Below are positions 1 through 64,000 of a stretch of DNA of 64,000 nt, in pieces. The first letter of the stretch is position 1. Each line of letters begins with the position of its first letter. The position numbers were made by a program, and so were the translations under genes. The notes beneath the pieces are model-generated. The model searched no databases, was not told the DNA's origin, and saw only the letters and a list, made by a program, of their open reading frames with translations. The stretch comes from Flavobacteriales bacterium (lineage in GTDB: Bacteria > Bacteroidota > Bacteroidia > Flavobacteriales > Flavobacteriaceae): assembly GCA_026993355.1 (NCBI GenBank), contig JALWTX010000008.1:124001-188000 (forward strand), given 5' to 3'.

Positions 1-55
1 CTTTTGTTCAATATGTTGAATGAAATCCGTATGTAACATCGCGTTTTAATATCAC

Positions 56-80
56 AAATGCCTCCGAAGAGGCATTTTAA
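56..80 (-). terminator. Hairpin terminator candidate downstream of proS
   Basis: AAATGCCTC-CGAA-GAGGCATTT perfect 9-bp stem just 3' of the proS stop; T-tract weak. Confidence 0.5.
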
Positions 81-85
81 GGTTA

Positions 86-1561
86 TTAATAAGCTTTGGC
101 AAACAAAACACGTTGTTTGGAAGGTTTACCCGAAATCATATCCACCCCTTCTTCCGCAGGGTTGTCTAACGGGATACAGCGAATAGTGGCTTTGGTTAAT
201 TCTTTAATTTTTTCTTCTGTTTCCGGTGTGCCGTCCCAGTGAGCAGCAATAAAGCCTCCTTTGTTTTCTAATATATCTTTAAATTCTTCAAAACTATCGG
301 CTTTGGTAATATGCGCATCTCTGTAATCTGCCGCTTTTTTATAGAGATTTTCTTGAATATCAGATAATAAATTGTCAATATGTTCATCGACATTTTCAAT
401 GGCGACAATTTCTTTGGATAGGGTGTCACGACGGGCCACTTCGACGGTGCCATTTTCCAAATCGCGGGGACCTATGGCCAAACGGACAGGAACCCCTTTT
501 AGTTCATATTCATTAAACTTCCACCCCGGTTTATAATTATCGCTGTCATCATATTTAACACTGATGCCTCTTGCCTTCAATTTGTTGACAATTTCATCTA
601 CTTTAGCCGAAATTTCTTGGCGTTGTTTGTCTTTTCGGTAAATAGGAATAATGACAACTTGAATAGGAGCCAATTTTGGGGGTAATACTAAACCGTTATC
701 GTCAGAATGGGTCATGATAAGTGCCCCCATTAAGCGAGTAGAAACCCCCCAAGAGGTTGCCCAAACATATTCGAGTGTGCCTTCTTTGGAGAGGAATTTA
801 ACATCAAAAGCTTTAGCAAAATTTTGTCCTAAAAAGTGCGAAGTTCCCGATTGTAAGGCTTTGCCATCTTGCATTAAGGCTTCAATGGTATAAGTGTCTT
901 CAGCACCGGCAAAACGTTCGGTTTCGCTTTTTACTCCTTTAATGACCGGCATAGCCATGAAGTTTTCGGCAAAATCGCCATATACATTTATCATTTGCTG
1001 CGCTTCTTTTACCGCCTCTTCACGGGTGGCATGGGCGGTATGTCCTTCTTGCCATAAGAATTCGGCTGTGCGCAAAAATAATCTGGTTCGCATTTCCCAA
1101 CGCATGACATTGGCCCATTGATTGACCAAAATAGGCAAATCGCGATAAGATTGAATCCAACGTTTGTAGGTATCCCAAATGATTGTTTCGGATGTAGGGC
1201 GTATAATTAATTCTTCTTCGAGTTTGGCAGACGGATCAACCTCTATACCCTTTCCATCTGGTGTGGTGCGCAAGCGGTAGTGGGTTACCACGGCAGCCTC
1301 TTTGGCAAATCCATCAACATGTTTAGCTTCTTTACTAAAATATGATTTTGGAATTAATAAAGGAAAATAAGCATTTTGATGCCCCGTTTCTTTAAACATT
1401 TTATCGAGTTGAGCTTGCATTTTTTCCCAAATGGCATAACCATAAGGTTTTATAACCATCATGCCCCGGATGCCGGAATTTTCTGCTAAGCCTGCTTTTA
1501 CGACTAATTCATTGTACCATTTAGAATAATCTTCGCTGCGTTTTGTTAATTTTTTACTCAT
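86..1561 (-). CDS. proS: Prolyl-tRNA synthetase
   Basis: 491-aa ORF; class II aaRS motifs ([55 protein letters not shown]) of the short archaeal/eukaryal-like ProRS type. Confidence 0.95.
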
Positions 1562-1607
1562 TTTCAGTGGTTTGGTATAATTGTTGCATTTAATTTAAGT
1601 GCATAAT

Positions 1608-1615
1608 TACCTTTG
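1608..1615 (+). promoter_or_regulatory. Bacteroidota-type -7 promoter element TACCTTTG
   Basis: Matches TAnnTTTG, upstream of the 1677 ORF. Confidence 0.45.
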
Positions 1616-1676
1616 TAGGCAAAATATTTGCAAAGCTAATTATTTTTTATAAATTTAACTTTAAAAATTTTGTTTT

Positions 1677-2894
1677 ATGAAAACCATCTTGCCTTTTCGA
1701 TCTTATTATACCGGCCTTTTGGCTTTGGTTATTGTTTTTTTATTGAGTTCTTGTAACAGCTATTATAATGTATCGGCTGCCGATGGTATTTATGGAGAAG
1801 ACTCCGGAAATGGTTCAGTACCACAACAACAGAAAGTTATTGAAAAAGAAACGGTCATTTTAAAAGAAAATAAGAATAGCCACAAAAGAACCAAGACCGA
1901 TAATAGTGATACCTTTTATGAAGAGTACTTTAAAAATAAAGCCGGTTTGTATCAAGATTTAGACGAAGATGATATTGTAACCGATGACGCATATACAGAT
2001 GAGGATAAGTATGTAGATGACAACGATGACGATAAATACTATATAACTAAAAAAGAAATTTACATTCATAATTATTGTGATGTTGACCCGTGGTTTTACA
2101 CCCCTTATTATCGCCCTTATTACCGTCCTTATTATTCCGGTTCCAATTTTTATATAGGCTTTAACTGGGGCTACAATTATTACGATCCTTTTTACGATCC
2201 TTATACTTATTGGGGCTATTATCCCAGCTATTATAATCCCTATTATGGCGGCTATTATGGTTATGGTGGTTATTATTACGGGCCTTACAATAATTATTAT
2301 TATAATCCGAGACGGGCTTATATCCGAGGACGTCGCGGTTATGTTTCCAGAAGAGGCAGCAGAACACAACCACGTTATACTTCACGTACCTCACGTAGAA
2401 GTGTAACTAATTCAGAAGGAAGACGCGGAAGGACCAATACCAATGGTCGTGTAGGAAGAGCGGGTAGAAACGGCACGCAAATTTCAAGAGAGGGGAGAGG
2501 CAGCAGAACAGGACATTATACGCCGGGGACGCAGCGTGGAAATGTGAATGGCAGAAGTGGGCGAGGTAATAGAGGTGGTCGATCTATCCATTATGTAAAA
2601 CCCACAGGACGACCTGTTTACCGTGGCAAACCAGATAGAAATAAATCCGTGCACACGGCACGGGGAAGAAGCAGGCGTTATATATCTCACTCAACCTATA
2701 GAGCAGAAAGACAGCGGCCTGTACGCAGAAGAAATACTTCAGAATCTTCTCATTCCCGTACAATTTATTCAGATCATTCAACACATCAAACGCATATTTA
2801 TCGCCCTTCTTTTTCTTCCGGCTCTAACAGCCATAGTTATTCGGGACATTCAAGTTCTTCAAGACGATCTAACAGTGGAAGACGTAGAAGATAA
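1677..2894 (+). CDS. Low-complexity lipoprotein-like protein, Tyr-rich then Arg/Gly/Ser-rich
   Basis: Signal/lipobox-like N-terminus (LLSSCNS), acidic segment, YYRPYYRPYY...YYGGYYGYGGYYYGPYNNYYY tract, then RGRRG/RSGRGNRGGRS tail. Confidence 0.7.
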   Translation: MKTILPFRSYYTGLLALVIVFLLSSCNSYYNVSAADGIYGEDSGNGSVPQQQKVIEKETVILKENKNSHKRTKTDNSDTFYEEYFKNKAGLYQDLDEDDIVTDDAYTDEDKYVDDNDDDKYYITKKEIYIHNYCDVDPWFYTPYYRPYYRPYYSGSNFYIGFNWGYNYYDPFYDPYTYWGYYPSYYNPYYGGYYGYGGYYYGPYNNYYYNPRRAYIRGRRGYVSRRGSRTQPRYTSRTSRRSVTNSEGRRGRTNTNGRVGRAGRNGTQISREGRGSRTGHYTPGTQRGNVNGRSGRGNRGGRSIHYVKPTGRPVYRGKPDRNKSVHTARGRSRRYISHSTYRAERQRPVRRRNTSESSHSRTIYSDHSTHQTHIYRPSFSSGSNSHSYSGHSSSSRRSNSGRRRR

Positions 2895-2932
2895 AAAAGT
2901 TTAATGAATCATTAAATCAAAGTAAATTTTAT

Positions 2933-4459
2933 ATGAAACTTACATATGCCTTATTATTTATTTTAATTATTTCGGGAAATATTTTTGCGCAAAATTTTGA
3001 AGATGCCTGGCGTTATAGCCAAGACAATCCATATGGTACCGCACGTTTTACAGCTATGTCCGGCGCATTTAGTTCATTAGGTGGCGATTTAAGTGCTATC
3101 GGATTGAATCCGGCGGGAACGACCACTTTTGCTACCAACCGCATGACCGGTACATTTTCTTTTTATAACACCCAAAATAACACCAATTATTTTGGCCAAA
3201 ATACCTCTGCTAATTACACTTCTTTTGACGACCGGTTTTTGGGGATAGATCAAATAGGGGCAGTTTGGGTTTTCAAGTCTGAGGTAAATGATTGGAATAA
3301 AATTGCTCTGGCCATTAACTACAATAAAGATGCAGATTATGGCAATTACTTTATCGCTAAAGGTTTAAATACAGCCGGACATTCCGTAACCAATTATTTT
3401 GTTGATAATGCCAATGGTGTGGCTTTGGCCGATATTAAATTAATTGACGGCTTCGATGAGGATTATAAATGGCTTGGTGAAAATTTGGGTTTTAATGCCC
3501 AGCAAGCCTATTTGGGTTATCAAGCTTATGTAATAAATGCTGTAGACCCCAATGACGATACCAATACGCAATATACGCCTAATGCCGTGTATTCACAAGT
3601 TTATCATGAAAACACTCTTAGCAGTTCAGGGCGAAAATCTCATATTGATTTTAATATTGCCGGAACTTACCAACACAAACTTCAATTAGGTTTTTCTTTA
3701 ACTGCCTATAGCATTGATTACGCCGAGAATAATACTATTACCGAAAGCGGATATGATGCTTCATCGGATTTGCAGTATCTCAAGTTTAGGAATAGTTTGC
3801 GGGTTGAAGGATCGGGCTTAGCTTTAAAATTTGGAGCGATATACAAAATTGCACAAGGTATAAAATTAAGTCTGGCTTATCATTCACCCCAATGGTTAGA
3901 GATAAATGAATATCTTAAACAGGGTATTCATACAGAAATGGGCAACGGTGATGTATTTGATATACAACCAACAATTGAAAATGCTTTTGCCCCCTATAAA
4001 ATAATTACACCTTCCAAAGTAATTATAGGTGCTTCGGCAGTGATAAATAAACGAGCAGTTATATCGGGAGATTATACCTATCAAAATATGAGCCACTTGC
4101 ATTTTAAAGAAAAAGATAAAAATGCCGATACAAGCTATTTTGATGCAATAAATGCTAGTATAGCCAATGATATGCAACCGGTACATCAATTAAGTTTGGG
4201 CGGAGAACTGAAGTTTAACCAATTATTTTTACGTGCCGGTACTTACACAGCTACTTCGCCGGTAAAGGGCTCCGCCAGTTTATTTTCTAAATATGGCTAT
4301 TCTTTTGGTGCCGGCTACAATTTTGGTATGTTTGTGATTGATGCCGCCTTTATGCAGTCTCATACAGAACAAGCACGAACACTATTGGGCTTGCCTGATC
4401 AAAGTGTCATTAATGGACAAACCAACCGCTATGTGATTGGCATCCGCTATAATTTTTAA
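2933..4459 (+). CDS. Outer membrane protein transport protein (OmpP1/FadL-like beta-barrel)
   Basis: Signal peptide; ARFTAMSGAFSSLGGDLSAIGLNPAGTTTFATNRMT motif; C-terminal ...YVIGIRYNF. Confidence 0.8.
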   Translation: MKLTYALLFILIISGNIFAQNFEDAWRYSQDNPYGTARFTAMSGAFSSLGGDLSAIGLNPAGTTTFATNRMTGTFSFYNTQNNTNYFGQNTSANYTSFDDRFLGIDQIGAVWVFKSEVNDWNKIALAINYNKDADYGNYFIAKGLNTAGHSVTNYFVDNANGVALADIKLIDGFDEDYKWLGENLGFNAQQAYLGYQAYVINAVDPNDDTNTQYTPNAVYSQVYHENTLSSSGRKSHIDFNIAGTYQHKLQLGFSLTAYSIDYAENNTITESGYDASSDLQYLKFRNSLRVEGSGLALKFGAIYKIAQGIKLSLAYHSPQWLEINEYLKQGIHTEMGNGDVFDIQPTIENAFAPYKIITPSKVIIGASAVINKRAVISGDYTYQNMSHLHFKEKDKNADTSYFDAINASIANDMQPVHQLSLGGELKFNQLFLRAGTYTATSPVKGSASLFSKYGYSFGAGYNFGMFVIDAAFMQSHTEQARTLLGLPDQSVINGQTNRYVIGIRYNF

Positions 4460-4475
4460 AATTTAATGATATACT

Positions 4476-4500
4476 AAAGCCTGTTTATGCAGGCTTTTTC
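4476..4500 (+). terminator. Intrinsic terminator
   Basis: AAAGCCTG-tttatg-CAGGCTTT followed by TTC TTT. Confidence 0.75.
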
Positions 4501-4507
4501 TTTATTT

Positions 4508-4828
4508 ATGAAACAGTCATCAGATTTTTATGATCGTGTTTTGGCAGTTGTTAAACAAATTCCCTACGGAAAAGTTACAACTTATGGTTTAATAGCGCAG
4601 TATTTGGGACAAAAGAAAAGCGCAAGAATGGTCGGTTGGGTGTTAAATAAACAAAAAGGCAAACCTGATATTCCAGCACACCGCGTTGTCAACAGTAAAG
4701 GATTGTTATCCGGAAAAATGCATTTTGAAGGAACAAATTTAATGGAACAACTACTGATTAGTGAAGGTATTCCGGTCGAAAATAACCAAATTGTCAATTT
4801 AGATAAATATCTTTGGCAACCTGAATAA
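4508..4828 (+). CDS. MGMT-family alkyltransferase-like (ATL) DNA-binding protein
   Basis: IPYGKVTTYGLIAQYLG...SARMVGWVLN...IPAHRVVNSKGLLSG; catalytic Cys replaced by Ala. Track start 4487 lies within the terminator hairpin, so M at 4508 is preferred. Confidence 0.88.
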   Translation: MKQSSDFYDRVLAVVKQIPYGKVTTYGLIAQYLGQKKSARMVGWVLNKQKGKPDIPAHRVVNSKGLLSGKMHFEGTNLMEQLLISEGIPVENNQIVNLDKYLWQPE

Positions 4829-4886
4829 TTTTTCTTTTTTTATTAAAAAGCCCATTTTTGTAAGCAGATAAATTCAAAATTATCCT

Positions 4887-4894
4887 TAGATTTG
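4887..4894 (+). promoter_or_regulatory. TAGATTTG promoter core for fhs
   Basis: TAnnTTTG about 20 bp upstream of the likely ATG. Confidence 0.45.
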
Positions 4895-4912
4895 TCGTCA
4901 TTAAAATTGAAA

Positions 4913-6589
4913 ATGATGCCTCAAACCTATTTATCGGATATAGAAATTGCCAACCGTGTTAAACCGGAAAAAATAAAAAAAATTGCCAAAAAATTAGGGA
5001 TAAACAGTGATGATTTAGAACCTTACGGTAAATATAAAGCCAAATTGCCTCTCTATTTAATTGATGAGGAAAAAATAAAACAACATCATTTAATTTTGGT
5101 GACAGCCTTAACGCCCACACCTGCGGGTGAAGGCAAAACAACGGTGAGTGTTGGGTTGGCTGACGGCTTAAATAAAATAGGAAAACAAGCAACTGTTGTA
5201 TTAAGAGAACCTTCTTTAGGGCCGGTTTTTGGTATTAAAGGTGGTGCTGCCGGTGGCGGCTATGCGCAAGTAATTCCGATGGAAGAAATTAATTTGCATT
5301 TTACAGGTGATTTTGCTGCTGTAGAAAAAGCAAATAATCTGCTGTCCGCTTTGATTGATAATCATATTCATCACCACAACAACCTAAAATTAGATGTCCG
5401 GCAGATTTTCTGGAAACGTGTAATGGACATGAATGACCGGGGACTGCGCCATATCGTGGCCGGATTAGGTGGGAAAACCAATGGTGTCCCGCGTGAAGAC
5501 GGCTTTAATATTACCCCGGCATCGGAGGTGATGGCTATTTTGTGTTTGGCTAAAGATTTAGCTGATTTAAAACAAAAACTCGGGAATATTTTAGTTGGTT
5601 TAAATATGGATGGCGAGCCGGTTTATGCACGTGACTTAAAAGCACAAGATGCGATGACCATTTTGCTCAAAGATGCTATTAAACCTAATTTAGTTCAAAC
5701 CCTTGAACATAATCCGGCTATTATTCATGGCGGCCCTTTTGCCAATATTGCCCAAGGAACAAATTCTATTATAGCTACGAAAATGGGATTATCTTTAAGT
5801 GATTATGTGGTAACGGAAGCCGGTTTTGGGGCTGATTTAGGCGCCGAAAAATTTTTAAATATCAAAAGTGTTTATGGGGGATTAAATCCCGAAGCCGTTA
5901 TTTTAGTGGTTACAGTAAGGGCATTGCGCCATCATGGCGGGCAAAAAGACTTTAACCGGCCTGATTTGGAAGCTGTAAAAAGAGGTTTTGCCAATGTTGA
6001 AAAACACATTGAAAATATTGAAAAATTTGGGATTAAACCAATAATTGCCATCAATAAGTTTCCTCATGATACACCTGAAGAAATTGCTTTCGTAAAGGAG
6101 GTTGCCGCAAAAAAAGGGGTACAAGCCATTTTAGCAGAAGAATGGGCAAAGGGAGGAGAAGGAACGGTTGATTTAGCACAAGCGGTGGTTGATCTAATTG
6201 CCCAAAAAGCAAATCATTTTAAACCTTTATACAAATGGGAGCAGCCTGTAAAAGAAAAAATTGCCAAAATAGCCCGGGAAATATATGGTGCTAATGATGT
6301 CGAATACTCTAAAAAAGCCTTAACGACTATTCGTAACATTGAAAAATTAGGTTATGACCATCTGCCGATTGTTATGGCAAAAACACAAAAATCTTTATCT
6401 GACAATCCTGCAAAATTGGGCAGGCCGGCAGATTTTAATGTTTTTGTTAGAGAAGTAGAGATAAATACAGGGGCGGGATTTATCATTCCTATTTTGGGAA
6501 AAATGATGCGTATGCCCGGTTTACCCTCCAAACCTGCCAGTGAAAATATGCATATTGATGCGGAGGGGAATATCACAGGTTTATCTTAA
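4913..6589 (+). CDS. fhs: Formate--tetrahydrofolate ligase
   Basis: TPTPAGEGKTTVSVGLADGL, REPSLGPVFGIKGGAAGGGYAQVIPMEEINLHFTGD. The TTG at 4892 overlaps the promoter core, so ATG at 4913/4916 is preferred. Confidence 0.96.
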   Translation: MMPQTYLSDIEIANRVKPEKIKKIAKKLGINSDDLEPYGKYKAKLPLYLIDEEKIKQHHLILVTALTPTPAGEGKTTVSVGLADGLNKIGKQATVVLREPSLGPVFGIKGGAAGGGYAQVIPMEEINLHFTGDFAAVEKANNLLSALIDNHIHHHNNLKLDVRQIFWKRVMDMNDRGLRHIVAGLGGKTNGVPREDGFNITPASEVMAILCLAKDLADLKQKLGNILVGLNMDGEPVYARDLKAQDAMTILLKDAIKPNLVQTLEHNPAIIHGGPFANIAQGTNSIIATKMGLSLSDYVVTEAGFGADLGAEKFLNIKSVYGGLNPEAVILVVTVRALRHHGGQKDFNRPDLEAVKRGFANVEKHIENIEKFGIKPIIAINKFPHDTPEEIAFVKEVAAKKGVQAILAEEWAKGGEGTVDLAQAVVDLIAQKANHFKPLYKWEQPVKEKIAKIAREIYGANDVEYSKKALTTIRNIEKLGYDHLPIVMAKTQKSLSDNPAKLGRPADFNVFVREVEINTGAGFIIPILGKMMRMPGLPSKPASENMHIDAEGNITGLS

Positions 6590-6604
6590 ATGAGGGACAG
6601 TGTT

Positions 6605-7858
6605 TTACTTTAAATAACCAAAAAACAAGTAAGTAACCAAAATAGCGGTAATAATACCGGCAATGTCCGCTATTATACCGGCAGTTGCAGCATAGCGTGT
6701 TTTTTTGATACCTACAGAGCCAAAATAAACCGCCAATACATAAAAAGTTGTTTCGGTGCTACCTTGCAATATGGAGGTCAAATGGCCTACAAAACTATCT
6801 ACACCATAATCTACCCAACTTTCTACCATGGCAGCACGGGCGCCACCACCGGTTAAAGGTTTCATAAAAGCGGTCGGTAAGCCATCGACAAAACGTGTGT
6901 CTACACCGAGGTGCATAAAAAGAAATTTAAAAAAATCTAAAACGTAATCCATTGCTCCCGACGCTGTAAAAACCCCAATGGCTGCCAGCATGGCTACAAG
7001 GTAGGGAATGATGCTAACGGCTACTTGAAAACCATCTTTGGCCCCTTCTATAAATGCATCGTAAATATTAATTTTCTTGAACAAAGCTACACTGATAAAG
7101 GCGATAATGATCGTAAATAAAATAATGTTACTTAATAAATTAGTGAAGATGCTAATTTTTTCCGGATCTTTTAAATAATAGACATATCCGGCAATTCCAC
7201 CAATTAATAAGGTCATTCCTCCCAAATAAGCTAAAATAACTTTGTTAAATAAATTTATTTTTTGAATAAATGCAGTGTAGATTAATCCGACCAAACTTGA
7301 GACAAAAGTCGCAATTAAAATAGGGAGAAAAACATCCGTTGGATTGGCAGAGCCTTTCATACTGCGAAGGGCTAAAATACTAACTGGAATTAGCGTTAAT
7401 CCGGAGGTATTCAAAACCAAAAACATAATCTGTGCATTGCTGGCCGTGTCTTTTTCCGGATTTAAACTTTGTAGGTCTTTCATGGCTTTCAATCCCAGTG
7501 GGGTTGCAGCATTGTCTAAGCCTAACATATTGGCCGAAAAATTCATCATCATAGACCCGATAGCCGGATGATTTTTCGGTACTTCAGGAAATAAACGGGT
7601 AAACAAGGGGCTGACAAGACGTGCCAAAATTTGAATCATGCCACCTTTTTCACCTATCTTCATAATTCCCATCCATAAAGCTAAAATGCCGGTTAGCCCC
7701 AGCGACAATTCAAAACCTAGCTTGGAGCGTTCAAAAAGCGCTTTCATCATAGTTGAAAAAACCGTTACATCACCTAAAAAAATCAATTTAATTAATCCGA
7801 CAATAAAAGCAATTAAAAAAAATCCAACCCAAATATAATTAAGCGCCATAAAAAACAA
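6605..7858 (-). CDS. Nucleoside recognition / spore maturation protein A-B fusion family membrane protein
   Basis: GLTGILALWMGIMKIGEKGG, FSANMLGLDNAATPLGLKAM, GGGARAAMVESWVDYGVDSFVG...GSTETTFYVLAVYFGSVGIKKTRYA. Confidence 0.85.
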   Translation of the reverse strand: MFFMALNYIWVGFFLIAFIVGLIKLIFLGDVTVFSTMMKALFERSKLGFELSLGLTGILALWMGIMKIGEKGGMIQILARLVSPLFTRLFPEVPKNHPAIGSMMMNFSANMLGLDNAATPLGLKAMKDLQSLNPEKDTASNAQIMFLVLNTSGLTLIPVSILALRSMKGSANPTDVFLPILIATFVSSLVGLIYTAFIQKINLFNKVILAYLGGMTLLIGGIAGYVYYLKDPEKISIFTNLLSNIILFTIIIAFISVALFKKINIYDAFIEGAKDGFQVAVSIIPYLVAMLAAIGVFTASGAMDYVLDFFKFLFMHLGVDTRFVDGLPTAFMKPLTGGGARAAMVESWVDYGVDSFVGHLTSILQGSTETTFYVLAVYFGSVGIKKTRYAATAGIIADIAGIITAILVTYLFFGYLK

Positions 7859-7876
7859 TTAATAAGTCAAAATGAA

Positions 7877-9019
7877 TTATACTTTAATGAATATTTTTCG
7901 TCTGTACATCCACCAAGCTACAAAGATATAAAAAATGACGACACTTAAGGCATACAGCATGGACGCCATCGAATTGTCGCCTAGCCACGAAGTATAGAAG
8001 TGGTGGTAAAGCCAAGCGTGTATCGGCTTGTTGGTGCCCGGTATGTGTAATGAGTAAAAGGCTTTGGTAATAAATACGGATAGCGTAAATATGGCAATGG
8101 CATTCATCCCTAGATATTTAAATATATTGCCCCATCTTTGATAGTTTAAAATATCGACTATAAAGTAAATAACTGCAAAAAATAAATAAGCTAATCCACC
8201 GGTGTACAAAACATAACTACTGGTCCATAAACGTTTGTTTAGTGGAAAACTGTGGCTCCACAACCATCCTAAAAGCCATAATATTAGGCCAATACCAACA
8301 AAAAGAATTAGTTTTGCATAGGGTGAAATACGGGGATTAACCAATAACAAGCCTAAAAAAATACCTAAAATAGTGGTGGCTATGGCCGGCAAAGTGCTCA
8401 AAAGTCCTTCCGGATCGTAGTTTCCCTGTACATATCCTGTTTTTTCATAATGTTTCCACATATGATTTTTGCCCAAAACTTTCCTGTCTATCACCGAGGC
8501 TAAATTATTTTGCGGCGTTAATGAGGTTTTCTCTCCATTAATTTTAATTTGTGTCATGGCATACCAATAACCGCCTAAAATAAGGATAAGTAACATTAGA
8601 TACCATTTCCAATTTTTAACACGGATAAATAACAAGGCACTTAACAAAAAAACTAAACCAATGCGTTGTAAAACACCGGGCAAACGCAAATGAGATAAAT
8701 CTCTGACAAAAGGAAAATGGAAGATAAAACCGGCTAATATTAAACCGATTAAGATGATTTTTAGGCTACGTATTATTATTTTACTATATAATTGGTGATT
8801 GACATACTGGCGTTTGTTATGATAGGCAAATACAATTGATGTACCGACAATGAACAGAAAAAATGGAAATACCAAATCGGTAGCCGTTAAGCCATGCCAC
8901 GGTGCATGCTCTAATGGGGCATATATATGCCGCCAAGTTCCCGGCGTATTAACCATAATCATAAAAGCTATGGTTAGGCCTCTGAAAATATCGATAGATG
9001 TAAAGCGTTTCTTGTTCAT
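7877..9019 (-). CDS. Heparan-alpha-glucosaminide N-acetyltransferase-like (DUF1624/DUF5009) acyltransferase
   Basis: RFTSIDIFRGLTIAFMIMVNTPGTW...HAPWHGLTATDLVFPFFLFIVGTSI multi-TM protein. Confidence 0.85.
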   Translation of the reverse strand: MNKKRFTSIDIFRGLTIAFMIMVNTPGTWRHIYAPLEHAPWHGLTATDLVFPFFLFIVGTSIVFAYHNKRQYVNHQLYSKIIIRSLKIILIGLILAGFIFHFPFVRDLSHLRLPGVLQRIGLVFLLSALLFIRVKNWKWYLMLLILILGGYWYAMTQIKINGEKTSLTPQNNLASVIDRKVLGKNHMWKHYEKTGYVQGNYDPEGLLSTLPAIATTILGIFLGLLLVNPRISPYAKLILFVGIGLILWLLGWLWSHSFPLNKRLWTSSYVLYTGGLAYLFFAVIYFIVDILNYQRWGNIFKYLGMNAIAIFTLSVFITKAFYSLHIPGTNKPIHAWLYHHFYTSWLGDNSMASMLYALSVVIFYIFVAWWMYRRKIFIKV

Positions 9020-9268
9020 TTGTTTGTTGCCTTAAAAATAAAAAAATAAAATTTGAAAATGACTGATGTTTAAATCTTTATCTACTTTTTAAGGAATTAT
9101 TATTTTTTTAGCATTTTATAAACTTAACTGATATTAAAATCTGTGTTTTAACTTAACTAGTTAAATCTATCGTAAGATATAGTGGGTGTTTTGCGGGGAT
9201 AAATCAAATTTTTAAGCAATCTTTTGATAATTTTATGTTAATCTGTCTTTCTTTTAAGGTCAATAGCT

Positions 9269-9276
9269 TATATTTG
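9269..9276 (+). promoter_or_regulatory. TATATTTG promoter core
   Basis: TAnnTTTG 25 bp upstream of ATG at 9301. Confidence 0.45.
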
Positions 9277-9300
9277 TTTAATTATTATTACCAAAATTCT

Positions 9301-11100
9301 ATGAATAAACAAACACACTATTTCCATATTCCGGTGATGGGCGTCGCCTATACCATTGACACACCTTTAAAAGTAGCCCCATATGGCATTGATTCGGTTA
9401 TTTCTTTAGTTGACAATGTTCTGTTAGAAAAATTACGAAGTGTATATAGCACCAAATTTAATTTGCCTTATCAAGAAATATCAAAAAAAGCCGATGATTA
9501 CATGGCAAAACGCGTTACAGCCTATTTAAATTTAATAAACAAATTAACCAAAGAAAAATTTGAAGACCTGAAAAACAATTTTGAATCCAAAAAATCTGAT
9601 ATAATAGATTATTTTGAGATGTTACCCGATTCTTCTACGCTTAAACAAAGTTTTATAAGCAAATGGCACACAAATTACCACGATCTTAAAAACTGGCTTA
9701 AAGACAATTTAAGTATGGGAAGTATTGATGTGAACATTATGACCAAAGTAGATAAAGTCAACTATAAAAACGGTGAAAAACTCCCCCAGGAATATAACGA
9801 CGCACATGCCGCCCTTCGTGGCTTTGCCAATAGTGATTTGGCTTCATCTTTAATATTGTCTGCCGGTATGAGTCCAAGGTTATATGGTTATATAGAAAAT
9901 TTTGATGACTTTTTTCCGGATGAGAATGCTTATATTAAGAAAAAAATTGTCTTAAAAGTCAGTGATTACCGTTCGGCTTTAATTCAAGGTAAATTTTTAG
10001 CTAAAAAAGGACTATGGGTCAGTGAGTACCGGATCGAATCCGGCTTAAATTGTGGTGGACATGCTTTTGCTACAGATGGCTTTTTGATGGGGCCGATATT
10101 AGAAGAATTTACAGAAAACCGTCATAACTTGGAGAAAGAAATCTTAAGTATATTACAAAAAGCTTTGAAACAAAAAAATAAACCGGTTCCGGCATCTTTG
10201 CCGCTTAAAATTACAGCCCAAGGCGGTGTGGGGACCAATGAAGAATTTAATTTTTTGCTCAATCATTACAAAGTGGACAGTGTTGGTTGGGGAAGCCCGT
10301 TTTTGTTGGTGCCCCAAGCAACCACAGTAGATGATTATACCTTAAAAGAATTGGCTAAAGCCCGGGAAGAAGATTTATATCTGAGTCAGATTTCACCCTT
10401 GGGCGTACCATTTAACACCTTGCGACGGGCTTCCGCGACGTTAAAAAAGAAAGCAAAAGCCTTAAAAGGAAGAGCAGGAAGCAGTTGCCCGAAAGAATAT
10501 TTAGTGTCCAATACCGACTATACAGATAAACCGATTTGTACGGCTTCACGCCAATATCAATTTTTAAAGTTAAAAGAACTTGACGAAGCTAATTTGCCAA
10601 AAGCTGAGTATGACAAAGAATTTGAGAAAATAACCGATCCTGAATGTTTGTGTGTCGGTCTTTCTGAACCCGCTATTCTGACCCATCAAATAGATTACAA
10701 AGTGAAGGATAATGGTGTGAGTGTTTGTCCGGGACCTAATATGGCTTATTTTGATAAAATTGTTAGTTTAAAAGAGATGGTTGGTCATATTTATGGAAAA
10801 AATAATCTTTTACGCAACACTTATCGTCCGCATATGTTTATAAAAGAGCTTAATTTGTACATTAATTATTTAAAGGATAAATTCAAGCAAACAGATAGAG
10901 AAAACAAAAAAGAGCAAAAGTATTTAGAAAAATTTGTGCATAATCTTGAGAAAGGTTGGGCATATTATCATCGTTTATTTACCGGTTTAACGCATTCGTT
11001 TGCAGATAATAAAGAGCAGATTATAGCAGATTTGGAAAAAGCCAAAGTGCAGATTGATATAATAAAAACGGATATAATGGCTTCCTCTCAGGTGAATTGA
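9301..11100 (+). CDS. Uncharacterised conserved-looking protein, possible TIM-barrel/FMN-type fold, Cys-rich C-terminal half
   Basis: Long ORF; GLNCGGHAFATDG, ITAQGGVGTNEEFNFLLNHYKVDSVGWGSPFLLVPQ, SSCPKEY, DPECLCVGLSEPA, VSVCPGPN. ATG at 9301 preferred because the track start 9235 precedes the promoter core. Confidence 0.75.
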   Translation: MNKQTHYFHIPVMGVAYTIDTPLKVAPYGIDSVISLVDNVLLEKLRSVYSTKFNLPYQEISKKADDYMAKRVTAYLNLINKLTKEKFEDLKNNFESKKSDIIDYFEMLPDSSTLKQSFISKWHTNYHDLKNWLKDNLSMGSIDVNIMTKVDKVNYKNGEKLPQEYNDAHAALRGFANSDLASSLILSAGMSPRLYGYIENFDDFFPDENAYIKKKIVLKVSDYRSALIQGKFLAKKGLWVSEYRIESGLNCGGHAFATDGFLMGPILEEFTENRHNLEKEILSILQKALKQKNKPVPASLPLKITAQGGVGTNEEFNFLLNHYKVDSVGWGSPFLLVPQATTVDDYTLKELAKAREEDLYLSQISPLGVPFNTLRRASATLKKKAKALKGRAGSSCPKEYLVSNTDYTDKPICTASRQYQFLKLKELDEANLPKAEYDKEFEKITDPECLCVGLSEPAILTHQIDYKVKDNGVSVCPGPNMAYFDKIVSLKEMVGHIYGKNNLLRNTYRPHMFIKELNLYINYLKDKFKQTDRENKKEQKYLEKFVHNLEKGWAYYHRLFTGLTHSFADNKEQIIADLEKAKVQIDIIKTDIMASSQVN

Positions 11101-11120
11101 TAGCATTTTAGCATTTATAA

Positions 11121-11160
11121 GACCGGCTTGATTTTAATATAATGAGCCGGTCTTTATTTT
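11121..11160 (+). terminator. Intrinsic terminator
   Basis: GACCGGCT...AGCCGGTC followed by TTTATTTT. Confidence 0.8.
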
Positions 11161-11165
11161 TTTTC

Positions 11166-11173
11166 TAAATTTG
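11166..11173 (+). promoter_or_regulatory. TAAATTTG promoter core
   Basis: TAnnTTTG upstream of the symporter ORF. Confidence 0.4.
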
Positions 11174-11194
11174 TCGTTATTCTAAATTTATGAT

Positions 11195-12652
11195 ATGTCA
11201 GCACAGACCATTTTACTCATCATCACGCTTTATTTTTTGGTGCTTATTGTTATTTCATTTATGACAGGCAAAGAAGATACTAATGATGTTTTTTTTAGAG
11301 CAAAAAGAGAAGCACCTTGGTATTTGGTAGCTTTTGGCATGATTGGCGCCTCACTTTCCGGCATCACATTTATTTCCGTTCCCGGCTGGGTTTCATCACA
11401 AGGTTTTGCTTATTTGCAGATGGTTTTGGGCTTTGTTATCGGTTATTTTATCATTGCTCAGGTGCTTTTGCCCTTGTATTATAAAATGAATTTAACTTCA
11501 ATTTACCAATATTTAGAAAGCCGTTTTGGCAATACGACGCACAAAACCGGTTCAGTTTTATTTTTGGTAGCACGTATAGCCGGTGCTTCTTTACGCTTAT
11601 TTTTAGTTGCCGGAGTTCTACAGTTACTTATTTTTGATGAGTTGCATATTCCGTTTGCCGTAACAGTTTCGGTAACAATATTGTTAATATGGATTTATAC
11701 CTTCAAAGGCGGTATTAAAACCATCATTTGGACAGATACCTTGCAAACGGCTTTTATGTTGATTGCATTAGTCATTTCTATTTATTTGATAGCGCAAAAG
11801 CTTCATTGGTCTATAGGCGATTTGTTCACACAGGTGAAAAACAGTCCTTATGCCAAAATTTTTCATTTTGAGGATATAAATGCCGGTAATTATTTTTGGA
11901 AACAATTTTTAGCCGGTATTTTTATTGCCATTGCCATGACAGGTTTAGATCAAGGTATGATGCAAAAAAACCTGACCGTCAAGAATTTGAAAGATTCACA
12001 AAAAAATATGCGTTGGTTCTCGCTTTCATTATTGGTTGTGAATTTGTTGTTTCTTTCACTTGGGATACTTTTATTGGCCTACGCGACTCATCAGCATATC
12101 GATTTAAAAAGTATGCAAATAACCGGCGATAAAATTTTCCCGTATTTAGCGGTTAAATCAGGCATGGGTATGGCTGCCGGAATATTTTTTATTTTAGGAC
12201 TTATTGCAGCTGCTTATTCCTCGGCAGATTCATCTATGACGGCTATCACAACCTCATTTAGTTTAGACATTTTACAAATAGACAAACGTTATCCTCCTGA
12301 AAAACAAAAATATGTGCGTAAATTGATTCATATCGGCATATCAATCTTCTTTATTTTGGTATTATTGGTTTATCAACAAATTATTACCGATAAAAGTATC
12401 ATCAATTCTATTTTCAAATTTGCGGGTTATACTTATGGTCCATTGTTAGGATTGTTCGTTTTTGGCTTATTTACCACTTACCCAGTAAAAGATAAGTGGG
12501 TGCCGGTTGTGGTCATCTTATCACCTGTTTTGACTTATTTTATTGCAGAAATTCCCCATTTTTTTGGTTGGAAATATCAATTTAGTTTTGAACTATTGCT
12601 TATAAATGCAGCCTTAACTTTTTTGGGTTTATGGCTAATTCGTAAACGATAA
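11195..12652 (+). CDS. Sodium:solute symporter (SSS family)
   Basis: Multi-TM; SLSGITFISVPGWVSSQGFAYLQMVLGF, GLDQGMMQKNLTVKN, AAYSSADSSMTAITTSFSLDIL. Confidence 0.92.
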   Translation: MSAQTILLIITLYFLVLIVISFMTGKEDTNDVFFRAKREAPWYLVAFGMIGASLSGITFISVPGWVSSQGFAYLQMVLGFVIGYFIIAQVLLPLYYKMNLTSIYQYLESRFGNTTHKTGSVLFLVARIAGASLRLFLVAGVLQLLIFDELHIPFAVTVSVTILLIWIYTFKGGIKTIIWTDTLQTAFMLIALVISIYLIAQKLHWSIGDLFTQVKNSPYAKIFHFEDINAGNYFWKQFLAGIFIAIAMTGLDQGMMQKNLTVKNLKDSQKNMRWFSLSLLVVNLLFLSLGILLLAYATHQHIDLKSMQITGDKIFPYLAVKSGMGMAAGIFFILGLIAAAYSSADSSMTAITTSFSLDILQIDKRYPPEKQKYVRKLIHIGISIFFILVLLVYQQIITDKSIINSIFKFAGYTYGPLLGLFVFGLFTTYPVKDKWVPVVVILSPVLTYFIAEIPHFFGWKYQFSFELLLINAALTFLGLWLIRKR

Positions 12653-12672
12653 GCATGCCTTCTAAATTTATT

Positions 12673-13812
12673 ATGAAATATTCGGTTATCATTTTAAACT
12701 ATAATGTTAAATATTTTGTCGATGCTTGTTTATATACCGTTTTAAAGGCAGCAGAGGGATATGCGGTAGAAATTATTGTGGCAGATAACAATTCAACCGA
12801 TGCCAGCCGGTCTTATCTTCCATCCAAATATCCGAATGTGAAATTTTTATGGTTTGACCAAAATTTAGGTTTTGCCAAGGCATATAACCGGGCAGTAAAA
12901 ACAGCCAAAGGACAATTTATTCTTATTTTAAATCCGGATACTTTAGTCAGTGAAGATCTCTTTGATGTGTTAAATGCCTTTATTTCAAAGCATCTTGATT
13001 TTGGTATTGTAGGGGGGCAAATGATTGACGGAACAGGCCGTTTTTTGCCCGAGAGTAAAAGAAACATTCCGCAACCGATAAGTATTTTTAGTAAATTAAC
13101 CGGTTTGGACCGGATATTAAGATTTGTGCCTTTCAATCGCTATTATGCGACAGCCTTGTCCCCCGATGAAACAGGAAAAGTGGCTGTGTTAACCGGTGCA
13201 TTTATGTGTTTGCCCAAAAAGGTTTATGAAAAAATTGGCGGATTTGATGAACAATATTTTATGTATGGCGAAGATATTGACCTATCATATCGTGTTTTGC
13301 AATCAGGTTTGAATAATTATTATTTGCACACAGCAAAAATTATTCATTTCAAAGGCGAAAGTGCCGGAAAAACAGCGCAATACTATAAAAATTTTTATAC
13401 CTCCACAATTCAATTTTATCGTAAACATTTTAAAAGTAACAGACTTGTTGAATTTTTAGGTCGATATCTTTTAAAAATGTGGTTGGCCATACGACTGATA
13501 AAAAAAACAAGTCCAAAAAAAGCCTTGGATTTTAATAAAATATATTTTTTGGGGGCAAAGAAGCATATGCCGCAAATTTACCCATATTTTCCTTCCGCCG
13601 AATGGATAAGTAATATACCCGATAATTTTGACAAGCATAGTCTTCTCATTTTTGATATGGATTATCTGTCGGTGTCAAAAATCATTATCATTATGAGGCA
13701 ATTAAAAGACTACCCGGTTTCATTCCGTTTTTTCTTTCCATCGAGAGAAATGATTCTGGGAAGCGATTCTAAAGACCACTTAGGTGAGGTGTTACTGCCT
13801 GACAAATTTTAA
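12673..13812 (+). CDS. Glycosyltransferase family 2
   Basis: MKYSVIILNYNVKYFVDACLYTVLKA...VADNNSTD...LNPDTLVSEDLF...GGFDEQYFMYGEDIDLSYRV. Confidence 0.92.
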   Translation: MKYSVIILNYNVKYFVDACLYTVLKAAEGYAVEIIVADNNSTDASRSYLPSKYPNVKFLWFDQNLGFAKAYNRAVKTAKGQFILILNPDTLVSEDLFDVLNAFISKHLDFGIVGGQMIDGTGRFLPESKRNIPQPISIFSKLTGLDRILRFVPFNRYYATALSPDETGKVAVLTGAFMCLPKKVYEKIGGFDEQYFMYGEDIDLSYRVLQSGLNNYYLHTAKIIHFKGESAGKTAQYYKNFYTSTIQFYRKHFKSNRLVEFLGRYLLKMWLAIRLIKKTSPKKALDFNKIYFLGAKKHMPQIYPYFPSAEWISNIPDNFDKHSLLIFDMDYLSVSKIIIIMRQLKDYPVSFRFFFPSREMILGSDSKDHLGEVLLPDKF

Positions 13813-13820
13813 GCTATGCT

Positions 13821-13828
13821 TATATTTG
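13821..13828 (+). promoter_or_regulatory. TATATTTG promoter core upstream of ECF sigma gene
   Basis: TAnnTTTG. Confidence 0.4.
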
Positions 13829-13874
13829 TAACAATTTTTTAATACATTCGTTATTAAGATGTAACAAGCCCAAA

Positions 13875-14402
13875 ATGACACAACTTGAATTTGTGAATAC
13901 CATCAAAAAGATGGAAGACAAAATGTACCGCTTGGCTAAAATCATGCTTGTTTCAGCTGATGAAGCTGCCGATGCCGTGCAGGAAGTCTGTACAAAATTA
14001 TGGATAAAAAAAGAGCAATTGAACCGTATAGCCAATACGGAGGCTTATTTTATGCGGGCCACGCGTAATTATTGTCTGGACCGTATAAAGTCAAAGCAAG
14101 CAAAAGAACAACGCTTGGATAGTATTGAATTTATGGTCAAGTCCCAATCTGCCGAAAAGCAATATGATGCCAATGAAGCCGTTGCAATTGTGCAAAAATT
14201 GATGCAAGATTTACCCGAAAAACAACGTATAATTTTACAACTCAGAGATGTTGAAGGCTATGAATACAAAGAAATTGGCACTATTTTAGATATGAATGAA
14301 AATGCTGTCAGAACGGCTTTATCCAGAGCCAGAAAAACTTTAAAAAATGCTTTAATAAAATATTATGAATTTGGATTACAACAAAATAGACGCTATTCTT
14401 AA
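13875..14402 (+). CDS. RNA polymerase ECF-type sigma factor
   Basis: MYRLAKIMLVSADEAADAVQEVCTKLW; region 4 LQLRDVEGYEYKEIGTILDMNENAVRTALSRARKTLK. Confidence 0.93.
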   Translation: MTQLEFVNTIKKMEDKMYRLAKIMLVSADEAADAVQEVCTKLWIKKEQLNRIANTEAYFMRATRNYCLDRIKSKQAKEQRLDSIEFMVKSQSAEKQYDANEAVAIVQKLMQDLPEKQRIILQLRDVEGYEYKEIGTILDMNENAVRTALSRARKTLKNALIKYYEFGLQQNRRYS

Positions 14403-14862
14403 CAAATATTTTGAAGGAACAACAAGTTTGGCCGAAGAGGACTTATTACGTCAATATTTCGCTTCCGGATTTGTGGCAGACAAACACTATCCTTATAAAG
14501 CTTTGTTTGACTATACAAGACGTGCTAAGGCGGAAATAAGCCCGCAACCGGTTACATTTAAATCGACCAATAACCGGCAGAGAATTTACTTTTCGGCAGT
14601 TGCTTCTTTAGTACTCGCTATTGGTTTTGTATGGTTTATTCAGCAAAAACATTTGCCTAATGTTGCATTATCCGGTCTTTCGACTAAAGTCAAGCAGATT
14701 GAGGTGTCCGGGCATAAAAGAAAGGAAGCCGAAAAAGAAATTAAAAAGTTTGCTAATCACGTAGAAAAAGGAGTTCAAAATATCAGTGCATTAAGTATTT
14801 TTGCCATCGCTACCCAAAAAGTTTTTAAAATAAAAAAATCAAGTAAAAAATCAAACAAATGA
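14365..14862 (+). CDS. Anti-sigma-like single-pass membrane protein
   Basis: Overlaps the sigma gene; MNLDYNKIDAILNKYFEGTTSLAEEDLLRQYF and central TM segment. Confidence 0.65.
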   Translation: MNLDYNKIDAILNKYFEGTTSLAEEDLLRQYFASGFVADKHYPYKALFDYTRRAKAEISPQPVTFKSTNNRQRIYFSAVASLVLAIGFVWFIQQKHLPNVALSGLSTKVKQIEVSGHKRKEAEKEIKKFANHVEKGVQNISALSIFAIATQKVFKIKKSSKKSNK

Positions 14863-15386
14863 AAAATATAAGTTTATTTATCGCACTATTAATGTTTAAT
14901 ATAGGTTTAGCGCAGAGCATATTTGACAAATATGAAGATCAAGACAAAGTGTCCTCAGTTATTGTAACGGATGAAATGTTTAAACTACTGAAAGAAATTG
15001 AACCGGAAAGTCCGGAAGCTAAAGAAGAAATTAGTGCATTAAGCGGCTTGACAGCCCTTAAAGTTTTTTCGACTGAAGACCAAGGTGTGAGTCAAAAAAT
15101 GCTTGCTGATGCCCAAAATTATGTAAAAAACAAGCAAATGACTGAATTGATGCGTGTCAACGATCAAGATGCCAAGGTCAAATTTTATATTGTAAAGGGC
15201 AACAAACCTCATATTGCCAAAGAGTTGGTCATGATTTTACAATCTAAAAATACAGATAAACCAAGTACGGTTATTATGTTGTTAACAGGAGACATTTATC
15301 TAAATAAATTATCCAAGCTGAATAAAAAAATCAAAATAGTCAACGGAAAGTATCTAAAAGAAGTTGAGAAAAAAGAAACCAAATAA
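14859..15386 (+). CDS. DUF4252-like secreted protein
   Basis: Signal peptide; LSGLTALKVFSTED, TVIMLLTGDIYLNKLSKL; in operon with ECF sigma. Confidence 0.75.
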   Translation: MKNISLFIALLMFNIGLAQSIFDKYEDQDKVSSVIVTDEMFKLLKEIEPESPEAKEEISALSGLTALKVFSTEDQGVSQKMLADAQNYVKNKQMTELMRVNDQDAKVKFYIVKGNKPHIAKELVMILQSKNTDKPSTVIMLLTGDIYLNKLSKLNKKIKIVNGKYLKEVEKKETK

Positions 15387-15939
15387 ACTTCAAAGCTTTA
15401 GTGAAATGAAATCATTTAAAAATTTGAGTCTGCTTTTTTTCTTTGCCATATTTCTGTCGGCTTGTCATACTGATCCGGTTGAAAATTATTTTGTTGAAGC
15501 GACTGAAAGCCCGGACTTTTTTGTCTTGAATATCCCCGCAAATATTATCACTTTTGATGAGTCTGAATTGGATGCAGAAACATTACGTCAAATTCATTCT
15601 ATCAAAAAAATGAATGTGTTGGTTTATAAAAATAACAAGGATATCCACCAAAAGAAAGAAAAATTTGAGGAAGCGAAGCGGCTCCTTCATAGTGGGGATT
15701 TTAAATTGTTAACCAAAATAAAAAATGAGGGTTATCAAGTTTTATTAACTTACGACGGCTTGCCGGATAAGATTGAGGAAATTATCTTTTTGGGAAAAGA
15801 CAAGCAATTTAATTTCTTGCTGGGGCGTATAAAAGGCAAAGATTTAAATGTTAATAATATTTTAAAGGCTTTAAAACATGTTCAAAAAGTGAATCGTACA
15901 CAAGCAGAGTCTGTATTACAAATTTTTAAACAACCATAA
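15364..15939 (+). CDS. DUF4252-like lipoprotein
   Basis: Lipobox IFLSACHTD; paralogous to preceding gene. Confidence 0.65.
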   Translation: MRKKKPNKLQSFSEMKSFKNLSLLFFFAIFLSACHTDPVENYFVEATESPDFFVLNIPANIITFDESELDAETLRQIHSIKKMNVLVYKNNKDIHQKKEKFEEAKRLLHSGDFKLLTKIKNEGYQVLLTYDGLPDKIEEIIFLGKDKQFNFLLGRIKGKDLNVNNILKALKHVQKVNRTQAESVLQIFKQP

Positions 15940-15978
15940 TCCGTGTAATTTGTTGCAAATGATTTATCCCATGGCTTT

Positions 15979-16773
15979 ATGCATCTATTGAATTTTATAT
16001 TTGAATTCGGTAAAGCTGCTTGGGCTTATATGCAGGCACTTTATTATTTATTTAAATATCGTCCTTATAAATATATTTTGGTTTTGCTATTGTTGACAAG
16101 CCTTTTTCTACTTCCTATAGGATTTTTAGATTTGTCTTATAATTTTCTTCTCGATTATTGGCATAATGTGCCGGGCCACCATTACTTTTGGTTAATGATA
16201 AATTGGTTGGCAAGTTTATCGGGTTTTATTTTATTAATTATTCTGTCTCCGGTATTTTCATGGATGTCTGAAGAAGTCGGTCAAAAATTGGCGGGTAAAA
16301 AAAACGGTTTTGAATGCTTCAAATGGCTTAAAGATATTTGGCGGGGCATTCGAATGAGTCTGCGAAATTTGGCCTGGCAAACCTTAGGTTTTTTAATCTT
16401 ATCGGGTATTAGCATATTTCTTCCTGATAAAATGTTTTTAAAATACCTTTTAAATTTATTATTTTGGCTGTTAAATGCTTATTTCTACGGCCTTACCATA
16501 CTTGATTATGCTTTGGAAAATGAGCGTTTATCTTATAAGCAATCTATCCATTTTTCTTTACAACATACCGGTTTGGTTTTAGGTTTGGGGGCAGTTTATG
16601 AAATTATGCTCAACCTTAATAAATTTTCTTTTTTTCATTTTAACTCTGCCCAGTTAAATACTTTTTGGCCGGTATTTTCAGAAGCCTTGGTTGCTTTTTT
16701 GGGAGTTTTGGCATCCTCCATTATTATTTTTAAAAATTACCATGAAACATTAATCAATAAAAAAGCCCGGTAA
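15979..16773 (+). CDS. EI24-domain membrane protein
   Basis: Multi-TM; SPVFSWMSEEVGQKLAGK...; FWLLNAYFYGLTILDYALENERLSYKQSI. Confidence 0.75.
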   Translation: MHLLNFIFEFGKAAWAYMQALYYLFKYRPYKYILVLLLLTSLFLLPIGFLDLSYNFLLDYWHNVPGHHYFWLMINWLASLSGFILLIILSPVFSWMSEEVGQKLAGKKNGFECFKWLKDIWRGIRMSLRNLAWQTLGFLILSGISIFLPDKMFLKYLLNLLFWLLNAYFYGLTILDYALENERLSYKQSIHFSLQHTGLVLGLGAVYEIMLNLNKFSFFHFNSAQLNTFWPVFSEALVAFLGVLASSIIIFKNYHETLINKKAR

Positions 16774-16792
16774 GTTATATACCGGACTTTTG
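16764..16792. terminator. Bidirectional hairpin between convergent genes
   Basis: CCGGTA-agttata-TACCGG with flanking AG/CT pairs and A/T tracts on both sides. Confidence 0.6.
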
Positions 16793-16809
16793 TTAATGTT
16801 TTTGGCTTA

Positions 16810-18510
16810 TTATCGTCTGCTCGAGCGTTTTCGTCCCTTGCTCCCTTCAAAAGACTTAGAACGTTTTCTTTTGCCTTTGCGAGCGTTTTCCCTGCCACCA
16901 TTGCTGGCATTGGCCGGTTCGACGGATAAGTCGCGGCCTTCAAATTGGATATCCCGTATTTTTTGGGCCAATTGATTGGCAGCTTTACTATCAATTTCAA
17001 AAAAGGAAAAGTTTTTCAAAATTTCTATTTTACCAATTTCGACATTGTTAGAGTCCAAGGCATTATTGATAATCCCAATTAATCGCAGAGGTGTCAGATT
17101 TTCCTTTTTACCGACATTCAAAAATAAGCGAGTAAAATCTTGATTATTTCGCCGTTCTTTAACCGATTTCTTTTCGCGGCTTTCATCGGCATTGATATCT
17201 TTGGCATTCTTATAGTATTCTATAAAACGGTTAAATTCCGTAGAAACAAAATGTTTTATGACTTCTTCTTTACTTAAATGTTCAAATTTGTGGTAAATTT
17301 CTTCTAAAAACGGTTCAATTTGTTTATTATCCACTTTGGTATTGACCACTTTATCGGTCAAACTCATTAATTGGTTAGAACAAATTTCAGCACCATTGGG
17401 GACAAGTTTATGTGCGAATTTAATTTTAGAGATACGTTCTATATCACGAAGTTTATTTTTTTCGCGTGTATGGATAATCGCGATAGAAGTTCCTTTATTA
17501 CCTGCGCGCCCCGTTCGTCCACTACGATGGGTATAATACTCAGTCTGATCCGGCAAGTTATAATTAATAACATGAGTCAGGTTGTTTACATCCAATCCGC
17601 GTGCTGCCACATCTGTTGCAACCAAAAGTTGTAATTGCTTATTTCTAAATCTTTTCATCACGTCATCACGCTGAGACTGTGACATATCACCATGCAAAGC
17701 ATCGGCATTATACCCGTCGTTCATCAATTTAGCGGCCACATCTTTTGTTTCGCGCCGTGTTCTACAAAAAACGATTCCATATATATCCGGATGCATATCT
17801 GCTATCCGCTTCAATACTTCATAACGGTGTTTGGCACTTACCATATGGTAAATATGTTCGACGGTGTCAGCGCCTTTGTTTTCAGCTGCCACAGACATTT
17901 TGTCGGGCTGATGCATGTAATTTTTAGAAATCCTTTCAACTTCTTTGGACATAGTGGCCGAAAACAACAAGGTTTGTTTGTCTACGGGCGTTTGGGCTAA
18001 AATGGCATCTAATTCATCTTTAAATCCCATGGTTAGCATTTCATCGGCTTCATCCAGAATTAAAGTGTTTATTTGATCAACCTTTAACCGGCCTCTATTT
18101 AATAAATCCTTGGCACGTCCTGGAGTCGCTACTACAATTTGCGCTCCTTTTTTCAAATCTTTTATCTGATTTTCAATACTTGCCCCACCATAGACCGGTA
18201 CCACATTTATACCTTTGATATATTTGGCAAATTTTTGCATATCTGCTGTAATTTGAAGTGCCAATTCGCGTGTTGGCGCCAAAATCAAAACCTGAGTGGC
18301 TTTGTTTTGAGGATTTACTTTTTGTAAAGTCGGCAAGCCAAAAGCCGCCGTTTTGCCGGTCCCGGTTTGGGCCAGTGCCATTAAGTCTTTTTCGGTTTGT
18401 AATAAATGCGAAATGGTTTTTGCCTGAATGGGCGTAGGTTTTTCATAACCTAAATCTTGAATTGCTTGTAAAATTTCTTCTTGCAATCCGGTTTCAATAA
18501 ATGTATTCAT
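16810..18510 (-). CDS. DEAD/DEAH-box RNA helicase
   Basis: PTPIQAKTI, AQTGTGKTAAFGLP, LILAPTRELA, DEADEML, FSATM, HRSGRTGRAGNKG; DbpA-like RNA-binding tail and basic C-terminus. Confidence 0.95.
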   Translation of the reverse strand: MNTFIETGLQEEILQAIQDLGYEKPTPIQAKTISHLLQTEKDLMALAQTGTGKTAAFGLPTLQKVNPQNKATQVLILAPTRELALQITADMQKFAKYIKGINVVPVYGGASIENQIKDLKKGAQIVVATPGRAKDLLNRGRLKVDQINTLILDEADEMLTMGFKDELDAILAQTPVDKQTLLFSATMSKEVERISKNYMHQPDKMSVAAENKGADTVEHIYHMVSAKHRYEVLKRIADMHPDIYGIVFCRTRRETKDVAAKLMNDGYNADALHGDMSQSQRDDVMKRFRNKQLQLLVATDVAARGLDVNNLTHVINYNLPDQTEYYTHRSGRTGRAGNKGTSIAIIHTREKNKLRDIERISKIKFAHKLVPNGAEICSNQLMSLTDKVVNTKVDNKQIEPFLEEIYHKFEHLSKEEVIKHFVSTEFNRFIEYYKNAKDINADESREKKSVKERRNNQDFTRLFLNVGKKENLTPLRLIGIINNALDSNNVEIGKIEILKNFSFFEIDSKAANQLAQKIRDIQFEGRDLSVEPANASNGGRENARKGKRKRSKSFEGSKGRKRSSRR

Positions 18511-18776
18511 CTTTAATTTTATTTATAGGCAATTGCCGGCAAAAGAGCCGGTAAAACACCCTGTTTATATATCGAAATTTGAAGTTTTATTCCGATATAC
18601 ACCCAATTAAAGACACGTGCGGAATATTTTTCCAAAAATCATCAGCGGCAAAGATAGGTCAATGTTAAGCAGATTCCTAATTAAAATTGTTTTTTAACGT
18701 AAAATTGGCAAATTTAGCATTCGTGTTTTATGTTACTTGAATGAAAAATCTATTTGTAAATGAATAATTTTAGGAG

Positions 18777-18784
18777 TAAGTTTG
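18777..18784 (+). promoter_or_regulatory. TAAGTTTG promoter core for serS
   Basis: TAnnTTTG upstream of 18807. Confidence 0.4.
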
Positions 18785-18806
18785 TAAATATAAAAATGAG
18801 CAAATT

Positions 18807-20078
18807 ATGTTACAAATTTCGCGTTTAAGAAACGATAAAGATGCTATTATTGAAGCCCTGAAAAAGCGTAATATTGAGGCGTCGGATTTAATAAACAAAG
18901 CCATCGAATTAGATGATTTAAGAAAAAAAACACAGCGGGAAAATGACGAACTTTTAGCAGAAATGAATAAATTGTCAAAAGAAATCGGACAATTATATAA
19001 AATGGGGGAACGGGAAAAGGCGGAGCTTTTAAAAGCTAAAACAGCTGAATTGAAAGAAAAGATAAAACAATTGTCACAAGACCTGGAACAGTATAAAATG
19101 GATTTGCAAGAGGTTCTTTATCAACTGCCCAATGTCCCAAATAAATTAGTTCCTTTTGGTAAAGATGAAGCTGACAATGAAGTAGTTTTTGAGTATGGCG
19201 ATGTATTACATATGCCTGATGATGCTTTGCCACATTGGGAGTTGGCTAAAAAATATGATATTATAGATTTTGATTTAGGAAATAAAATAACCGGCGCTGG
19301 TTTTCCTGTATATAAAGGAAAAGGGGCAAAATTTCAACGTGCTTTAATCAATTATTTTCTCGATAAAAATGAAGAAGCCGGCTACCGCGAAATGCAAGTG
19401 CCTCATTTGATTAATGAAGCCTCGGGGTATGGGACGGGGCAATTGCCTGACAAAGAAGGACAAATGTATTTTGTAGAACGTGATAATTTATATCTCATCC
19501 CCACAGCTGAAGTCCCCGTAACCAATTTATATCGCGATCAAATGCTATACGAAAATGATTTACCCATTAAAAATACGGCTTATACACCTTGTTTCCGGCG
19601 GGAAGCGGGTTCATATGGGGCTCATGTTCGGGGTTTAAACCGTTTGCACCAATTTGATAAGGTAGAAATTGTCCGTATTGAACATCCTGAGCGTTCTTAT
19701 CAAGCCTTAGATGAAATGGTAGAACATGTGAAACAAATCTTAATCGAATTAGGCTTGCCATTCCGTATTGTGCGTCTTTGCGGTGGTGATTTAGGTTTTA
19801 CCTCTGCCTTAACTTATGATTTTGAAGTATGGTCTGCTGCGCAAAAACGTTGGTTAGAGGTTAGTTCGGTTTCCAATTTTGAAGATTTCCAAGCTAACCG
19901 TTTGAAATTGCGATTTAAAAATAAAGAAGGTAAAAAACAATTAGTGCATACTTTAAATGGCAGTTCTTTGGCATTACCTCGTGTGGTAGCCGCCTTATTG
20001 GAAAATAATCAAACGGAACAAGGTACAAAAGTACCTGAAGTTTTACGTTCTTTTTTAGGCTTTGATTATATAAATTAG
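18807..20078 (+). CDS. serS: Seryl-tRNA synthetase
   Basis: N-terminal coiled coil; LYLIPTAEVPVTNLYRDQML, TPCFRREAGSYGAHVRGLNRLHQFDKVE, LNGSSLALPRVVAALLENNQ. Confidence 0.97.
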   Translation: MLQISRLRNDKDAIIEALKKRNIEASDLINKAIELDDLRKKTQRENDELLAEMNKLSKEIGQLYKMGEREKAELLKAKTAELKEKIKQLSQDLEQYKMDLQEVLYQLPNVPNKLVPFGKDEADNEVVFEYGDVLHMPDDALPHWELAKKYDIIDFDLGNKITGAGFPVYKGKGAKFQRALINYFLDKNEEAGYREMQVPHLINEASGYGTGQLPDKEGQMYFVERDNLYLIPTAEVPVTNLYRDQMLYENDLPIKNTAYTPCFRREAGSYGAHVRGLNRLHQFDKVEIVRIEHPERSYQALDEMVEHVKQILIELGLPFRIVRLCGGDLGFTSALTYDFEVWSAAQKRWLEVSSVSNFEDFQANRLKLRFKNKEGKKQLVHTLNGSSLALPRVVAALLENNQTEQGTKVPEVLRSFLGFDYIN

Positions 20079-20119
20079 GCTTTTTTTAAAAGGAAGTCAA
20101 AATATTTCCAAAAAAATAA

Positions 20120-20127
20120 TATATTTG
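20120..20127 (+). promoter_or_regulatory. TATATTTG promoter core of the aromatic leader transcript
   Basis: TAnnTTTG 18 bp upstream of the leader-peptide ATG. Confidence 0.5.
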
Positions 20128-20144
20128 TATCATAAATCAAGCAG

Positions 20145-20222
20145 ATGAACACATTGAATGCATATTTTAGTTTCTTTTTTTACTTTTATTTTTACGTAAA
20201 AGAAGGGACTTTGTATGCTTAA
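20145..20222 (+). CDS. Phe/Tyr-rich attenuation leader peptide MNTLNAYFSFFFYFYFYVKEGTLYA
   Basis: ATG..TAA, 25 codons: 6 Phe and 5 Tyr, with 10 of residues 7-17 aromatic. Lies upstream of a terminator and the Phe/Tyr operon; not in the supplied ORF track. Confidence 0.85.
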   Translation: MNTLNAYFSFFFYFYFYVKEGTLYA

Positions 20223-20253
20223 ATGACATCAATATTTTGCAATAGAAAGTCCC
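20205..20253 (+). promoter_or_regulatory. Candidate antiterminator stem (attenuator regions 2:3)
   Basis: GGGACTTT (20205-20212) pairs perfectly with AAAGTCCC (20246-20253). Region 2 overlaps the last codons of the leader ORF. Confidence 0.75.
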
Positions 20254-20273
20254 GATTTTTCGGGGCTTTTTTT
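20246..20273 (+). terminator. Attenuator terminator (regions 3:4)
   Basis: AAAGTCCCGA / TCGGGGCTTT stem (one G-U), small T loop, then a seven-T tract (20267-20273). Confidence 0.85.
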
Positions 20274-20275
20274 AT

Positions 20276-20309
20276 ACCTGTTAGGTTTCCAAAACCTGAT
20301 AGGTCTGAA
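20276..20309 (+). repeat. REP-like palindromic repeat, copy 1
   Basis: acctgttaggtttccaaaacctgataggtctgaa; immediately 5' of the RAYT gene. Confidence 0.8.
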
Positions 20310-20333
20310 TAAAAATAAATTAATAATAAACCA

Positions 20334-20927
20334 ATGAAAACAATACCATTTGAACCTTCAAAATATTATCATTTTTTTAATAGGGGTAATAATAAAGAAA
20401 ATATCTTTATTGAAGATGAAAACTATTACTATTTTTTAAGATTAGTTTCTAAATACTTACTACCTATAATTGATTTATATTCATATTGTTTATTACCTAA
20501 TCATTTTCATTTGGTTTTTAGAATAAAGGAAATACAAGATTTACCTATTGATTATCAAACAAATAAAAAAGAATTATATAGAGCTTTTTCTAATTTATTC
20601 AATGCATATACAAAAGCATTTAACAAACGGTATCAACGATCAGGAAATTTATTTAAAAAACATCCTGTTAAAAATTTAATTGATACAGAACAGTATTTAA
20701 GAAATGTGATTTTATATGTGAATACAAATCCTGATCATCATAATATTGAAAATTCATTAGATTATAAATTTTCATCGTATAACAAATTGATTTCAAGTGA
20801 TTCGTTATTATTGAATCAAGAAATTATTACATATTTATTTGATGACATTGAGAATTTTAAATTTGCTATACATTCTAAAAAAATGAATATAGAAATTCTA
20901 AAAGACATTTCGGAAATTGATGAATAA
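20334..20927 (+). mobile_element. REP-associated tyrosine transposase (RAYT, Y1/HUH family)
   Basis: YYHFFNRGNNKENIFIEDENYYYFLR, LLPNHFHLVFRI (HUH motif), RYQRSGNLFKKHPVKNLIDTEQYLRNVILYVNTNPDHH; flanked by REP-like palindromes. Confidence 0.9.
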
Positions 20928-20956
20928 CAGAATTAAGCAGGACAAGGATAAACTAA

Positions 20957-20991
20957 ACCTGTTAGGTTTCAAAAAACCTGATAGGTCTGAA
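20957..20991 (+). repeat. REP-like palindromic repeat, copy 2
   Basis: acctgttaggtttcaaaaaacctgataggtctgaa. Confidence 0.8.
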
Positions 20992-21030
20992 CAATAAAAC
21001 ATAAACAACTAATAATAAAGTAACTAAATA

Positions 21031-21070
21031 GACCTAGCAGGTCTACAAGACCTACCAGGTCTGCAAGGAT
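21031..21070 (+). repeat. Tandem REP-like half palindromes
   Basis: gacctagcaggtctacaagacctaccaggtctgcaaggat. Confidence 0.65.
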
Positions 21071-21077
21071 AAATAAG

Positions 21078-21111
21078 ACCTGTTAGGTTTCCAAAACCTG
21101 ATAGGTCTGAA
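21078..21111 (+). repeat. REP-like palindromic repeat, copy 3 (identical to copy 1)
   Basis: acctgttaggtttccaaaacctgataggtctgaa. Confidence 0.8.
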
Positions 21112-21149
21112 TAAAAAACATAAACAATTAATAATCAAATAATTAAATA

Positions 21150-21168
21150 GACCTATCAGGTCATGACC
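21150..21168 (+). repeat. Partial REP-like repeat
   Basis: gacctatcaggtcatgacc just upstream of pheA. Confidence 0.55.
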
Positions 21169-21185
21169 AATAAAACTACAAAAAC

Positions 21186-22007
21186 ATGAATATAGGCATA
21201 CAAGGCACCGTCGGTTCATTTCATTACGAAGTCGCTAAAAATTTGTTTGGCGAAAACAACCATTTTGTAGAATGTATGGATTTTAATGACATTCCCGTAT
21301 TGCTCAAACAAGGCAAAATAGACAAGGGCGTTATGGCAGTCGAAAATACGATTGCCGGCGCCATTCTGCCCAACTATGGTTTGATTGACGAGTATGATTT
21401 GCATATTGCCGGCGAATATTATTTGCCCATTCATCATCATTTGTTGGCATTACCCGGACAAACAGTTGCCGACATCAAAGAAGTATGGAGTCATCCTATG
21501 GCATTGTTGCAGTGTCGCAAATATTTGCGCAGTCACCCGCATATCAAGTTGGTCGAAGAAAAAGATACGGCCGAAATGGCAAAAATCATCCAACAAAAAC
21601 AACTCAAAGGCATTGCTGCCATTGCGGGCTATGAAGCCGCCAAAATTTATGATTTGGAGATTTTAGCTGAGAGCATTCAAACCAATCAAATCAATGCGAC
21701 GCGTTTTGTGGTATTGGATTTAAAAAACGGCGATACCGTGCAAGATTTTAACAAAGCTTCCATACGTTTTAAACTCTCGCACCAACCCGGCAGTTTGGTC
21801 AATGTACTGCAAATATTTAATCGGTATAATTTGAATATGAGTAAAATACAAAGCGTTCCGATTATTGATAAACCTTGGGAATACGCCTTTTTTGTCGATT
21901 TGTTGATTGACAACCTCGCAGATTACCAAATGGCAATGTATCAAGTAGCCCGCCAAGTTATCGAACTGAAAATTTTAGGAGAATACACCTCAATGAAAAA
22001 ACAATAA
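21186..22007 (+). CDS. pheA: Prephenate dehydratase with ACT-like domain
   Basis: IGIQGTVGSFHYEVAKNLFG...GVMAVENTIAGAILPNYGLID...IKEVWSHPMALLQCRKYL...NATRFVVL...SIRFKLSHQPGSLVNVLQIFNRYNLNMSKIQSVPI. Confidence 0.94.
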   Translation: MNIGIQGTVGSFHYEVAKNLFGENNHFVECMDFNDIPVLLKQGKIDKGVMAVENTIAGAILPNYGLIDEYDLHIAGEYYLPIHHHLLALPGQTVADIKEVWSHPMALLQCRKYLRSHPHIKLVEEKDTAEMAKIIQQKQLKGIAAIAGYEAAKIYDLEILAESIQTNQINATRFVVLDLKNGDTVQDFNKASIRFKLSHQPGSLVNVLQIFNRYNLNMSKIQSVPIIDKPWEYAFFVDLLIDNLADYQMAMYQVARQVIELKILGEYTSMKKQ

Positions 22008-23152
22008 TGCAAGCACAACGTCTCGAACACATACAAGAATATTACTTTTCGACCAAGCTCAAAGAAATTGCTCGCTTGCGTGCCGAAGGCAGACCTATTA
22101 TCAATTTGGGTATCGGTAGCCCCGATTTACCCCCGCCGGAAGCTGTCCGGCAAACTTTGGCAGCAATAGCATTACAGCCCGACACACACCAATACCAGAG
22201 TTACCGCGGCATTCCTGAATTACGACAAGCCATTGCCGGCTATTACCAAAAATATTTTAGAACCGGTTTGGATACCGAAACGGAAATTTTGCCGTTAATC
22301 GGGTCAAAGGAAGGGATTATGCACATCAGTATGGCGTTTCTCAACCAAGGCGACGAAGTTTTGTTGCCCGACCCGGGCTATATGACATACCGTTCAGCAA
22401 CTTTACTTGCCGGTGGCAAACCGGTGTATTACGCTTTAAATGAAAAAAATGATTATCTGCCCGATTTAAAAGCTTTGGCACAAACCGATTTGCGCAAAGT
22501 CAAATTGATGTGGCTCAATTATCCGCATATGCCTACGGGTGCCGTTGCCAACAAATATTTTTACCGGCAATTGATTGATTTTGCGTATAAACATCAAATT
22601 TTATTGGTAAATGACAATCCGTATAGTATGATTCTAAACTCACAACCTTTGAGTCTCTTGTCAATTTCGGGCGCAAAAGCAGTAGCCTTAGAATTAAATT
22701 CTTTAAGCAAATCGCATAATATGGCGGGTTGGCGTATCGGGATGCTATTAGGAAAAAAAGATTATATCGACACGGTGATGAAATTTAAAAGCCAAATGGA
22801 TAGCGGTATGTTTCTCGGTTTGCAAAAAGCGGCGGTTACTGCGCTGAACACATCGCCTGAATGGTTCGATAAGCTCAATAAAACATATAGCAGACGAAAA
22901 AGTATCGTATTAAAAATTTGTGACGCACTCAATTTACAAGCCCGCCCCAATCAAAGCGGTTTGTTTGTTTGGGCAAAACTGCCCGATGGACAAAACAGCC
23001 GTGATTTTACTGATCGTTTACTTAAAGAAAAAGACATTTTTCTAGCGCTGGGCTTTATATTCGGACAACATTCCGATGATTATGTGCGCATTTCATTAAC
23101 GAACAGCGAAGCTATTTTAACGGAAACTTTAAATAGAATCAAACAAAAATGA
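22007..23152 (+). CDS. PLP-dependent class I/II aminotransferase (likely aromatic/prephenate pathway)
   Basis: INLGIGSPDLPPPEAVRQ...YQSYRGIPELRQAIAGYY...NDNPYSMIL...SLSKSHNMAGWRIGM; translationally coupled in the operon. Confidence 0.9.
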   Translation: MQAQRLEHIQEYYFSTKLKEIARLRAEGRPIINLGIGSPDLPPPEAVRQTLAAIALQPDTHQYQSYRGIPELRQAIAGYYQKYFRTGLDTETEILPLIGSKEGIMHISMAFLNQGDEVLLPDPGYMTYRSATLLAGGKPVYYALNEKNDYLPDLKALAQTDLRKVKLMWLNYPHMPTGAVANKYFYRQLIDFAYKHQILLVNDNPYSMILNSQPLSLLSISGAKAVALELNSLSKSHNMAGWRIGMLLGKKDYIDTVMKFKSQMDSGMFLGLQKAAVTALNTSPEWFDKLNKTYSRRKSIVLKICDALNLQARPNQSGLFVWAKLPDGQNSRDFTDRLLKEKDIFLALGFIFGQHSDDYVRISLTNSEAILTETLNRIKQK

Positions 23153-24003
23153 AGGAGAATAATATCACTAAAATAGGCATCGTCGGATTGGGACTCATAG
23201 GCGGTTCCTTCGGGTTGGCATTGCAAAATGATAAAACTATCCGGCTATACGGACAAGATAAATATCACTTGGATAAGGCACTGGAATTAGGTTTGGTTCA
23301 CGAAAGTTTAACTGATGATTTGATACCACAAATGGACATCATTATCATCGCTACACCGGTCGATACGATACCGCAAATTGCTAAAAATGTTCTCGACAAT
23401 ATCAAACCCGGTGCATTGGTATTTGATACCGGCTCAACCAAACACAAAATAGCCCAAGCCATAACAGGACATCCGAATCGCGGTAATTTTTTGTTGGCGC
23501 ATCCCATTGCCGGGACCGAATATTCCGGACCCGAAGCGGCATTTTCCAGTTTGTTTAAAGGCAAAATCAATATGATTTGTGATACCCATCAAACACGTCC
23601 CGAAATTTTAGAAAAAGCCCAACAAATCTTTGATAATATGGGCATGCAAACACTTGAAATGGACAGCCAAGAACACGACAAACATATCGCCTATGTCTCG
23701 CATTTGTCGCATATCAGCTCGTTTATGTTGGGCAAAACGGTATTGGATTTGGAAAAAGACGAACAAAACATTTTTACCATGGCAGGTTCAGGTTTTGCCT
23801 CAACCGTGCGGCTTGCTAAAAGTTCGCCCGACACTTGGACCCCGATTTTTATGGAAAACAAGATGCCGATTTTACAAGCATTGGAGGAATACATTGATAA
23901 TTTACAAGCTTTTAAGGTCTTATTATATCGTGAAAACAGGTCAAAGATGAAAGCCCTTTTACAAAAAATTAATCATATCGGACAAATAATAAATAAACTT
24001 TAA
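23149..24003 (+). CDS. tyrA: Prephenate dehydrogenase
   Basis: KIGIVGLGLIGGSFGLAL, DTGSTKHKIAQAI, HPIAGTEYSGPEAAFSSLFKGK, YVSHLSHISSFML. Confidence 0.93.
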   Translation: MKENNITKIGIVGLGLIGGSFGLALQNDKTIRLYGQDKYHLDKALELGLVHESLTDDLIPQMDIIIIATPVDTIPQIAKNVLDNIKPGALVFDTGSTKHKIAQAITGHPNRGNFLLAHPIAGTEYSGPEAAFSSLFKGKINMICDTHQTRPEILEKAQQIFDNMGMQTLEMDSQEHDKHIAYVSHLSHISSFMLGKTVLDLEKDEQNIFTMAGSGFASTVRLAKSSPDTWTPIFMENKMPILQALEEYIDNLQAFKVLLYRENRSKMKALLQKINHIGQIINKL

Positions 24004-24006
24004 AAG

Positions 24007-24041
24007 GACCTACCAGGTTTTTAAAACGTGGCAGGTCTGAA
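24007..24041 (+). repeat. REP-like palindromic repeat within the operon (tyrA-aroF intergenic)
   Basis: gacctaccaggtttttaaaacgtggcaggtctgaa; same family as 20276-21168. Confidence 0.7.
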
Positions 24042-24060
24042 AAAAAATAAAAACAAAATT

Positions 24061-25140
24061 ATGCAAACAAAAAAACTCAATTCATGGTTGAAGCAAATAG
24101 CCCCGAAATACCCTTTAATGATTGCCGGACCTTGTAGCGCCGAAACCGAAGAACAAGTCTTAAAAACAGCCCGCGGCTTGGTCGATGAGCGGGTGCAAGT
24201 GTTTAGAGCCGGCGTATGGAAACCCCGTACACGTCCCGGAAATTTTGAAGGACACGGCGAAAAAGCTTTGCCTTGGCTCAAAAAAGTCAAGGAAGAAACC
24301 GGTATGAAAATCGCTATTGAAATTGCCAATGCCCAACATGCTGAATTGGCTTTAAAATACGATATTGATATGCTTTGGATCGGTGCTCGCACGTCGGTTA
24401 ATCCGTTTGCCGTGCAAGAAATAGCCGATGCTATCAAAGGAAGCGGTAAAGTCATCTTGATTAAAAATCCCATTAATCCGGATTTGTCATTATGGATTGG
24501 TGCCGTAGAACGGTTCCATAAAGTCGGGATGGCGGATATCGGGGTGATTCATCGTGGATTTTCATCTTTTCGTCCGGGCGCTTATCGCAATGAACCCAAT
24601 TGGCAAATAGCTTTGGATTTTAAAAACCGGTACCCCAATATTCCCATGATTTTAGATCCCTCTCATATATGCGGACGCCGCGATTGTATTTACGATATGG
24701 CCCAAATGGGATTGGACTTACAATACCAAGGTTTTATGATTGAATCGCACTATAATCCGGATGACGCTTGGAGTGACGCCAAACAACAAGTAACACCGCA
24801 AACTTTGTTGCAAATTATTGATAAACTTTGTTTGCGTAAACAACAATTTAAAGACCCCGAAGCCCTTGACAAACTCGAATTTTATCGCAGTCAAATCAAC
24901 CAATTGGATGATGAATTACTAAAACTTTTGGCAGAACGCATGCAGGTGGCCCAAGAAATCGGTCGTATTAAAAAGCAAAAAAGTGTCGCCGTCTTACAAC
25001 GGGACCGGTGGCAAGAAATTTTGCAAAAAGCTATTGAAAAAAGCCGGGAATTGGATTTGTCGGAAAAATTTATCCAACGATTATTTAAAGCCATTCATCA
25101 AGAAAGTATCGAAAAACAGGAACGGATTTTGAAAGAATAG
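24061..25140 (+). CDS. Bifunctional DAHP synthase / chorismate mutase
   Basis: PLMIAGPCSAETEEQVLKTARGL, RAGVWKPRTRPGNFEGHG, DPSHICGRRD; C-terminal AroQ-type CM (LDKLEFYRSQINQLDDELLKLLAERMQVAQEIGRIKKQ). Track GTG start at 24028 lies inside the REP-like repeat. Confidence 0.94.
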   Translation: MQTKKLNSWLKQIAPKYPLMIAGPCSAETEEQVLKTARGLVDERVQVFRAGVWKPRTRPGNFEGHGEKALPWLKKVKEETGMKIAIEIANAQHAELALKYDIDMLWIGARTSVNPFAVQEIADAIKGSGKVILIKNPINPDLSLWIGAVERFHKVGMADIGVIHRGFSSFRPGAYRNEPNWQIALDFKNRYPNIPMILDPSHICGRRDCIYDMAQMGLDLQYQGFMIESHYNPDDAWSDAKQQVTPQTLLQIIDKLCLRKQQFKDPEALDKLEFYRSQINQLDDELLKLLAERMQVAQEIGRIKKQKSVAVLQRDRWQEILQKAIEKSRELDLSEKFIQRLFKAIHQESIEKQERILKE

Positions 25141-25248
25141 GAAGCTTAAAAAGTTTAAAAAATGTTAAAAAGTTATAATTTATAAGAAGTTATATTTATA
25201 TTTGAATCACGTTCAAATTTGTATTTTTAATCTTATAAATTATAATCT

Positions 25249-26025
25249 ATGAAATCTCTTACTTTAATTTTGTTCTTTTTTAGCATTACATTAATAGCGC
25301 AAGAGTCTCCGCAATGGCATGCCGTTTATCAGTATAAAAGAATATTAAGTGAAAAAGCCAAGCAACGACGGGATTCTTCAATAGCGCAGCAACCTGCAAT
25401 GGCTGCAATGTTAAAAAGAATTTACAAACGTATTGATAATCGAGAATATTTGATGGATTTTAACAAAACAGCTTCCATTTATAAAGAAAAACCAAGGTTG
25501 GATAAACCCGGCGGTTTTGGTGGTGGACGTCCATCGAGAGTATTGTATAAAAATATTAAAACGCACCGGTATACGCAGCTAAGACCCTTGATGCAACAAG
25601 TTTATTTGATAAAAGACAGTTTGCCAAAATACCATTGGAAGACAACGAATGAATCTAAAACTATCGGGAAATATATGGTTGTAAAGGCCGAAGCCGATTA
25701 TAATGAAAAGGGCAAAAAGAAACATCTTACGGCTTGGTTTACACCGGAAATTCCCATTTCCAACGGTCCGGATAAATTTGGCGGTTTACCCGGTTTAATT
25801 ATAGAACTAAACAATAACAATGAAGAAGTTTATTTACTCAAAGAATTGATGGTTAATCCGAAAAATAAAGTAGAGATAAAGGCACCTGAAAAAGGTAAAG
25901 TTGTAGATGAAAAAACTTTTAAAATAGAAGCGGAAAAATTACGCAAGAAAATGATGAAAATGTATCAAAACAGACGAGGCAGCAAAGGGGGAAATAAAGG
26001 CGTGCGTATTAGTATAGTTCGATGA
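25249..26025 (+). CDS. GLPGLI family protein
   Basis: Signal peptide; ISNGPDKFGGLPGLIIELNNNN. Confidence 0.9.
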   Translation: MKSLTLILFFFSITLIAQESPQWHAVYQYKRILSEKAKQRRDSSIAQQPAMAAMLKRIYKRIDNREYLMDFNKTASIYKEKPRLDKPGGFGGGRPSRVLYKNIKTHRYTQLRPLMQQVYLIKDSLPKYHWKTTNESKTIGKYMVVKAEADYNEKGKKKHLTAWFTPEIPISNGPDKFGGLPGLIIELNNNNEEVYLLKELMVNPKNKVEIKAPEKGKVVDEKTFKIEAEKLRKKMMKMYQNRRGSKGGNKGVRISIVR

Positions 26026-28706
26026 TGAAATATCAGTTTATTTTTTCCGGTATCTTTTTATTAATGAGTTATAATTTGTTGGCACAACAGATTAAGTTTT
26101 TGGGGGTGGTGCAAGATACAACCGGCAAACCGCTTTCATCGGCAAGTTTGGTGGCAGCAGAATTAAAAACGAAAGCCTTTCAGGGCTATGCTATCACTGA
26201 TGAAAAGGGGCAGTTCGTTATTAATTTTAAACCACAAACCGCTTATACCGTAAAAATCAGTTACATGGGTTATCAGTCAATAATTGATACCATATATGCC
26301 AAGCAAGCGGATATTATAAAAAAATACAGCCTTAAAACGGACCCGCAGCAGTTGGACGGGGTTGAAATTAAATATGAGATGCCCGTTACGGTCAAAGGTG
26401 ATACAATTGTTTACAATGCCGATTCGTTTACAAATGGACATGAAAAAAAATTAGGTGATGTATTAAAGAAAATGCCCGGTATTGAAGTGGATAAAGATGG
26501 AACGGTAAAGGTAGAAGGAAATAAAGTGAAAAAAGTGATGGTTGAGGGTAAAAATTTTTTTGAGGGTGATTCAAAATTGGCCAGTAAGAATATACCAGCC
26601 AATGCGGTAAAGAAAGTTGAAGTTTTACGAAACTTTAATGAAAACACCCAAATGAAGAAGTTTGATGATAATGAAGAGAGTTTTGCTCTTAATATCCGTT
26701 TAAAAAAAGGAAAAAAGAATTTTTGGTTTGGCGAGATTACCGCCGGTGGTGGTACTGATGGGTATTATTTAGTACACCCCAAACTCTTTTATTATTCGCC
26801 TAAGAAAACTTTGAATATTATTTTAGATGCTAATAATACGGGGGAAGTACCTTTGACTTTTATGGATTTTTTTTCTATGACCGGTGGTTTTAGCAAAATG
26901 ATGCGCAGAGGAAATTCTAACTTTAATAATGACAATGAGTTATTGGGTTTTTCACTCAGTCCCAACGGACAAGCCAGATCGGTCAAAACAAAGTTTGGGG
27001 CATTTAACTATAACTACAAACTCAGTCGGGTGTTGAACTGGGAAGGTTTTGTTTTGGGCAATTATAACAAGACTGAAATGTTGACCCAATCTGAAACTTT
27101 TTATACCGCCAATGGATTGTTGGAAAATAGTTCAAACAAAAATTTACAAGAAAATTTTTCAGCCGTATTCAAAACAGCTTTGAAATATGAGCCAAGTCAA
27201 AATTTGAGTATCAAATATAATCTTTTAGGCAAAGTCATTCATCAAAATCAAAGGGATAGATTTGTCTCCAATTTTAGGGCTGAAAATCAGACTAAACATC
27301 AGGAAAAATCTTTGAATTTGCAACAAAGTTTGGATCTTTATAATACCTTTAAAAATGAAGATTTAATGAGTTTGACCCTCCAGCATAAAATACAGAAAAA
27401 TTTGCCATTGCTGGAAATAATTTCGCCTCAAGCTTTATTTGCAACTTCTTCTTTAATAAATTTGGTGCCGCAAAATACTTACGAATTACTTCAAAATAAG
27501 CAATTTAGTCAGCAAGATTTTTCAATGTTGGCTGATTATTATTGGATATTAAATGATGTCAGTCATTTAGATTTTGCTTTGGGCAACAAATATGTAGCAC
27601 AATCCTTAAATTCGGATATGGCGCAAATATTAGATAATGGTCAATTGCAAGGGCTCAACGACAATCGATTGAAAAATGATGCCGGCTATTATTATACTGA
27701 TTTATTTATCGGGCTTTATTATAAATTGTTATGGGGAAGAGCAACTCTACGTCCCGGGTTGAGTGCCCATTATTTTCATTTGACTGATAGTCAAGACGGA
27801 CAAAAACAAATTTCGGAAAAGGTATTGCTTTTACCTGAATTTAAAATAAAATATGTTCTCAATAGAGGCAAACGAATTTATTTTACCTATAAAATGACTA
27901 ATACTTATCCCGATATAAACAAATATATTCAAGGTTACCTTTTGAATAGTTTTAATAGTTTGCAAAAAGGGAATCGGTACTTAACAAATACATTAAAAAA
28001 CACATTTTCACTCAAACTTTCGATGTATAGTATGTTGAATTTTTCACATTTTTATGCCGGCATTACTTATAGTCAGATGATGAATGCCCTTAGAATGCGA
28101 ACCCGTGTTTTGCAAACCGATATGATAAGTGAACCGGTTAATTTAGCGCATGAAAACAATATTTTAAACCTTTACTTATCTTATGGTAAACGTTATGTTT
28201 ATTGGAAATATAGTCTCAGAGCCAATGTGTCAGCTAATGATTATTATAGTATCATAAATGCACAAGAAGTTTTATCCCATTCATTGTCTCAAAACTATAC
28301 CTTAATGGTTAATAGTAATTTGTCAGGCTTTATTAACTTTGATGTGAGTTACAATTTTAATTTGAATAATTTTAAAAACCAATTTCGAAATAGTCTTTAT
28401 TTGACGGATAAACCTTCTATTGGTATTGAACTCAATATGTTTAAAAATACCACGCAATTAAATATCAAATACGATTATTATAATTACAGAAATGAAGCGC
28501 GGACCGTTAAAAATACGTATGCCTTTTTATCAACCGAGCTGTTTTACCAAAAAGAAGGCAGTGCCTGGATGTTTAGTTTAAAAGGTAATAATTTGCTGGG
28601 GACTAAAAGTATAGATAAAGAAAATTTAACCGATTTGTATATAGCTACTTCTAAATATTATGTAATGCCACATTATTGGCTTTTAGGTCTTACTTACAAA
28701 TTATAA
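26022..28706 (+). CDS. Outer membrane beta-barrel protein with carboxypeptidase-like regulatory plug (TonB-dependent receptor-like)
   Basis: CarboxypepD_reg-like N-terminus, GDTIVYNADSFTNGHEKKLGDVLKKMPGIEVDKDGTVKVEGNKVKKVMVEGKNFFEGD; overlaps GLPGLI gene. Confidence 0.85.
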   Translation: MMKYQFIFSGIFLLMSYNLLAQQIKFLGVVQDTTGKPLSSASLVAAELKTKAFQGYAITDEKGQFVINFKPQTAYTVKISYMGYQSIIDTIYAKQADIIKKYSLKTDPQQLDGVEIKYEMPVTVKGDTIVYNADSFTNGHEKKLGDVLKKMPGIEVDKDGTVKVEGNKVKKVMVEGKNFFEGDSKLASKNIPANAVKKVEVLRNFNENTQMKKFDDNEESFALNIRLKKGKKNFWFGEITAGGGTDGYYLVHPKLFYYSPKKTLNIILDANNTGEVPLTFMDFFSMTGGFSKMMRRGNSNFNNDNELLGFSLSPNGQARSVKTKFGAFNYNYKLSRVLNWEGFVLGNYNKTEMLTQSETFYTANGLLENSSNKNLQENFSAVFKTALKYEPSQNLSIKYNLLGKVIHQNQRDRFVSNFRAENQTKHQEKSLNLQQSLDLYNTFKNEDLMSLTLQHKIQKNLPLLEIISPQALFATSSLINLVPQNTYELLQNKQFSQQDFSMLADYYWILNDVSHLDFALGNKYVAQSLNSDMAQILDNGQLQGLNDNRLKNDAGYYYTDLFIGLYYKLLWGRATLRPGLSAHYFHLTDSQDGQKQISEKVLLLPEFKIKYVLNRGKRIYFTYKMTNTYPDINKYIQGYLLNSFNSLQKGNRYLTNTLKNTFSLKLSMYSMLNFSHFYAGITYSQMMNALRMRTRVLQTDMISEPVNLAHENNILNLYLSYGKRYVYWKYSLRANVSANDYYSIINAQEVLSHSLSQNYTLMVNSNLSGFINFDVSYNFNLNNFKNQFRNSLYLTDKPSIGIELNMFKNTTQLNIKYDYYNYRNEARTVKNTYAFLSTELFYQKEGSAWMFSLKGNNLLGTKSIDKENLTDLYIATSKYYVMPHYWLLGLTYKL

Positions 28707-28708
28707 AA

Positions 28709-29926
28709 TTATACATCTAACTTTTTGAAATGTAGCCAAATAGAAATAACAAGCAAGACACCACTGGTCCATATAAAGGCTATGCCGAGACCATACCGGT
28801 CGGTAAGAAACCCTAAAAATACAGCCAATACGGAAGTGAGTAAAGTACGGTACAATGATTCGGCTGATAAAACCGAAGTTAAAATTTCATTGGGTACCGT
28901 TTCTGCCAAATGCCCTGTCAACACGGGTTTGCGTAAACTTTGCATAATATATATGCCTGCAAAAGCCATTAGCGCAAACCACCAACGTTGCCAATGAAAA
29001 AAATAACCGCCTAAAATGCCTAAAATAAAACCCGTTATAAGTGTTTTGTAACTCAAATTGTTGATACGTTTGGCCAAATAACCGGCATATGCTGAAGCGG
29101 TGGCGGTTAGTAAATAAAGGATGGTATAAAGCAAGCCAATGATTAAACCTGTTTTTTTATTCATTAGCAAACCGGTTAAAACCGGTAAAGTCAGCGCCAC
29201 TTTTTTCATAACAGGCTGAATGTAATCTTTGGTCGCTTTCTGATAGGCGGTAAACACGGCAGACGAATGCACAATGCTTAAGACTTTCGGATTTTTGAGG
29301 GCTTGCCATAAAGCCAAGATGTTTTTTTTCAGGTGTTTTTTTTGTTTATGCCCCGAAAAATCTAAAATAGCAGGATAGGACCAAATTAATATTAAGTTAA
29401 GTAAATAGGGAACTATGGACAAAAGAAATATTTTTTGATAATCACCGGTTGCATACACAATTAATCCTGCAATTAATGCCGACAATGCTGAGCCGCGTTG
29501 CGAGCAAGCACGTGTATGACCATAATAAGTAATTTTGTCTTTTTCCCAGCCTTTCAATTTTAAATATTTCATAATCATACCCTTATGTGTGCCCGAACGC
29601 AGCGCATCGGCAATGCCATAGCAGATAAAACCTAGCAAAAAGATTTGATAAGACGTGCCTGCATAGAATAGTAAAAATGAGGTTATGTATCCTAAAAATG
29701 ACATCATTAAGGCTTTTTTACGCCCAAATGTGTCAGCCAAAATCCCGGCAGGGACTTCAGATAAATTAATCACAATTTCGCGTATAGCATATAAGCTGCC
29801 TATTTCGGTATAACTCAAGCCTTTTTGCTTAAGGTAGAGTAATAAAAACGCATCGAAAAACCGGAGGTTTTTTAAGAATCCGTAAAAACAAAATTTATAA
29901 TATTGCTGGTCTTTTTGGTAGGCCAT
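28709..29926 (-). CDS. MFS transporter
   Basis: 12-TM-like; LSYTEIGSLYAIREIVINLSEVPAGILADTFGRKKALMMSF. Confidence 0.88.
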   Translation of the reverse strand: MAYQKDQQYYKFCFYGFLKNLRFFDAFLLLYLKQKGLSYTEIGSLYAIREIVINLSEVPAGILADTFGRKKALMMSFLGYITSFLLFYAGTSYQIFLLGFICYGIADALRSGTHKGMIMKYLKLKGWEKDKITYYGHTRACSQRGSALSALIAGLIVYATGDYQKIFLLSIVPYLLNLILIWSYPAILDFSGHKQKKHLKKNILALWQALKNPKVLSIVHSSAVFTAYQKATKDYIQPVMKKVALTLPVLTGLLMNKKTGLIIGLLYTILYLLTATASAYAGYLAKRINNLSYKTLITGFILGILGGYFFHWQRWWFALMAFAGIYIMQSLRKPVLTGHLAETVPNEILTSVLSAESLYRTLLTSVLAVFLGFLTDRYGLGIAFIWTSGVLLVISIWLHFKKLDV

Positions 29927-31254
29927 TAAACCTTATTTTGGAGATGTCTCTTTTTAAGTTTTGCATACCAATAAGCACCAATGGTCAAGAGGATATAAAT
30001 GACAATTATAAACAACATTTGGTCTAACTTATGGGTAAATTCATAATATAAAATCAAAATAGCCCCCATAGTCAAGCCTATGATGGATAAAATACTGATA
30101 TAGGATGAAGATTTGGTTTTGTCGCGAATAACATAATTGGTTATAGCCACCAAAAGCGATACGATTAAAAAGGTAATACTGCCAAATTCGAGAATTAAGC
30201 GCAAGCCGCCCACTAAAATAAGCGTACTGGCCAACAGCGCCATTGTTATCAAGGCATTTACAGGGATATTTTGGCTGTTTCGTTTGGCTAAAAATTTAGG
30301 CATATAGCCGTCTTCAGCAATGACAGCCATTTGTCTGGAGGACCCAAATACAGTCCCACTAATAGCACTACTGGTCGCCAATAAGGCAGAAAAAATAACC
30401 AAAGCTTCTCCTAATTTGCCTATGACTTTTGAGGCACCTGATGCCAATGCATATTCTTTCCCTTTAATTAAATTTTCTAAGGGGATGGCAAATAAAGCAC
30501 CCAATGCGATGACGACATATATGGTAATAACCAAAATAATGGCACCATAAATAGCCCGCGGAATATTTTTTTCTGGATTTGTCATTTCATTCACAGCATT
30601 GATGACCAATTGGAAACCTTCATAGGCTACAAAAGTGATTGACGCGACAATCAAAATATGTAGTAATTTGGCATGTTCGGCATCTTGAATCAAATGATGG
30701 ACAAATTCATTAAAACTTGTTTGACCATGTTCCATTAACAAGACTGAAATAATGAACAATATAATTAATTTGGTATAAACCATTAAATCCTCGATACGTC
30801 CCATACCTTTCACACTCCAAAGGTTGATAATGGTAAAAATGGCTATTACGGCCCAGGCAACAGCTTTTCTTATCCATTCGTTGTCAGCATAAGCCGTACT
30901 ACTGATAGCATATGAAGAAAATGTATATGAATACAGGGCTAAGGTACTGATATACCCAAAAATGACGTACCACCCAATACTGGCAGCAGCTATGGGTTTA
31001 TCCGGAAAGGTTCGTTTGACAAAAGAGTATGTGGCACCTTCATCTTTGTAATACACCCCCAATTTAACGTAAGCATAGGCAGCCAGCATGGCGATAAGTC
31101 CGCCAATTATTATGGCAATTGGCGTTAAAAAGCCAATCATTGCTGCAGATATTCCCAAGATGCTAAAAATACCGCCTCCAACCATGCCGCCCACGGCAAT
31201 GGCAATTAGTTCAACTAAACCTAAATTTTTATGTCTTTTTCTAATAGGACTCAT
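29926..31254 (-). CDS. APC family amino acid permease
   Basis: LGLVELIAIAVGGMVGGGIFSILGISA...ASITFVAYEGFQLVINAVNEMTNPEKNIPRAI. Confidence 0.9.
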   Translation of the reverse strand: MSPIRKRHKNLGLVELIAIAVGGMVGGGIFSILGISAAMIGFLTPIAIIIGGLIAMLAAYAYVKLGVYYKDEGATYSFVKRTFPDKPIAAASIGWYVIFGYISTLALYSYTFSSYAISSTAYADNEWIRKAVAWAVIAIFTIINLWSVKGMGRIEDLMVYTKLIILFIISVLLMEHGQTSFNEFVHHLIQDAEHAKLLHILIVASITFVAYEGFQLVINAVNEMTNPEKNIPRAIYGAIILVITIYVVIALGALFAIPLENLIKGKEYALASGASKVIGKLGEALVIFSALLATSSAISGTVFGSSRQMAVIAEDGYMPKFLAKRNSQNIPVNALITMALLASTLILVGGLRLILEFGSITFLIVSLLVAITNYVIRDKTKSSSYISILSIIGLTMGAILILYYEFTHKLDQMLFIIVIYILLTIGAYWYAKLKKRHLQNKV

Positions 31255-31271
31255 AGTATAATTTTTATATT

Positions 31272-32036
31272 TTAATGTTTGTAAATTTGAATTAAGTAAA
31301 TAATGGCAACCCCAATTAACAAAAGGGCATAAACACGTTTAAAAGTAGCCATTTCTGCTTTCGACCCACGTTTGGCACCATAATAATTGGCAATAAAATA
31401 GCTGATAAATAAGATAATGACCAAGCGCCAGTCAATCGCGCCTTCTTGTTGATATTTAATAAATGCGCCTAAACTAACCGGTGGCAAAAGTATAGCCAAA
31501 GTTAAAGCGCGTGCATGGTTTTTTTTCATGTTAAAGCCCATTAAAAAAATAGGGACCATGAGCACGCCGGCACCTATACCAAATAAACCACCAACTATTC
31601 CGGTGACGGCTCCGATAAAAAATAACCACCAGGCAGGAATTTTTTCAGTTTTTTCAAGATGGTCAGGTTTAGAAAATGCCGGTATCAATTGCATAATACC
31701 AATAAGGATGAGTAAAAAAGCAAAATATTTTTTGACAGATAATTCGCCAAAACGAAAAGCCATTTCGGCGCCGAAATAAGAAAAAACAGCATAGGATAAG
31801 GTGCCTATAAGAATACTTTTCCATTGGCTTTTGACTTCTTCTTTCATGGTCATGATACCCAATAAACTCATAGGTCCCAACATCATGGTCAGCACACTGC
31901 CTTGTGCGGTATATTGCGAAATGCCACAAACCAAGACCAAAAATGCAATTAGAAAAGGAGCACCGCCTATACCGGCATATCCGCCTATATAGCCAATGGC
32001 TAAACCTAAGATTATAATAACAATTAATGGGCACAT
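31272..32036 (-). CDS. TSUP / TauE-SafE family membrane protein
   Basis: GLAIGYIGGYAGIGGAPFLIAFLV...GAVTGIVGGLFGIGAGVLMVPIF duplicated motif. Internal Met start (32036) preferred over the track start 32066. Confidence 0.87.
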   Translation of the reverse strand: MCPLIVIIILGLAIGYIGGYAGIGGAPFLIAFLVLVCGISQYTAQGSVLTMMLGPMSLLGIMTMKEEVKSQWKSILIGTLSYAVFSYFGAEMAFRFGELSVKKYFAFLLILIGIMQLIPAFSKPDHLEKTEKIPAWWLFFIGAVTGIVGGLFGIGAGVLMVPIFLMGFNMKKNHARALTLAILLPPVSLGAFIKYQQEGAIDWRLVIILFISYFIANYYGAKRGSKAEMATFKRVYALLLIGVAIIYLIQIYKH

Positions 32037-32107
32037 ATTTTTAATTTTCGCTTGACAAACCGACAAAAAAGGCTTAACTTGCTATGCCTTGCAAATTTAC
32101 AATTATT

Positions 32108-32674
32108 ATGAAAACATTGGATAAAGTTTTATTAGAAATAGCACGTTTAGCTATTTATGAAGATTTAGTCGGAAAAAAACTCATTGACAAACAAAAATAT
32201 ATTGAACAATTCCCGGAATTGGCCCAAAAGCAGGCTGTATTTGTTACCTTAAATAAAGTAGATGGCAAACGTGAAAGTTTGCGCGGCTGTATTGGTTCTA
32301 TTTTACCGGTTCGACCATTGATTGATGACGTTATTTACAATGCCAAAGCAGCAGCCTTTAACGATCCGCGTTTTCCTCCCTTATCTCCTGATGAATTTGA
32401 TGATATTAAAATTGAAATTTCTTTATTATCTATTCCACAACCTGTTTCCTATAATAATGTAGAGGAACTTAAACAAATAATTAAACCTTTTAAACACGGG
32501 GTTATTTTAAAATTGGGCGATCGTCAAGCTACCTTTTTACCGCAGGTGTGGGAACAGATTCCTGGTTTTGATTTATTCTTTGAACATTTATGTCAAAAAG
32601 CCGGTTTGCCGGGCAATTGTTTGGCCTATCATCCGGAAATATACATTTATGAAGTTAAAAAGATTGAAGAATAA
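32108..32674 (+). CDS. AMMECR1 / AmmeMemoRadiSam system protein A
   Basis: VFVTLNKVDGKRESLRGCIGSILPVRPLIDDVIYNAKAAAFNDPRFPPLSPDEF; FKHGVILKLGDRQATFLPQVW. Confidence 0.93.
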   Translation: MKTLDKVLLEIARLAIYEDLVGKKLIDKQKYIEQFPELAQKQAVFVTLNKVDGKRESLRGCIGSILPVRPLIDDVIYNAKAAAFNDPRFPPLSPDEFDDIKIEISLLSIPQPVSYNNVEELKQIIKPFKHGVILKLGDRQATFLPQVWEQIPGFDLFFEHLCQKAGLPGNCLAYHPEIYIYEVKKIEE

Positions 32675-32705
32675 GATTTGACCTGTTTAATTCCATATTG
32701 TTATT

Positions 32706-32735
32706 CCCTTTTCTTTAATCGAAAAGGGTTTTTTT
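32706..32735 (+). terminator. Intrinsic terminator
   Basis: CCCTTTTC-tttaatc-GAAAAGGG followed by seven Ts. Confidence 0.85.
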
Positions 32736-32767
32736 ATAACACATTGTAAATTTTTAATATTTTTTAT

Positions 32768-32775
32768 TAAATTTG
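32768..32775 (+). promoter_or_regulatory. TAAATTTG promoter core upstream of comEC
   Basis: TAnnTTTG 23 bp upstream of ATG 32798. Confidence 0.45.
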
Positions 32776-32797
32776 AGTGATGTTATAATCTTTTTTA

Positions 32798-34807
32798 ATG
32801 CTAAATAAATATCCGGTCATTTTCATTACATTGGTTTTAATTTTTGGAATATGCTTGGCAACTATTTTACCACTTCCTGTTAGTTGGCAATTAGGTGGCT
32901 TCGTATTTTCTTTCATTGTGAGTTTGACATTATATTTCAAAAAAAATAAGACGTATAGTAAAAATATTTCTTGGACGGTTTCCGTTTTTTTTATGGTTAT
33001 TTTTCTGGCTTATTTTTTATAATATTTATCCGATACCAGACATTCAAGTAAGCATTATTCACATTTTATACATTCAAGTAAACCACAGCTTTATCATCTT
33101 AAAATTATTACGTCTTTAAAACCAACCAAGTATTTTTATCGTTATATCGCATCGGTTCAACAAGTTGGTAACCACAAAACGATGGGAAAATTACTTGTCC
33201 AAAAAACTGATTCTACAAGTTGGCAAACTGGTAATACCCAATTAATTTTATTAGCCAATAAGGCAGATATTAAAAAAATTTCTGCCGGCGCATTCCCTTT
33301 TGGCTTTAATTATGCGCATTTTATGGCACATCATAACATCTATCAACAAATTAATTTGGATAAGATTGCTTATCGAACAAAGGTCACATCTAGCAAAAGT
33401 ATTATAATGATTGCTCATAAAATTAGAGAGCATATAAAAAAATATTTTAAAAAAAATGGTTTAGACTCAACCTCATATGATTTGGCAGTTGCATTATTGT
33501 TAGGCGAAAAACAAACTTTATCATCTGATATATATAGTGATTTTAAAGTGGCCGGTACGGTACATATTTTGGCTATTTCCGGTTTACATATAGGTATATT
33601 ACTCATTTTTCTAAATTTTCTATTTAAGCCACTAAAACTTTATTCTAAATGGCTTTTTTTAGCTCTTGTCTTGTCTATATTATGGTTTTATGCTTTTTTA
33701 ACCGGTTTTTCTCCTTCTGTTTTAAGAGCTGTCATTATGTTTAGTTTTTTACAAATAGGATTAATGTCAAAACACCGTGTAAATATTTACAACAGTCTTT
33801 TTATGGCGGCTTTTTTTATGTTCCTACTCAATCCCAATAATATATTTGATGTCGGATTTCAAATGAGTTTTGCCGCGGTTTTGTCTATTATCAGTTTTTA
33901 TCCTATTTTTTCCAGTTGGTTTTTGCCCCATTATAAAATATTAAAATGGTTAACCGATTTATTTTGGGTTTCCTTGTCGGCACAACTTGGGGTGCTACCT
34001 TTAACACTTTATTACTTTCATCAATTTCCTCTTTATTTTTTTCTGGCAAATTTGCTGGTTATACCTTTATTATTTATCATACTTTTTGTTGGTTTTAGTT
34101 TAATTTTATTGAGTTTTACGCCATTTAAAATCACTCTTATCTTTCAAATGTTTTCTTTTCTTCTTCAAGTACTTATTTTAATAAATCAAACAATTGCCCA
34201 TTGGCCTTATGCTGTGATCCGGCCCATTAGAATATCGGCTATCCAATTCATTTCTCTTTTTGCAGGTTTATTTTTGTTATATTATTTTTTTAAAAACAGG
34301 TCCAACTATAAAGCATGGCTTTTATTGGGATTGTGGATTATCAATTTTCAGTTAATAAGTATCTACCGGAACTATAATAATTCAAAAACGTATTATGTAT
34401 TTCATCAATATAAAAACGCCTTATCAGGTTTGACTACCGGCTATAAAATGCGAATATATTCGGATAGTTATCCTCTTAATAGATATTTCGCATATAATTT
34501 ATCTTCTTATTTTAAGATTGTGGATTCCACTTCTATTCCGTTTATGCAAAATATAAACCGGCATAAAGTAATGCATATAGATAAATTAGGCATATACAAA
34601 TTGGTAAATGCTCAACCTGAGATTGTGGTTGTTCATCATTCTCCTAAAATAAATGCAGACCGGATGTTAAGGTTTTTAAAACCTAAGTTGCTGATTATGG
34701 ATGGGTCAAATTATCCCTCTGTTGCTAAAGCTTTTGAAAAATCTGCCAAACGTTTTAAGGTTAGATTTTATAATACAGCCAAACAAGGGACATTCACCTT
34801 AAAATAA
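32798..34807 (+). pseudogene. comEC: ComEC/Rec2 family competence protein interrupted by one in-frame TAA (33020-33022)
   Basis: ORFs 32798-33022 and 33182-34807 share a frame. The 53 codons after the stop are open and read YLSDTRHSSKHYSHFIHSSKPQLYHLKIITSLKPTKYFYRYIASVQQVGNHKTMGKLL, continuing into ALLLGEKQTLSSDIYSDFKVAGTVHILAISGLHIGIL. Confidence 0.85.
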
Positions 34808-34823
34808 ACAATTTTTATTTCTT

Positions 34824-34831
34824 TATCTTTG
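34824..34831 (+). promoter_or_regulatory. TATCTTTG promoter core
   Basis: TAnnTTTG upstream of the exosortase gene. Confidence 0.4.
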
Positions 34832-34850
34832 TGATAATAAAACTCAAAAT

Positions 34851-35381
34851 TTGACATCTGTTTTAAAGACATATAAACCGAGTATAATATTTATTGTCCG
34901 TTTTCTATTGGTCTATAGCTTATTGGTGTTACTTTATGGTGTCTATCAATCTCATTATATTGACCGGACTGATCCCCTGACGATTTGGGTAGGAAAAACA
35001 GTCACTGCCTTTTACCGTTTATTTCCTATCGATGCACAAACTATTCCATTAACTGGTGAATCGGGTTTAAAATTGATTTTAGAAGGGCGTTATGTAGCAA
35101 GAATTGTAGAAGGTTGTACGGCTGCAAGTATTATAATTCTTTTTATATCTTTTATTTTAAGTATTGGTAAACCTTTTAAGAAAGCTTTATTATTTGCCAT
35201 TCTGGGTAGCCTTTTTATTTTTTTATTCAATATTTTACGAATTGTCTTGTTGGGTTACATCCTGTATGTCGCACCTCAACACCAAACTTTTGCCCATCAG
35301 ATTTTGTTTCCGGTGCTAATCTATGGTTTTGTGGTTTTTTTATGGTTGGTTTTTATTCTGAAATATTATGACCCAAAATAA
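34851..35381 (+). CDS. xrtF: Exosortase family protein XrtF-like (TTG start)
   Basis: 176-aa multi-TM; IVEGCTAASIIILFISFIL (Cys), FNILRIVLLGYIL (Arg), HQTFAHQI (His). Confidence 0.85.
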   Translation: MTSVLKTYKPSIIFIVRFLLVYSLLVLLYGVYQSHYIDRTDPLTIWVGKTVTAFYRLFPIDAQTIPLTGESGLKLILEGRYVARIVEGCTAASIIILFISFILSIGKPFKKALLFAILGSLFIFLFNILRIVLLGYILYVAPQHQTFAHQILFPVLIYGFVVFLWLVFILKYYDPK

Positions 35382-35805
35382 ATTGGCTAAATATATTACG
35401 GCTTCTATCATTTTGGCCGGATTCCTACTTGTGCGGTTTTATGAAAAAAAAATATTAGATGATGGTTTATTTGATTTTTTTGAAAATGATTATCTCACAG
35501 AAAATTTACCGCCTGTTTCCTTATCAAAGTTACTATTAGCCGATAGCCTCCATTATGGATTAAATGTCCTTTTAAGTATTTTATTTTTGAAACTTATTTT
35601 TAAACAAAAGCAACTTATAGGCTTTCTAAGTCTGTTTTTCCTTTTATTCTATGTTTTGCTAATCATATTTTTATTTTTGGCAGTTATTTTTTACAAACCG
35701 GGCCATTATTTATTTCTGTTTTATATCAGGCGTTTACTAATACAACCTATTTTTTTATTTTTACTTATTCCGGCATTGTTTGTCCAGCAAAAATCGAAAC
35801 CTTAA
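35368..35805 (+). CDS. Exosortase F system-associated membrane protein
   Basis: Overlaps the XrtF-like gene; VRFYEKKILDDGLFDFFENDYLTENLPPVSLSKLL; 4 TM-like segments. Confidence 0.8.
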   Translation: MTQNKLAKYITASIILAGFLLVRFYEKKILDDGLFDFFENDYLTENLPPVSLSKLLLADSLHYGLNVLLSILFLKLIFKQKQLIGFLSLFFLLFYVLLIIFLFLAVIFYKPGHYLFLFYIRRLLIQPIFLFLLIPALFVQQKSKP

Positions 35806-36410
35806 TTGTTTTTCTTTTTTTCAGCCAAAAGTTTATCCACTTCTTTAATGGCTTTTTCCAATCGTTGTTTTTTATTGCCTTTTAAAATAATGTATTTTTT
35901 GCCATGTTCATCCAAAGCTTTTTTAAAAGCCTCAAACATTTCTTTGCGTTGCGTCGGCCGGTCTCTTAAATCATCCGCTTCCCAAGGAACATCAATATAA
36001 GTTAAAAAATATAAATCATATTGATTATTCCGGGCGGCTTCATCTAATAAAGGATCGACATAGCCGCCATAATATTCTTTAGAATAAACCTTTGTTTCCA
36101 GCAAATCGGTATCGCAAAATAAGACATCTGTCGCTTTTTGTGCCAAATCATTTTCCAATGACATTTGCCCGATGGCTATCGGGATCAAATCCTTTTGCTC
36201 ACATGTGCGGCGTTCGTTGTTCCAAACATTTTGTAAATATTCACGGGCATATTCCGGCGCCCAAACGGTGTTGTAGTGCCGCGCTAATTGTTGTGACAGG
36301 GTTGTTTTGCCGGTCGATTCAGGTCCGAACATAACAACTTTTATTACATCAGTAGGCTTTTGTCGAAGTTTTTCTCTTATATTTTGATCTGTCATACGCT
36401 TAATTTTCAA
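35802..36410 (-). CDS. NadR-like AAA ATPase / nicotinamide-riboside kinase
   Basis: VKVVMFGPESTGKTTLSQQLARHYNTVWAPEYAREYL; paired with PnuC. Confidence 0.88.
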   Translation of the reverse strand: MKIKRMTDQNIREKLRQKPTDVIKVVMFGPESTGKTTLSQQLARHYNTVWAPEYAREYLQNVWNNERRTCEQKDLIPIAIGQMSLENDLAQKATDVLFCDTDLLETKVYSKEYYGGYVDPLLDEAARNNQYDLYFLTYIDVPWEADDLRDRPTQRKEMFEAFKKALDEHGKKYIILKGNKKQRLEKAIKEVDKLLAEKKKNN

Positions 36411-37110
36411 ACTTTTCTTTTTGCATTATTTTTTTCCATTGGCTGTATCCTTGGAAAGCTAAAATTAAAAAAATAAAATATTGTATAGCCGTAAAACCAT
36501 AGCCTTTTATTAAATATAAAGGCACTGAAATGATATTTACGGCAATCCAAAAAAGCCAATTTTCTAATTTTTTGTTAGCCATTAACCACATAGCAGCAAA
36601 GGCTGCGCCGGTTGTAAAAGTGTCTAAAAAAGGCGTGATTTTTTTTATTTCAGCCAATTGACAGGTTGACAAATGCTGCCATGCATAAGTGACACTGTCT
36701 TTGAAGCCAAGCTTATTTGGCATGACATTAAAATGACGGTAAACCCAAATAACAAAAGCCGAAGTAAAAATAAATATACCTAAAGCCAATAAATAATCGC
36801 GTTTTGTACTGCGGGTTATAGGTATGGGTTTGTGACTCTTTTGATCGACCCGGCTCCATACCCACCAACCATACAAACTCATAAGAGTATAATAAATATT
36901 TATAATCAAATCGCCATACATTTGCCATTTGCTCAGCAGATAAACATAAATAGCTGTACTGATTATGCCGGTCGGATATACCAAAATATTTTCTTTTTTG
37001 GCAAACAAAACACTGGCTATGCCAAAAGCCATAGCTATAAATTCTAAAACGATATATATATAAGGAGTATGCCGGTAGGGATCGGTAAAGAAATGTATAA
37101 ATTCTTGCAT
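36400..37110 (-). CDS. pnuC: PnuC-family nicotinamide riboside transporter
   Basis: YPTGIISTAIYVYLLSKWQMYGDLIINIYYTLMSLYGWWVW; INIISVPLYLIKGYGFTAIQYFIFLILAFQGYSQW. Confidence 0.92.
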   Translation of the reverse strand: MQEFIHFFTDPYRHTPYIYIVLEFIAMAFGIASVLFAKKENILVYPTGIISTAIYVYLLSKWQMYGDLIINIYYTLMSLYGWWVWSRVDQKSHKPIPITRSTKRDYLLALGIFIFTSAFVIWVYRHFNVMPNKLGFKDSVTYAWQHLSTCQLAEIKKITPFLDTFTTGAAFAAMWLMANKKLENWLFWIAVNIISVPLYLIKGYGFTAIQYFIFLILAFQGYSQWKKIMQKEKFEN

Positions 37111-37185
37111 AGGTAGTATTTGGCTGTCAAAAATAGCTATTTTTTCGATACAGGTTTATAAATACGATAATGAAATGCTTTAGAT

Positions 37186-37219
37186 TACCCTAAAAATTAC
37201 TTTAATTCCTCAGGGGGTA
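37186..37219. promoter_or_regulatory. Candidate operator with interrupted dyad TACCCT...AGGGGGTA
   Basis: TACCCTaaaaattactttaattcctcAGGGGGTA in the 355-bp divergent intergenic region ahead of the aldehyde dehydrogenase gene. Confidence 0.3.
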
Positions 37220-37465
37220 GTGCAAAATGAGGAAGTATTTTGACGATAAAACAATTTATATCTTCTATCTATCTTCTTTCAATCTCTTTTTAATAAATTC
37301 ATAACAATTTGGAAGATATTTTGAATTTTATTCAAAAAATGAAAATATTGCCGAATTTTAACATTTTGATTAAATTTTTATACTTATTTTCAACAAAAAA
37401 TTTAAAGAGGCAGCTGAAAATCTTTAAAAGAGTAAGCAAAAATTAATAACCAAATAACACTAACT

Positions 37466-38965
37466 ATGATTTACGAAAAACCAAAATTCAAAGAAAAGTA
37501 TGGCAATTTTATTAATGGAAAATTTGTAGAACCGGTCGGGGGTGAGTATTTTGACAATTATTCTCCTATTGACAACAGCTTTTTGGCCAAATATCCGCGT
37601 TCAAAAAAAGAAGATGTCAATAATGCTGTTGCTGCTGCCAATGCCGCCAAAGATGCTTGGGAAAAAGTTTCACCTATAGAAAAAGCCAGAATGCTTAATA
37701 AAGTAGCCGATATTATTGAAGAACATTTAGAGGAGTTTGCCGTAGTGGAAACAGCAGATAACGGTAAGCCCATAAGAGAAACCTTAAATGCCGATGTTCC
37801 TTTAGCTGCCGATCATTGGCGTTATTTTGCTGCGGCTATACGTGCCGAAGAGGGTTCTGCTACAGAACTTGATGAAAATACCGTATCCCTTATTATAAAA
37901 GAACCCATGGGCGTTGTAGCGCAAATTATTCCTTGGAATTTTCCGTTATTAATGCTGTCATGGAAATTGCCACCCGCATTGGCTGCCGGCAATACTGTCG
38001 TTTTAAAACCGGCAGAGCAAACGCCTGCCAGCGCCACCTTATTGATGGAAAAAATTGCCGACGTATTTCCTCCCGGCGTTATCAATATTGTTCACGGATT
38101 TGGACCCGAAGCCGGAAAACCCTTGGCTTCACATCCGGGTGTTGATAAGGTTGCCTTTACCGGTGAAACCACTACGGGACAATTAATTATGCAATATGCA
38201 TCTAAAAACATCAATCCTGTAACCATGGAATTAGGTGGTAAATCACCAAATATATTCTTCAATTCGGTGATGGATGCCGATGACGATTTCCTTGATAAAG
38301 CCATTGAAGGTGCCGTATTATTTGCCTTTAATCAAGGAGAGGTTTGCACATGCCCTTCCCGTTTATTAGTGCAAGAAGATATTTATGATGAATTTATGAA
38401 ACGGGTGATTGATCGTGTCAATGCCATCAAACAAGGCAATCCGTATGATACCGAAACACAAATGGGCGCTCAGGCATCTAAAGACCAATTTGAAAAAATT
38501 ATGTCTTATATCAAAATCGGAGAAGAAGAAGGCGGTAAAATTCTTACCGGTGGAGAGCCAGCCGAAGTAGAAGGCGAATTCAAAAAGGGTTATTATATTA
38601 AACCTACTTTGATAGAAGGACACAATAAAATGCGTGTTTTTCAAGAAGAAATTTTCGGACCGGTCTTATCGGTTACCAAATTCAAAGATGAAGCCGATGC
38701 TATTGAAATAGCAAACGATACTATGTACGGATTAGGCGCCGGTGTTTGGACACGTGACGCACACCAATTATATCAAATTCCACGAGCCATAAAAGCGGGA
38801 CGGGTTTGGGTCAATAATTATCATGCTTATCCTGCGCATGCACCATTTGGTGGTTACAAAAAATCAGGATTTGGTAGAGAAACCCACTTGATGATGCTTG
38901 ATCATTATCGTCAAAATAAAAATATGTTGATTTCTTATGACAAAAAGAAATTAGGATTTTTTTAA
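37466..38965 (+). CDS. NAD-dependent aldehyde dehydrogenase
   Basis: [59 protein letters not shown]. Confidence 0.96.
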
Positions 38966-38987
38966 AAAATATAATATTATAAAACAG

Positions 38988-39020
38988 TCGATTAGCTCGT
39001 TATTTGGGCTAATCGATTTT
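38988..39020 (+). terminator. Intercistronic hairpin (TCGATTAGC/GCTAATCGA + TTTT)
   Basis: Perfect 9-bp stem between the aldehyde dehydrogenase and DUF779 genes; may be partial terminator or RNA-processing element. Confidence 0.55.
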
Positions 39021-39038
39021 CATTTAAATTTAAAAACA

Positions 39039-39431
39039 ATGGCATTTCAACAAGTAGCAATAACAGATAAAGCAGCAGAAGTTGTCAGAAAATTAAAAGA
39101 AGAATACGGAGAAGTTATTTTTCATCAAAGTGGTGGTTGCTGTGACGGAACAGCACCCATGCTTATTGAAAAAGAGGATATGTATCTGGATGACAGTGAT
39201 ATTCTTTTAGGTCAACTTGAAGGGGTTAACTATTATATGAGTGAAGATATGTATGAAATATGGAAATATACGCATATTACCGTAGATGTAACCGAAGGAC
39301 GAGGTTCAACCTTTTCTTTAGAAATTCCGCTTGGATTAAGGTTTATTATTCATTCGCGTATTATGAGCGGCGATGAAGCTAAAGCCTTAGGTTTGCCTGA
39401 TAATATGCTCAATCAGTCACCGCCGGAATAA
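39039..39431 (+). CDS. DUF779 protein
   Basis: VIFHQSGGCCDGTAPMLIEKEDMYLDDSDILLGQLEG...TLEIPLGLRFIIHSRI-type motif, next to aldehyde dehydrogenase. Confidence 0.92.
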   Translation: MAFQQVAITDKAAEVVRKLKEEYGEVIFHQSGGCCDGTAPMLIEKEDMYLDDSDILLGQLEGVNYYMSEDMYEIWKYTHITVDVTEGRGSTFSLEIPLGLRFIIHSRIMSGDEAKALGLPDNMLNQSPPE

Positions 39432-39514
39432 TTTCTTTCTAATTTAATAAATTAATTGCGTTACGAAAAACATTAATAATATTCTTATTCTATAAGTTAA
39501 AAATTAAAAAAAAT

Positions 39515-41422
39515 ATGATACCAAAAATATCAACACTAAGTGGATACTTGCATGAGTACCAGAAAAGTGTAGCCAATCCCACCGGATTTTGGTCTAACAT
39601 TGCCGAAACCTTTTATTGGCGTAAACCCTGGGTCAAAACCTTGGATTGGAACTTTGATGAGCCCAAAATTGAATGGTTTAAAGAGGGCAAATTAAATATA
39701 ACCGAAAACATTTTTGAACGGCATTTATTTTTACGGGGAAATCAACCGGCTATTATTTGGGAGCCAAATGATCCGGAGGAACCTAACCGTATTTTTACTT
39801 ATCGTCAATTGTATGAAGAAGTCAATAAATTTGCACATGTATTGCAGTCCATGGGTGTCAAAAAAGGGGACAGGGTGGCTATTTATTTACCTATGATTCC
39901 TGAGCTGGCCATTGCCATGTTGGCTTGTGCACGAATTGGCGCCATACATTCCATTGTTTTCGCCGGTTTTTCGGCCAAAGCTTTGGCTGACAGAAATAAT
40001 GATGCACAAGCAAAAATATTAATTACAGCCGATGGTGGCTATAGAGGAGACAAAACCATTCCACTTAAAGAAACAGCCGATGCTGCTTTGGAAATGTCCA
40101 CTTCTGTCGAGAAAATGATTGTGGTAAAACGCACGGGAGTACCCGTCAATATGAAAGAAAACCGTGATGTTTGGTGGCACGAGATGATGACCGGTAAGCC
40201 TGTAAGTTTTGAGCCTGTAACGATGGATGCCGAAGATCCGTTGTTTATTTTATATACCAGCGGTTCAACCGGCAAGCCAAAAGGAGTTTTGCATACAACC
40301 GGCGGATATATGGTATATACGGCTTATACGTTCAAAAACGTTTTTCAATACCGTTCTAATGATGTTTATTTTTGTGCGGCAGATATAGGTTGGATAACCG
40401 GGCACTCCTACATTATTTATGGACCATTATTGGAAGGGGCTATCAGTCTGATGTTTGAAGGTATTCCGACTTATCCGGCTCCGGACCGTTATTGGCAAAT
40501 TATTGAAAAATATAAAGTTAATGAGTTTTATACCTCACCTACGGCCATACGGGCATTATTGGCCCAAGGTGAAGAATGGGTTGATAAATATGAGATGCCA
40601 AGCTTACGGGTGTTGGGTACCGTTGGCGAGCCTATCAATGAAGAGGCATGGCATTGGTATCATGACCATGTCGGAAAAGGTCGTTGTCCTATTGTAGATA
40701 CCTGGTGGCAAACCGAAACCGGTGGAATTATGATAAGTCCTTTGGCAGGTATAGTACCAACCAAACCGGCTTATGCCACCTTGCCTTTACCTGGCGTCCG
40801 GCCTGTCATTGTCAATCAGGAAGGCGAGAAGTTGTATGGCAAAAATGTTGAAGGAAATTTGTGTATTGAATTTCCATGGCCGGGTATGGCTCGGACTCTT
40901 TGGGGAGATCATAAACGTTTTAAAGAAGCTTATTTCAGCACGTTCCCGGGACTTTATTTTACTGGTGATGGTGTTAAACGGGATGAAGATGGATATTATC
41001 GTATTTTAGGTCGTATTGATGATGTGATAAATGTATCCGGGCACCGTTTAGGTACCGCTGAAATTGAAAATGCCCTTAATGAACATCCGTTAGTAGCCGA
41101 ATCTGCTGTAGTAGGTATGCCACATGACATAAAAGGGCAAGGTATTTATGCCTATGTTGTAGCCCCAGAACGGCCTGAAGGATTAGAGGATGAATTGCGT
41201 CAATCATTGATAAAAGGCGTGTCAAAATTGATTAGTCCGATAGCCAAACCGGATCAAATACAGTTTGTCGATGCCCTGCCTAAAACCAGAAGTGGTAAAA
41301 TTATGCGGCGTATTTTACGCAAAATTGCTACGGGTTCAGATGATTTTGGAGATACTTCCACCTTGACCAATCCCGAAATAGTTGACAAAATTATAAAAGG
41401 TTATGAAAAATTGAATCAATAA
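39515..41422 (+). CDS. acs: Acetyl-CoA synthetase
   Basis: LFILYTSGSTGKPKGVLHTTGGYMVYTAYTFKNVF, DIGWITGHSYIIYGPL, DTWWQTETGGIMISPL, GRIDDVINVSGHRLGTAEIE, PKTRSGKIMRRILRKI. Confidence 0.97.
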   Translation: MIPKISTLSGYLHEYQKSVANPTGFWSNIAETFYWRKPWVKTLDWNFDEPKIEWFKEGKLNITENIFERHLFLRGNQPAIIWEPNDPEEPNRIFTYRQLYEEVNKFAHVLQSMGVKKGDRVAIYLPMIPELAIAMLACARIGAIHSIVFAGFSAKALADRNNDAQAKILITADGGYRGDKTIPLKETADAALEMSTSVEKMIVVKRTGVPVNMKENRDVWWHEMMTGKPVSFEPVTMDAEDPLFILYTSGSTGKPKGVLHTTGGYMVYTAYTFKNVFQYRSNDVYFCAADIGWITGHSYIIYGPLLEGAISLMFEGIPTYPAPDRYWQIIEKYKVNEFYTSPTAIRALLAQGEEWVDKYEMPSLRVLGTVGEPINEEAWHWYHDHVGKGRCPIVDTWWQTETGGIMISPLAGIVPTKPAYATLPLPGVRPVIVNQEGEKLYGKNVEGNLCIEFPWPGMARTLWGDHKRFKEAYFSTFPGLYFTGDGVKRDEDGYYRILGRIDDVINVSGHRLGTAEIENALNEHPLVAESAVVGMPHDIKGQGIYAYVVAPERPEGLEDELRQSLIKGVSKLISPIAKPDQIQFVDALPKTRSGKIMRRILRKIATGSDDFGDTSTLTNPEIVDKIIKGYEKLNQ

Positions 41423-41483
41423 AATGAAAGAGGCTGCTAATTAAATTAACAGCCTCCTTTTATAAATTGGATCGTTGAATTAT
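41396..41483 (+). repeat. 88-bp direct repeat, copy A (acs 3' end + stop + terminator)
   Basis: Identical to 41945-42032. Confidence 0.95.
41428..41461. terminator. Intrinsic terminator copy A (GAGGCTG...CAGCCTC + TTTT)
   Basis: Hairpin within the 88-bp repeat; A-rich/T-rich on both sides so plausibly bidirectional. Confidence 0.75.
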
Positions 41484-41944
41484 CCTGTTTTCGCCACTTT
41501 TATTTTGTTTAAATAATAAACTACTGATATTGTGTAAATTAACTATTATATTTTTGATTTTTTGGTGTCCTAGACATGTTTTTTTTAGAAAAGAATAATT
41601 ATTTATTAAGAATCTTATGTCGCCAGACTTTCCGTAAAAGAACGGTAAATTGTGGTCATTACCCCCGCCATACGAAGGTTTTCCGTAAATTTCAAGTTTT
41701 TCGGACGTTAAAAACAATCTGCTGTTCGAGCTAAACCAAAGATTTTATAAAAAGCATATTTCTCAATAAATTCGAAGTTTGATTAAGGATATAAAGCTCG
41801 TGCGAGTTCAGATTGTTTAGGTAGAAAAACGTAAGAAATTAGGAAAAGTTTCGTAAGGCTAGTCTTTTTTGTTACTTTTTTCGACGATGGAAAAAAGTAA
41901 TGGTAAAATTTTTTATTATTAGGTGTCCCAGTTGCGAAAACAGG
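41484..41944. mobile_element. Candidate non-autonomous (MITE-like) element with terminal inverted repeats, 461 bp
   Basis: CCTGTTTTCGC at left edge and GCGAAAACAGG at right edge abut exactly the two 88-bp repeat copies; no credible ORF; internal stem-loops. Confidence 0.7.
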
Positions 41945-42032
41945 AAAGGTTATGAAAAATTGAATCAATAAAATGAAAGAGGCTGCTAATTAAATTAACA
42001 GCCTCCTTTTATAAATTGGATCGTTGAATTAT
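41945..42032 (+). repeat. 88-bp direct repeat, copy B (terminator + stop of convergent gene)
   Basis: Identical to 41396-41483. Confidence 0.95.
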
Positions 42033-42817
42033 TTTTTGAGTTGGTTTTTAACTTTTTCTTGATACAAAATAGCCGATTTGCGAGCGGCATTACTTATTTT
42101 GTCCATTAAAACATAAATGGTATTTAGGGAAGGTCCGGCTTGGGTATTTTTAGCAGCTCTTTTGGCCATTTCCCAATCTGCCTGTATCGATTTCAAATTT
42201 TGTGAAATATCGATGGTGTTTTCGCCTGAGAAAAATGTTTTGTTCAAATCATTTTGAAAATTGCTAACACAATTGGTAATTTCATGATTGATAATCGTAT
42301 TTTTGACACCTGCTACTTGCATGCCGTATAAAAAAGCGAGTTGCTGAGCCAAAAGTTCCATATTATTGGCGGCTTCTTGGTATTTCAAGGTTTTAATATG
42401 GTTGGTTTTGTCCATTGTATTGATAAGGGTATTAGAAGCTTTTAAAAAAGTTTTTAATCTTTTTAATAAACCTTGAATTTTCTCTTTCTTAGGTTTTTGC
42501 AAAGCTAAAACCCGTAGGTTTTTCCAATTTGCAGCCACTTTTTCTACTTGATTCTTAATTTCGGGATGATCTTTGGCATATATTTCTAGACGGAGTAAAC
42601 TAAATTCGCCTTTTGATAAATTTTCATCATTTTCTTTAGAAACATAATTTACTTTTAACCCTCTGTACAGATAGTCTTTAACTATTTTCACAGCAGCAGT
42701 ACGAACATCTAATGCACTTTGCAAGGCATCACTCACATCCAGCATTTCATCATATTGTGCCGAAGTGGTGCCGTAAAATGATAAGAATAAAATATAACTG
42801 AAAATAATTTTTTTCAT
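42029..42817 (-). CDS. Secreted helical protein, paralog 3 of 3
   Basis: Signal peptide MKKIIFSYILFLSFYGTTSAQ; helical, Trp-containing segments resembling PilJ N-terminal-like modules. Confidence 0.7.
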   Translation of the reverse strand: MKKIIFSYILFLSFYGTTSAQYDEMLDVSDALQSALDVRTAAVKIVKDYLYRGLKVNYVSKENDENLSKGEFSLLRLEIYAKDHPEIKNQVEKVAANWKNLRVLALQKPKKEKIQGLLKRLKTFLKASNTLINTMDKTNHIKTLKYQEAANNMELLAQQLAFLYGMQVAGVKNTIINHEITNCVSNFQNDLNKTFFSGENTIDISQNLKSIQADWEMAKRAAKNTQAGPSLNTIYVLMDKISNAARKSAILYQEKVKNQLKK

Positions 42818-42825
42818 AATGTAAA

Positions 42826-43611
42826 TTAATTGATGGTTTTAAGGATAATATCGAGTAATTTAAAAGTTATTTTTGTATAGGCATTAGTGTAAGCATACAT
42901 CATTTTAGGCTTATACTGACCTTTATTTATCAAGTCATTTATCGCATTAATAGTACTTTTTAGGTCAAATAGTAAGCTATCTGCTTTACCTTTTAAAGCT
43001 TCGTATTTACCTATTTTCTTTAAATTCTTCTTTAAATCGCTTGTGTTGATTTCTAATTCATCATAAACTTGCGGATAATTTAAGCCATTTTTAAAGACAT
43101 AGGCAGCTGCTAATTTATCTATATTTTTTGCATTGTCCACAGCCAATGAAGCCAAATATATTTGCTTTTTATTACGAGAATAAGCCGGATGCTTATCTAA
43201 TATGGCTTTATTTAATTGTTTGATAAGCATTTCTAACTTGCGTGTTTTAAGTATGAGTGAATGATAGCGTTCACTTTCATAATCTGTTACATTTAAACGG
43301 TAGATATTCCAAAAGTTTTGCAATTTCAAAAAATCTTCTTTTACTTTACGATCATAAGGCAAATGCAAAATGATATAGGATAGATTGTCATCAAATTTAG
43401 CTAGACTCTTATCCATATCCAACATGGTTTTTTTCTTAAATGTATTGGTTTTAATAAAAGCAAAATTTCTAAGAAAACGATTGGATAACAGCTCATTTTG
43501 ATAGAGTTTTTCTACTAGAACATCTATCGGGTTATCAGATATTTGTGCATTTATGTTTTGAGTGTATAATCCCATAAAAAGCACAAGCATTAAGATATAT
43601 TGTTTTTTCAT
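42826..43611 (-). CDS. Secreted helical protein, paralog 2 of 3
   Basis: Signal peptide MKKQYILMLVLFMGLYTQNINAQ; same length and architecture as neighbours. Confidence 0.7.
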   Translation of the reverse strand: MKKQYILMLVLFMGLYTQNINAQISDNPIDVLVEKLYQNELLSNRFLRNFAFIKTNTFKKKTMLDMDKSLAKFDDNLSYIILHLPYDRKVKEDFLKLQNFWNIYRLNVTDYESERYHSLILKTRKLEMLIKQLNKAILDKHPAYSRNKKQIYLASLAVDNAKNIDKLAAAYVFKNGLNYPQVYDELEINTSDLKKNLKKIGKYEALKGKADSLLFDLKSTINAINDLINKGQYKPKMMYAYTNAYTKITFKLLDIILKTIN

Positions 43612-43622
43612 AGTATGGTTTT

Positions 43623-44405
43623 TTAAAAATCTTTTGTAAGACTTTCAATATATAATTCTTTGATGGATTTTAATTTAAAATCGATAGCCGTTACTAAACT
43701 GAAAACAGTTCTGGGATTTTTTGCTTGTTTGCTAAATAAGTTGGCTCTTAAAAAATTCCAATCTATAATCACATCGGCAAATAATTTTTCTGCCATAGGG
43801 TCATTTAAGAAAAGATTGCTTTTTTCTTTTATAAATTGATTGACATGCGATATGTTTTTTTGATATTCGTGCATAAAACTTTTACTTAGCCCTAAATAGT
43901 TGGCATAATAACTCAAATTAATTTTTTGGATGGCTATACGCAAATTTTGAATGTCATCATATTTGCCAATTTTTTCGTCAGGTAAGTTGTAAACTTCTCG
44001 CATTTTGGCTACTAAATCCGAAATTAGCCGTTCGTAAGTATTTACTTCAAAAAAGAGATTGGTAAATTCTTTAGGGGTTAAATTCTGGGTCAATTTGGCA
44101 TTTAATTTTATCCAAACTTCTTTTATTTTTCTTAATTTTTGAACAATTTGCGGGTTTGTTTCATTCAAATCAATATTACTCAAGTTTTCAGATATAACAG
44201 CCATGGCGTAATCCAATTCTTTTGATGCCTGTTCTTTTTGCAAATTATAAATAAGGTATAATTTATCTTTGGCTACCATTTGTGTATATACTTCCATATC
44301 TTTAGCATTGTCATACAGGACAACTTTGGGCACATCGTCATCAAATTGTGCGTTTACTGAAAATGAAGTTATTAAGCCCAAGAGAATTAACAAATATTTA
44401 TTCAT
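43623..44405 (-). CDS. Secreted helical protein, paralog 1 of 3
   Basis: Signal peptide MNKYLLILLGLITSFSVNAQ; same architecture. Confidence 0.7.
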   Translation of the reverse strand: MNKYLLILLGLITSFSVNAQFDDDVPKVVLYDNAKDMEVYTQMVAKDKLYLIYNLQKEQASKELDYAMAVISENLSNIDLNETNPQIVQKLRKIKEVWIKLNAKLTQNLTPKEFTNLFFEVNTYERLISDLVAKMREVYNLPDEKIGKYDDIQNLRIAIQKINLSYYANYLGLSKSFMHEYQKNISHVNQFIKEKSNLFLNDPMAEKLFADVIIDWNFLRANLFSKQAKNPRTVFSLVTAIDFKLKSIKELYIESLTKDF

Positions 44406-44430
44406 ACTGTTTGATATTGTTTTATTTTTG

Positions 44431-44438
44431 CAAAGTTA
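44431..44438 (-). promoter_or_regulatory. TAACTTTG promoter core (minus strand) for the three-paralog operon
   Basis: CAAAGTTA on plus strand, 26 bp upstream of the start. Confidence 0.45.
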
Positions 44439-44480
44439 CTTATTTTATTTATAAATTTATAAATACAAAACAATAATATA

Positions 44481-46271
44481 TTGCAATCAATACGTGACTT
44501 AACAAAGACCTTGCCAAACAGCCCGGGGGTGTATCAATTTTTAGATAAACGAGGTCATATTATATATGTAGGAAAAGCTAAAAATTTGAAAAAGCGGGTT
44601 TCCTCTTATTTTTCCAAACAACAAACCGGGAAAACCAAAGTTTTGGTTAGCAAAATTGCAGATATTAAACATATTGTGGTCGAAACGGAAACCGATGCTT
44701 TATTATTAGAAAATGTCTTGATAAAAAAACATCAACCACGTTATAATGTTTTATTAAAAGATGATAAAACGTATCCATGGATTTGTATCAAAAAAGAGGC
44801 TTTTCCCCGTGTTTTTCTTACGCGGACTGTTATTAAAGACGGATCGGAATATTTTGGGCCTTATCCATCGGTAAAAACGGCACGTACTTTATTGGATTTA
44901 ATCCATCAACTGTACCCCATTCGTAGTTGCAAATTAAATTTGAAACCGGAAAATATAGCAGCCGGCAAATTTGATGTTTGTTTAGATTATCATATCGGTT
45001 TATGCAAAGGGCCCTGTGTTGGCAGGCAAGAGGAAGCCGATTATCTTGAAAATATCAAACAAATACGACAAATTATTAAAGGGAATTTCAAGGAAGCCAT
45101 TCGTTTTTTTAAACAGCAAATGCAAACTTATGCTATCAAACTCGAATTTGAAAAAGCGCAGGAAATTAAAGAAAAATTGGCTTCGTTAGAGAATTATCAA
45201 GCACATTCTACAGTGGTTAATCCTACTATAAACAACGTTGAAGTGTACAGTATTGTATCAGATGCCTCGCAAGCATATGTTAATTTTTTACAAGTTGGAC
45301 ATGGGGCCATTATACGTTCGCATACCTTAGAATTGAAAAAACGTTTGGATGAAACCGATCAAGAATTGTTAGAATTGGCTATTATTGAGATAAGGCAGCG
45401 CTTTGATTTGCAAACCAAAGAAATATATGTCCCTTTTAAATTAAATATTCTGAAAGATCTCAAACAGACTGTGCCGCAAAAAGGTGATAAAAAACGTTTG
45501 TTAGAACTCTCCAGGCGTAATGCCGTGTATTACCGGTTAGAAAAATTAAAGCAATTGCAATTAACCGATCCGGATAAACATGTGAACCGGTTAATGAAGC
45601 AGATGAAAGAAGATTTGCGCCTTCCGGTGGAGCCACGTCATATTGAATGCTTTGATAATTCCAATATACAAGGGACAAATCCTGTAGCGGCGTGTGTGGT
45701 TTTTAAAAATGGCAAACCAAGTAAAAAGGATTACCGGCATTTTAATATTAAAACCGTAGAGGGGCCGGATGATTTTGCTTCAATGGCTGAAATCATTACC
45801 CGTCGATATCAGCGCTTGCTGGACGAAAAAGCCGATTTGCCGCAATTAATCATTGTTGATGGCGGCAAAGGTCAATTATCGTCAGCCGTTAAGAGTTTAA
45901 AAAAATTGGGCTTATATGGCAAAATTTCAATCATAGGTATTGCCAAACGTTTAGAAGAAATTTATTATCCCAATGATCCGGTTCCGCTTTATTTGGATAA
46001 AAAGTCAGAAACCTTACGTGTGATACAAAAAGCACGGGATGAAGCCCATCGTTTTGGAATAACTTTTCATCGTAAAAAACGCCTCGGTAATACCTTAAAA
46101 ACCGAATTGGAACAAATTCCGGGTATTGGTCCTAAAACCATTTTGACATTGTTACAAACATTCAAATCGGTTAAAAGAATAAAAGAAGCTTCACAAGAAG
46201 AATTAAGTGCCATAATCGGACCGCATAAATCAGCTATCATTTGGCAATGGTTTCATGATAAAACGAACTGA
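44481..46271 (+). CDS. uvrC: Excinuclease ABC subunit C
   Basis: PNSPGVYQFLDKRGHIIYVGKAKNLKKRVSSYF; ECFDNSNIQGTNPVAACVVFKNGKPSKKDYRHF; IPGIGPKTILTLLQTFKSVKRI; TTG start in track. Confidence 0.96.
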   Translation: MQSIRDLTKTLPNSPGVYQFLDKRGHIIYVGKAKNLKKRVSSYFSKQQTGKTKVLVSKIADIKHIVVETETDALLLENVLIKKHQPRYNVLLKDDKTYPWICIKKEAFPRVFLTRTVIKDGSEYFGPYPSVKTARTLLDLIHQLYPIRSCKLNLKPENIAAGKFDVCLDYHIGLCKGPCVGRQEEADYLENIKQIRQIIKGNFKEAIRFFKQQMQTYAIKLEFEKAQEIKEKLASLENYQAHSTVVNPTINNVEVYSIVSDASQAYVNFLQVGHGAIIRSHTLELKKRLDETDQELLELAIIEIRQRFDLQTKEIYVPFKLNILKDLKQTVPQKGDKKRLLELSRRNAVYYRLEKLKQLQLTDPDKHVNRLMKQMKEDLRLPVEPRHIECFDNSNIQGTNPVAACVVFKNGKPSKKDYRHFNIKTVEGPDDFASMAEIITRRYQRLLDEKADLPQLIIVDGGKGQLSSAVKSLKKLGLYGKISIIGIAKRLEEIYYPNDPVPLYLDKKSETLRVIQKARDEAHRFGITFHRKKRLGNTLKTELEQIPGIGPKTILTLLQTFKSVKRIKEASQEELSAIIGPHKSAIIWQWFHDKTN

Positions 46272-46332
46272 AAATATTCTTATTTATTTTACGCTACCTG
46301 CCTTTTATCCGTACCTTTCAGCTAAAATGTCG

Positions 46333-46340
46333 TATCTTTG
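46333..46340 (+). promoter_or_regulatory. TATCTTTG promoter core for ferritin
   Basis: TAnnTTTG 18 bp upstream of the ferritin ATG. Confidence 0.5.
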
Positions 46341-46358
46341 TTATAAAAAATTATCATT

Positions 46359-46865
46359 ATGTTACCTAAACAAATAGCGGAAGCTTTAAATAAACAAATA
46401 AATGCCGAATTTGCCTCGGCATATTTATATTTGTCTATGTCAGCTTATTTAAATGAGGTTAGTTTGGTCGGTTTTGCCAATTGGATGCGGGCACAATATG
46501 AAGAAGAGGTTTTTCATGCCATGAAAATGTATGATTATGTATTAGAACGGGGCGGAACTATTAAGTTAGATGCTGTGGCAGCACCGCAACAAAGTTGGAA
46601 GGATATTATTGAGGTATTTGAAGCTGTTTTGCATCATGAACAAGAAATTACCCATTCTATAAACCGGTTGGTCAGTTTGGCGATTGCCGAACAAGATCAT
46701 GCCACCGTTAATTTTTTGCAATGGTTTGTAGACGAGCAAGTTGAAGAAGAGGCCAGTGTTTCTGAACTTTTAGCCCAATTAAAATTAGTTGGTGGTCAAG
46801 GCAGCGGTTTGTTTATGCTTGACCGCGAAGCCGCTCAGCGAAAATTTATTCAACCGCAAGTTTGA
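46359..46865 (+). CDS. Ferritin
   Basis: LNKQINAEFASAYLYLSMSAYL...GFANWMRAQYEEEVFHAMKMYDYVLERGG...FLQWFVDEQVEEEASV. Confidence 0.95.
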   Translation: MLPKQIAEALNKQINAEFASAYLYLSMSAYLNEVSLVGFANWMRAQYEEEVFHAMKMYDYVLERGGTIKLDAVAAPQQSWKDIIEVFEAVLHHEQEITHSINRLVSLAIAEQDHATVNFLQWFVDEQVEEEASVSELLAQLKLVGGQGSGLFMLDREAAQRKFIQPQV

Positions 46866-47905
46866 TGAGAAAAATAATGGTTTTCCGGTTTTCGGCCATG
46901 GGCGATATAGCCATGACCGTACCAGTATTAAAAGCTGTTTTAGAACAAAATCCGTCCTTAGAAATCGTGATGGTTTCACGACCTTTTTATGCCCCTTTTT
47001 TTAAAGATTTACCCCGCACCAAATTTATAGGGGTTAATTTAAAAACAGCGTATAAAGGATTGCCCGGTATATTTCGTCTCTTTAAGAAACTGCGGACAGA
47101 GCAGCCGGACGCCATCGCAGATTTGCATGATGTGTTAAGAACCAAAATTTTAAATCTTTTTTTTAAAATTTCAGGGTTTAAGGTTGCAGTCATCCGGAAA
47201 GGCCGCAAGGAAAAACGCGCTTTAACCCGGCAAAAAAATAAAGTGTTTATACCACTTAAATCGACCAATGAACGTTACGCCGATGTTTTTAGAACTTTAG
47301 GTTATAAGGTTGACCTGAATAAAAATTTACCTGTCCCTAAACCTGTTTTGTCTAAACCTGTCGAGCTTTTTTTGCAAACATTTGCCGGACAGCCGGTTAT
47401 AGGTATTGCGCCATTTGCTGCACATGAAGGTAAACAATATCCGTTAGAAAAACTGAGAAAAGTACTCGAAATAGTTTTAGATAAGCATCCGGAAGTGAAT
47501 ATTTTGCTTTTTGGTGGTGGTGAGAAAGAAAAGAAAGCTTTGGACGATTTGGAAAAAATGAACCGTAACCGCATTGTTAATTTAGTTGGCGTATTTAATT
47601 TTGAGGAAGAATTACAACTAATCAGCCGTTTAAAATTAATGTTGAGCATGGATTCCGGTAATGGCCATTTAGCCGCTTTATATCAGGTGCCGGTAGTAAC
47701 TATTTGGGGGGCAACACATCCATATGCCGGATTTGCGCCTTTTCAACAACCGGCTGATAATCAATTGATACCCGATCGGGATAAATTTCCGCAGTTGCCG
47801 ACTTCGGTTTACGGAAATAAAGTTTTCCCGGGTTTTGAAGCGGTATGGGATACTATTACGCCGGAAAAAATAAGTGATAAAATATTAAACATTTTACAGT
47901 CTTAA
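46862..47905 (+). CDS. Glycosyltransferase family 9 (heptosyltransferase-like)
   Basis: IMVFRFSAMGDIAMTVPVLKAVLEQNP; IGIAPFAAHEGKQYPLEKL; SMDSGNGHLAALYQVPVVTIWGATHPYAGFAP. Confidence 0.92.
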   Translation: MMRKIMVFRFSAMGDIAMTVPVLKAVLEQNPSLEIVMVSRPFYAPFFKDLPRTKFIGVNLKTAYKGLPGIFRLFKKLRTEQPDAIADLHDVLRTKILNLFFKISGFKVAVIRKGRKEKRALTRQKNKVFIPLKSTNERYADVFRTLGYKVDLNKNLPVPKPVLSKPVELFLQTFAGQPVIGIAPFAAHEGKQYPLEKLRKVLEIVLDKHPEVNILLFGGGEKEKKALDDLEKMNRNRIVNLVGVFNFEEELQLISRLKLMLSMDSGNGHLAALYQVPVVTIWGATHPYAGFAPFQQPADNQLIPDRDKFPQLPTSVYGNKVFPGFEAVWDTITPEKISDKILNILQS

Positions 47906-47908
47906 CTA

Positions 47909-48643
47909 TTATTGCTGATTCATTAAACTCAGAAAATCTTTGCGTTTGTTTTTTGATAAAGGAATGGTGTGTTTATTCATCAGTTCAATATAACCTTCGT
48001 TAAGATACCGGGTAACAAATTTTAAATTGATAATATGCGAACGGTGCGCATGGAAAAAATGCCGGTTTTCAAGTAAGTCTACAAATTTGCCTAAATTATA
48101 AGAACTTAAGAATTCTTGGCCATTCTTACAGATAATTTTTGTATAACCTTCGGCGCCTTCTAAACGCACCAAATCGTCTATTTTTATAAATGTATAGCCT
48201 TCTTGCGTAGGAATGGATAAGGTATTGCTTTTTTGGTTGAGCAGGTCTAATAAAGCTTTGTTGTTTTCGCGTGCCACTTTCATCGAAATGTTTTTTTTGG
48301 CTTTAATAACAGCTTCATTCAAGGCTTCGTCATCAATAGGTTTGACAATATAACCAATGGCCGAATGTTTGATAGCTTGAATGGCATATGCATCGTAAGC
48401 CGTCACAAATATAACTTCAAATTCAGGTTCGTCAAATTGTGATAATACATCAAAGCCACTCATATTGGGCATAGCAATGTCTAAAAAAACCAAATTAGGT
48501 TTAAGTTGCCTAATGGCTTCAACAGCTTTTTCAGGTTCTTGAAAAGTTGCTAAAATATTTATGTCCGGATGATTTTTTTTTAATTTTTTTTCCAACATTT
48601 TAAGGGCTTTAGCCTCATCATCTAACAAAATGCAATTTATCAT
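47909..48643 (-). CDS. LytTR-family response regulator
   Basis: Receiver (CILLDDEAKALKML...LVFLDIAMPNMSGFDVL...FVTAYDAYAIQAIKHSAIGYIVKPI) plus LytTR domain (FFHAHRSHIINLKFVTRY). Confidence 0.94.
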   Translation of the reverse strand: MINCILLDDEAKALKMLEKKLKKNHPDINILATFQEPEKAVEAIRQLKPNLVFLDIAMPNMSGFDVLSQFDEPEFEVIFVTAYDAYAIQAIKHSAIGYIVKPIDDEALNEAVIKAKKNISMKVARENNKALLDLLNQKSNTLSIPTQEGYTFIKIDDLVRLEGAEGYTKIICKNGQEFLSSYNLGKFVDLLENRHFFHAHRSHIINLKFVTRYLNEGYIELMNKHTIPLSKNKRKDFLSLMNQQ

Positions 48644-51462
48644 AGTTTGGTTATTTTAAGTTTAACAATGGTATTATAAGGCGTGGAAGGGTCATTGGTT
48701 GTATCAGTAATGGTATAAACAATATACCATTTTTCAGATAAATTTAAAAGTTTAATCCGTTCTTTTAAGATTTGGGTGGATCTGGATTGATGTTTTTTGA
48801 GTGAGGTGCGGTTTATTTCTTTAGATTTTTCCAGACCAACACCATCATCTTGTATGGTGACTTCAAAAGTTTTAGGATCGATATATTTGAAATCAAGGCA
48901 TATAGTCCCTTTACCTTTTTTATGAAAAATGCCATGATTGACAGCGTTTTCAACAATTGGTTGAAGTAATAAAGTGGGTATTTCGACTTGGTTGACTTTT
49001 AATCGTGGATCAATTTTTACACAATAGGTAAAATTATCGCCAAAACGCATTTTTTCTAAATTTAAATATGATTTTAGCAAATCTATTTCTTGATCTAAAC
49101 GAATGGCTTTTTTACGCGAAAATTCAAAAATCATCCGTATTAAGCGTGAAAATTTTACCAAATACGTTTCTGATTTATCGTAATTTTCATCATTGATATA
49201 ATATTGTATGGCGTTTAACGAATTGAAAACAAAATGTGGATTCATTTGACTGCGTAGAGCATGCAATTCAAATTCGGCCATTTGTTTTTGGGCTACTAAT
49301 TTTTCTCTTTGTTTATTTAGTTCTTTACGGCGGGTCCAATAACCAATAGAAAAAATGAACGTCAGAAAGATGAAAATCATTAAAAATTTAGCCCAATCTT
49401 TTTGCCACCATAAAGGTAAAATTTCAAAAGTGAATGAAGCTGTTTGTACCTGGCCGTATGAATTGATGACTTTAATTTTAAAGGTATATCTACCGGGTCC
49501 CAAACTATTGAAATTGACATTTTTGGCATGAATGGCTTGCCATTGATTTTGCAAGGGCAAAAGTTGATAAAAATACCGGTTGTGTTCTTGTCCATAATAG
49601 TCAATTAGGCCAAAATCAAATGAAATATTATTGTTTTTGGTGTAAAGTACATGGTTGTTTGTGCTGTCTAATTTTTTGTTATTATATTTTATAGCTTTAA
49701 AATATATTTTTTGAATGGGCAAGTCAGTGATTTGATTTTTATCTACAGATACAATACCGCTAAAATTAGAAGAAAATAACTTATTTCCTAATATAGCAAG
49801 GTGATTAACATGGTCGGAAACCAAGCCGTCAGTTTTACGCAAGGTTTTTTTATAAATCAATTGGCCATTGTGATAATCAAAATTTAATACGCCTTTTTGG
49901 CTGGCTAACCAAACTTCATTGCCATTGGTTTGAATATGATTGATAATCAAATTTTTGGTTTCGGGTATAAGTTTAAAATTACCATTTCCATCCCAAAGAT
50001 AGGCGCCCAACCCATCTGTTCCGATAATTAAATGCTCCTTGAATTTTTTGAGCGACAAAACCGGAAAACTTTCTTTATCTGGTGGATTTATTTGATTGAA
50101 TTTATGATGAGCCATCTCAAAAATGCCGACCGGTGTACCGGCTATTATTTTTCCTTTAAAGTCGGTAAAACAATTAGCCCCTTCTAATGGATAAGTCTTG
50201 ACTAATTTAAATTTATCGTCAAATATGCTAATGGCATTACGTTCGCGCACGGCAAATTTGTGCCCAATAGGCAAAACGCCTTTGCCAATACGGTAATAGA
50301 TGCCTGTTTTGCCTTTTTTCTTAATTAAAGTGGAAGTATTGGCTAAGATGCCGAAGTTTTGATCATCGAGGTATAAAAAATCAAAAATATAATCGTTCAA
50401 TTTGTAAAATAATTCAAATTTATTTTTTTCAGGATTGTATTTAAAGATCCCTTTATTTAATACGCCGGCAAATAATTTTCCCTGCATTTTTTTAATAAAT
50501 TGAACCGGCTGGTTTGTAAGGTAGGCATGGCTGCTCAAACTGTTTTTTGGAAAAAAATAGATGCCTTTGGCATAAGTTGTTCCCCAAAAGTTGCCTTGTT
50601 TGTCTTTATAAAGTGTAGAGAGCAAAAAATTTTGCGGAAAAAGATGAATATTCTTTAATTTATAATGTTTGTCAAGTTCAGCCCAAAAATTTTCACTGGA
50701 AATCTGTACACTTTGCTCTGTAGCCATCAACCGTGTAAAGACATTTGGTTTTAATAATTTTTCTTTGATTAAATTATGTTTTGTTAAGTTTTTGAGGTTA
50801 ATAAACGTAAAGCCTTGATTTAATCTCACCACCAACAAACTGTCATTAATTTGACCATTAATATATAAATCGCGTTTTGGAATAATATATTTTTTAATAA
50901 TTTGATTATGCCGGTTATAAAGTGCTATTTCAGTTTTTTTTCCTTTGGCATTACTTTGCATATAATGAATGCTGTCATGAATGAGTTTTAAGGGCACCTT
51001 GTTTTTTTGTCTTGGAATACTTCTAATGGCATGCCATTGACCGTTGGCTAATTTGTAATTGTTGTTATAACTTCTAAATACAATTTTTTGCAAATCGGTA
51101 TTGATCGTGGTTGGGTACAAAAAGTTCTTATCTTCGGCATAAAAATTATAAATAGAGTCGTTTTGAATGTAGCCTAACCTGTTTGAGCGGGTAAAAAACC
51201 AAAGTTTATTATCTTTTGTAAGGATAATTTCCCAAATGTCATTACTGGGTAAACCATCGGCAGTGGTGAAATTTTTGAAGTAAGAACCATCAAATTTAGC
51301 CAAACCTTTATCTGTCGCAATCCAGATATATCCGTCATAATCTTGGATAATTTTATAAGTTCGATTGCTTGGCAGTCCTTGTTCAATTGTAAAATGTTTA
51401 TAGCCCTGGGCATGGCTGCTCAGAGCTATAAACAAAACAAAAGCAATTAAAGAAATTTTCAT
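48640..51462 (-). CDS. Two-component sensor: beta-propeller (ligand_gate/Reg_prop-like) + Y_Y_Y + LytS-type histidine kinase
   Basis: YKHFTIEQGLPSNRTYKIIQDYDGYIWIATDKGLAKFDG...; LHALRSQMNPHFVFNSLNAIQYYI; overlaps its regulator. Met at signal peptide (MKISLIAFVLF) preferred start. Confidence 0.9.
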   Translation of the reverse strand: MKISLIAFVLFIALSSHAQGYKHFTIEQGLPSNRTYKIIQDYDGYIWIATDKGLAKFDGSYFKNFTTADGLPSNDIWEIILTKDNKLWFFTRSNRLGYIQNDSIYNFYAEDKNFLYPTTINTDLQKIVFRSYNNNYKLANGQWHAIRSIPRQKNKVPLKLIHDSIHYMQSNAKGKKTEIALYNRHNQIIKKYIIPKRDLYINGQINDSLLVVRLNQGFTFINLKNLTKHNLIKEKLLKPNVFTRLMATEQSVQISSENFWAELDKHYKLKNIHLFPQNFLLSTLYKDKQGNFWGTTYAKGIYFFPKNSLSSHAYLTNQPVQFIKKMQGKLFAGVLNKGIFKYNPEKNKFELFYKLNDYIFDFLYLDDQNFGILANTSTLIKKKGKTGIYYRIGKGVLPIGHKFAVRERNAISIFDDKFKLVKTYPLEGANCFTDFKGKIIAGTPVGIFEMAHHKFNQINPPDKESFPVLSLKKFKEHLIIGTDGLGAYLWDGNGNFKLIPETKNLIINHIQTNGNEVWLASQKGVLNFDYHNGQLIYKKTLRKTDGLVSDHVNHLAILGNKLFSSNFSGIVSVDKNQITDLPIQKIYFKAIKYNNKKLDSTNNHVLYTKNNNISFDFGLIDYYGQEHNRYFYQLLPLQNQWQAIHAKNVNFNSLGPGRYTFKIKVINSYGQVQTASFTFEILPLWWQKDWAKFLMIFIFLTFIFSIGYWTRRKELNKQREKLVAQKQMAEFELHALRSQMNPHFVFNSLNAIQYYINDENYDKSETYLVKFSRLIRMIFEFSRKKAIRLDQEIDLLKSYLNLEKMRFGDNFTYCVKIDPRLKVNQVEIPTLLLQPIVENAVNHGIFHKKGKGTICLDFKYIDPKTFEVTIQDDGVGLEKSKEINRTSLKKHQSRSTQILKERIKLLNLSEKWYIVYTITDTTNDPSTPYNTIVKLKITKL

Positions 51463-51722
51463 GAAAAAATCAGCACAAATTGGTTTGACATTAATGGTAA
51501 TATTTATGCTTTTACAAAAAAAAGCTTTTTCAGGCATACTTTAGTTCCTTATTGATTAAAATAGGATTTTCATTCAACTAAAAATACTTTTGGTTTGATT
51601 AAACAAAAATTTAGATTGTAAAGAGCAGGTAAAAATACAGAATTAACATTTCTTTGTCAATAAATATTTTATCTTTCATTCAAAATAGCTTATTTTTGCC
51701 TTTATTAAATTATTTAAACAGA

Positions 51723-53069
51723 ATGAATTCTACATTAATTATTATATTTCAATTATTTTTAAGTCTGAGTATTTTAGTCGTTTTACACGAGTTGGGCCAT
51801 TTTTTGGCGGCCAAATTCTTTGGAACCAAAGTCGATAAATTTTATTTATTTTTCAATCCCGGATTTTCATTATTTAAGAAGAAAATTGGTGAAACGGAAT
51901 ATGGAATTGGCTGGTTACCATTGGGTGGCTATGTCAAAATTGCTGGTATGATAGACGAAAGTATGGATAAAGACTTTTTAAATAGCGAACCACAGCCATG
52001 GGAATTCAGAAGTAAACCAGCTTGGCAACGACTCATTATTATGTTAGGCGGGGTTACCGTCAATATTATTTTGGCTATCGTTATTTATATTAGTTTGGCT
52101 TATGCTTATGGCGAGCAATTAGTTCCGATGGATTCATTAAAAGGTGGCTTGCAAATAGTGAATCCGACTTTAAAGGATGCCGGATTGAAAACCGGAGATA
52201 AAATTATTAAAATTAATAACGAACCGGTTAAATATGCCAACACTGTTGATGCTAAATTGATTGCGGCAAAACAAGTAGCGGTTCAAAGAAATGGTGAAAC
52301 TAAAACAATTAATTTTCCGGTTAACTTCATAGAAAAATTAGTAGAAAACAAAAGTAAAGGACCTAAAGCCTTAACTTCCATTCGTTTTCCGTTTATTGTG
52401 GAGAAAGTTGCCGGTAAAGCAAATGAAGATCAGTTAAAAAAAGGCGATCAGATTATTGCCATTAACGGTCAGCCCGCCGAATATTTAGACCAAATTAAAC
52501 CTCTTTTGGCACAAAACAAAGGACAGGTCATTAAGGCTACAGTTTTGCGTCAGGGTAAGCCGGTTGAGGTTGAATTAAAAGTAGATGAGACCGGAAAATT
52601 AGGTGTTCAACTCAATGGTGATTTTAAAGAATGGCAAAAACGCGGGTATTTAATAATTGTAAATAAAAAATACAGTTTACTAAGTGCCATACCGGCAGGT
52701 TTAAAACGAACCAAAGAAACATTTTTAAGTTATATCGATCAATTAAAAATGATTTTTAATCCAAAAACCGGTGCTTATAAAGGAGTCGGTGGTTTTATTT
52801 CTATTGCTAAAATTTTCCCTGACACTTGGGACTGGGGACGCTTTTGGACCATTACGGCCTTTCTTTCCATTATGTTGGCAGTCTTAAATGTATTGCCTAT
52901 TCCGGCTTTAGATGGCGGGCATGCCATGTTTACCATCTACGAAATGATAACCGGCCGTAAACCCAATGAAAAAGTTTTAGAGTATGCCCAAGTGGCCGGA
53001 TTTATCTTGCTATTGGCACTTGTTGTATTGGTCAATGGAAATGATATTATTAAAAACTTTTTTAAATAA
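51723..53069 (+). CDS. rseP: RIP metalloprotease RseP (site-2 protease)
   Basis: VLHELGHFLAAKFFG (HExxH), PDZ-like segments, LNVLPIPALDGGHAMFTIYEMITGRKP. Confidence 0.94.
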   Translation: MNSTLIIIFQLFLSLSILVVLHELGHFLAAKFFGTKVDKFYLFFNPGFSLFKKKIGETEYGIGWLPLGGYVKIAGMIDESMDKDFLNSEPQPWEFRSKPAWQRLIIMLGGVTVNIILAIVIYISLAYAYGEQLVPMDSLKGGLQIVNPTLKDAGLKTGDKIIKINNEPVKYANTVDAKLIAAKQVAVQRNGETKTINFPVNFIEKLVENKSKGPKALTSIRFPFIVEKVAGKANEDQLKKGDQIIAINGQPAEYLDQIKPLLAQNKGQVIKATVLRQGKPVEVELKVDETGKLGVQLNGDFKEWQKRGYLIIVNKKYSLLSAIPAGLKRTKETFLSYIDQLKMIFNPKTGAYKGVGGFISIAKIFPDTWDWGRFWTITAFLSIMLAVLNVLPIPALDGGHAMFTIYEMITGRKPNEKVLEYAQVAGFILLLALVVLVNGNDIIKNFFK

Positions 53070-53087
53070 AAACCTTTTTATAAAAAA

Positions 53088-53447
53088 ATGGAAACAACCA
53101 GACAAAAACGAATTGCCAAAATTATTCAAATGGATTTAGCCGAAATTCTTCAAGGTGAAGTGCGTAAGGCCGGCATTAAAAATCTTATTATAACCGTTTC
53201 TAAAGTGAAGGTCACCCCTGATTTAAATTTGGCTAAAGTTTATGTCAGTGTCTTCCCTTCGTCTAAGGCAGACGACATACTTAAAGCTTTGACGGCAAAT
53301 GCAAAGCAAATTAAGCATGCCGTTGCACAACGGGTAAAACATCAATTGCGCAAAATGCCCGATTTGGTATTTTATCGCGATGATTCGTTAGATTATATCG
53401 AAAAAATTGATGAAGAATTGGAAAAAGGAGAAAATCCGATTGATTAA
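53088..53447 (+). CDS. rbfA: 30S ribosome-binding factor A
   Basis: TRQKRIAKIIQMDLAEILQ...ITVSKVKVTPDLNLAKVYVSVFP...RVKHQLRKMPDLVFYRDDSLDYIEKIDE. Confidence 0.94.
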   Translation: METTRQKRIAKIIQMDLAEILQGEVRKAGIKNLIITVSKVKVTPDLNLAKVYVSVFPSSKADDILKALTANAKQIKHAVAQRVKHQLRKMPDLVFYRDDSLDYIEKIDEELEKGENPID

Positions 53448-53458
53448 ATTCCCTTATT

Positions 53459-54667
53459 TTGAATTATATCCGCTTCATTTCAAAAAGATATCTCTTTTCA
53501 AAAAGCGGCAATAATGCTATTAATATTATTGTTAAAATTGCCTCTTTTGGGGTATTGATTGTTTCTGCGGCATTTATTATTGTCTTGTCGGGTTTTTCCG
53601 GTATACGGACTTTTAATCTAAATTTAATTAAGATGACTGATCCGGATATTAAAATAACCTCCACCAAAGGAAAATATTTTAAGTTTACTAAGGAATTAAA
53701 ATCTTTTTTAAATAATGACCCGGCTGCCAAAGCTTATACGAAAAGTGTTGAAGAAAAGGTTTTCGTTTTATTTGAGAAAAAACAAAAAATAGCCAAATTA
53801 CAAGGGGTTGACAGTAATTTTACAAAGGTTGTTCCGCTTGATTCGACTATAATTGCTGGCAGAATGCCAGCGCCAGCTACCAATGAGTTGCTTGTTGGCG
53901 TTTCTATGGCCAATGATTTGTCTTACATGTTATCGGGCAATAATTACGAGGTTTTTCAACTTTTGGTTCCCAAGCCCGGGAGCGGCCTGATAACGGATCC
54001 CCGCCAAGCTTTTCAGGTCAAATATTTTTTACCGGTTGGCATATATCAAACCACCCCGGATCATGATCAAGTTTATCTTTATACCTCTTTGTCTGCTGCC
54101 CAAGATTTACTAAACTTGCCTTCAAATCGCGTATCTTCTGTTTCCATTTCGGTGACGCAACCTGAACAAATAACCCCTCTGCAAAAACGTTTGTCACAAA
54201 AATTTGGGAAGCAATTGCGTATAAGGAACCGTAAGCAACTAAACCGGTTGTTATACCGTATGCTTAATACCGAAAATTTGATGGTTTATTTTATCTTCGC
54301 TTTAATCTTACTTTTGGCTTTGTTTAATATTATCGGAACCATTATGATGATTATTATTGATAAATCATCGAATATGAAAACCTTGCGTGTTTTGGGGTTA
54401 ACACCTGCCGAAATAAAAAGGATTTTTATGATTCAGGGTTTTAGTATGACTTTTCTGAGTGGATTGGCCGGCATTATCTTCGGCTTAATTTTGATTGCGA
54501 TTCAAAAAATGTGGCCTTATTTGTATATTCCGCAAACAAATATGCCTTATCCGGTAGAATTTAGATGGACCAATGTTTTATGGGTCATCCTCACGGTTAT
54601 ATTTATGGGCGCTTTTGCTACTTATGTGGCTCTGTTAAAACTTACTGAAAAAAACCTTACGGCTTAA
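53459..54667 (+). CDS. LolC/E-like FtsX-family ABC permease
   Basis: FISKRYLFSKSGNNAINIIVKIASFGVLIVSAAFIIVLSGFSG; C-terminal FtsX domain. Confidence 0.9.
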   Translation: MNYIRFISKRYLFSKSGNNAINIIVKIASFGVLIVSAAFIIVLSGFSGIRTFNLNLIKMTDPDIKITSTKGKYFKFTKELKSFLNNDPAAKAYTKSVEEKVFVLFEKKQKIAKLQGVDSNFTKVVPLDSTIIAGRMPAPATNELLVGVSMANDLSYMLSGNNYEVFQLLVPKPGSGLITDPRQAFQVKYFLPVGIYQTTPDHDQVYLYTSLSAAQDLLNLPSNRVSSVSISVTQPEQITPLQKRLSQKFGKQLRIRNRKQLNRLLYRMLNTENLMVYFIFALILLLALFNIIGTIMMIIIDKSSNMKTLRVLGLTPAEIKRIFMIQGFSMTFLSGLAGIIFGLILIAIQKMWPYLYIPQTNMPYPVEFRWTNVLWVILTVIFMGAFATYVALLKLTEKNLTA

Positions 54668-54726
54668 AGGTTGATCAATCCTGTAACATTTTAGGTTCAT
54701 AATCGTCTTTTTCAAAAGGTTTTTCT

Positions 54727-55623
54727 ATGGAAGATATATTAAAAGTTCATAATTTGACCAAACAATTTGGGAATCTTGTTGCGGTTGACCAACTTAGTTT
54801 TACCATCAAAAAAGGACATGTTTATGGCTTACTGGGACCTAATGGAAGTGGAAAATCTACTACTTTGGGTATGATTTTAAATGTGGTTAATAAATCAGGC
54901 GGTTCTTTTAGTTGGTTTGACGGTCAATTGCAAACACCACAAGCGCTTAAAAAAATAGGTGCTATTATTGAACGGCCTAACTTTTATCCTTATATGACGG
55001 CTTATCAAAACTTGTCTTTAGTATGTAAAATTAAGGAAATAAATCCGGATGTTATTGATGATAAACTGGCTTTGGTTGGACTTTTAGAACGCAAAAACGA
55101 TAAGTTTAAAACTTATTCTTTGGGCATGAAACAACGTTTGGCTATTGCATCTGCCTTATTAAACAATCCAGCTTTGCTTATTTTAGATGAACCCACCAAT
55201 GGATTGGACCCGCAAGGAATACATGAAATACGCCAAATTATTAATAATATCTCAACTGCCGGTACGACTATTATTTTAGCCTCACATTTATTAGATGAAG
55301 TGGAAAAAGTTTGTGATCAAGTCATTATCTTACAAAAAGGACGCAAGATTTTTGAGGGGTCAGTTAAAGGCTTACAACAGCAACAATATTGGTTTGAAAT
55401 AAAGGTGGATAAGCCTGAAAAAATCATAAATATTCTTAAAGAAAATAATCAGATTAAAAGGCTTGAGCAAAGTGGGGCTGTGTTGAAAGTTTTTCCCGTT
55501 GATGAACACTATACCGGGGCAGATTTAAATAGATTTTTGGCCTCTAAAGAAATTTTTGCCGAAAGTTTGATCAAAAAACAACCGCGATTAGAAACTGAAT
55601 TTCTTAAACTTATAAAGCATTAA
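54727..55623 (+). CDS. ABC transporter ATP-binding protein
   Basis: GLLGPNGSGKSTTLGMIL (Walker A), YSLGMKQRLAIASALLNNPALLILDEPTNGLDPQG. Confidence 0.96.
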   Translation: MEDILKVHNLTKQFGNLVAVDQLSFTIKKGHVYGLLGPNGSGKSTTLGMILNVVNKSGGSFSWFDGQLQTPQALKKIGAIIERPNFYPYMTAYQNLSLVCKIKEINPDVIDDKLALVGLLERKNDKFKTYSLGMKQRLAIASALLNNPALLILDEPTNGLDPQGIHEIRQIINNISTAGTTIILASHLLDEVEKVCDQVIILQKGRKIFEGSVKGLQQQQYWFEIKVDKPEKIINILKENNQIKRLEQSGAVLKVFPVDEHYTGADLNRFLASKEIFAESLIKKQPRLETEFLKLIKH

Positions 55624-55637
55624 AACCAATTTTTTTT

Positions 55638-56480
55638 ATGAAAAATTTCAATAGGCTTTTGACCATAGAATTATATAAGATTAAAAACCACAAACTAAGC
55701 CGTGTGTTATTTTTTATTTATTTTTTATTGCTAAGTGCTATTGCTTTTATGGCTGCCATTCAAGTTAAAGTTGGGCCGATTAAAATTAATTTGGCTGAGC
55801 AAGGCATTTTTAATTTTCCTTATATCTGGCATTTTAATACTTGGGTAGCTGATTTTTTAACTTTCTTTTTGGCCATTTTGGTTGTTTCAACCGTGACCAA
55901 TGAATTTACTTACCGTACTTTAAAGCAAAATTTGATAGATGGTTTAACTAAAAAAGAATTTATCCTTTCTAAATTTTATTTCATGGTTGTTTTGGCTTTA
56001 GCAGCCACTTTTTTTGTATTTGTTCTCAGCCTGATTTTGGGTTTTATTTATTCAGATTATACCAGTACGGGCATTATTTTCCGTGATTTCTATTTTTTAT
56101 TGGCTTTTTTTCTAAAACTATTGGGTATTTTCAGTTTTATCATGTTTTTAGGTTTTTTATTAAAGCGGTCGGCATTGGCCATAGGTTTCTTTTTTGTTTG
56201 GATGATTGCAGAAAGCATTGCTTATGCTTTGATGCGTTGGCAATTTTTCGGTAAAAATCTGGCAAATAAAATTATTGCTTTTTTTCCCTATGCCGCTATG
56301 CGCCAATTATTGCCGGAACCGATTACCCGGTTAAGTGCAGCTAAGAACATCGGTAATCAATTGGGTGAAAATATGACTAAATTTAATGGGTTACCTTTCG
56401 TTAATTTTGTGATTGTTGGGGTTTGGATAAGTATTTTTTTATTCTTGTCCTATAAAATCATCCAAAAACGGGATTTGTAA
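55638..56480 (+). CDS. ABC transporter permease (ABC-2 type)
   Basis: Six TM-like segments; VVSTVTNEFTYRTLKQNLIDGLTKKEFILSKF. Confidence 0.88.
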   Translation: MKNFNRLLTIELYKIKNHKLSRVLFFIYFLLLSAIAFMAAIQVKVGPIKINLAEQGIFNFPYIWHFNTWVADFLTFFLAILVVSTVTNEFTYRTLKQNLIDGLTKKEFILSKFYFMVVLALAATFFVFVLSLILGFIYSDYTSTGIIFRDFYFLLAFFLKLLGIFSFIMFLGFLLKRSALAIGFFFVWMIAESIAYALMRWQFFGKNLANKIIAFFPYAAMRQLLPEPITRLSAAKNIGNQLGENMTKFNGLPFVNFVIVGVWISIFLFLSYKIIQKRDL

Positions 56481-56514
56481 TTCTCATCAAATTTTAATAA
56501 TTCCCAATTTTTAC

Positions 56515-58686
56515 TTATCGAATAACCGAGAAATGGCCACGGTAAATTTTTCCATCCGGCAGTATTAATTCGTACCAATAATCATCAGTAGGAACAGGGC
56601 GTCCCTTATAGGTACCATCCCAAGCTTCCTGTGGCGATGTGTGCATAACATACAGAAGTCTTCCCATTCTGTCATAAATGCGCAAAATAGCTTCAGGTGT
56701 ATTTTCGGCATTTATAATTCGCCACGAATCATTGTATTGGTCATGATTTGGGGTCATAAAATGAGGGATAATCAAATTGGTTACATGCACTAATGTGTCA
56801 GCGACACATGCATGGGCATCTTTCACGTTTACCACATAATCACCATCGGCTAAGCCGGAAAAATGGTTGTCTGTTTGATAGGATTCATCATTAAGTGCAT
56901 ATTTGTAAGGCGGCAATCCACCGGAAGCATTAACTTCTAATTTACCGTAAATTATAGGTGTTGCCTGAATTCTGATAGGGTCTAATATTTTGACATGAAC
57001 ACTATCCGTAACCGTACAAGGGCCTTTGTCAATGCTTAGTTGCACCTCATAATCGCCCGGACCGGAAAACTGAATTTCATTATCTGTTGTATTAACTATA
57101 TTTCCATTGACTTCCCACGTATAAGTATCAGCATTGGTGATATTTGACGTTACAATGGCGGTTTCATAGGAACAATAAATTTGATCAGGCCCCAAATCCA
57201 AATTAGGATGCGACTCAAAATAAACATTGATACTATCGGTGTTAGTACAAACATTATTGGTGACAATGGCTTTATAATCACCGCTTTCGGTTACATCTAA
57301 AATGGCTGAAGTAGCTCCCGGTATGGTTTGGTTGTCCTTTTCCCATTGGTAGGTTTCATTACCGGTTGCATTTGATGGTGTTGCATCAAGTGTCACGACA
57401 TTTCCTTCACAATCTACGATATCCGGACCTAATTCAATAATCGGATAGTCATAAAAAGAGACATTTATACTGTCCGAAGTAGAACAGGTGCCTATGCTAA
57501 CATCAACACTGTACTCCCCTGGTGCGGTAACATCATAGGTGGCTTGTGTAGCACCCGGAATGGGCGAACCATTCAAATACCATTGATAAGCAGTTGCATT
57601 TGTGGTGGTGGCATCTAAAGTTAAGGTATCGCCTAAACATATTTGTTGATCAGGTCCCAAATCAACATCGTCATGGGTATAATCGACAGGGACGTTGACG
57701 GTTTCTGAAATAACATAATGTTGGGTATTCACATCAAATTCCAAATCAACTCTATAAGAGCTGTTAGAAGTAGGACAAACCACTAATTGGTCACCGGTAC
57801 CTAATACATTGTTGGCATCGTCATACCAAGTTAAGGTGTATGGTCTGGTAGTAGCGCCATCGGGGACAAAACGCCAAAGCTCATCTGAAGCCGACCATGC
57901 ACCGGTGTTTCTGTTGGGTGGGACATAGGCTTGTGTGCCGGTTTCATCTTGGATAGCAATTAAAGCTCGCCCTCCATTCCAACCGCTACATACGGGTTTG
58001 TTAACAATTTGAACGTCGATCACATTGGTTGTCTCGTAAAGTAAGATACGTTGCGTGGTTTTAAGAGAAGTACAAGAATATTGAGCGCAATTTTCATAAT
58101 TTATAACAAATATTCTTTGGGGTGCCGTGCCCGATACATAGTACGAAATGGTACCGCTACCACCTTGGTTAGGATCGAGTAATAAATCGTGATAAGCACC
58201 AAAAATGGTGTTTCTAAATAAGTTGGTATTAGGAGCAGATTCTGTAAAACTCCAATTACAACTTCCGCCCGGCACTTGCGTTTGTGGTGAGGTACGGTTG
58301 GTGTCAAAAGATACTACCCCATTGTCACCGATTATTAACTGGTTTTGTGGTTGACCAAAAAAAAAGAAAGTAAACGGCAGTGTAATTAAATCTGACCATT
58401 TGTCATCAGTTTGAATATATGTCGGTGTTCCGGAGGTTACTGGCGGTAGAGGGCAAGAGGTGTTATTAGTAATGGTATATCCGGTCACGGTGGGGTCAAC
58501 TTCCAAACCCGGCATCACGTAAGCGCGAAGGGTGTCGCAAGTGTTGATACAGGTAATTGGTTGGGGTTGTTCGGTTTCTAAAAAGGCACAAACTTGGGTG
58601 TTAGATTGTGCTTTTAAGGAGTTAAACGAAATGCCAATAAATAATATAATAATCCAATGTATATAAAAAGTTTTTTTCGTTTTCAT
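56515..58686 (-). CDS. T9SS type B sorting-domain (gliding-associated CTD) protein with tandem Ig-like repeats
   Basis: Three tandem LGPDQ.../LGPDI.../LGPDQ... Ig-like modules; CTD IPHFMTPNHDQYNDSWRIINAENTPEAILRIYDRMGRLLYV...WDGTYKGRPVPTDDYWY. Confidence 0.92.
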   Translation of the reverse strand: MKTKKTFYIHWIIILFIGISFNSLKAQSNTQVCAFLETEQPQPITCINTCDTLRAYVMPGLEVDPTVTGYTITNNTSCPLPPVTSGTPTYIQTDDKWSDLITLPFTFFFFGQPQNQLIIGDNGVVSFDTNRTSPQTQVPGGSCNWSFTESAPNTNLFRNTIFGAYHDLLLDPNQGGSGTISYYVSGTAPQRIFVINYENCAQYSCTSLKTTQRILLYETTNVIDVQIVNKPVCSGWNGGRALIAIQDETGTQAYVPPNRNTGAWSASDELWRFVPDGATTRPYTLTWYDDANNVLGTGDQLVVCPTSNSSYRVDLEFDVNTQHYVISETVNVPVDYTHDDVDLGPDQQICLGDTLTLDATTTNATAYQWYLNGSPIPGATQATYDVTAPGEYSVDVSIGTCSTSDSINVSFYDYPIIELGPDIVDCEGNVVTLDATPSNATGNETYQWEKDNQTIPGATSAILDVTESGDYKAIVTNNVCTNTDSINVYFESHPNLDLGPDQIYCSYETAIVTSNITNADTYTWEVNGNIVNTTDNEIQFSGPGDYEVQLSIDKGPCTVTDSVHVKILDPIRIQATPIIYGKLEVNASGGLPPYKYALNDESYQTDNHFSGLADGDYVVNVKDAHACVADTLVHVTNLIIPHFMTPNHDQYNDSWRIINAENTPEAILRIYDRMGRLLYVMHTSPQEAWDGTYKGRPVPTDDYWYELILPDGKIYRGHFSVIR

Positions 58687-59015
58687 AGGTTTCTTTCAGC
58701 TATAATTATTTTAAATGTATGTTTGTTACATATATAAATTTCATTTGGCAAAACTATGAAACTTATCTAAAAAAATGGAGGTTTGTTTATTTTTTTACCT
58801 TGATATTAAAAAAAAATCATAAATTCGTTTATTTCTTTGCGAGATTGAGAATAAAACTAGCGTTAATTTTTTGTAAAAGTTTTATGTTTTCAAAAAACTT
58901 TATTTAATATGAATAAATGTTATTATCTTTATGAATAATCATAAGAGAAATTTACTATCCTAAGTAATTTATTGCCAAATTATCTTATTCTATTTTTATT
59001 TATTAGATAAAACAT

Positions 59016-59023
59016 TATCTTTG
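59016..59023 (+). promoter_or_regulatory. TATCTTTG promoter core
   Basis: TAnnTTTG upstream of 59068 ORF. Confidence 0.45.
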
Positions 59024-59067
59024 CTTGCTGGTCTATGCCGGTTTATTTTATATTAATATGTTTATAG

Positions 59068-61740
59068 ATGAAAAATTTTTTGTTATTTTTTATAATAACC
59101 GCCTTAAATATTGAAGCAAGCGCACAATATGAGGCCGCACATTGGTTTTTTGGTTCGCATGCAGGTTTGGATTTTACCAGTGGTGCCCCGGTTGCTGAAC
59201 CGGGAAGTCAGATAAATACCGAAGAGGGCTGCTCTTCAATTTCCAATGCTTGCGGCGATTTATTATTATATACCGATGGTGTGACGGTTTGGGATGCCAA
59301 TCATCAAGTCATGCAAAACGGAACCGGACTGTTAGGCGACCCTTCTTCTACCCAATCGGGTATCGTAGTTCCTAAGCCTGATGATCACAATATCTATTAT
59401 ATTTTTACAGTCGATGCTGCCTTTGGTTCTCCGTCAGACAATGGTATGCGTTATTCTGTTGTTGACATGCGGTTAAATGGTGGTTTAGGCGGCGTGGTTG
59501 CCGGACAAAAAAATATTAAGTTGGTCAGCTCGGCCAGTGAAAAAGTGACTGCTGTTATGAGTTCGGATGGCAATTCGGTATGGGTCATAACTTCAGCACC
59601 GCGTACTAATTCAACTTCGGCTCCTTACAATACCATTGGCGATAATATGAATACTATTTATGCCTTTAAAATTACCTCATCAGGGGTGCAAACTACTGCT
59701 TCTGTTACAACTTTGCCGGTAACGATAGATTGGGGAGTGGGTTACATGAAAGCCTCTCCCGATGGAAAAAAACTAGCCATGGCTAATATGCAGGACCATA
59801 CGGTTTATTTATTAGACTTTGACGATCTAACCGGCACGGTTGGTAACCTTGTCTCTTTGCCTTTAACCGCTGTTAATGATGCCCCTTATGGCCTAGAGTT
59901 TTCACCGGACAGTTCCAAATTATATGTAAGCGATAGAGACAATGCATTGACACAATTTGACTTGTCTAACAACAATGCTTCTACTATTATTAGTACCCGT
60001 GCTAATTACCGTTCAGCTTTACAATTGGGTTTAGACGGCAAGATATATCAACCGCATACCTTAGATTATGGTGTGGGATCTAATTATATGAGTGTCATTG
60101 AACAGCCCAATGAAGCGGGGACCGCCTGTGATTATAGATACCGTATCATTACTTTGCCAAGCAATATGGTCGTTCACCAAGGTTTGCCACCTTTTATACA
60201 ATCTTATTTTGTGCAAATAGAATCACCGCAAGTGACCGCTGAATTTACCAATAATTTGGAAGTCTCATCCAATGAAGAAATTTCAAGTGTGGATTGGGAT
60301 TTTGGCGATGGCACAACAGCGAATTCATTACCGGATAATCCGCCGGATAATACCCATTCACATATCGATCATCCCTATGCGCAACCGGGAACCTACACTG
60401 TGACCGCTGTTATCCATCTCGTTGTAGGTTGTGATGTAACTGTTACCAAAACAATTAATATTTTATCCGTTATTGATGTAAAAGAAACGACGCTTTGTTT
60501 GGACCAAAATAGTACGGTTACTACTGTAGATTTACACCAATTTGATAATGTTGTAATTGATCATCACAATGGCACCGGTACAACTTATGCCGTTAAATAT
60601 TACACCTCTGATACAGATGCCTATGCTGACCAAAACGAAATAACAGGTTCTTATACTTTTGTTACCAACAATGATGAATTGTATTATTCATTGACAGATA
60701 CAGCAACAGGTTCAATTGTTTATGGTACTTTTATCTTAAAAATAAGTGAAAAACCGCAAATTCAAAACCTTTCAACTTTTGATTATTGTGACAACGACAC
60801 CGATGGGTTTGGGGAGTTTGATTTAACAAACAAAATAAATGAAATATTGGGCAACAGATCTAATCCGCCTTTTGAAGTGACTTTTTTTGCAACCGAACAA
60901 GATGCTTTAGATGATACAAACCAAATTAGTAATCCTGAAAGTTTTGTCAATACCACTGCCGGTAATCAACAAATTTGGTATAGAATAACCAATACGGATA
61001 GTGGCTGTTTTGATGTCGGTTCTTTTGAATTGGTTGTACACCCTTTAATTGACATTAATATGCCCCAAGATTATATTGTTTGTGCCGGACAACAATTGGC
61101 TATCAATGCCCCTTCCGGTTTTACGGCTTACCAATGGTCAACCGGTGAAACAAGCCCGCAAATTTTTGTGGACCAAGCAGGCCATTATACCTTGACGGTA
61201 ACTAATAGTTTTGGGTGTTCTAATTCAATAGACTTTAATGTCAAACTTTCTGATGTGGCAAGGATTGATAAGGTCTCTGTCCATGATTTTAAGAATCCGG
61301 GCCAAAATTCAATTGTGGTAAATGCTTCCGGCATTGGCGATTATGAATATTCTATGGATGGAACTAACTTTCAAGAAGAAAATCTTTTTACAGGCTTAAA
61401 AGCCGGTCATTATATGGTATATGTGTCAGATAAAAATGGCTGTGGCATGGTGAATGAAGCGGTCGATATTTTGAATAATCCCCGTTTTTTCACCCCCAAT
61501 GGGGATGGTTTCAATGATGTTTGGCAAATAAAAAACATTACAGCCAGACCTGGATCAGTTATTCGTATTTATAACCGTTACGGTAAGTTAGTCAAAGTAT
61601 TACAAGCCCAAAGTGCCGGATGGGATGGAACTTTTAAAGGACAAGGTTTACCTCCCGATGATTACTGGTTTTTGGCGGAAATAAAAGAACCCAATGGTCA
61701 AATAAGGCACCAAAAAGGGCATTTTTCTTTGGAAAAATAA
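59068..61740 (+). CDS. T9SS type B sorting-domain protein: N-terminal propeller-like domain, PKD, CTD
   Basis: AAHWFFGSHAGLDFTSGAPVAEPGSQINTEEGCSSISNACGDLLLYTDGVTVWD; PKD SSVDWDFGDGTTANS...YAQPGTYTVT; CTD NPRFFTPNGDGFNDVWQIKNITARPGSVIRIYNRYGKLV. Confidence 0.93.
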   Translation: MKNFLLFFIITALNIEASAQYEAAHWFFGSHAGLDFTSGAPVAEPGSQINTEEGCSSISNACGDLLLYTDGVTVWDANHQVMQNGTGLLGDPSSTQSGIVVPKPDDHNIYYIFTVDAAFGSPSDNGMRYSVVDMRLNGGLGGVVAGQKNIKLVSSASEKVTAVMSSDGNSVWVITSAPRTNSTSAPYNTIGDNMNTIYAFKITSSGVQTTASVTTLPVTIDWGVGYMKASPDGKKLAMANMQDHTVYLLDFDDLTGTVGNLVSLPLTAVNDAPYGLEFSPDSSKLYVSDRDNALTQFDLSNNNASTIISTRANYRSALQLGLDGKIYQPHTLDYGVGSNYMSVIEQPNEAGTACDYRYRIITLPSNMVVHQGLPPFIQSYFVQIESPQVTAEFTNNLEVSSNEEISSVDWDFGDGTTANSLPDNPPDNTHSHIDHPYAQPGTYTVTAVIHLVVGCDVTVTKTINILSVIDVKETTLCLDQNSTVTTVDLHQFDNVVIDHHNGTGTTYAVKYYTSDTDAYADQNEITGSYTFVTNNDELYYSLTDTATGSIVYGTFILKISEKPQIQNLSTFDYCDNDTDGFGEFDLTNKINEILGNRSNPPFEVTFFATEQDALDDTNQISNPESFVNTTAGNQQIWYRITNTDSGCFDVGSFELVVHPLIDINMPQDYIVCAGQQLAINAPSGFTAYQWSTGETSPQIFVDQAGHYTLTVTNSFGCSNSIDFNVKLSDVARIDKVSVHDFKNPGQNSIVVNASGIGDYEYSMDGTNFQEENLFTGLKAGHYMVYVSDKNGCGMVNEAVDILNNPRFFTPNGDGFNDVWQIKNITARPGSVIRIYNRYGKLVKVLQAQSAGWDGTFKGQGLPPDDYWFLAEIKEPNGQIRHQKGHFSLEK

Positions 61741-61806
61741 ATCATTTTAAATTATGCCCATTAGTTTATGTTTATTATATTATGGCATAAATCAGGCAAA
61801 GTTAAA

Positions 61807-63813
61807 ATGAAACAATTTAAAATTAAATCGGACTATACACCAACCGGGGATCAACCCGAAGCTATCGATCAATTAGCCAAAGGCGTATTGGCCAATGAAA
61901 AATACCAAACGCTATTGGGAGTTACTGGTTCGGGAAAAACCTTTACGGTGGCTAATGTTATTGAAAAGGTTCAACGACCAACTTTGATTTTAGCCCATAA
62001 TAAAACCTTGGCAGCACAACTTTTTCAGGAGTTTAAGCAATTTTTTCCGGACAACGCTGTCGAATATTTTGTGTCATACTATGATTATTATCAACCCGAA
62101 GCTTATTTGCCGACCAGTGGTACATATATCGAAAAGGATTTATCTATAAATGAAGAAATTGAACGCTATCGCCTTAGCACTACCTCTTCACTTTTATCCG
62201 GGCGTCGTGATGTTATTGTCATAGCTTCAGTGTCTTGTTTGTATGGAATTGGTAATCCATCCGAATTCAAAAAAAATGTGGTTAAAGTTAATAAAGATAT
62301 TCAAACAACCCGTACCAAACTTTTACGGCAATTGGTGACCAGCTTGTACAGCCGCAGCGAAATACCGCAAGCCGGTAGTTTTATCGTTAAGGGCGATACC
62401 ATAACGGTTTATCCACCTTATACCGACCGCTATTTTAGAATAAACTTTTGGGGAGATGAAGTGGATATAATTGAGATTATTCACGCTGAAACCGGTGAAA
62501 AATTAGATGAAGTGGATACTTTAGATATTTATCCGGCTAATTTATTTGTGACGTCTCCGGAAAAATTAAACCAAGCCATTCAAGACATCAGAATTGATTT
62601 AGGAAAACAAATCAACTATTTTAAAGAAACAGGCAAACATTTAGAAGCTAAGCGTTTAAAAGAACGCACTGAATTCGATTTGGAGATGATGGCCGAATTA
62701 GGCTATTGTTCCGGTATTGAAAATTACTCCCGTTATTTAGACGGACGTCCACCGGGCAGCCGTCCTTTCTGTTTATTAGATTATTTTCCCGATGATTATT
62801 TAATGGTCATTGACGAAAGTCATGTTACCATTCCGCAAGTACATGCCATGTATGGTGGCGACCGTTCGCGCAAAGAAACCTTGGTTGAATATGGTTTCAG
62901 GTTACCATCGGCAATGGATAACCGTCCCTTAAAATTTGAAGAATTTGAACAAATGCAAAATCAGGTTATTTATGTCAGTGCAACACCGGCTGATTATGAA
63001 TTGCAAAAATCCGGCGGGGTGGTGGTCGAACAAGTTATCCGGCCGACCGGCTTGCTGGATCCGATAATCGAAATAAGACCAAGCCAAAATCAAATTGATG
63101 ATTTGTTAGAAGAAATACAAAAACGAGTCGAACAAGATGAACGGGTTTTGGTAACGACTTTAACCAAACGGATGGCAGAAGAATTAACCAAATATTTAAC
63201 TAAAATAAATGTCAGAAGCAGGTACATACATTCGGATGTCGATACTTTGGAACGGGTGCAAATTATGCATGATTTGCGTAAAGGTTTGTTTGATGTTTTG
63301 GTGGGGGTAAATTTGCTGAGAGAGGGTTTAGATTTGCCGGAAGTATCCCTGGTGGCTATTCTAGATGCCGATAAAGAGGGTTTTTTAAGGTCGCACAAAT
63401 CTTTGACGCAAACAATTGGTAGAGCGGCACGTCATGTAAATGGTACGGCCATTATGTATGCCGATAAAATCACCAAAAGTATGCAATTAACCATCGAAGA
63501 GACCAACCGGCGACGTGAAAAACAAATTGCTTATAACCAAAAACATGGCATAACACCCACAGCTATCAAAAAAAGTTTGGAAAATATTATGCATGCCGAA
63601 ACGCCAAAAACCTATGTTTATGAACAAGATTTAAGTCAAAATGTGGCAGAAAATAAAGCGCTTTATCAAACCAAGGAAAGTATTGATAAACAAATAAGAG
63701 AATTAAGAAAAAAAATGGAAGCGGCTGCTAAAGAACTTGATTTTTTAGCTGCCGCCAAGTATCGTGATATGATTACAAGTCTAAAAGAAGCCAAAGAAAA
63801 GAACCAGCAATAA
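61807..63813 (+). CDS. uvrB: Excinuclease ABC subunit B
   Basis: DYTPTGDQPEAIDQLAKGV, LLGVTGSGKTFTVANVIEKVQRPTLILAHNKTLAAQL, YYDYYQPEAYLPTSGTYIEKDLSIN, UVR motif at C-terminus. Confidence 0.97.
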   Translation: MKQFKIKSDYTPTGDQPEAIDQLAKGVLANEKYQTLLGVTGSGKTFTVANVIEKVQRPTLILAHNKTLAAQLFQEFKQFFPDNAVEYFVSYYDYYQPEAYLPTSGTYIEKDLSINEEIERYRLSTTSSLLSGRRDVIVIASVSCLYGIGNPSEFKKNVVKVNKDIQTTRTKLLRQLVTSLYSRSEIPQAGSFIVKGDTITVYPPYTDRYFRINFWGDEVDIIEIIHAETGEKLDEVDTLDIYPANLFVTSPEKLNQAIQDIRIDLGKQINYFKETGKHLEAKRLKERTEFDLEMMAELGYCSGIENYSRYLDGRPPGSRPFCLLDYFPDDYLMVIDESHVTIPQVHAMYGGDRSRKETLVEYGFRLPSAMDNRPLKFEEFEQMQNQVIYVSATPADYELQKSGGVVVEQVIRPTGLLDPIIEIRPSQNQIDDLLEEIQKRVEQDERVLVTTLTKRMAEELTKYLTKINVRSRYIHSDVDTLERVQIMHDLRKGLFDVLVGVNLLREGLDLPEVSLVAILDADKEGFLRSHKSLTQTIGRAARHVNGTAIMYADKITKSMQLTIEETNRRREKQIAYNQKHGITPTAIKKSLENIMHAETPKTYVYEQDLSQNVAENKALYQTKESIDKQIRELRKKMEAAAKELDFLAAAKYRDMITSLKEAKEKNQQ

Positions 63814-63881
63814 AATGATTAAACTCTTTATTTTTTTACTTAAATTTACCTTATTAAATTTATGAACCAACCTATCAACCG

Positions 63882-64000
63882 ATGAATAAAATAGAACATA
63901 TTGGCATTGCTGTAAAGGATTTGGCTGAGGCTGAAGAAAAATGGGCAAAGTTGTTAAATACTTTATCTTACAAGCGTGAGTTGGTTGAAAGCGAAGGGGT
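63882..64000 (+). CDS. Methylmalonyl-CoA epimerase-like VOC protein, truncated by window edge
   Basis: ATG at 63882: MNKIEHIGIAVKDLAEAEEKWAKLLNTLSYKRELVESEG...; open to window end. Confidence 0.75.
   Translation, partial: MNKIEHIGIAVKDLAEAEEKWAKLLNTLSYKRELVESEG

Follow-up and report, generated by a model that had tools for sequence, protein, structure and literature searches.

The region between serS and pheA in this Flavobacteriales genome contains a very short ORF crowded with Phe and Tyr codons and followed by a hairpin and a T tract, which raises the question of whether these elements form a switch that adjusts the downstream Phe/Tyr operon to the supply of its products. A first-pass annotation of the window (the whole stretch of DNA analysed, 64,000 nt) had read the region as a Phe/Tyr attenuator from its geometry. 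Our comparative analysis argues strongly for this reading, in that the region would very probably act as a ribosome-mediated transcription attenuator responding to how much charged aromatic tRNA is available. The features concerned are as follows.

18807-20078, same strand as the leader ORF: serS, the upstream neighbour, with 66 nt from its end to the leader ORF
20120-20273, + strand: switch region, between serS and the RAYT-like ORF
20120-20127, + strand: promoter -7 box TATATTTG (Bacteroidota TAnnTTTG), 25 nt before the leader ATG
20145-20222, + strand: leader peptide ORF MNTLNAYFSFFFYFYFYVKEGTLYA with its stop codon, 25 codons, ATG start, conserved upstream of pheA
20163-20195, + strand: control codons 7-17 (Y F S F F F Y F Y F Y), most of region 1
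20169-20210, + strand: 1:2 hairpin, aromatic codons with GUAAAAGAAGGGACUU, -13.4 kcal/mol, z -4.1 in the window
20205-20212, + strand: region 2 GGGACTTT, 5' arm of the antiterminator, inside the leader ORF
20246-20253, + strand: region 3 AAAGTCCC, the arm common to both helices
20245-20270, + strand: predicted intrinsic terminator hairpin 3:4 (GAAAGTCCCGA tttt TCGGGGCTTTT), -15.7 kcal/mol
20267-20273, + strand: T7 tract, about where the premature 3' end is expected; a T tract follows the stem in relatives
20334-20927, + strand: RAYT-like ORF, an insertion downstream of the attenuator and ahead of pheA, outside the switch
21186-22007, + strand: pheA, prephenate dehydratase (Pfam PDT, 4.2e-54), the first biosynthetic gene under the proposed control
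22007-23152, + strand: class I/II aminotransferase (Pfam PF00155, Aminotran_1_2, 8.2e-57)
23149-24003, + strand: tyrA, prephenate dehydrogenase (Pfam PDH_N/PDH_C)
24061-25140, + strand: DAHP synthase-chorismate mutase fusion (Pfam DAHP_synth_1 and CM_2)

Layout of the locus and its competing helices

Pfam confirmed all four downstream genes that the first-pass annotation had assigned (prephenate dehydratase, aminotransferase, prephenate dehydrogenase and DAHP synthase/chorismate mutase), and by these assignments the products of the operon are Phe and Tyr, with DAHP synthase included. The claimed TAnnTTTG core is likewise present, as TATATTTG. Since the main text of a Flavobacterium psychrophilum study places this box at -12 to -5 (PMC9723704), transcription of the window's leader should start near 20132, giving a 5' UTR of about 13 nt. 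Among the relatives, 47 of 135 leaders had TANNTTTG in the 80 nt preceding them, against 9.2 expected, and its position peaked sharply 25-27 nt ahead of the leader ATG. The composition claimed for the leader ORF was also borne out, with 6 Phe and 5 Tyr residues in total and 10 aromatic residues among the 11 at positions 7-17. Translation in Bacteroidota starts without Shine-Dalgarno sequences. The leaders favour A at -3 and -6, which agrees with the Kozak-like initiation reported for F. johnsoniae (PMC6847099); the window's own leader has C at -3 in place of the usual A.

The RAYT-like ORF matches Pfam Y1_Tnp only at E 0.03 and carries the HUH-type motif NHFHLVF. It adjoins pheA in genome G006 too, and is absent there in the relatives G001, G004 and G009. 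The inserted segment between the attenuator and pheA (20274-21170) comprises this ORF and several ACCTGTTAGGTTT...AAACCTGATAGGT palindromes, and in RAYT-less relatives such as G001 the palindromes alone remain. In the window, the RAYT gene would be co-transcribed under the attenuator.

Both pairings that had been proposed for the switch can be traced base by base. GGGACTTT and AAAGTCCC are perfectly complementary, and region 3 extends to a stem with TCGGGGCTTT (20260-20269, one G-U pair), after which come the seven T residues, the T tract overlapping the foot of the terminator stem. The whole leader fold has an energy of -51.4 kcal/mol (z -7.25), and none of 200 shuffles was as stable; it includes the 3:4 terminator together with a 1:2 helix. 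The 1:2 helix, absent from the first-pass annotation, dominates the untranslated fold, in which the partner of the aromatic codons is formed by the purine-rich codons that follow the aromatic run; this helix is clear only in the window's genus, and across the family its support is weak (mean z -1.4).

Conservation of the leader and covariation of both helices

Our survey of the regions upstream of pheA covered 70 Flavobacteriaceae genomes, a further 80 named loci taken from a second genome collection, and loci of other families. A leader was taken to be an ATG-initiated ORF with at least 6 aromatic residues in ten that ends at most 400 nt from pheA; the window's own leader ends 963 nt from pheA because of the RAYT insertion. 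Such a leader was present in 67 of the 70 genomes and at 77 of the 80 further loci, making an unselected total of 144/150. The exceptions included two loci truncated by a contig end (L004, in the window's genus, and L124), one whose leader lies 577 nt upstream (L021) and one with an aromatic run that lacks an ATG (L150), while the two loci L017 and L163 (Echinicola) had no leader upstream of pheA. A stricter dense-run score, which required an ATG ORF within 300 nt to have F, Y or W at 7 or more of 10 residues, was reached by 99% of pheA upstream regions (pre-selected for a leader), by 1.5% of reverse complements and by 0.1% of shuffles. What lies upstream varies among the relatives, from serS or other genes to a divergent gene of ABC-transporter-like type, so that the element travels with pheA. 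The first-pass annotation had staked its reading on relatives without the RAYT insertion, and there the aromatic codons and both stems are conserved, with compensatory changes; relatives that have no RAYT at pheA and yet carry the leader include G001, G003, G004, G008 and G011.

Beyond the family, the leader recurs elsewhere in the order and class. Of 26 loci sampled in other families of the class, 15 had a recognisable leader, and the same spacing between codons and hairpin was seen in 13 of the 14 whose terminator could be called. In another family, whose pheA is divergent, none of eight loci had a leader. At three loci of one family (L010, L034 and L035, family f16), a reduced leader, MNRLENTFNSFYFIYDR, lies about 80 nt before pheA and scores below the threshold; it may be a degenerate or alternative form. 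No convincing leader and terminator were found at the 22 pheA loci (L084-L087 and L235-L252) of a family with genomes of 0.3-0.6 Mb, where the aromatic scores were at shuffle level and the sole candidate above the threshold, L086, had no terminator. Judging by size and order, these genomes probably belong to insect symbionts, and the absence of the leader suggests that attenuation has been lost in host-provisioning symbionts, a loss that might be expected if their cells supply aromatic amino acids to the host.

The pairing of region 2 with region 3 was then evaluated, region 2 being called as the best duplex of the terminator 5' arm with the stretch from the last aromatic codon to the terminator. 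Of 148 loci, 128 had a 2:3 duplex better than shuffled sequence at p <= 0.05, and 102 reached p <= 0.01; in some Flavobacterium leaders (L041, L052 and L166) the duplex was short and no better than shuffles. When arms were swapped between species, the energy changed from -10.9 kcal/mol for each leader's own duplex to -7.4 kcal/mol, a mean loss of about 3.5 kcal/mol (z about -17 by permutations). Across 57 diverse leaders in one alignment, compensatory (double-change) cells numbered 60 for the 2:3 helix (20.2 in shuffles) and 58 for the 3:4 helix (15.4 in shuffles); none of 500 shuffles reached either number, although these shuffle statistics take no account of relatedness, which inflates them. 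One leader, L111, entered the alignment with hand-set bounds that clip its T tract, which should leave the counted helices unaffected. Compensatory changes fell at 8 of the 10 aligned pairs of the 3:4 helix, of which 96.8% of cells were paired. Sliding the partner by 1-3 columns abolished the covariation of both 2:3 and 3:4, and these slide controls and the species-swap test agree in direction with the shuffle-based result. Region 3 sites pair in both helices and include all four letters, and a mean of 7.4 positions per species are dually paired.

The two helices are similar in strength, with median energies of -14.0 kcal/mol for 2:3 and -13.3 kcal/mol for 3:4, and once region 4 is included folding alone prefers 3:4 at most stall positions. 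Thermodynamics alone thus cannot choose between them, and antitermination would have to be kinetic, set by the order of synthesis, as in classical attenuators.

Ribosome spacing, control codons and rival explanations

Counted from the first nucleotide of the last aromatic codon, the first paired base of region 2 follows at a median distance of 13 nt (SD 2.0, 135 leaders). This spacing falls within 10-17 nt in 96% of the leaders, compared with 18% for shuffled sequence, whereas relative to the stop codon the start of region 2 floats (SD 8.2), from about 30 nt upstream to 7 nt downstream. In E. coli toeprints, the leading edge of the ribosome lies about 12-13 nt past the first base of the A-site codon. 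With an edge of this length, the last aromatic codon is approximately the last stall site that leaves region 2 free, and the combination of a fixed codon-to-region 2 spacing with a floating stop is what should be expected for a ribosome stalled at the last aromatic codon. A stall scan of the window, with the footprint edge set at the E. coli value of +12 from the first A-site codon base, left the 2:3 helix whole (-16.8 kcal/mol) for ribosomes at codons 10-16, kept it nearly whole at codon 17 (-12.9 kcal/mol), weakened it severely at codon 18 (-4.8 kcal/mol), and removed it from codon 19 onwards (about -1 kcal/mol or less). Codon 24, also Tyr, falls outside this permissive limit, so a stall there should not antiterminate.

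Viewed as a whole, the locus has a short ORF enriched for the amino acids that the operon makes, with coding-type conservation, an intrinsic terminator (hairpin plus T tract) between the leader and the first structural gene, a 2:3 antiterminator mutually exclusive with that terminator through the common arm, and control codons sited so that, given the E. coli footprint length, a stall would free region 2 and completion would cover it. The leader, both helices, their covariation, the codon conservation and the spacing can be read directly from the sequences compared; the transcription start, termination, ribosome stalling and the sensing of both Phe and Tyr are what we infer from them. The attenuation geometry originally claimed is thus supported by the conserved leader, the covarying 2:3 and 3:4 helices and the fixed spacing. 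On this basis, the switch may be pictured as follows. Transcription would begin about 13 nt ahead of the 25-codon leader ORF. With ample Phe-tRNA and Tyr-tRNA, the ribosome would move past the aromatic codons, finish the ORF and mask region 2, so that the 3:4 hairpin would form and RNA polymerase would halt near 20273. When Phe or Tyr is scarce, the ribosome would stall at one of codons 7-17, its leading edge reaching just to region 2 even at the last aromatic codon; the free region 2 would then pair with region 3 before region 4 is synthesized, no terminator would form, and the pheA, aminotransferase, tyrA and DAHP synthase genes would be transcribed. If the leader were left untranslated, the U-rich region 1 would pair with region 2 and the terminator would again form.

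Which amino acids the leader reads was examined through its codons. Phe is the commoner residue (a mean of 5.6 per leader in 137 leaders, compared with 3.3 for Tyr) and provides the last aromatic codon in 103 of the 137, and both facts could be taken to mean that the same attenuator senses Phe only, with the Tyr codons as passengers. This is unlikely, though it deserves some weight, because Tyr is present in 137 of 137 leaders and occupies position -3 from the last aromatic codon in 58%, and the operon makes Tyr too. Moreover, among single-base differences in the control codons, counted over sequence pairs in the window's genus, 36 were synonymous and 36 non-synonymous; 31 of the latter were F-Y exchanges and none changed an aromatic residue to another kind, although two thirds of the possible changes would be of that sort. 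The simplest reading would be that selection acts for aromatic codons of either kind, and the switch would then sense both Phe and Tyr, as well as Trp where present. A Trp codon occurs in 80 of the 137 leaders, mostly at two places inside the permissive zone; since many relatives' leaders hold Trp, "aromatic" is a better label than "Phe+Tyr".

Explanations that dispense with attenuation by a leader peptide fare worse. An ORF that is short and hydrophobic and ends ahead of a terminator could encode a functional small peptide, such as a membrane peptide or a type I toxin, with the hairpin merely terminating its transcript, but the residues are F/Y/W and not L/I/V/A, the C-terminal length and sequence vary freely while the codon-to-hairpin spacing is fixed, the ORF is always ahead of pheA, and region 2 tracks the terminator arm, all of which make this very improbable. 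To about the same slight degree we would credit a ligand- or tRNA-binding RNA (T-box or riboswitch) as the controller of the terminator: a conserved structured 5' element with a terminator and an antiterminator would fit it, but Rfam searches of the switch region at gathering and permissive thresholds assigned no family and revealed no known aptamer or specifier domain, and there is no conserved aptamer between regions 2 and 3, where the spacer varies in length and sequence. The best sub-threshold Rfam match was RF01859 (Phe_leader), whose 28.2 bits against a cut-off of 55 leave the region outside that family. Least probable of all is that the hairpin simply terminates serS and the ORF arose by chance; in the window the ORF does begin, in the orientation of serS, 66 nt after that gene ends, but the upstream neighbour differs between relatives, many of which have a long divergent, ABC-transporter-like ORF there and hence no transcript needing a terminator, and chance ORFs of this type are as rare as the 1.5% of reverse complements given above. 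A ribosome-mediated attenuator remains our preferred reading.

Some further observations concern the same genome. On contig C14, upstream of a trpE-like gene (locus L232), a separate leader, MTLFIAKFWWRLTCSITG and its stop codon, contains tandem Trp and is also accompanied by a TATATTTG box and a terminator; it is likely a trp attenuator. A HisG search for a his leader in this genome (G000, 99% complete) found none, and histidine biosynthesis may be absent from it. A genome search for six consecutive F/Y codons proved unspecific (38 hits per strand compared with 50-58 for the reversed pattern) and so cannot find further leaders in the window's genome. Elsewhere in the window, a DUF805b RNA motif (RF02914) at 37404-37438 on the + strand was the sole gathering-level Rfam match.

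Relation to known attenuators and significance

The E. coli pheA attenuator (pheL) has a Phe-rich leader peptide, alternative hairpins 1:2/2:3/3:4 and pheA downstream, all of which the present switch shares. In contrast to pheL, the leader here mixes Phe and Tyr and precedes a four-gene Phe/Tyr operon, and region 2 usually lies within the ORF while the stop codon floats. One leader may read more than one amino acid tied to its operon, as in E. coli ilvGMEDA and thrABC, and the present leader would resemble these in serving several operon-linked amino acids, but the amino acids differ and Phe and Tyr are here interchangeable by one base change.

Closer to the window, an attenuator was predicted for the Bacteroides thetaiotaomicron operon pheA > hisHb > aroA-aroQ > tyrA in 2005 (Table 7, Merino database; PMC1173090); it has the same operon content in the same phylum, but it is a prediction for which the text covered gives no leader peptide or amino-acid specificity. 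In F. psychrophilum, RNA-seq revealed in 2021 a structured 5' element upstream of the same gene in the same family, conserved in other genera and without an Rfam hit, and the authors suggested in general terms that there are clues to leader-peptide attenuation before amino-acid operons; the main text gives no peptide, codons, helices or spacing for it (PMC9723704). Short candidate uORFs with both Phe and Tyr codons were placed ahead of shikimate-pathway genes in five selected genomes (PMC6429828, Fig. 6b), but the passages covered name no Bacteroidota genome among those analysed, and common descent was not demonstrated. A survey of premature terminators mentions neither Bacteroidetes nor pheA in its text (PMC2965389). 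Given the 2005 prediction and the 2021 5' element, the element itself was already known in its broad lines, and the suggestion that it is possibly undescribed holds only for the mixed aromatic leader, the covarying helices and the ribosome-length spacing: in the papers covered, a scope outside which the likeliest source (Lopatovskaya 2010) falls, we found no earlier account of these features or of the peptide.

A broader picture, to which we give about an even chance, is that one ancient, class-wide attenuator sums the supply of every aromatic aminoacyl-tRNA, through codons for Phe, Tyr and often a single Trp, and controls the whole Phe/Tyr branch including DAHP synthase. It would do so without Shine-Dalgarno initiation and with its last aromatic codon one ribosome edge (13 nt) before the antiterminator arm, such that the leaders would form a natural ruler of the ribosome footprint, and it would have been lost in tiny-genome symbionts that keep pheA.

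Overall, these results make a strong comparative case, from three-way covariation and a fixed codon-to-hairpin spacing, for the mechanism of a leader-peptide attenuator in Bacteroidota, where such switches have so far been only predicted or suggested, as far as the literature found goes. They imply that many genomes hold an unannotated peptide and switch before the pheA operon, and they offer a family ready for Rfam, in which Phe-only and summed aromatic sensing become directly testable alternatives.

Follow-up and report, generated by a model that had tools for sequence, protein, structure and literature searches.

When a transposase-derived gene sits between an amino-acid attenuator and the operon behind it, does the gene fall under the attenuator, or does it cut the operon off? 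We met this question in a 64,000-nucleotide stretch of Flavobacteriales DNA (the window), in the interval between a pheA leader and pheA itself. A preliminary description had placed there a gene for a REP-associated tyrosine transposase (RAYT) and several REP-like palindromes. Its coordinates for the end of the attenuator, the co-oriented RAYT gene and the start of pheA hold, and the palindromic copies are present as four hairpin cores and a half-site (Table 1).

Table 1. Features of the leader, the insert and pheA (window positions)
Feature	Positions	Strand	Remarks
Leader promoter −7 element TATATTTG	20120–20127	+	Exact motif, Bacteroidota TAnnTTTG type
Leader peptide MNTLNAYFSFFFYFYFYVKEGTLYA (then stop)	20145–20222	+	11/25 residues Phe or Tyr
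Antiterminator strand GGGACTTT	20205–20212	+	Overlaps leader ORF end; pairs with 20246–20253
Attenuator terminator, stem-loop plus T-run (20267–20273)	20244–20273	+	−16.8 kcal/mol, z −5.4
Hairpin A1, core ACCTGTTAGGT-N7-ACCTGATAGGT	20276–20304	+	40 bp identical to copy at 21078
RAYT, 197 aa, intact	20334–20927	+	HuH motif N56-H57-F58-H59; candidate catalytic Tyr Y128 (YVNTNP)
Weak candidate internal promoter TTTG-N16-TAAATTTG, inside RAYT ORF	20838–20865	+	Sole exact TAnnTTTG in 20274–21186; short spacer
Hairpin A2	20957–20986	+	Direct repeat of A1; flanks RAYT
Hairpin B2	21032–21060	−	Inverted relative to A2 (REPIN-like pair A2–B2); G.T versus A.C mismatches
Hairpin A3	21078–21106	+	Shared with G001, including flanks
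Truncated half-site of B hairpin, ACCTATCAGGT on + strand	21151–21161	−	Also in G001
pheA (prephenate dehydratase), first gene of aromatic operon	21186–22007	+	

The region 20145–20273 is a predicted Phe/Tyr leader-peptide transcription attenuator, with putative relief by Phe/Tyr starvation. It combines a Phe/Tyr-rich leader ORF, mutually exclusive antiterminator and terminator structures, and conservation ahead of the cognate operon, whose further genes, up to 25140, encode an aminotransferase, prephenate dehydrogenase and a DAHP synthase–chorismate mutase. The antiterminator pairs GGGACUUU (20205–20212) with AAAGUCCC (20246–20253) in a fold of −16.8 kcal/mol, and the leader 1:2 stem folds at −13.4 kcal/mol. 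The −7 element occurs at the matching position in G001, G004, G003, G008 and G011 and in some other genera, and the terminator is conserved in relatives. A homologous leader and terminator precede 27 of the 29 pheA loci examined, and on this comparison the attenuator is an ancestral feature of the pheA locus. The gene upstream of it varies among close relatives while the attenuator and pheA stay together: the neighbor is serS here (18807–20078) and a lipoprotein-like gene, a toxin-antitoxin-like pair or another gene in L009, L010, L013, L014 and L015.

An Rfam search of the leader returned no match; elsewhere in the window, a DUF805b RNA (RF02914, 37404–37438) scores above the Rfam gathering threshold (E = 3.7e-9). 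A conserved structured 5′ element that precedes pheA in Flavobacteriaceae and belongs to no Rfam family has been described from F. psychrophilum transcripts (PMC9723704), and our leader resembles it as a conserved structured element upstream of pheA. The difference lies in spacing. The terminator-to-pheA distance is 13–81 nt in all 19 other-genus loci with an attenuator, whereas the gap here is exceptional at ~0.9 kb, occupied by the RAYT gene and repeats.

By its predicted fold, the protein encoded in the gap is a RAYT. Single-sequence Pfam and PDB searches failed to identify it, and its matches to curated families fall below their cut-offs (NCBIfam NF047646, E = 6e-9, 35.9 bits against 80; Pfam Y1_Tnp, PF01797, only E = 0.03, 14.9 bits against 23), while 29 of the 37 relatives reach E ≤ 0.01 against Y1_Tnp. 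It took profile and structure searches to settle the identity. A profile of 37 homologues matches PDB 4er8, a TnpA-REP bound to a REP (E = 2.9e-5), and 4er8_A is also the top structural match (E = 8e-8, TM 0.56/0.65) of an AlphaFold model with pLDDT 93.5. The HuH residues N56-H57-F58-H59, Y128 and N132 are invariant across the 37 homologues, in keeping with the HuH plus single-Tyr Y-x3-NP signature of RAYTs, and Y128 aligns with the Tyr of YIYINP in 4er8. The gene has one match in the genome, its own, and is flanked on both sides by palindromic repeats with further copies around the genome, as is characteristic of RAYTs; cleavage or mobilization of these cognate repeats in single-stranded form would be its expected activity. 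Among class 2 TnpA-Y1 proteins (RAYT/TnpA-REP), with which it shares the HuH and Tyr motifs, the 4er8 fold, the single genomic copy and a Bacteroidota host, the nearest description is the mostly Bacteroidetes subclass 2.6 (PMC6006769), a comparison made by printed motifs only, which partly differ: NHFH and YVNTNP here, NH[LIV]H and YIH[QN]NP in the survey. The protein also carries Phe in place of the usual Trp.

The hairpins around the gene form a repeat family of their own. Each is a nested palindrome, ACCTNNNAGGT-N7-ACCTNNNAGGT, and those in the gap fold far better than shuffled sequences (z −3.9 to −7.3). Where type A carries G.T mismatches, the same strand of type B has A.C, which makes B an inverted A. 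This corrects the preliminary description, which had taken its first and third copies to be identical over 34 bp: the identical pair is 20276/21078, over 40 bp, and the third copy, at 21032, is of the different, oppositely oriented type. The genome-wide count proposed in that description gave 42 occurrences of ACCTGNNAGGT in the 2.2-Mb genome versus 6 for a reversed-pattern control, and 8 of the paired form versus none in controls. Neighboring oriented hairpins alternate between A and B in 22 of 27 cases, copies within one array not being independent, and A–B pairs are spaced 23–53 bp apart.

These hairpins resemble REPINs and BIMEs (PMC3116915), being REP-type doublets in inverted orientation, scattered between genes and in some places in tandem arrays. 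They differ in their nested palindromes and in lacking the canonical REP guide, as the flanks of the copies listed showed no GTAG or GTGG within 0–2 nt on the 5′ side of the foot. The same hairpin shape occurs at 2.37/kb within 300 bp of Bacteroidota RAYTs versus 0.04/kb beyond 1 kb (109 RAYT loci). Around subclass 2.6 genes of Bacteroidetes, the superfamily survey notes "atypical secondary structures" (PMC6006769), and our hairpins are probably these structures; a literature search for the repeat sequences found nothing. In L040 (1–1410, ending in RPSRFINPTRSQIE and a stop) and L077, the C-terminal codons of an alpha-amylase-like gene come from a hairpin repeat, so the repeats also overlap gene ends. 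The idea that repeat number tracks RAYT presence was rejected, as G001 gives 33 strand-hits of the paired repeat with no detectable RAYT, although fragmented assemblies may hide a RAYT.

Comparison within the genus, several of whose genomes are fragmented assemblies, bears on how the gap came to be filled. Between the terminator and pheA, G009, G011 and G005 are free of these hairpins. Together with the ancestral attenuator and the short gap in other genera, these sites support the earlier proposal of an insertion between leader and pheA, and the RAYT at pheA reads as a real lineage-specific insertion. G003 and G008 retain remnants of one hairpin pair without RAYT, G001 and G004 carry hairpins without RAYT, and G000 (the genome of the window) and G006 have both; the G006 leader was not found in its assembly, leaving the attenuator–RAYT junction unseen there. 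Repeats of more than one kind have settled at this spot, for in G011 (L015) the same interval holds an inverted repeat of unrelated sequence (GAGATTTCTCGCTATCGCTTGAAATGACA-like). The pheA tree groups ((G000,G001)97,(G004,G006)99) with G009, G011 and G005 outside, its deeper nodes being weakly supported (68–72).

The two genomes without RAYT in this group carry what look like deletion scars. In G004, the terminator side of A1 is joined to the A2–B2 spacer found in G006, suggesting A1 × A2 recombination; G001 has retained A1 and, as in G000, the segment from A3 to pheA, the pattern that a deletion starting at A1 and stopping just short of A3 would leave. The simplest history is hairpins first, a single RAYT gain before the four-species split and two losses. 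The RAYT thus appears to be no fresh insertion, as it would predate the four species. We considered whether RAYT instead entered twice, in G000 and in G006, attracted by a pre-existing hairpin array. The hairpins at pheA do seem older than RAYT, given the hairpin-only remnants in G003 and G008, and a related RAYT follows an alpha-amylase gene in G004 and G009. Two arrivals are nevertheless highly improbable in our estimation, since the right flanks of RAYT (A2-spacer-B2) in G000 and G006 align and RAYT dS resembles pheA dS (0.60 and 0.72 between these two genomes), values consistent with vertical descent under constraint.

The RAYT lineage behind the alpha-amylase gene is a second one, 76% identical over 90 residues to that at pheA and present in G009 as a contig-end fragment; the amylase locus of G000 has a hairpin pair only. 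A recent move of RAYT from there was rejected on the 76% identity and a dS of ~1.16, which places the divergence of the two lineages before the species split. Ancestral residence at pheA across genera was likewise rejected: the same RAYT at this locus in distant genera, which the preliminary description had named as evidence against insertion, was looked for, and no pheA lies near any of the 109 RAYT loci.

Does the insert leave pheA connected to its attenuator? A search of 20274–21300 found no intrinsic terminator on the + strand, and the stretch between RAYT and pheA holds no promoter of the Bacteroidota type. With no such terminator and only a weak promoter candidate in between, RAYT and pheA would be co-transcribed by read-through of the attenuator. 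Co-transcription, which the preliminary description had offered as one of two outcomes, is thus the most likely arrangement suggested by these motif searches, and it would place RAYT expression under attenuator control. The weak candidate bears on the other outcome, in which the insert isolates pheA: a promoter in the RAYT ORF, or an unrecognized one, would drive pheA, leaving the attenuator to control little, or RAYT only. An exact TAnnTTTG, TAAATTTG (20858–20865), with an upstream TTTG (20838–20841), does lie ~310 nt before pheA and recurs in the G006 sequence. Its spacer of 16 is short, however, and purifying selection acts on the coding sequence that contains it. Chance alone would yield a TAnnTTTG about every 900 bases; the window has 75 on its + strand, and nine TTTG+TAnnTTTG combinations. 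Moreover, the sister species without RAYT lack the internal motif and have kept the attenuator, and the leader and terminator remain intact in the strain with the insert. We regard isolation of pheA as improbable and return to co-transcription.

Whether transcription behind the attenuator matters to the cell is a separate question. On one reading, which we hold to be unlikely, RAYT is by now a gene of the aromatic operon under its attenuator, and Phe/Tyr starvation would raise its expression and hence the processing or mobility of its repeats. Somewhat unlikely, too, is that RAYT is a neutral passenger, transcribed with the operon while its activity and regulation are irrelevant to the cell, until its flanking repeats delete it. 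Such a fate would suit the absence of RAYT from both sister species and the many genus members that keep repeats without a detectable RAYT. Yet between G000 and G006 the gene shows dN 0.053 and dS 0.60 over 153 codons (dN/dS 0.087). The RAYT is thus, on codon comparison, under purifying selection since that split (~0.09), which argues for a function of the protein, possibly for the element's own benefit.

The preliminary description had called the arrangement an unusual regulatory capture. Capture is possible; "unusual" is weakened by the company that RAYTs of this family keep, nearly always between co-directional genes with gaps of ~80–90 bp. An upstream gene could be called for 106 homologues and points the same way as the RAYT in 100 of them, versus 170 co-directional pairs among 206 controls (p = 0.003, in a test that ignores phylogeny); once nine hemF-linked loci are set aside the count is 92 of 97, and the median gap to the upstream gene is 90 bp. 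The downstream side shows no difference from controls (86/100, p = 0.51). Given this near-constant co-directional, short-gap setting, read-through expression looks normal for RAYTs of this family, and the insert is a known kind of element in an uncommon position, the pheA leader. Two Pedobacter terminators looked like further cases of a RAYT behind an amino-acid attenuator but were rejected: they follow a YebC-like gene and are ordinary.

Some RAYTs are joined to a host gene outright. In-frame RAYT–HemF (coproporphyrinogen III oxidase) fusions occur in 11 Flavobacteriaceae genera as ORFs of 490–549 aa (L062, L063, L065, L069, L070, L072, L173, L174, L175, L176 and L177), and their linker peptide is encoded by a REP palindrome (e.g., DLQGFENLAG). 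At least six of them (L065, L070, L072, L173, L174 and L175) lack a separate ATG for HemF at the junction, which makes the fusion look obligatory. RAYT lies directly upstream of hemF, unfused, in L059, L061 and L071, and a literature search for RAYT–HemF fusions found no paper. A 1025-aa ORF in L178 combines a RAYT-like domain with a Pif1-like-looking helicase, and its repeated peptide HTVTQSHGVS looks like translated repeat DNA.

The following account of the locus is, taken as a whole, probably correct. An ancestral Phe/Tyr transcription attenuator would drive the pheA operon, and in one lineage of the genus hairpin repeats would have landed just past its T-run. A RAYT gene flanked by repeats would later have taken the same spot, in the direction of the operon and with no obvious promoter of its own. 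RAYT and pheA would then be transcribed only when the attenuator is read through, as would happen upon ribosome stalling at Phe/Tyr codons. Being direct repeats on either side of RAYT, A1 and A2 may destabilize the locus, and recombination between repeats probably deleted RAYT at least twice, sparing the hairpins and the attenuator.

Together, these findings describe a naturally replicated case, two species with and two sisters without a transposase-derived gene behind an amino-acid-sensing switch. The locus makes testable both the host regulation of operon-embedded RAYTs and the loss of RAYTs by recombination via REP-type repeats. More broadly, the repeats of a RAYT family that is widespread in Bacteroidota are nested palindromes without the canonical GTAG guide. 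If RAYT does respond to the attenuator, it would be one case of Bacteroidota RAYTs living in host operons and borrowing their regulation, with the RAYT–HemF fusions as the extreme.
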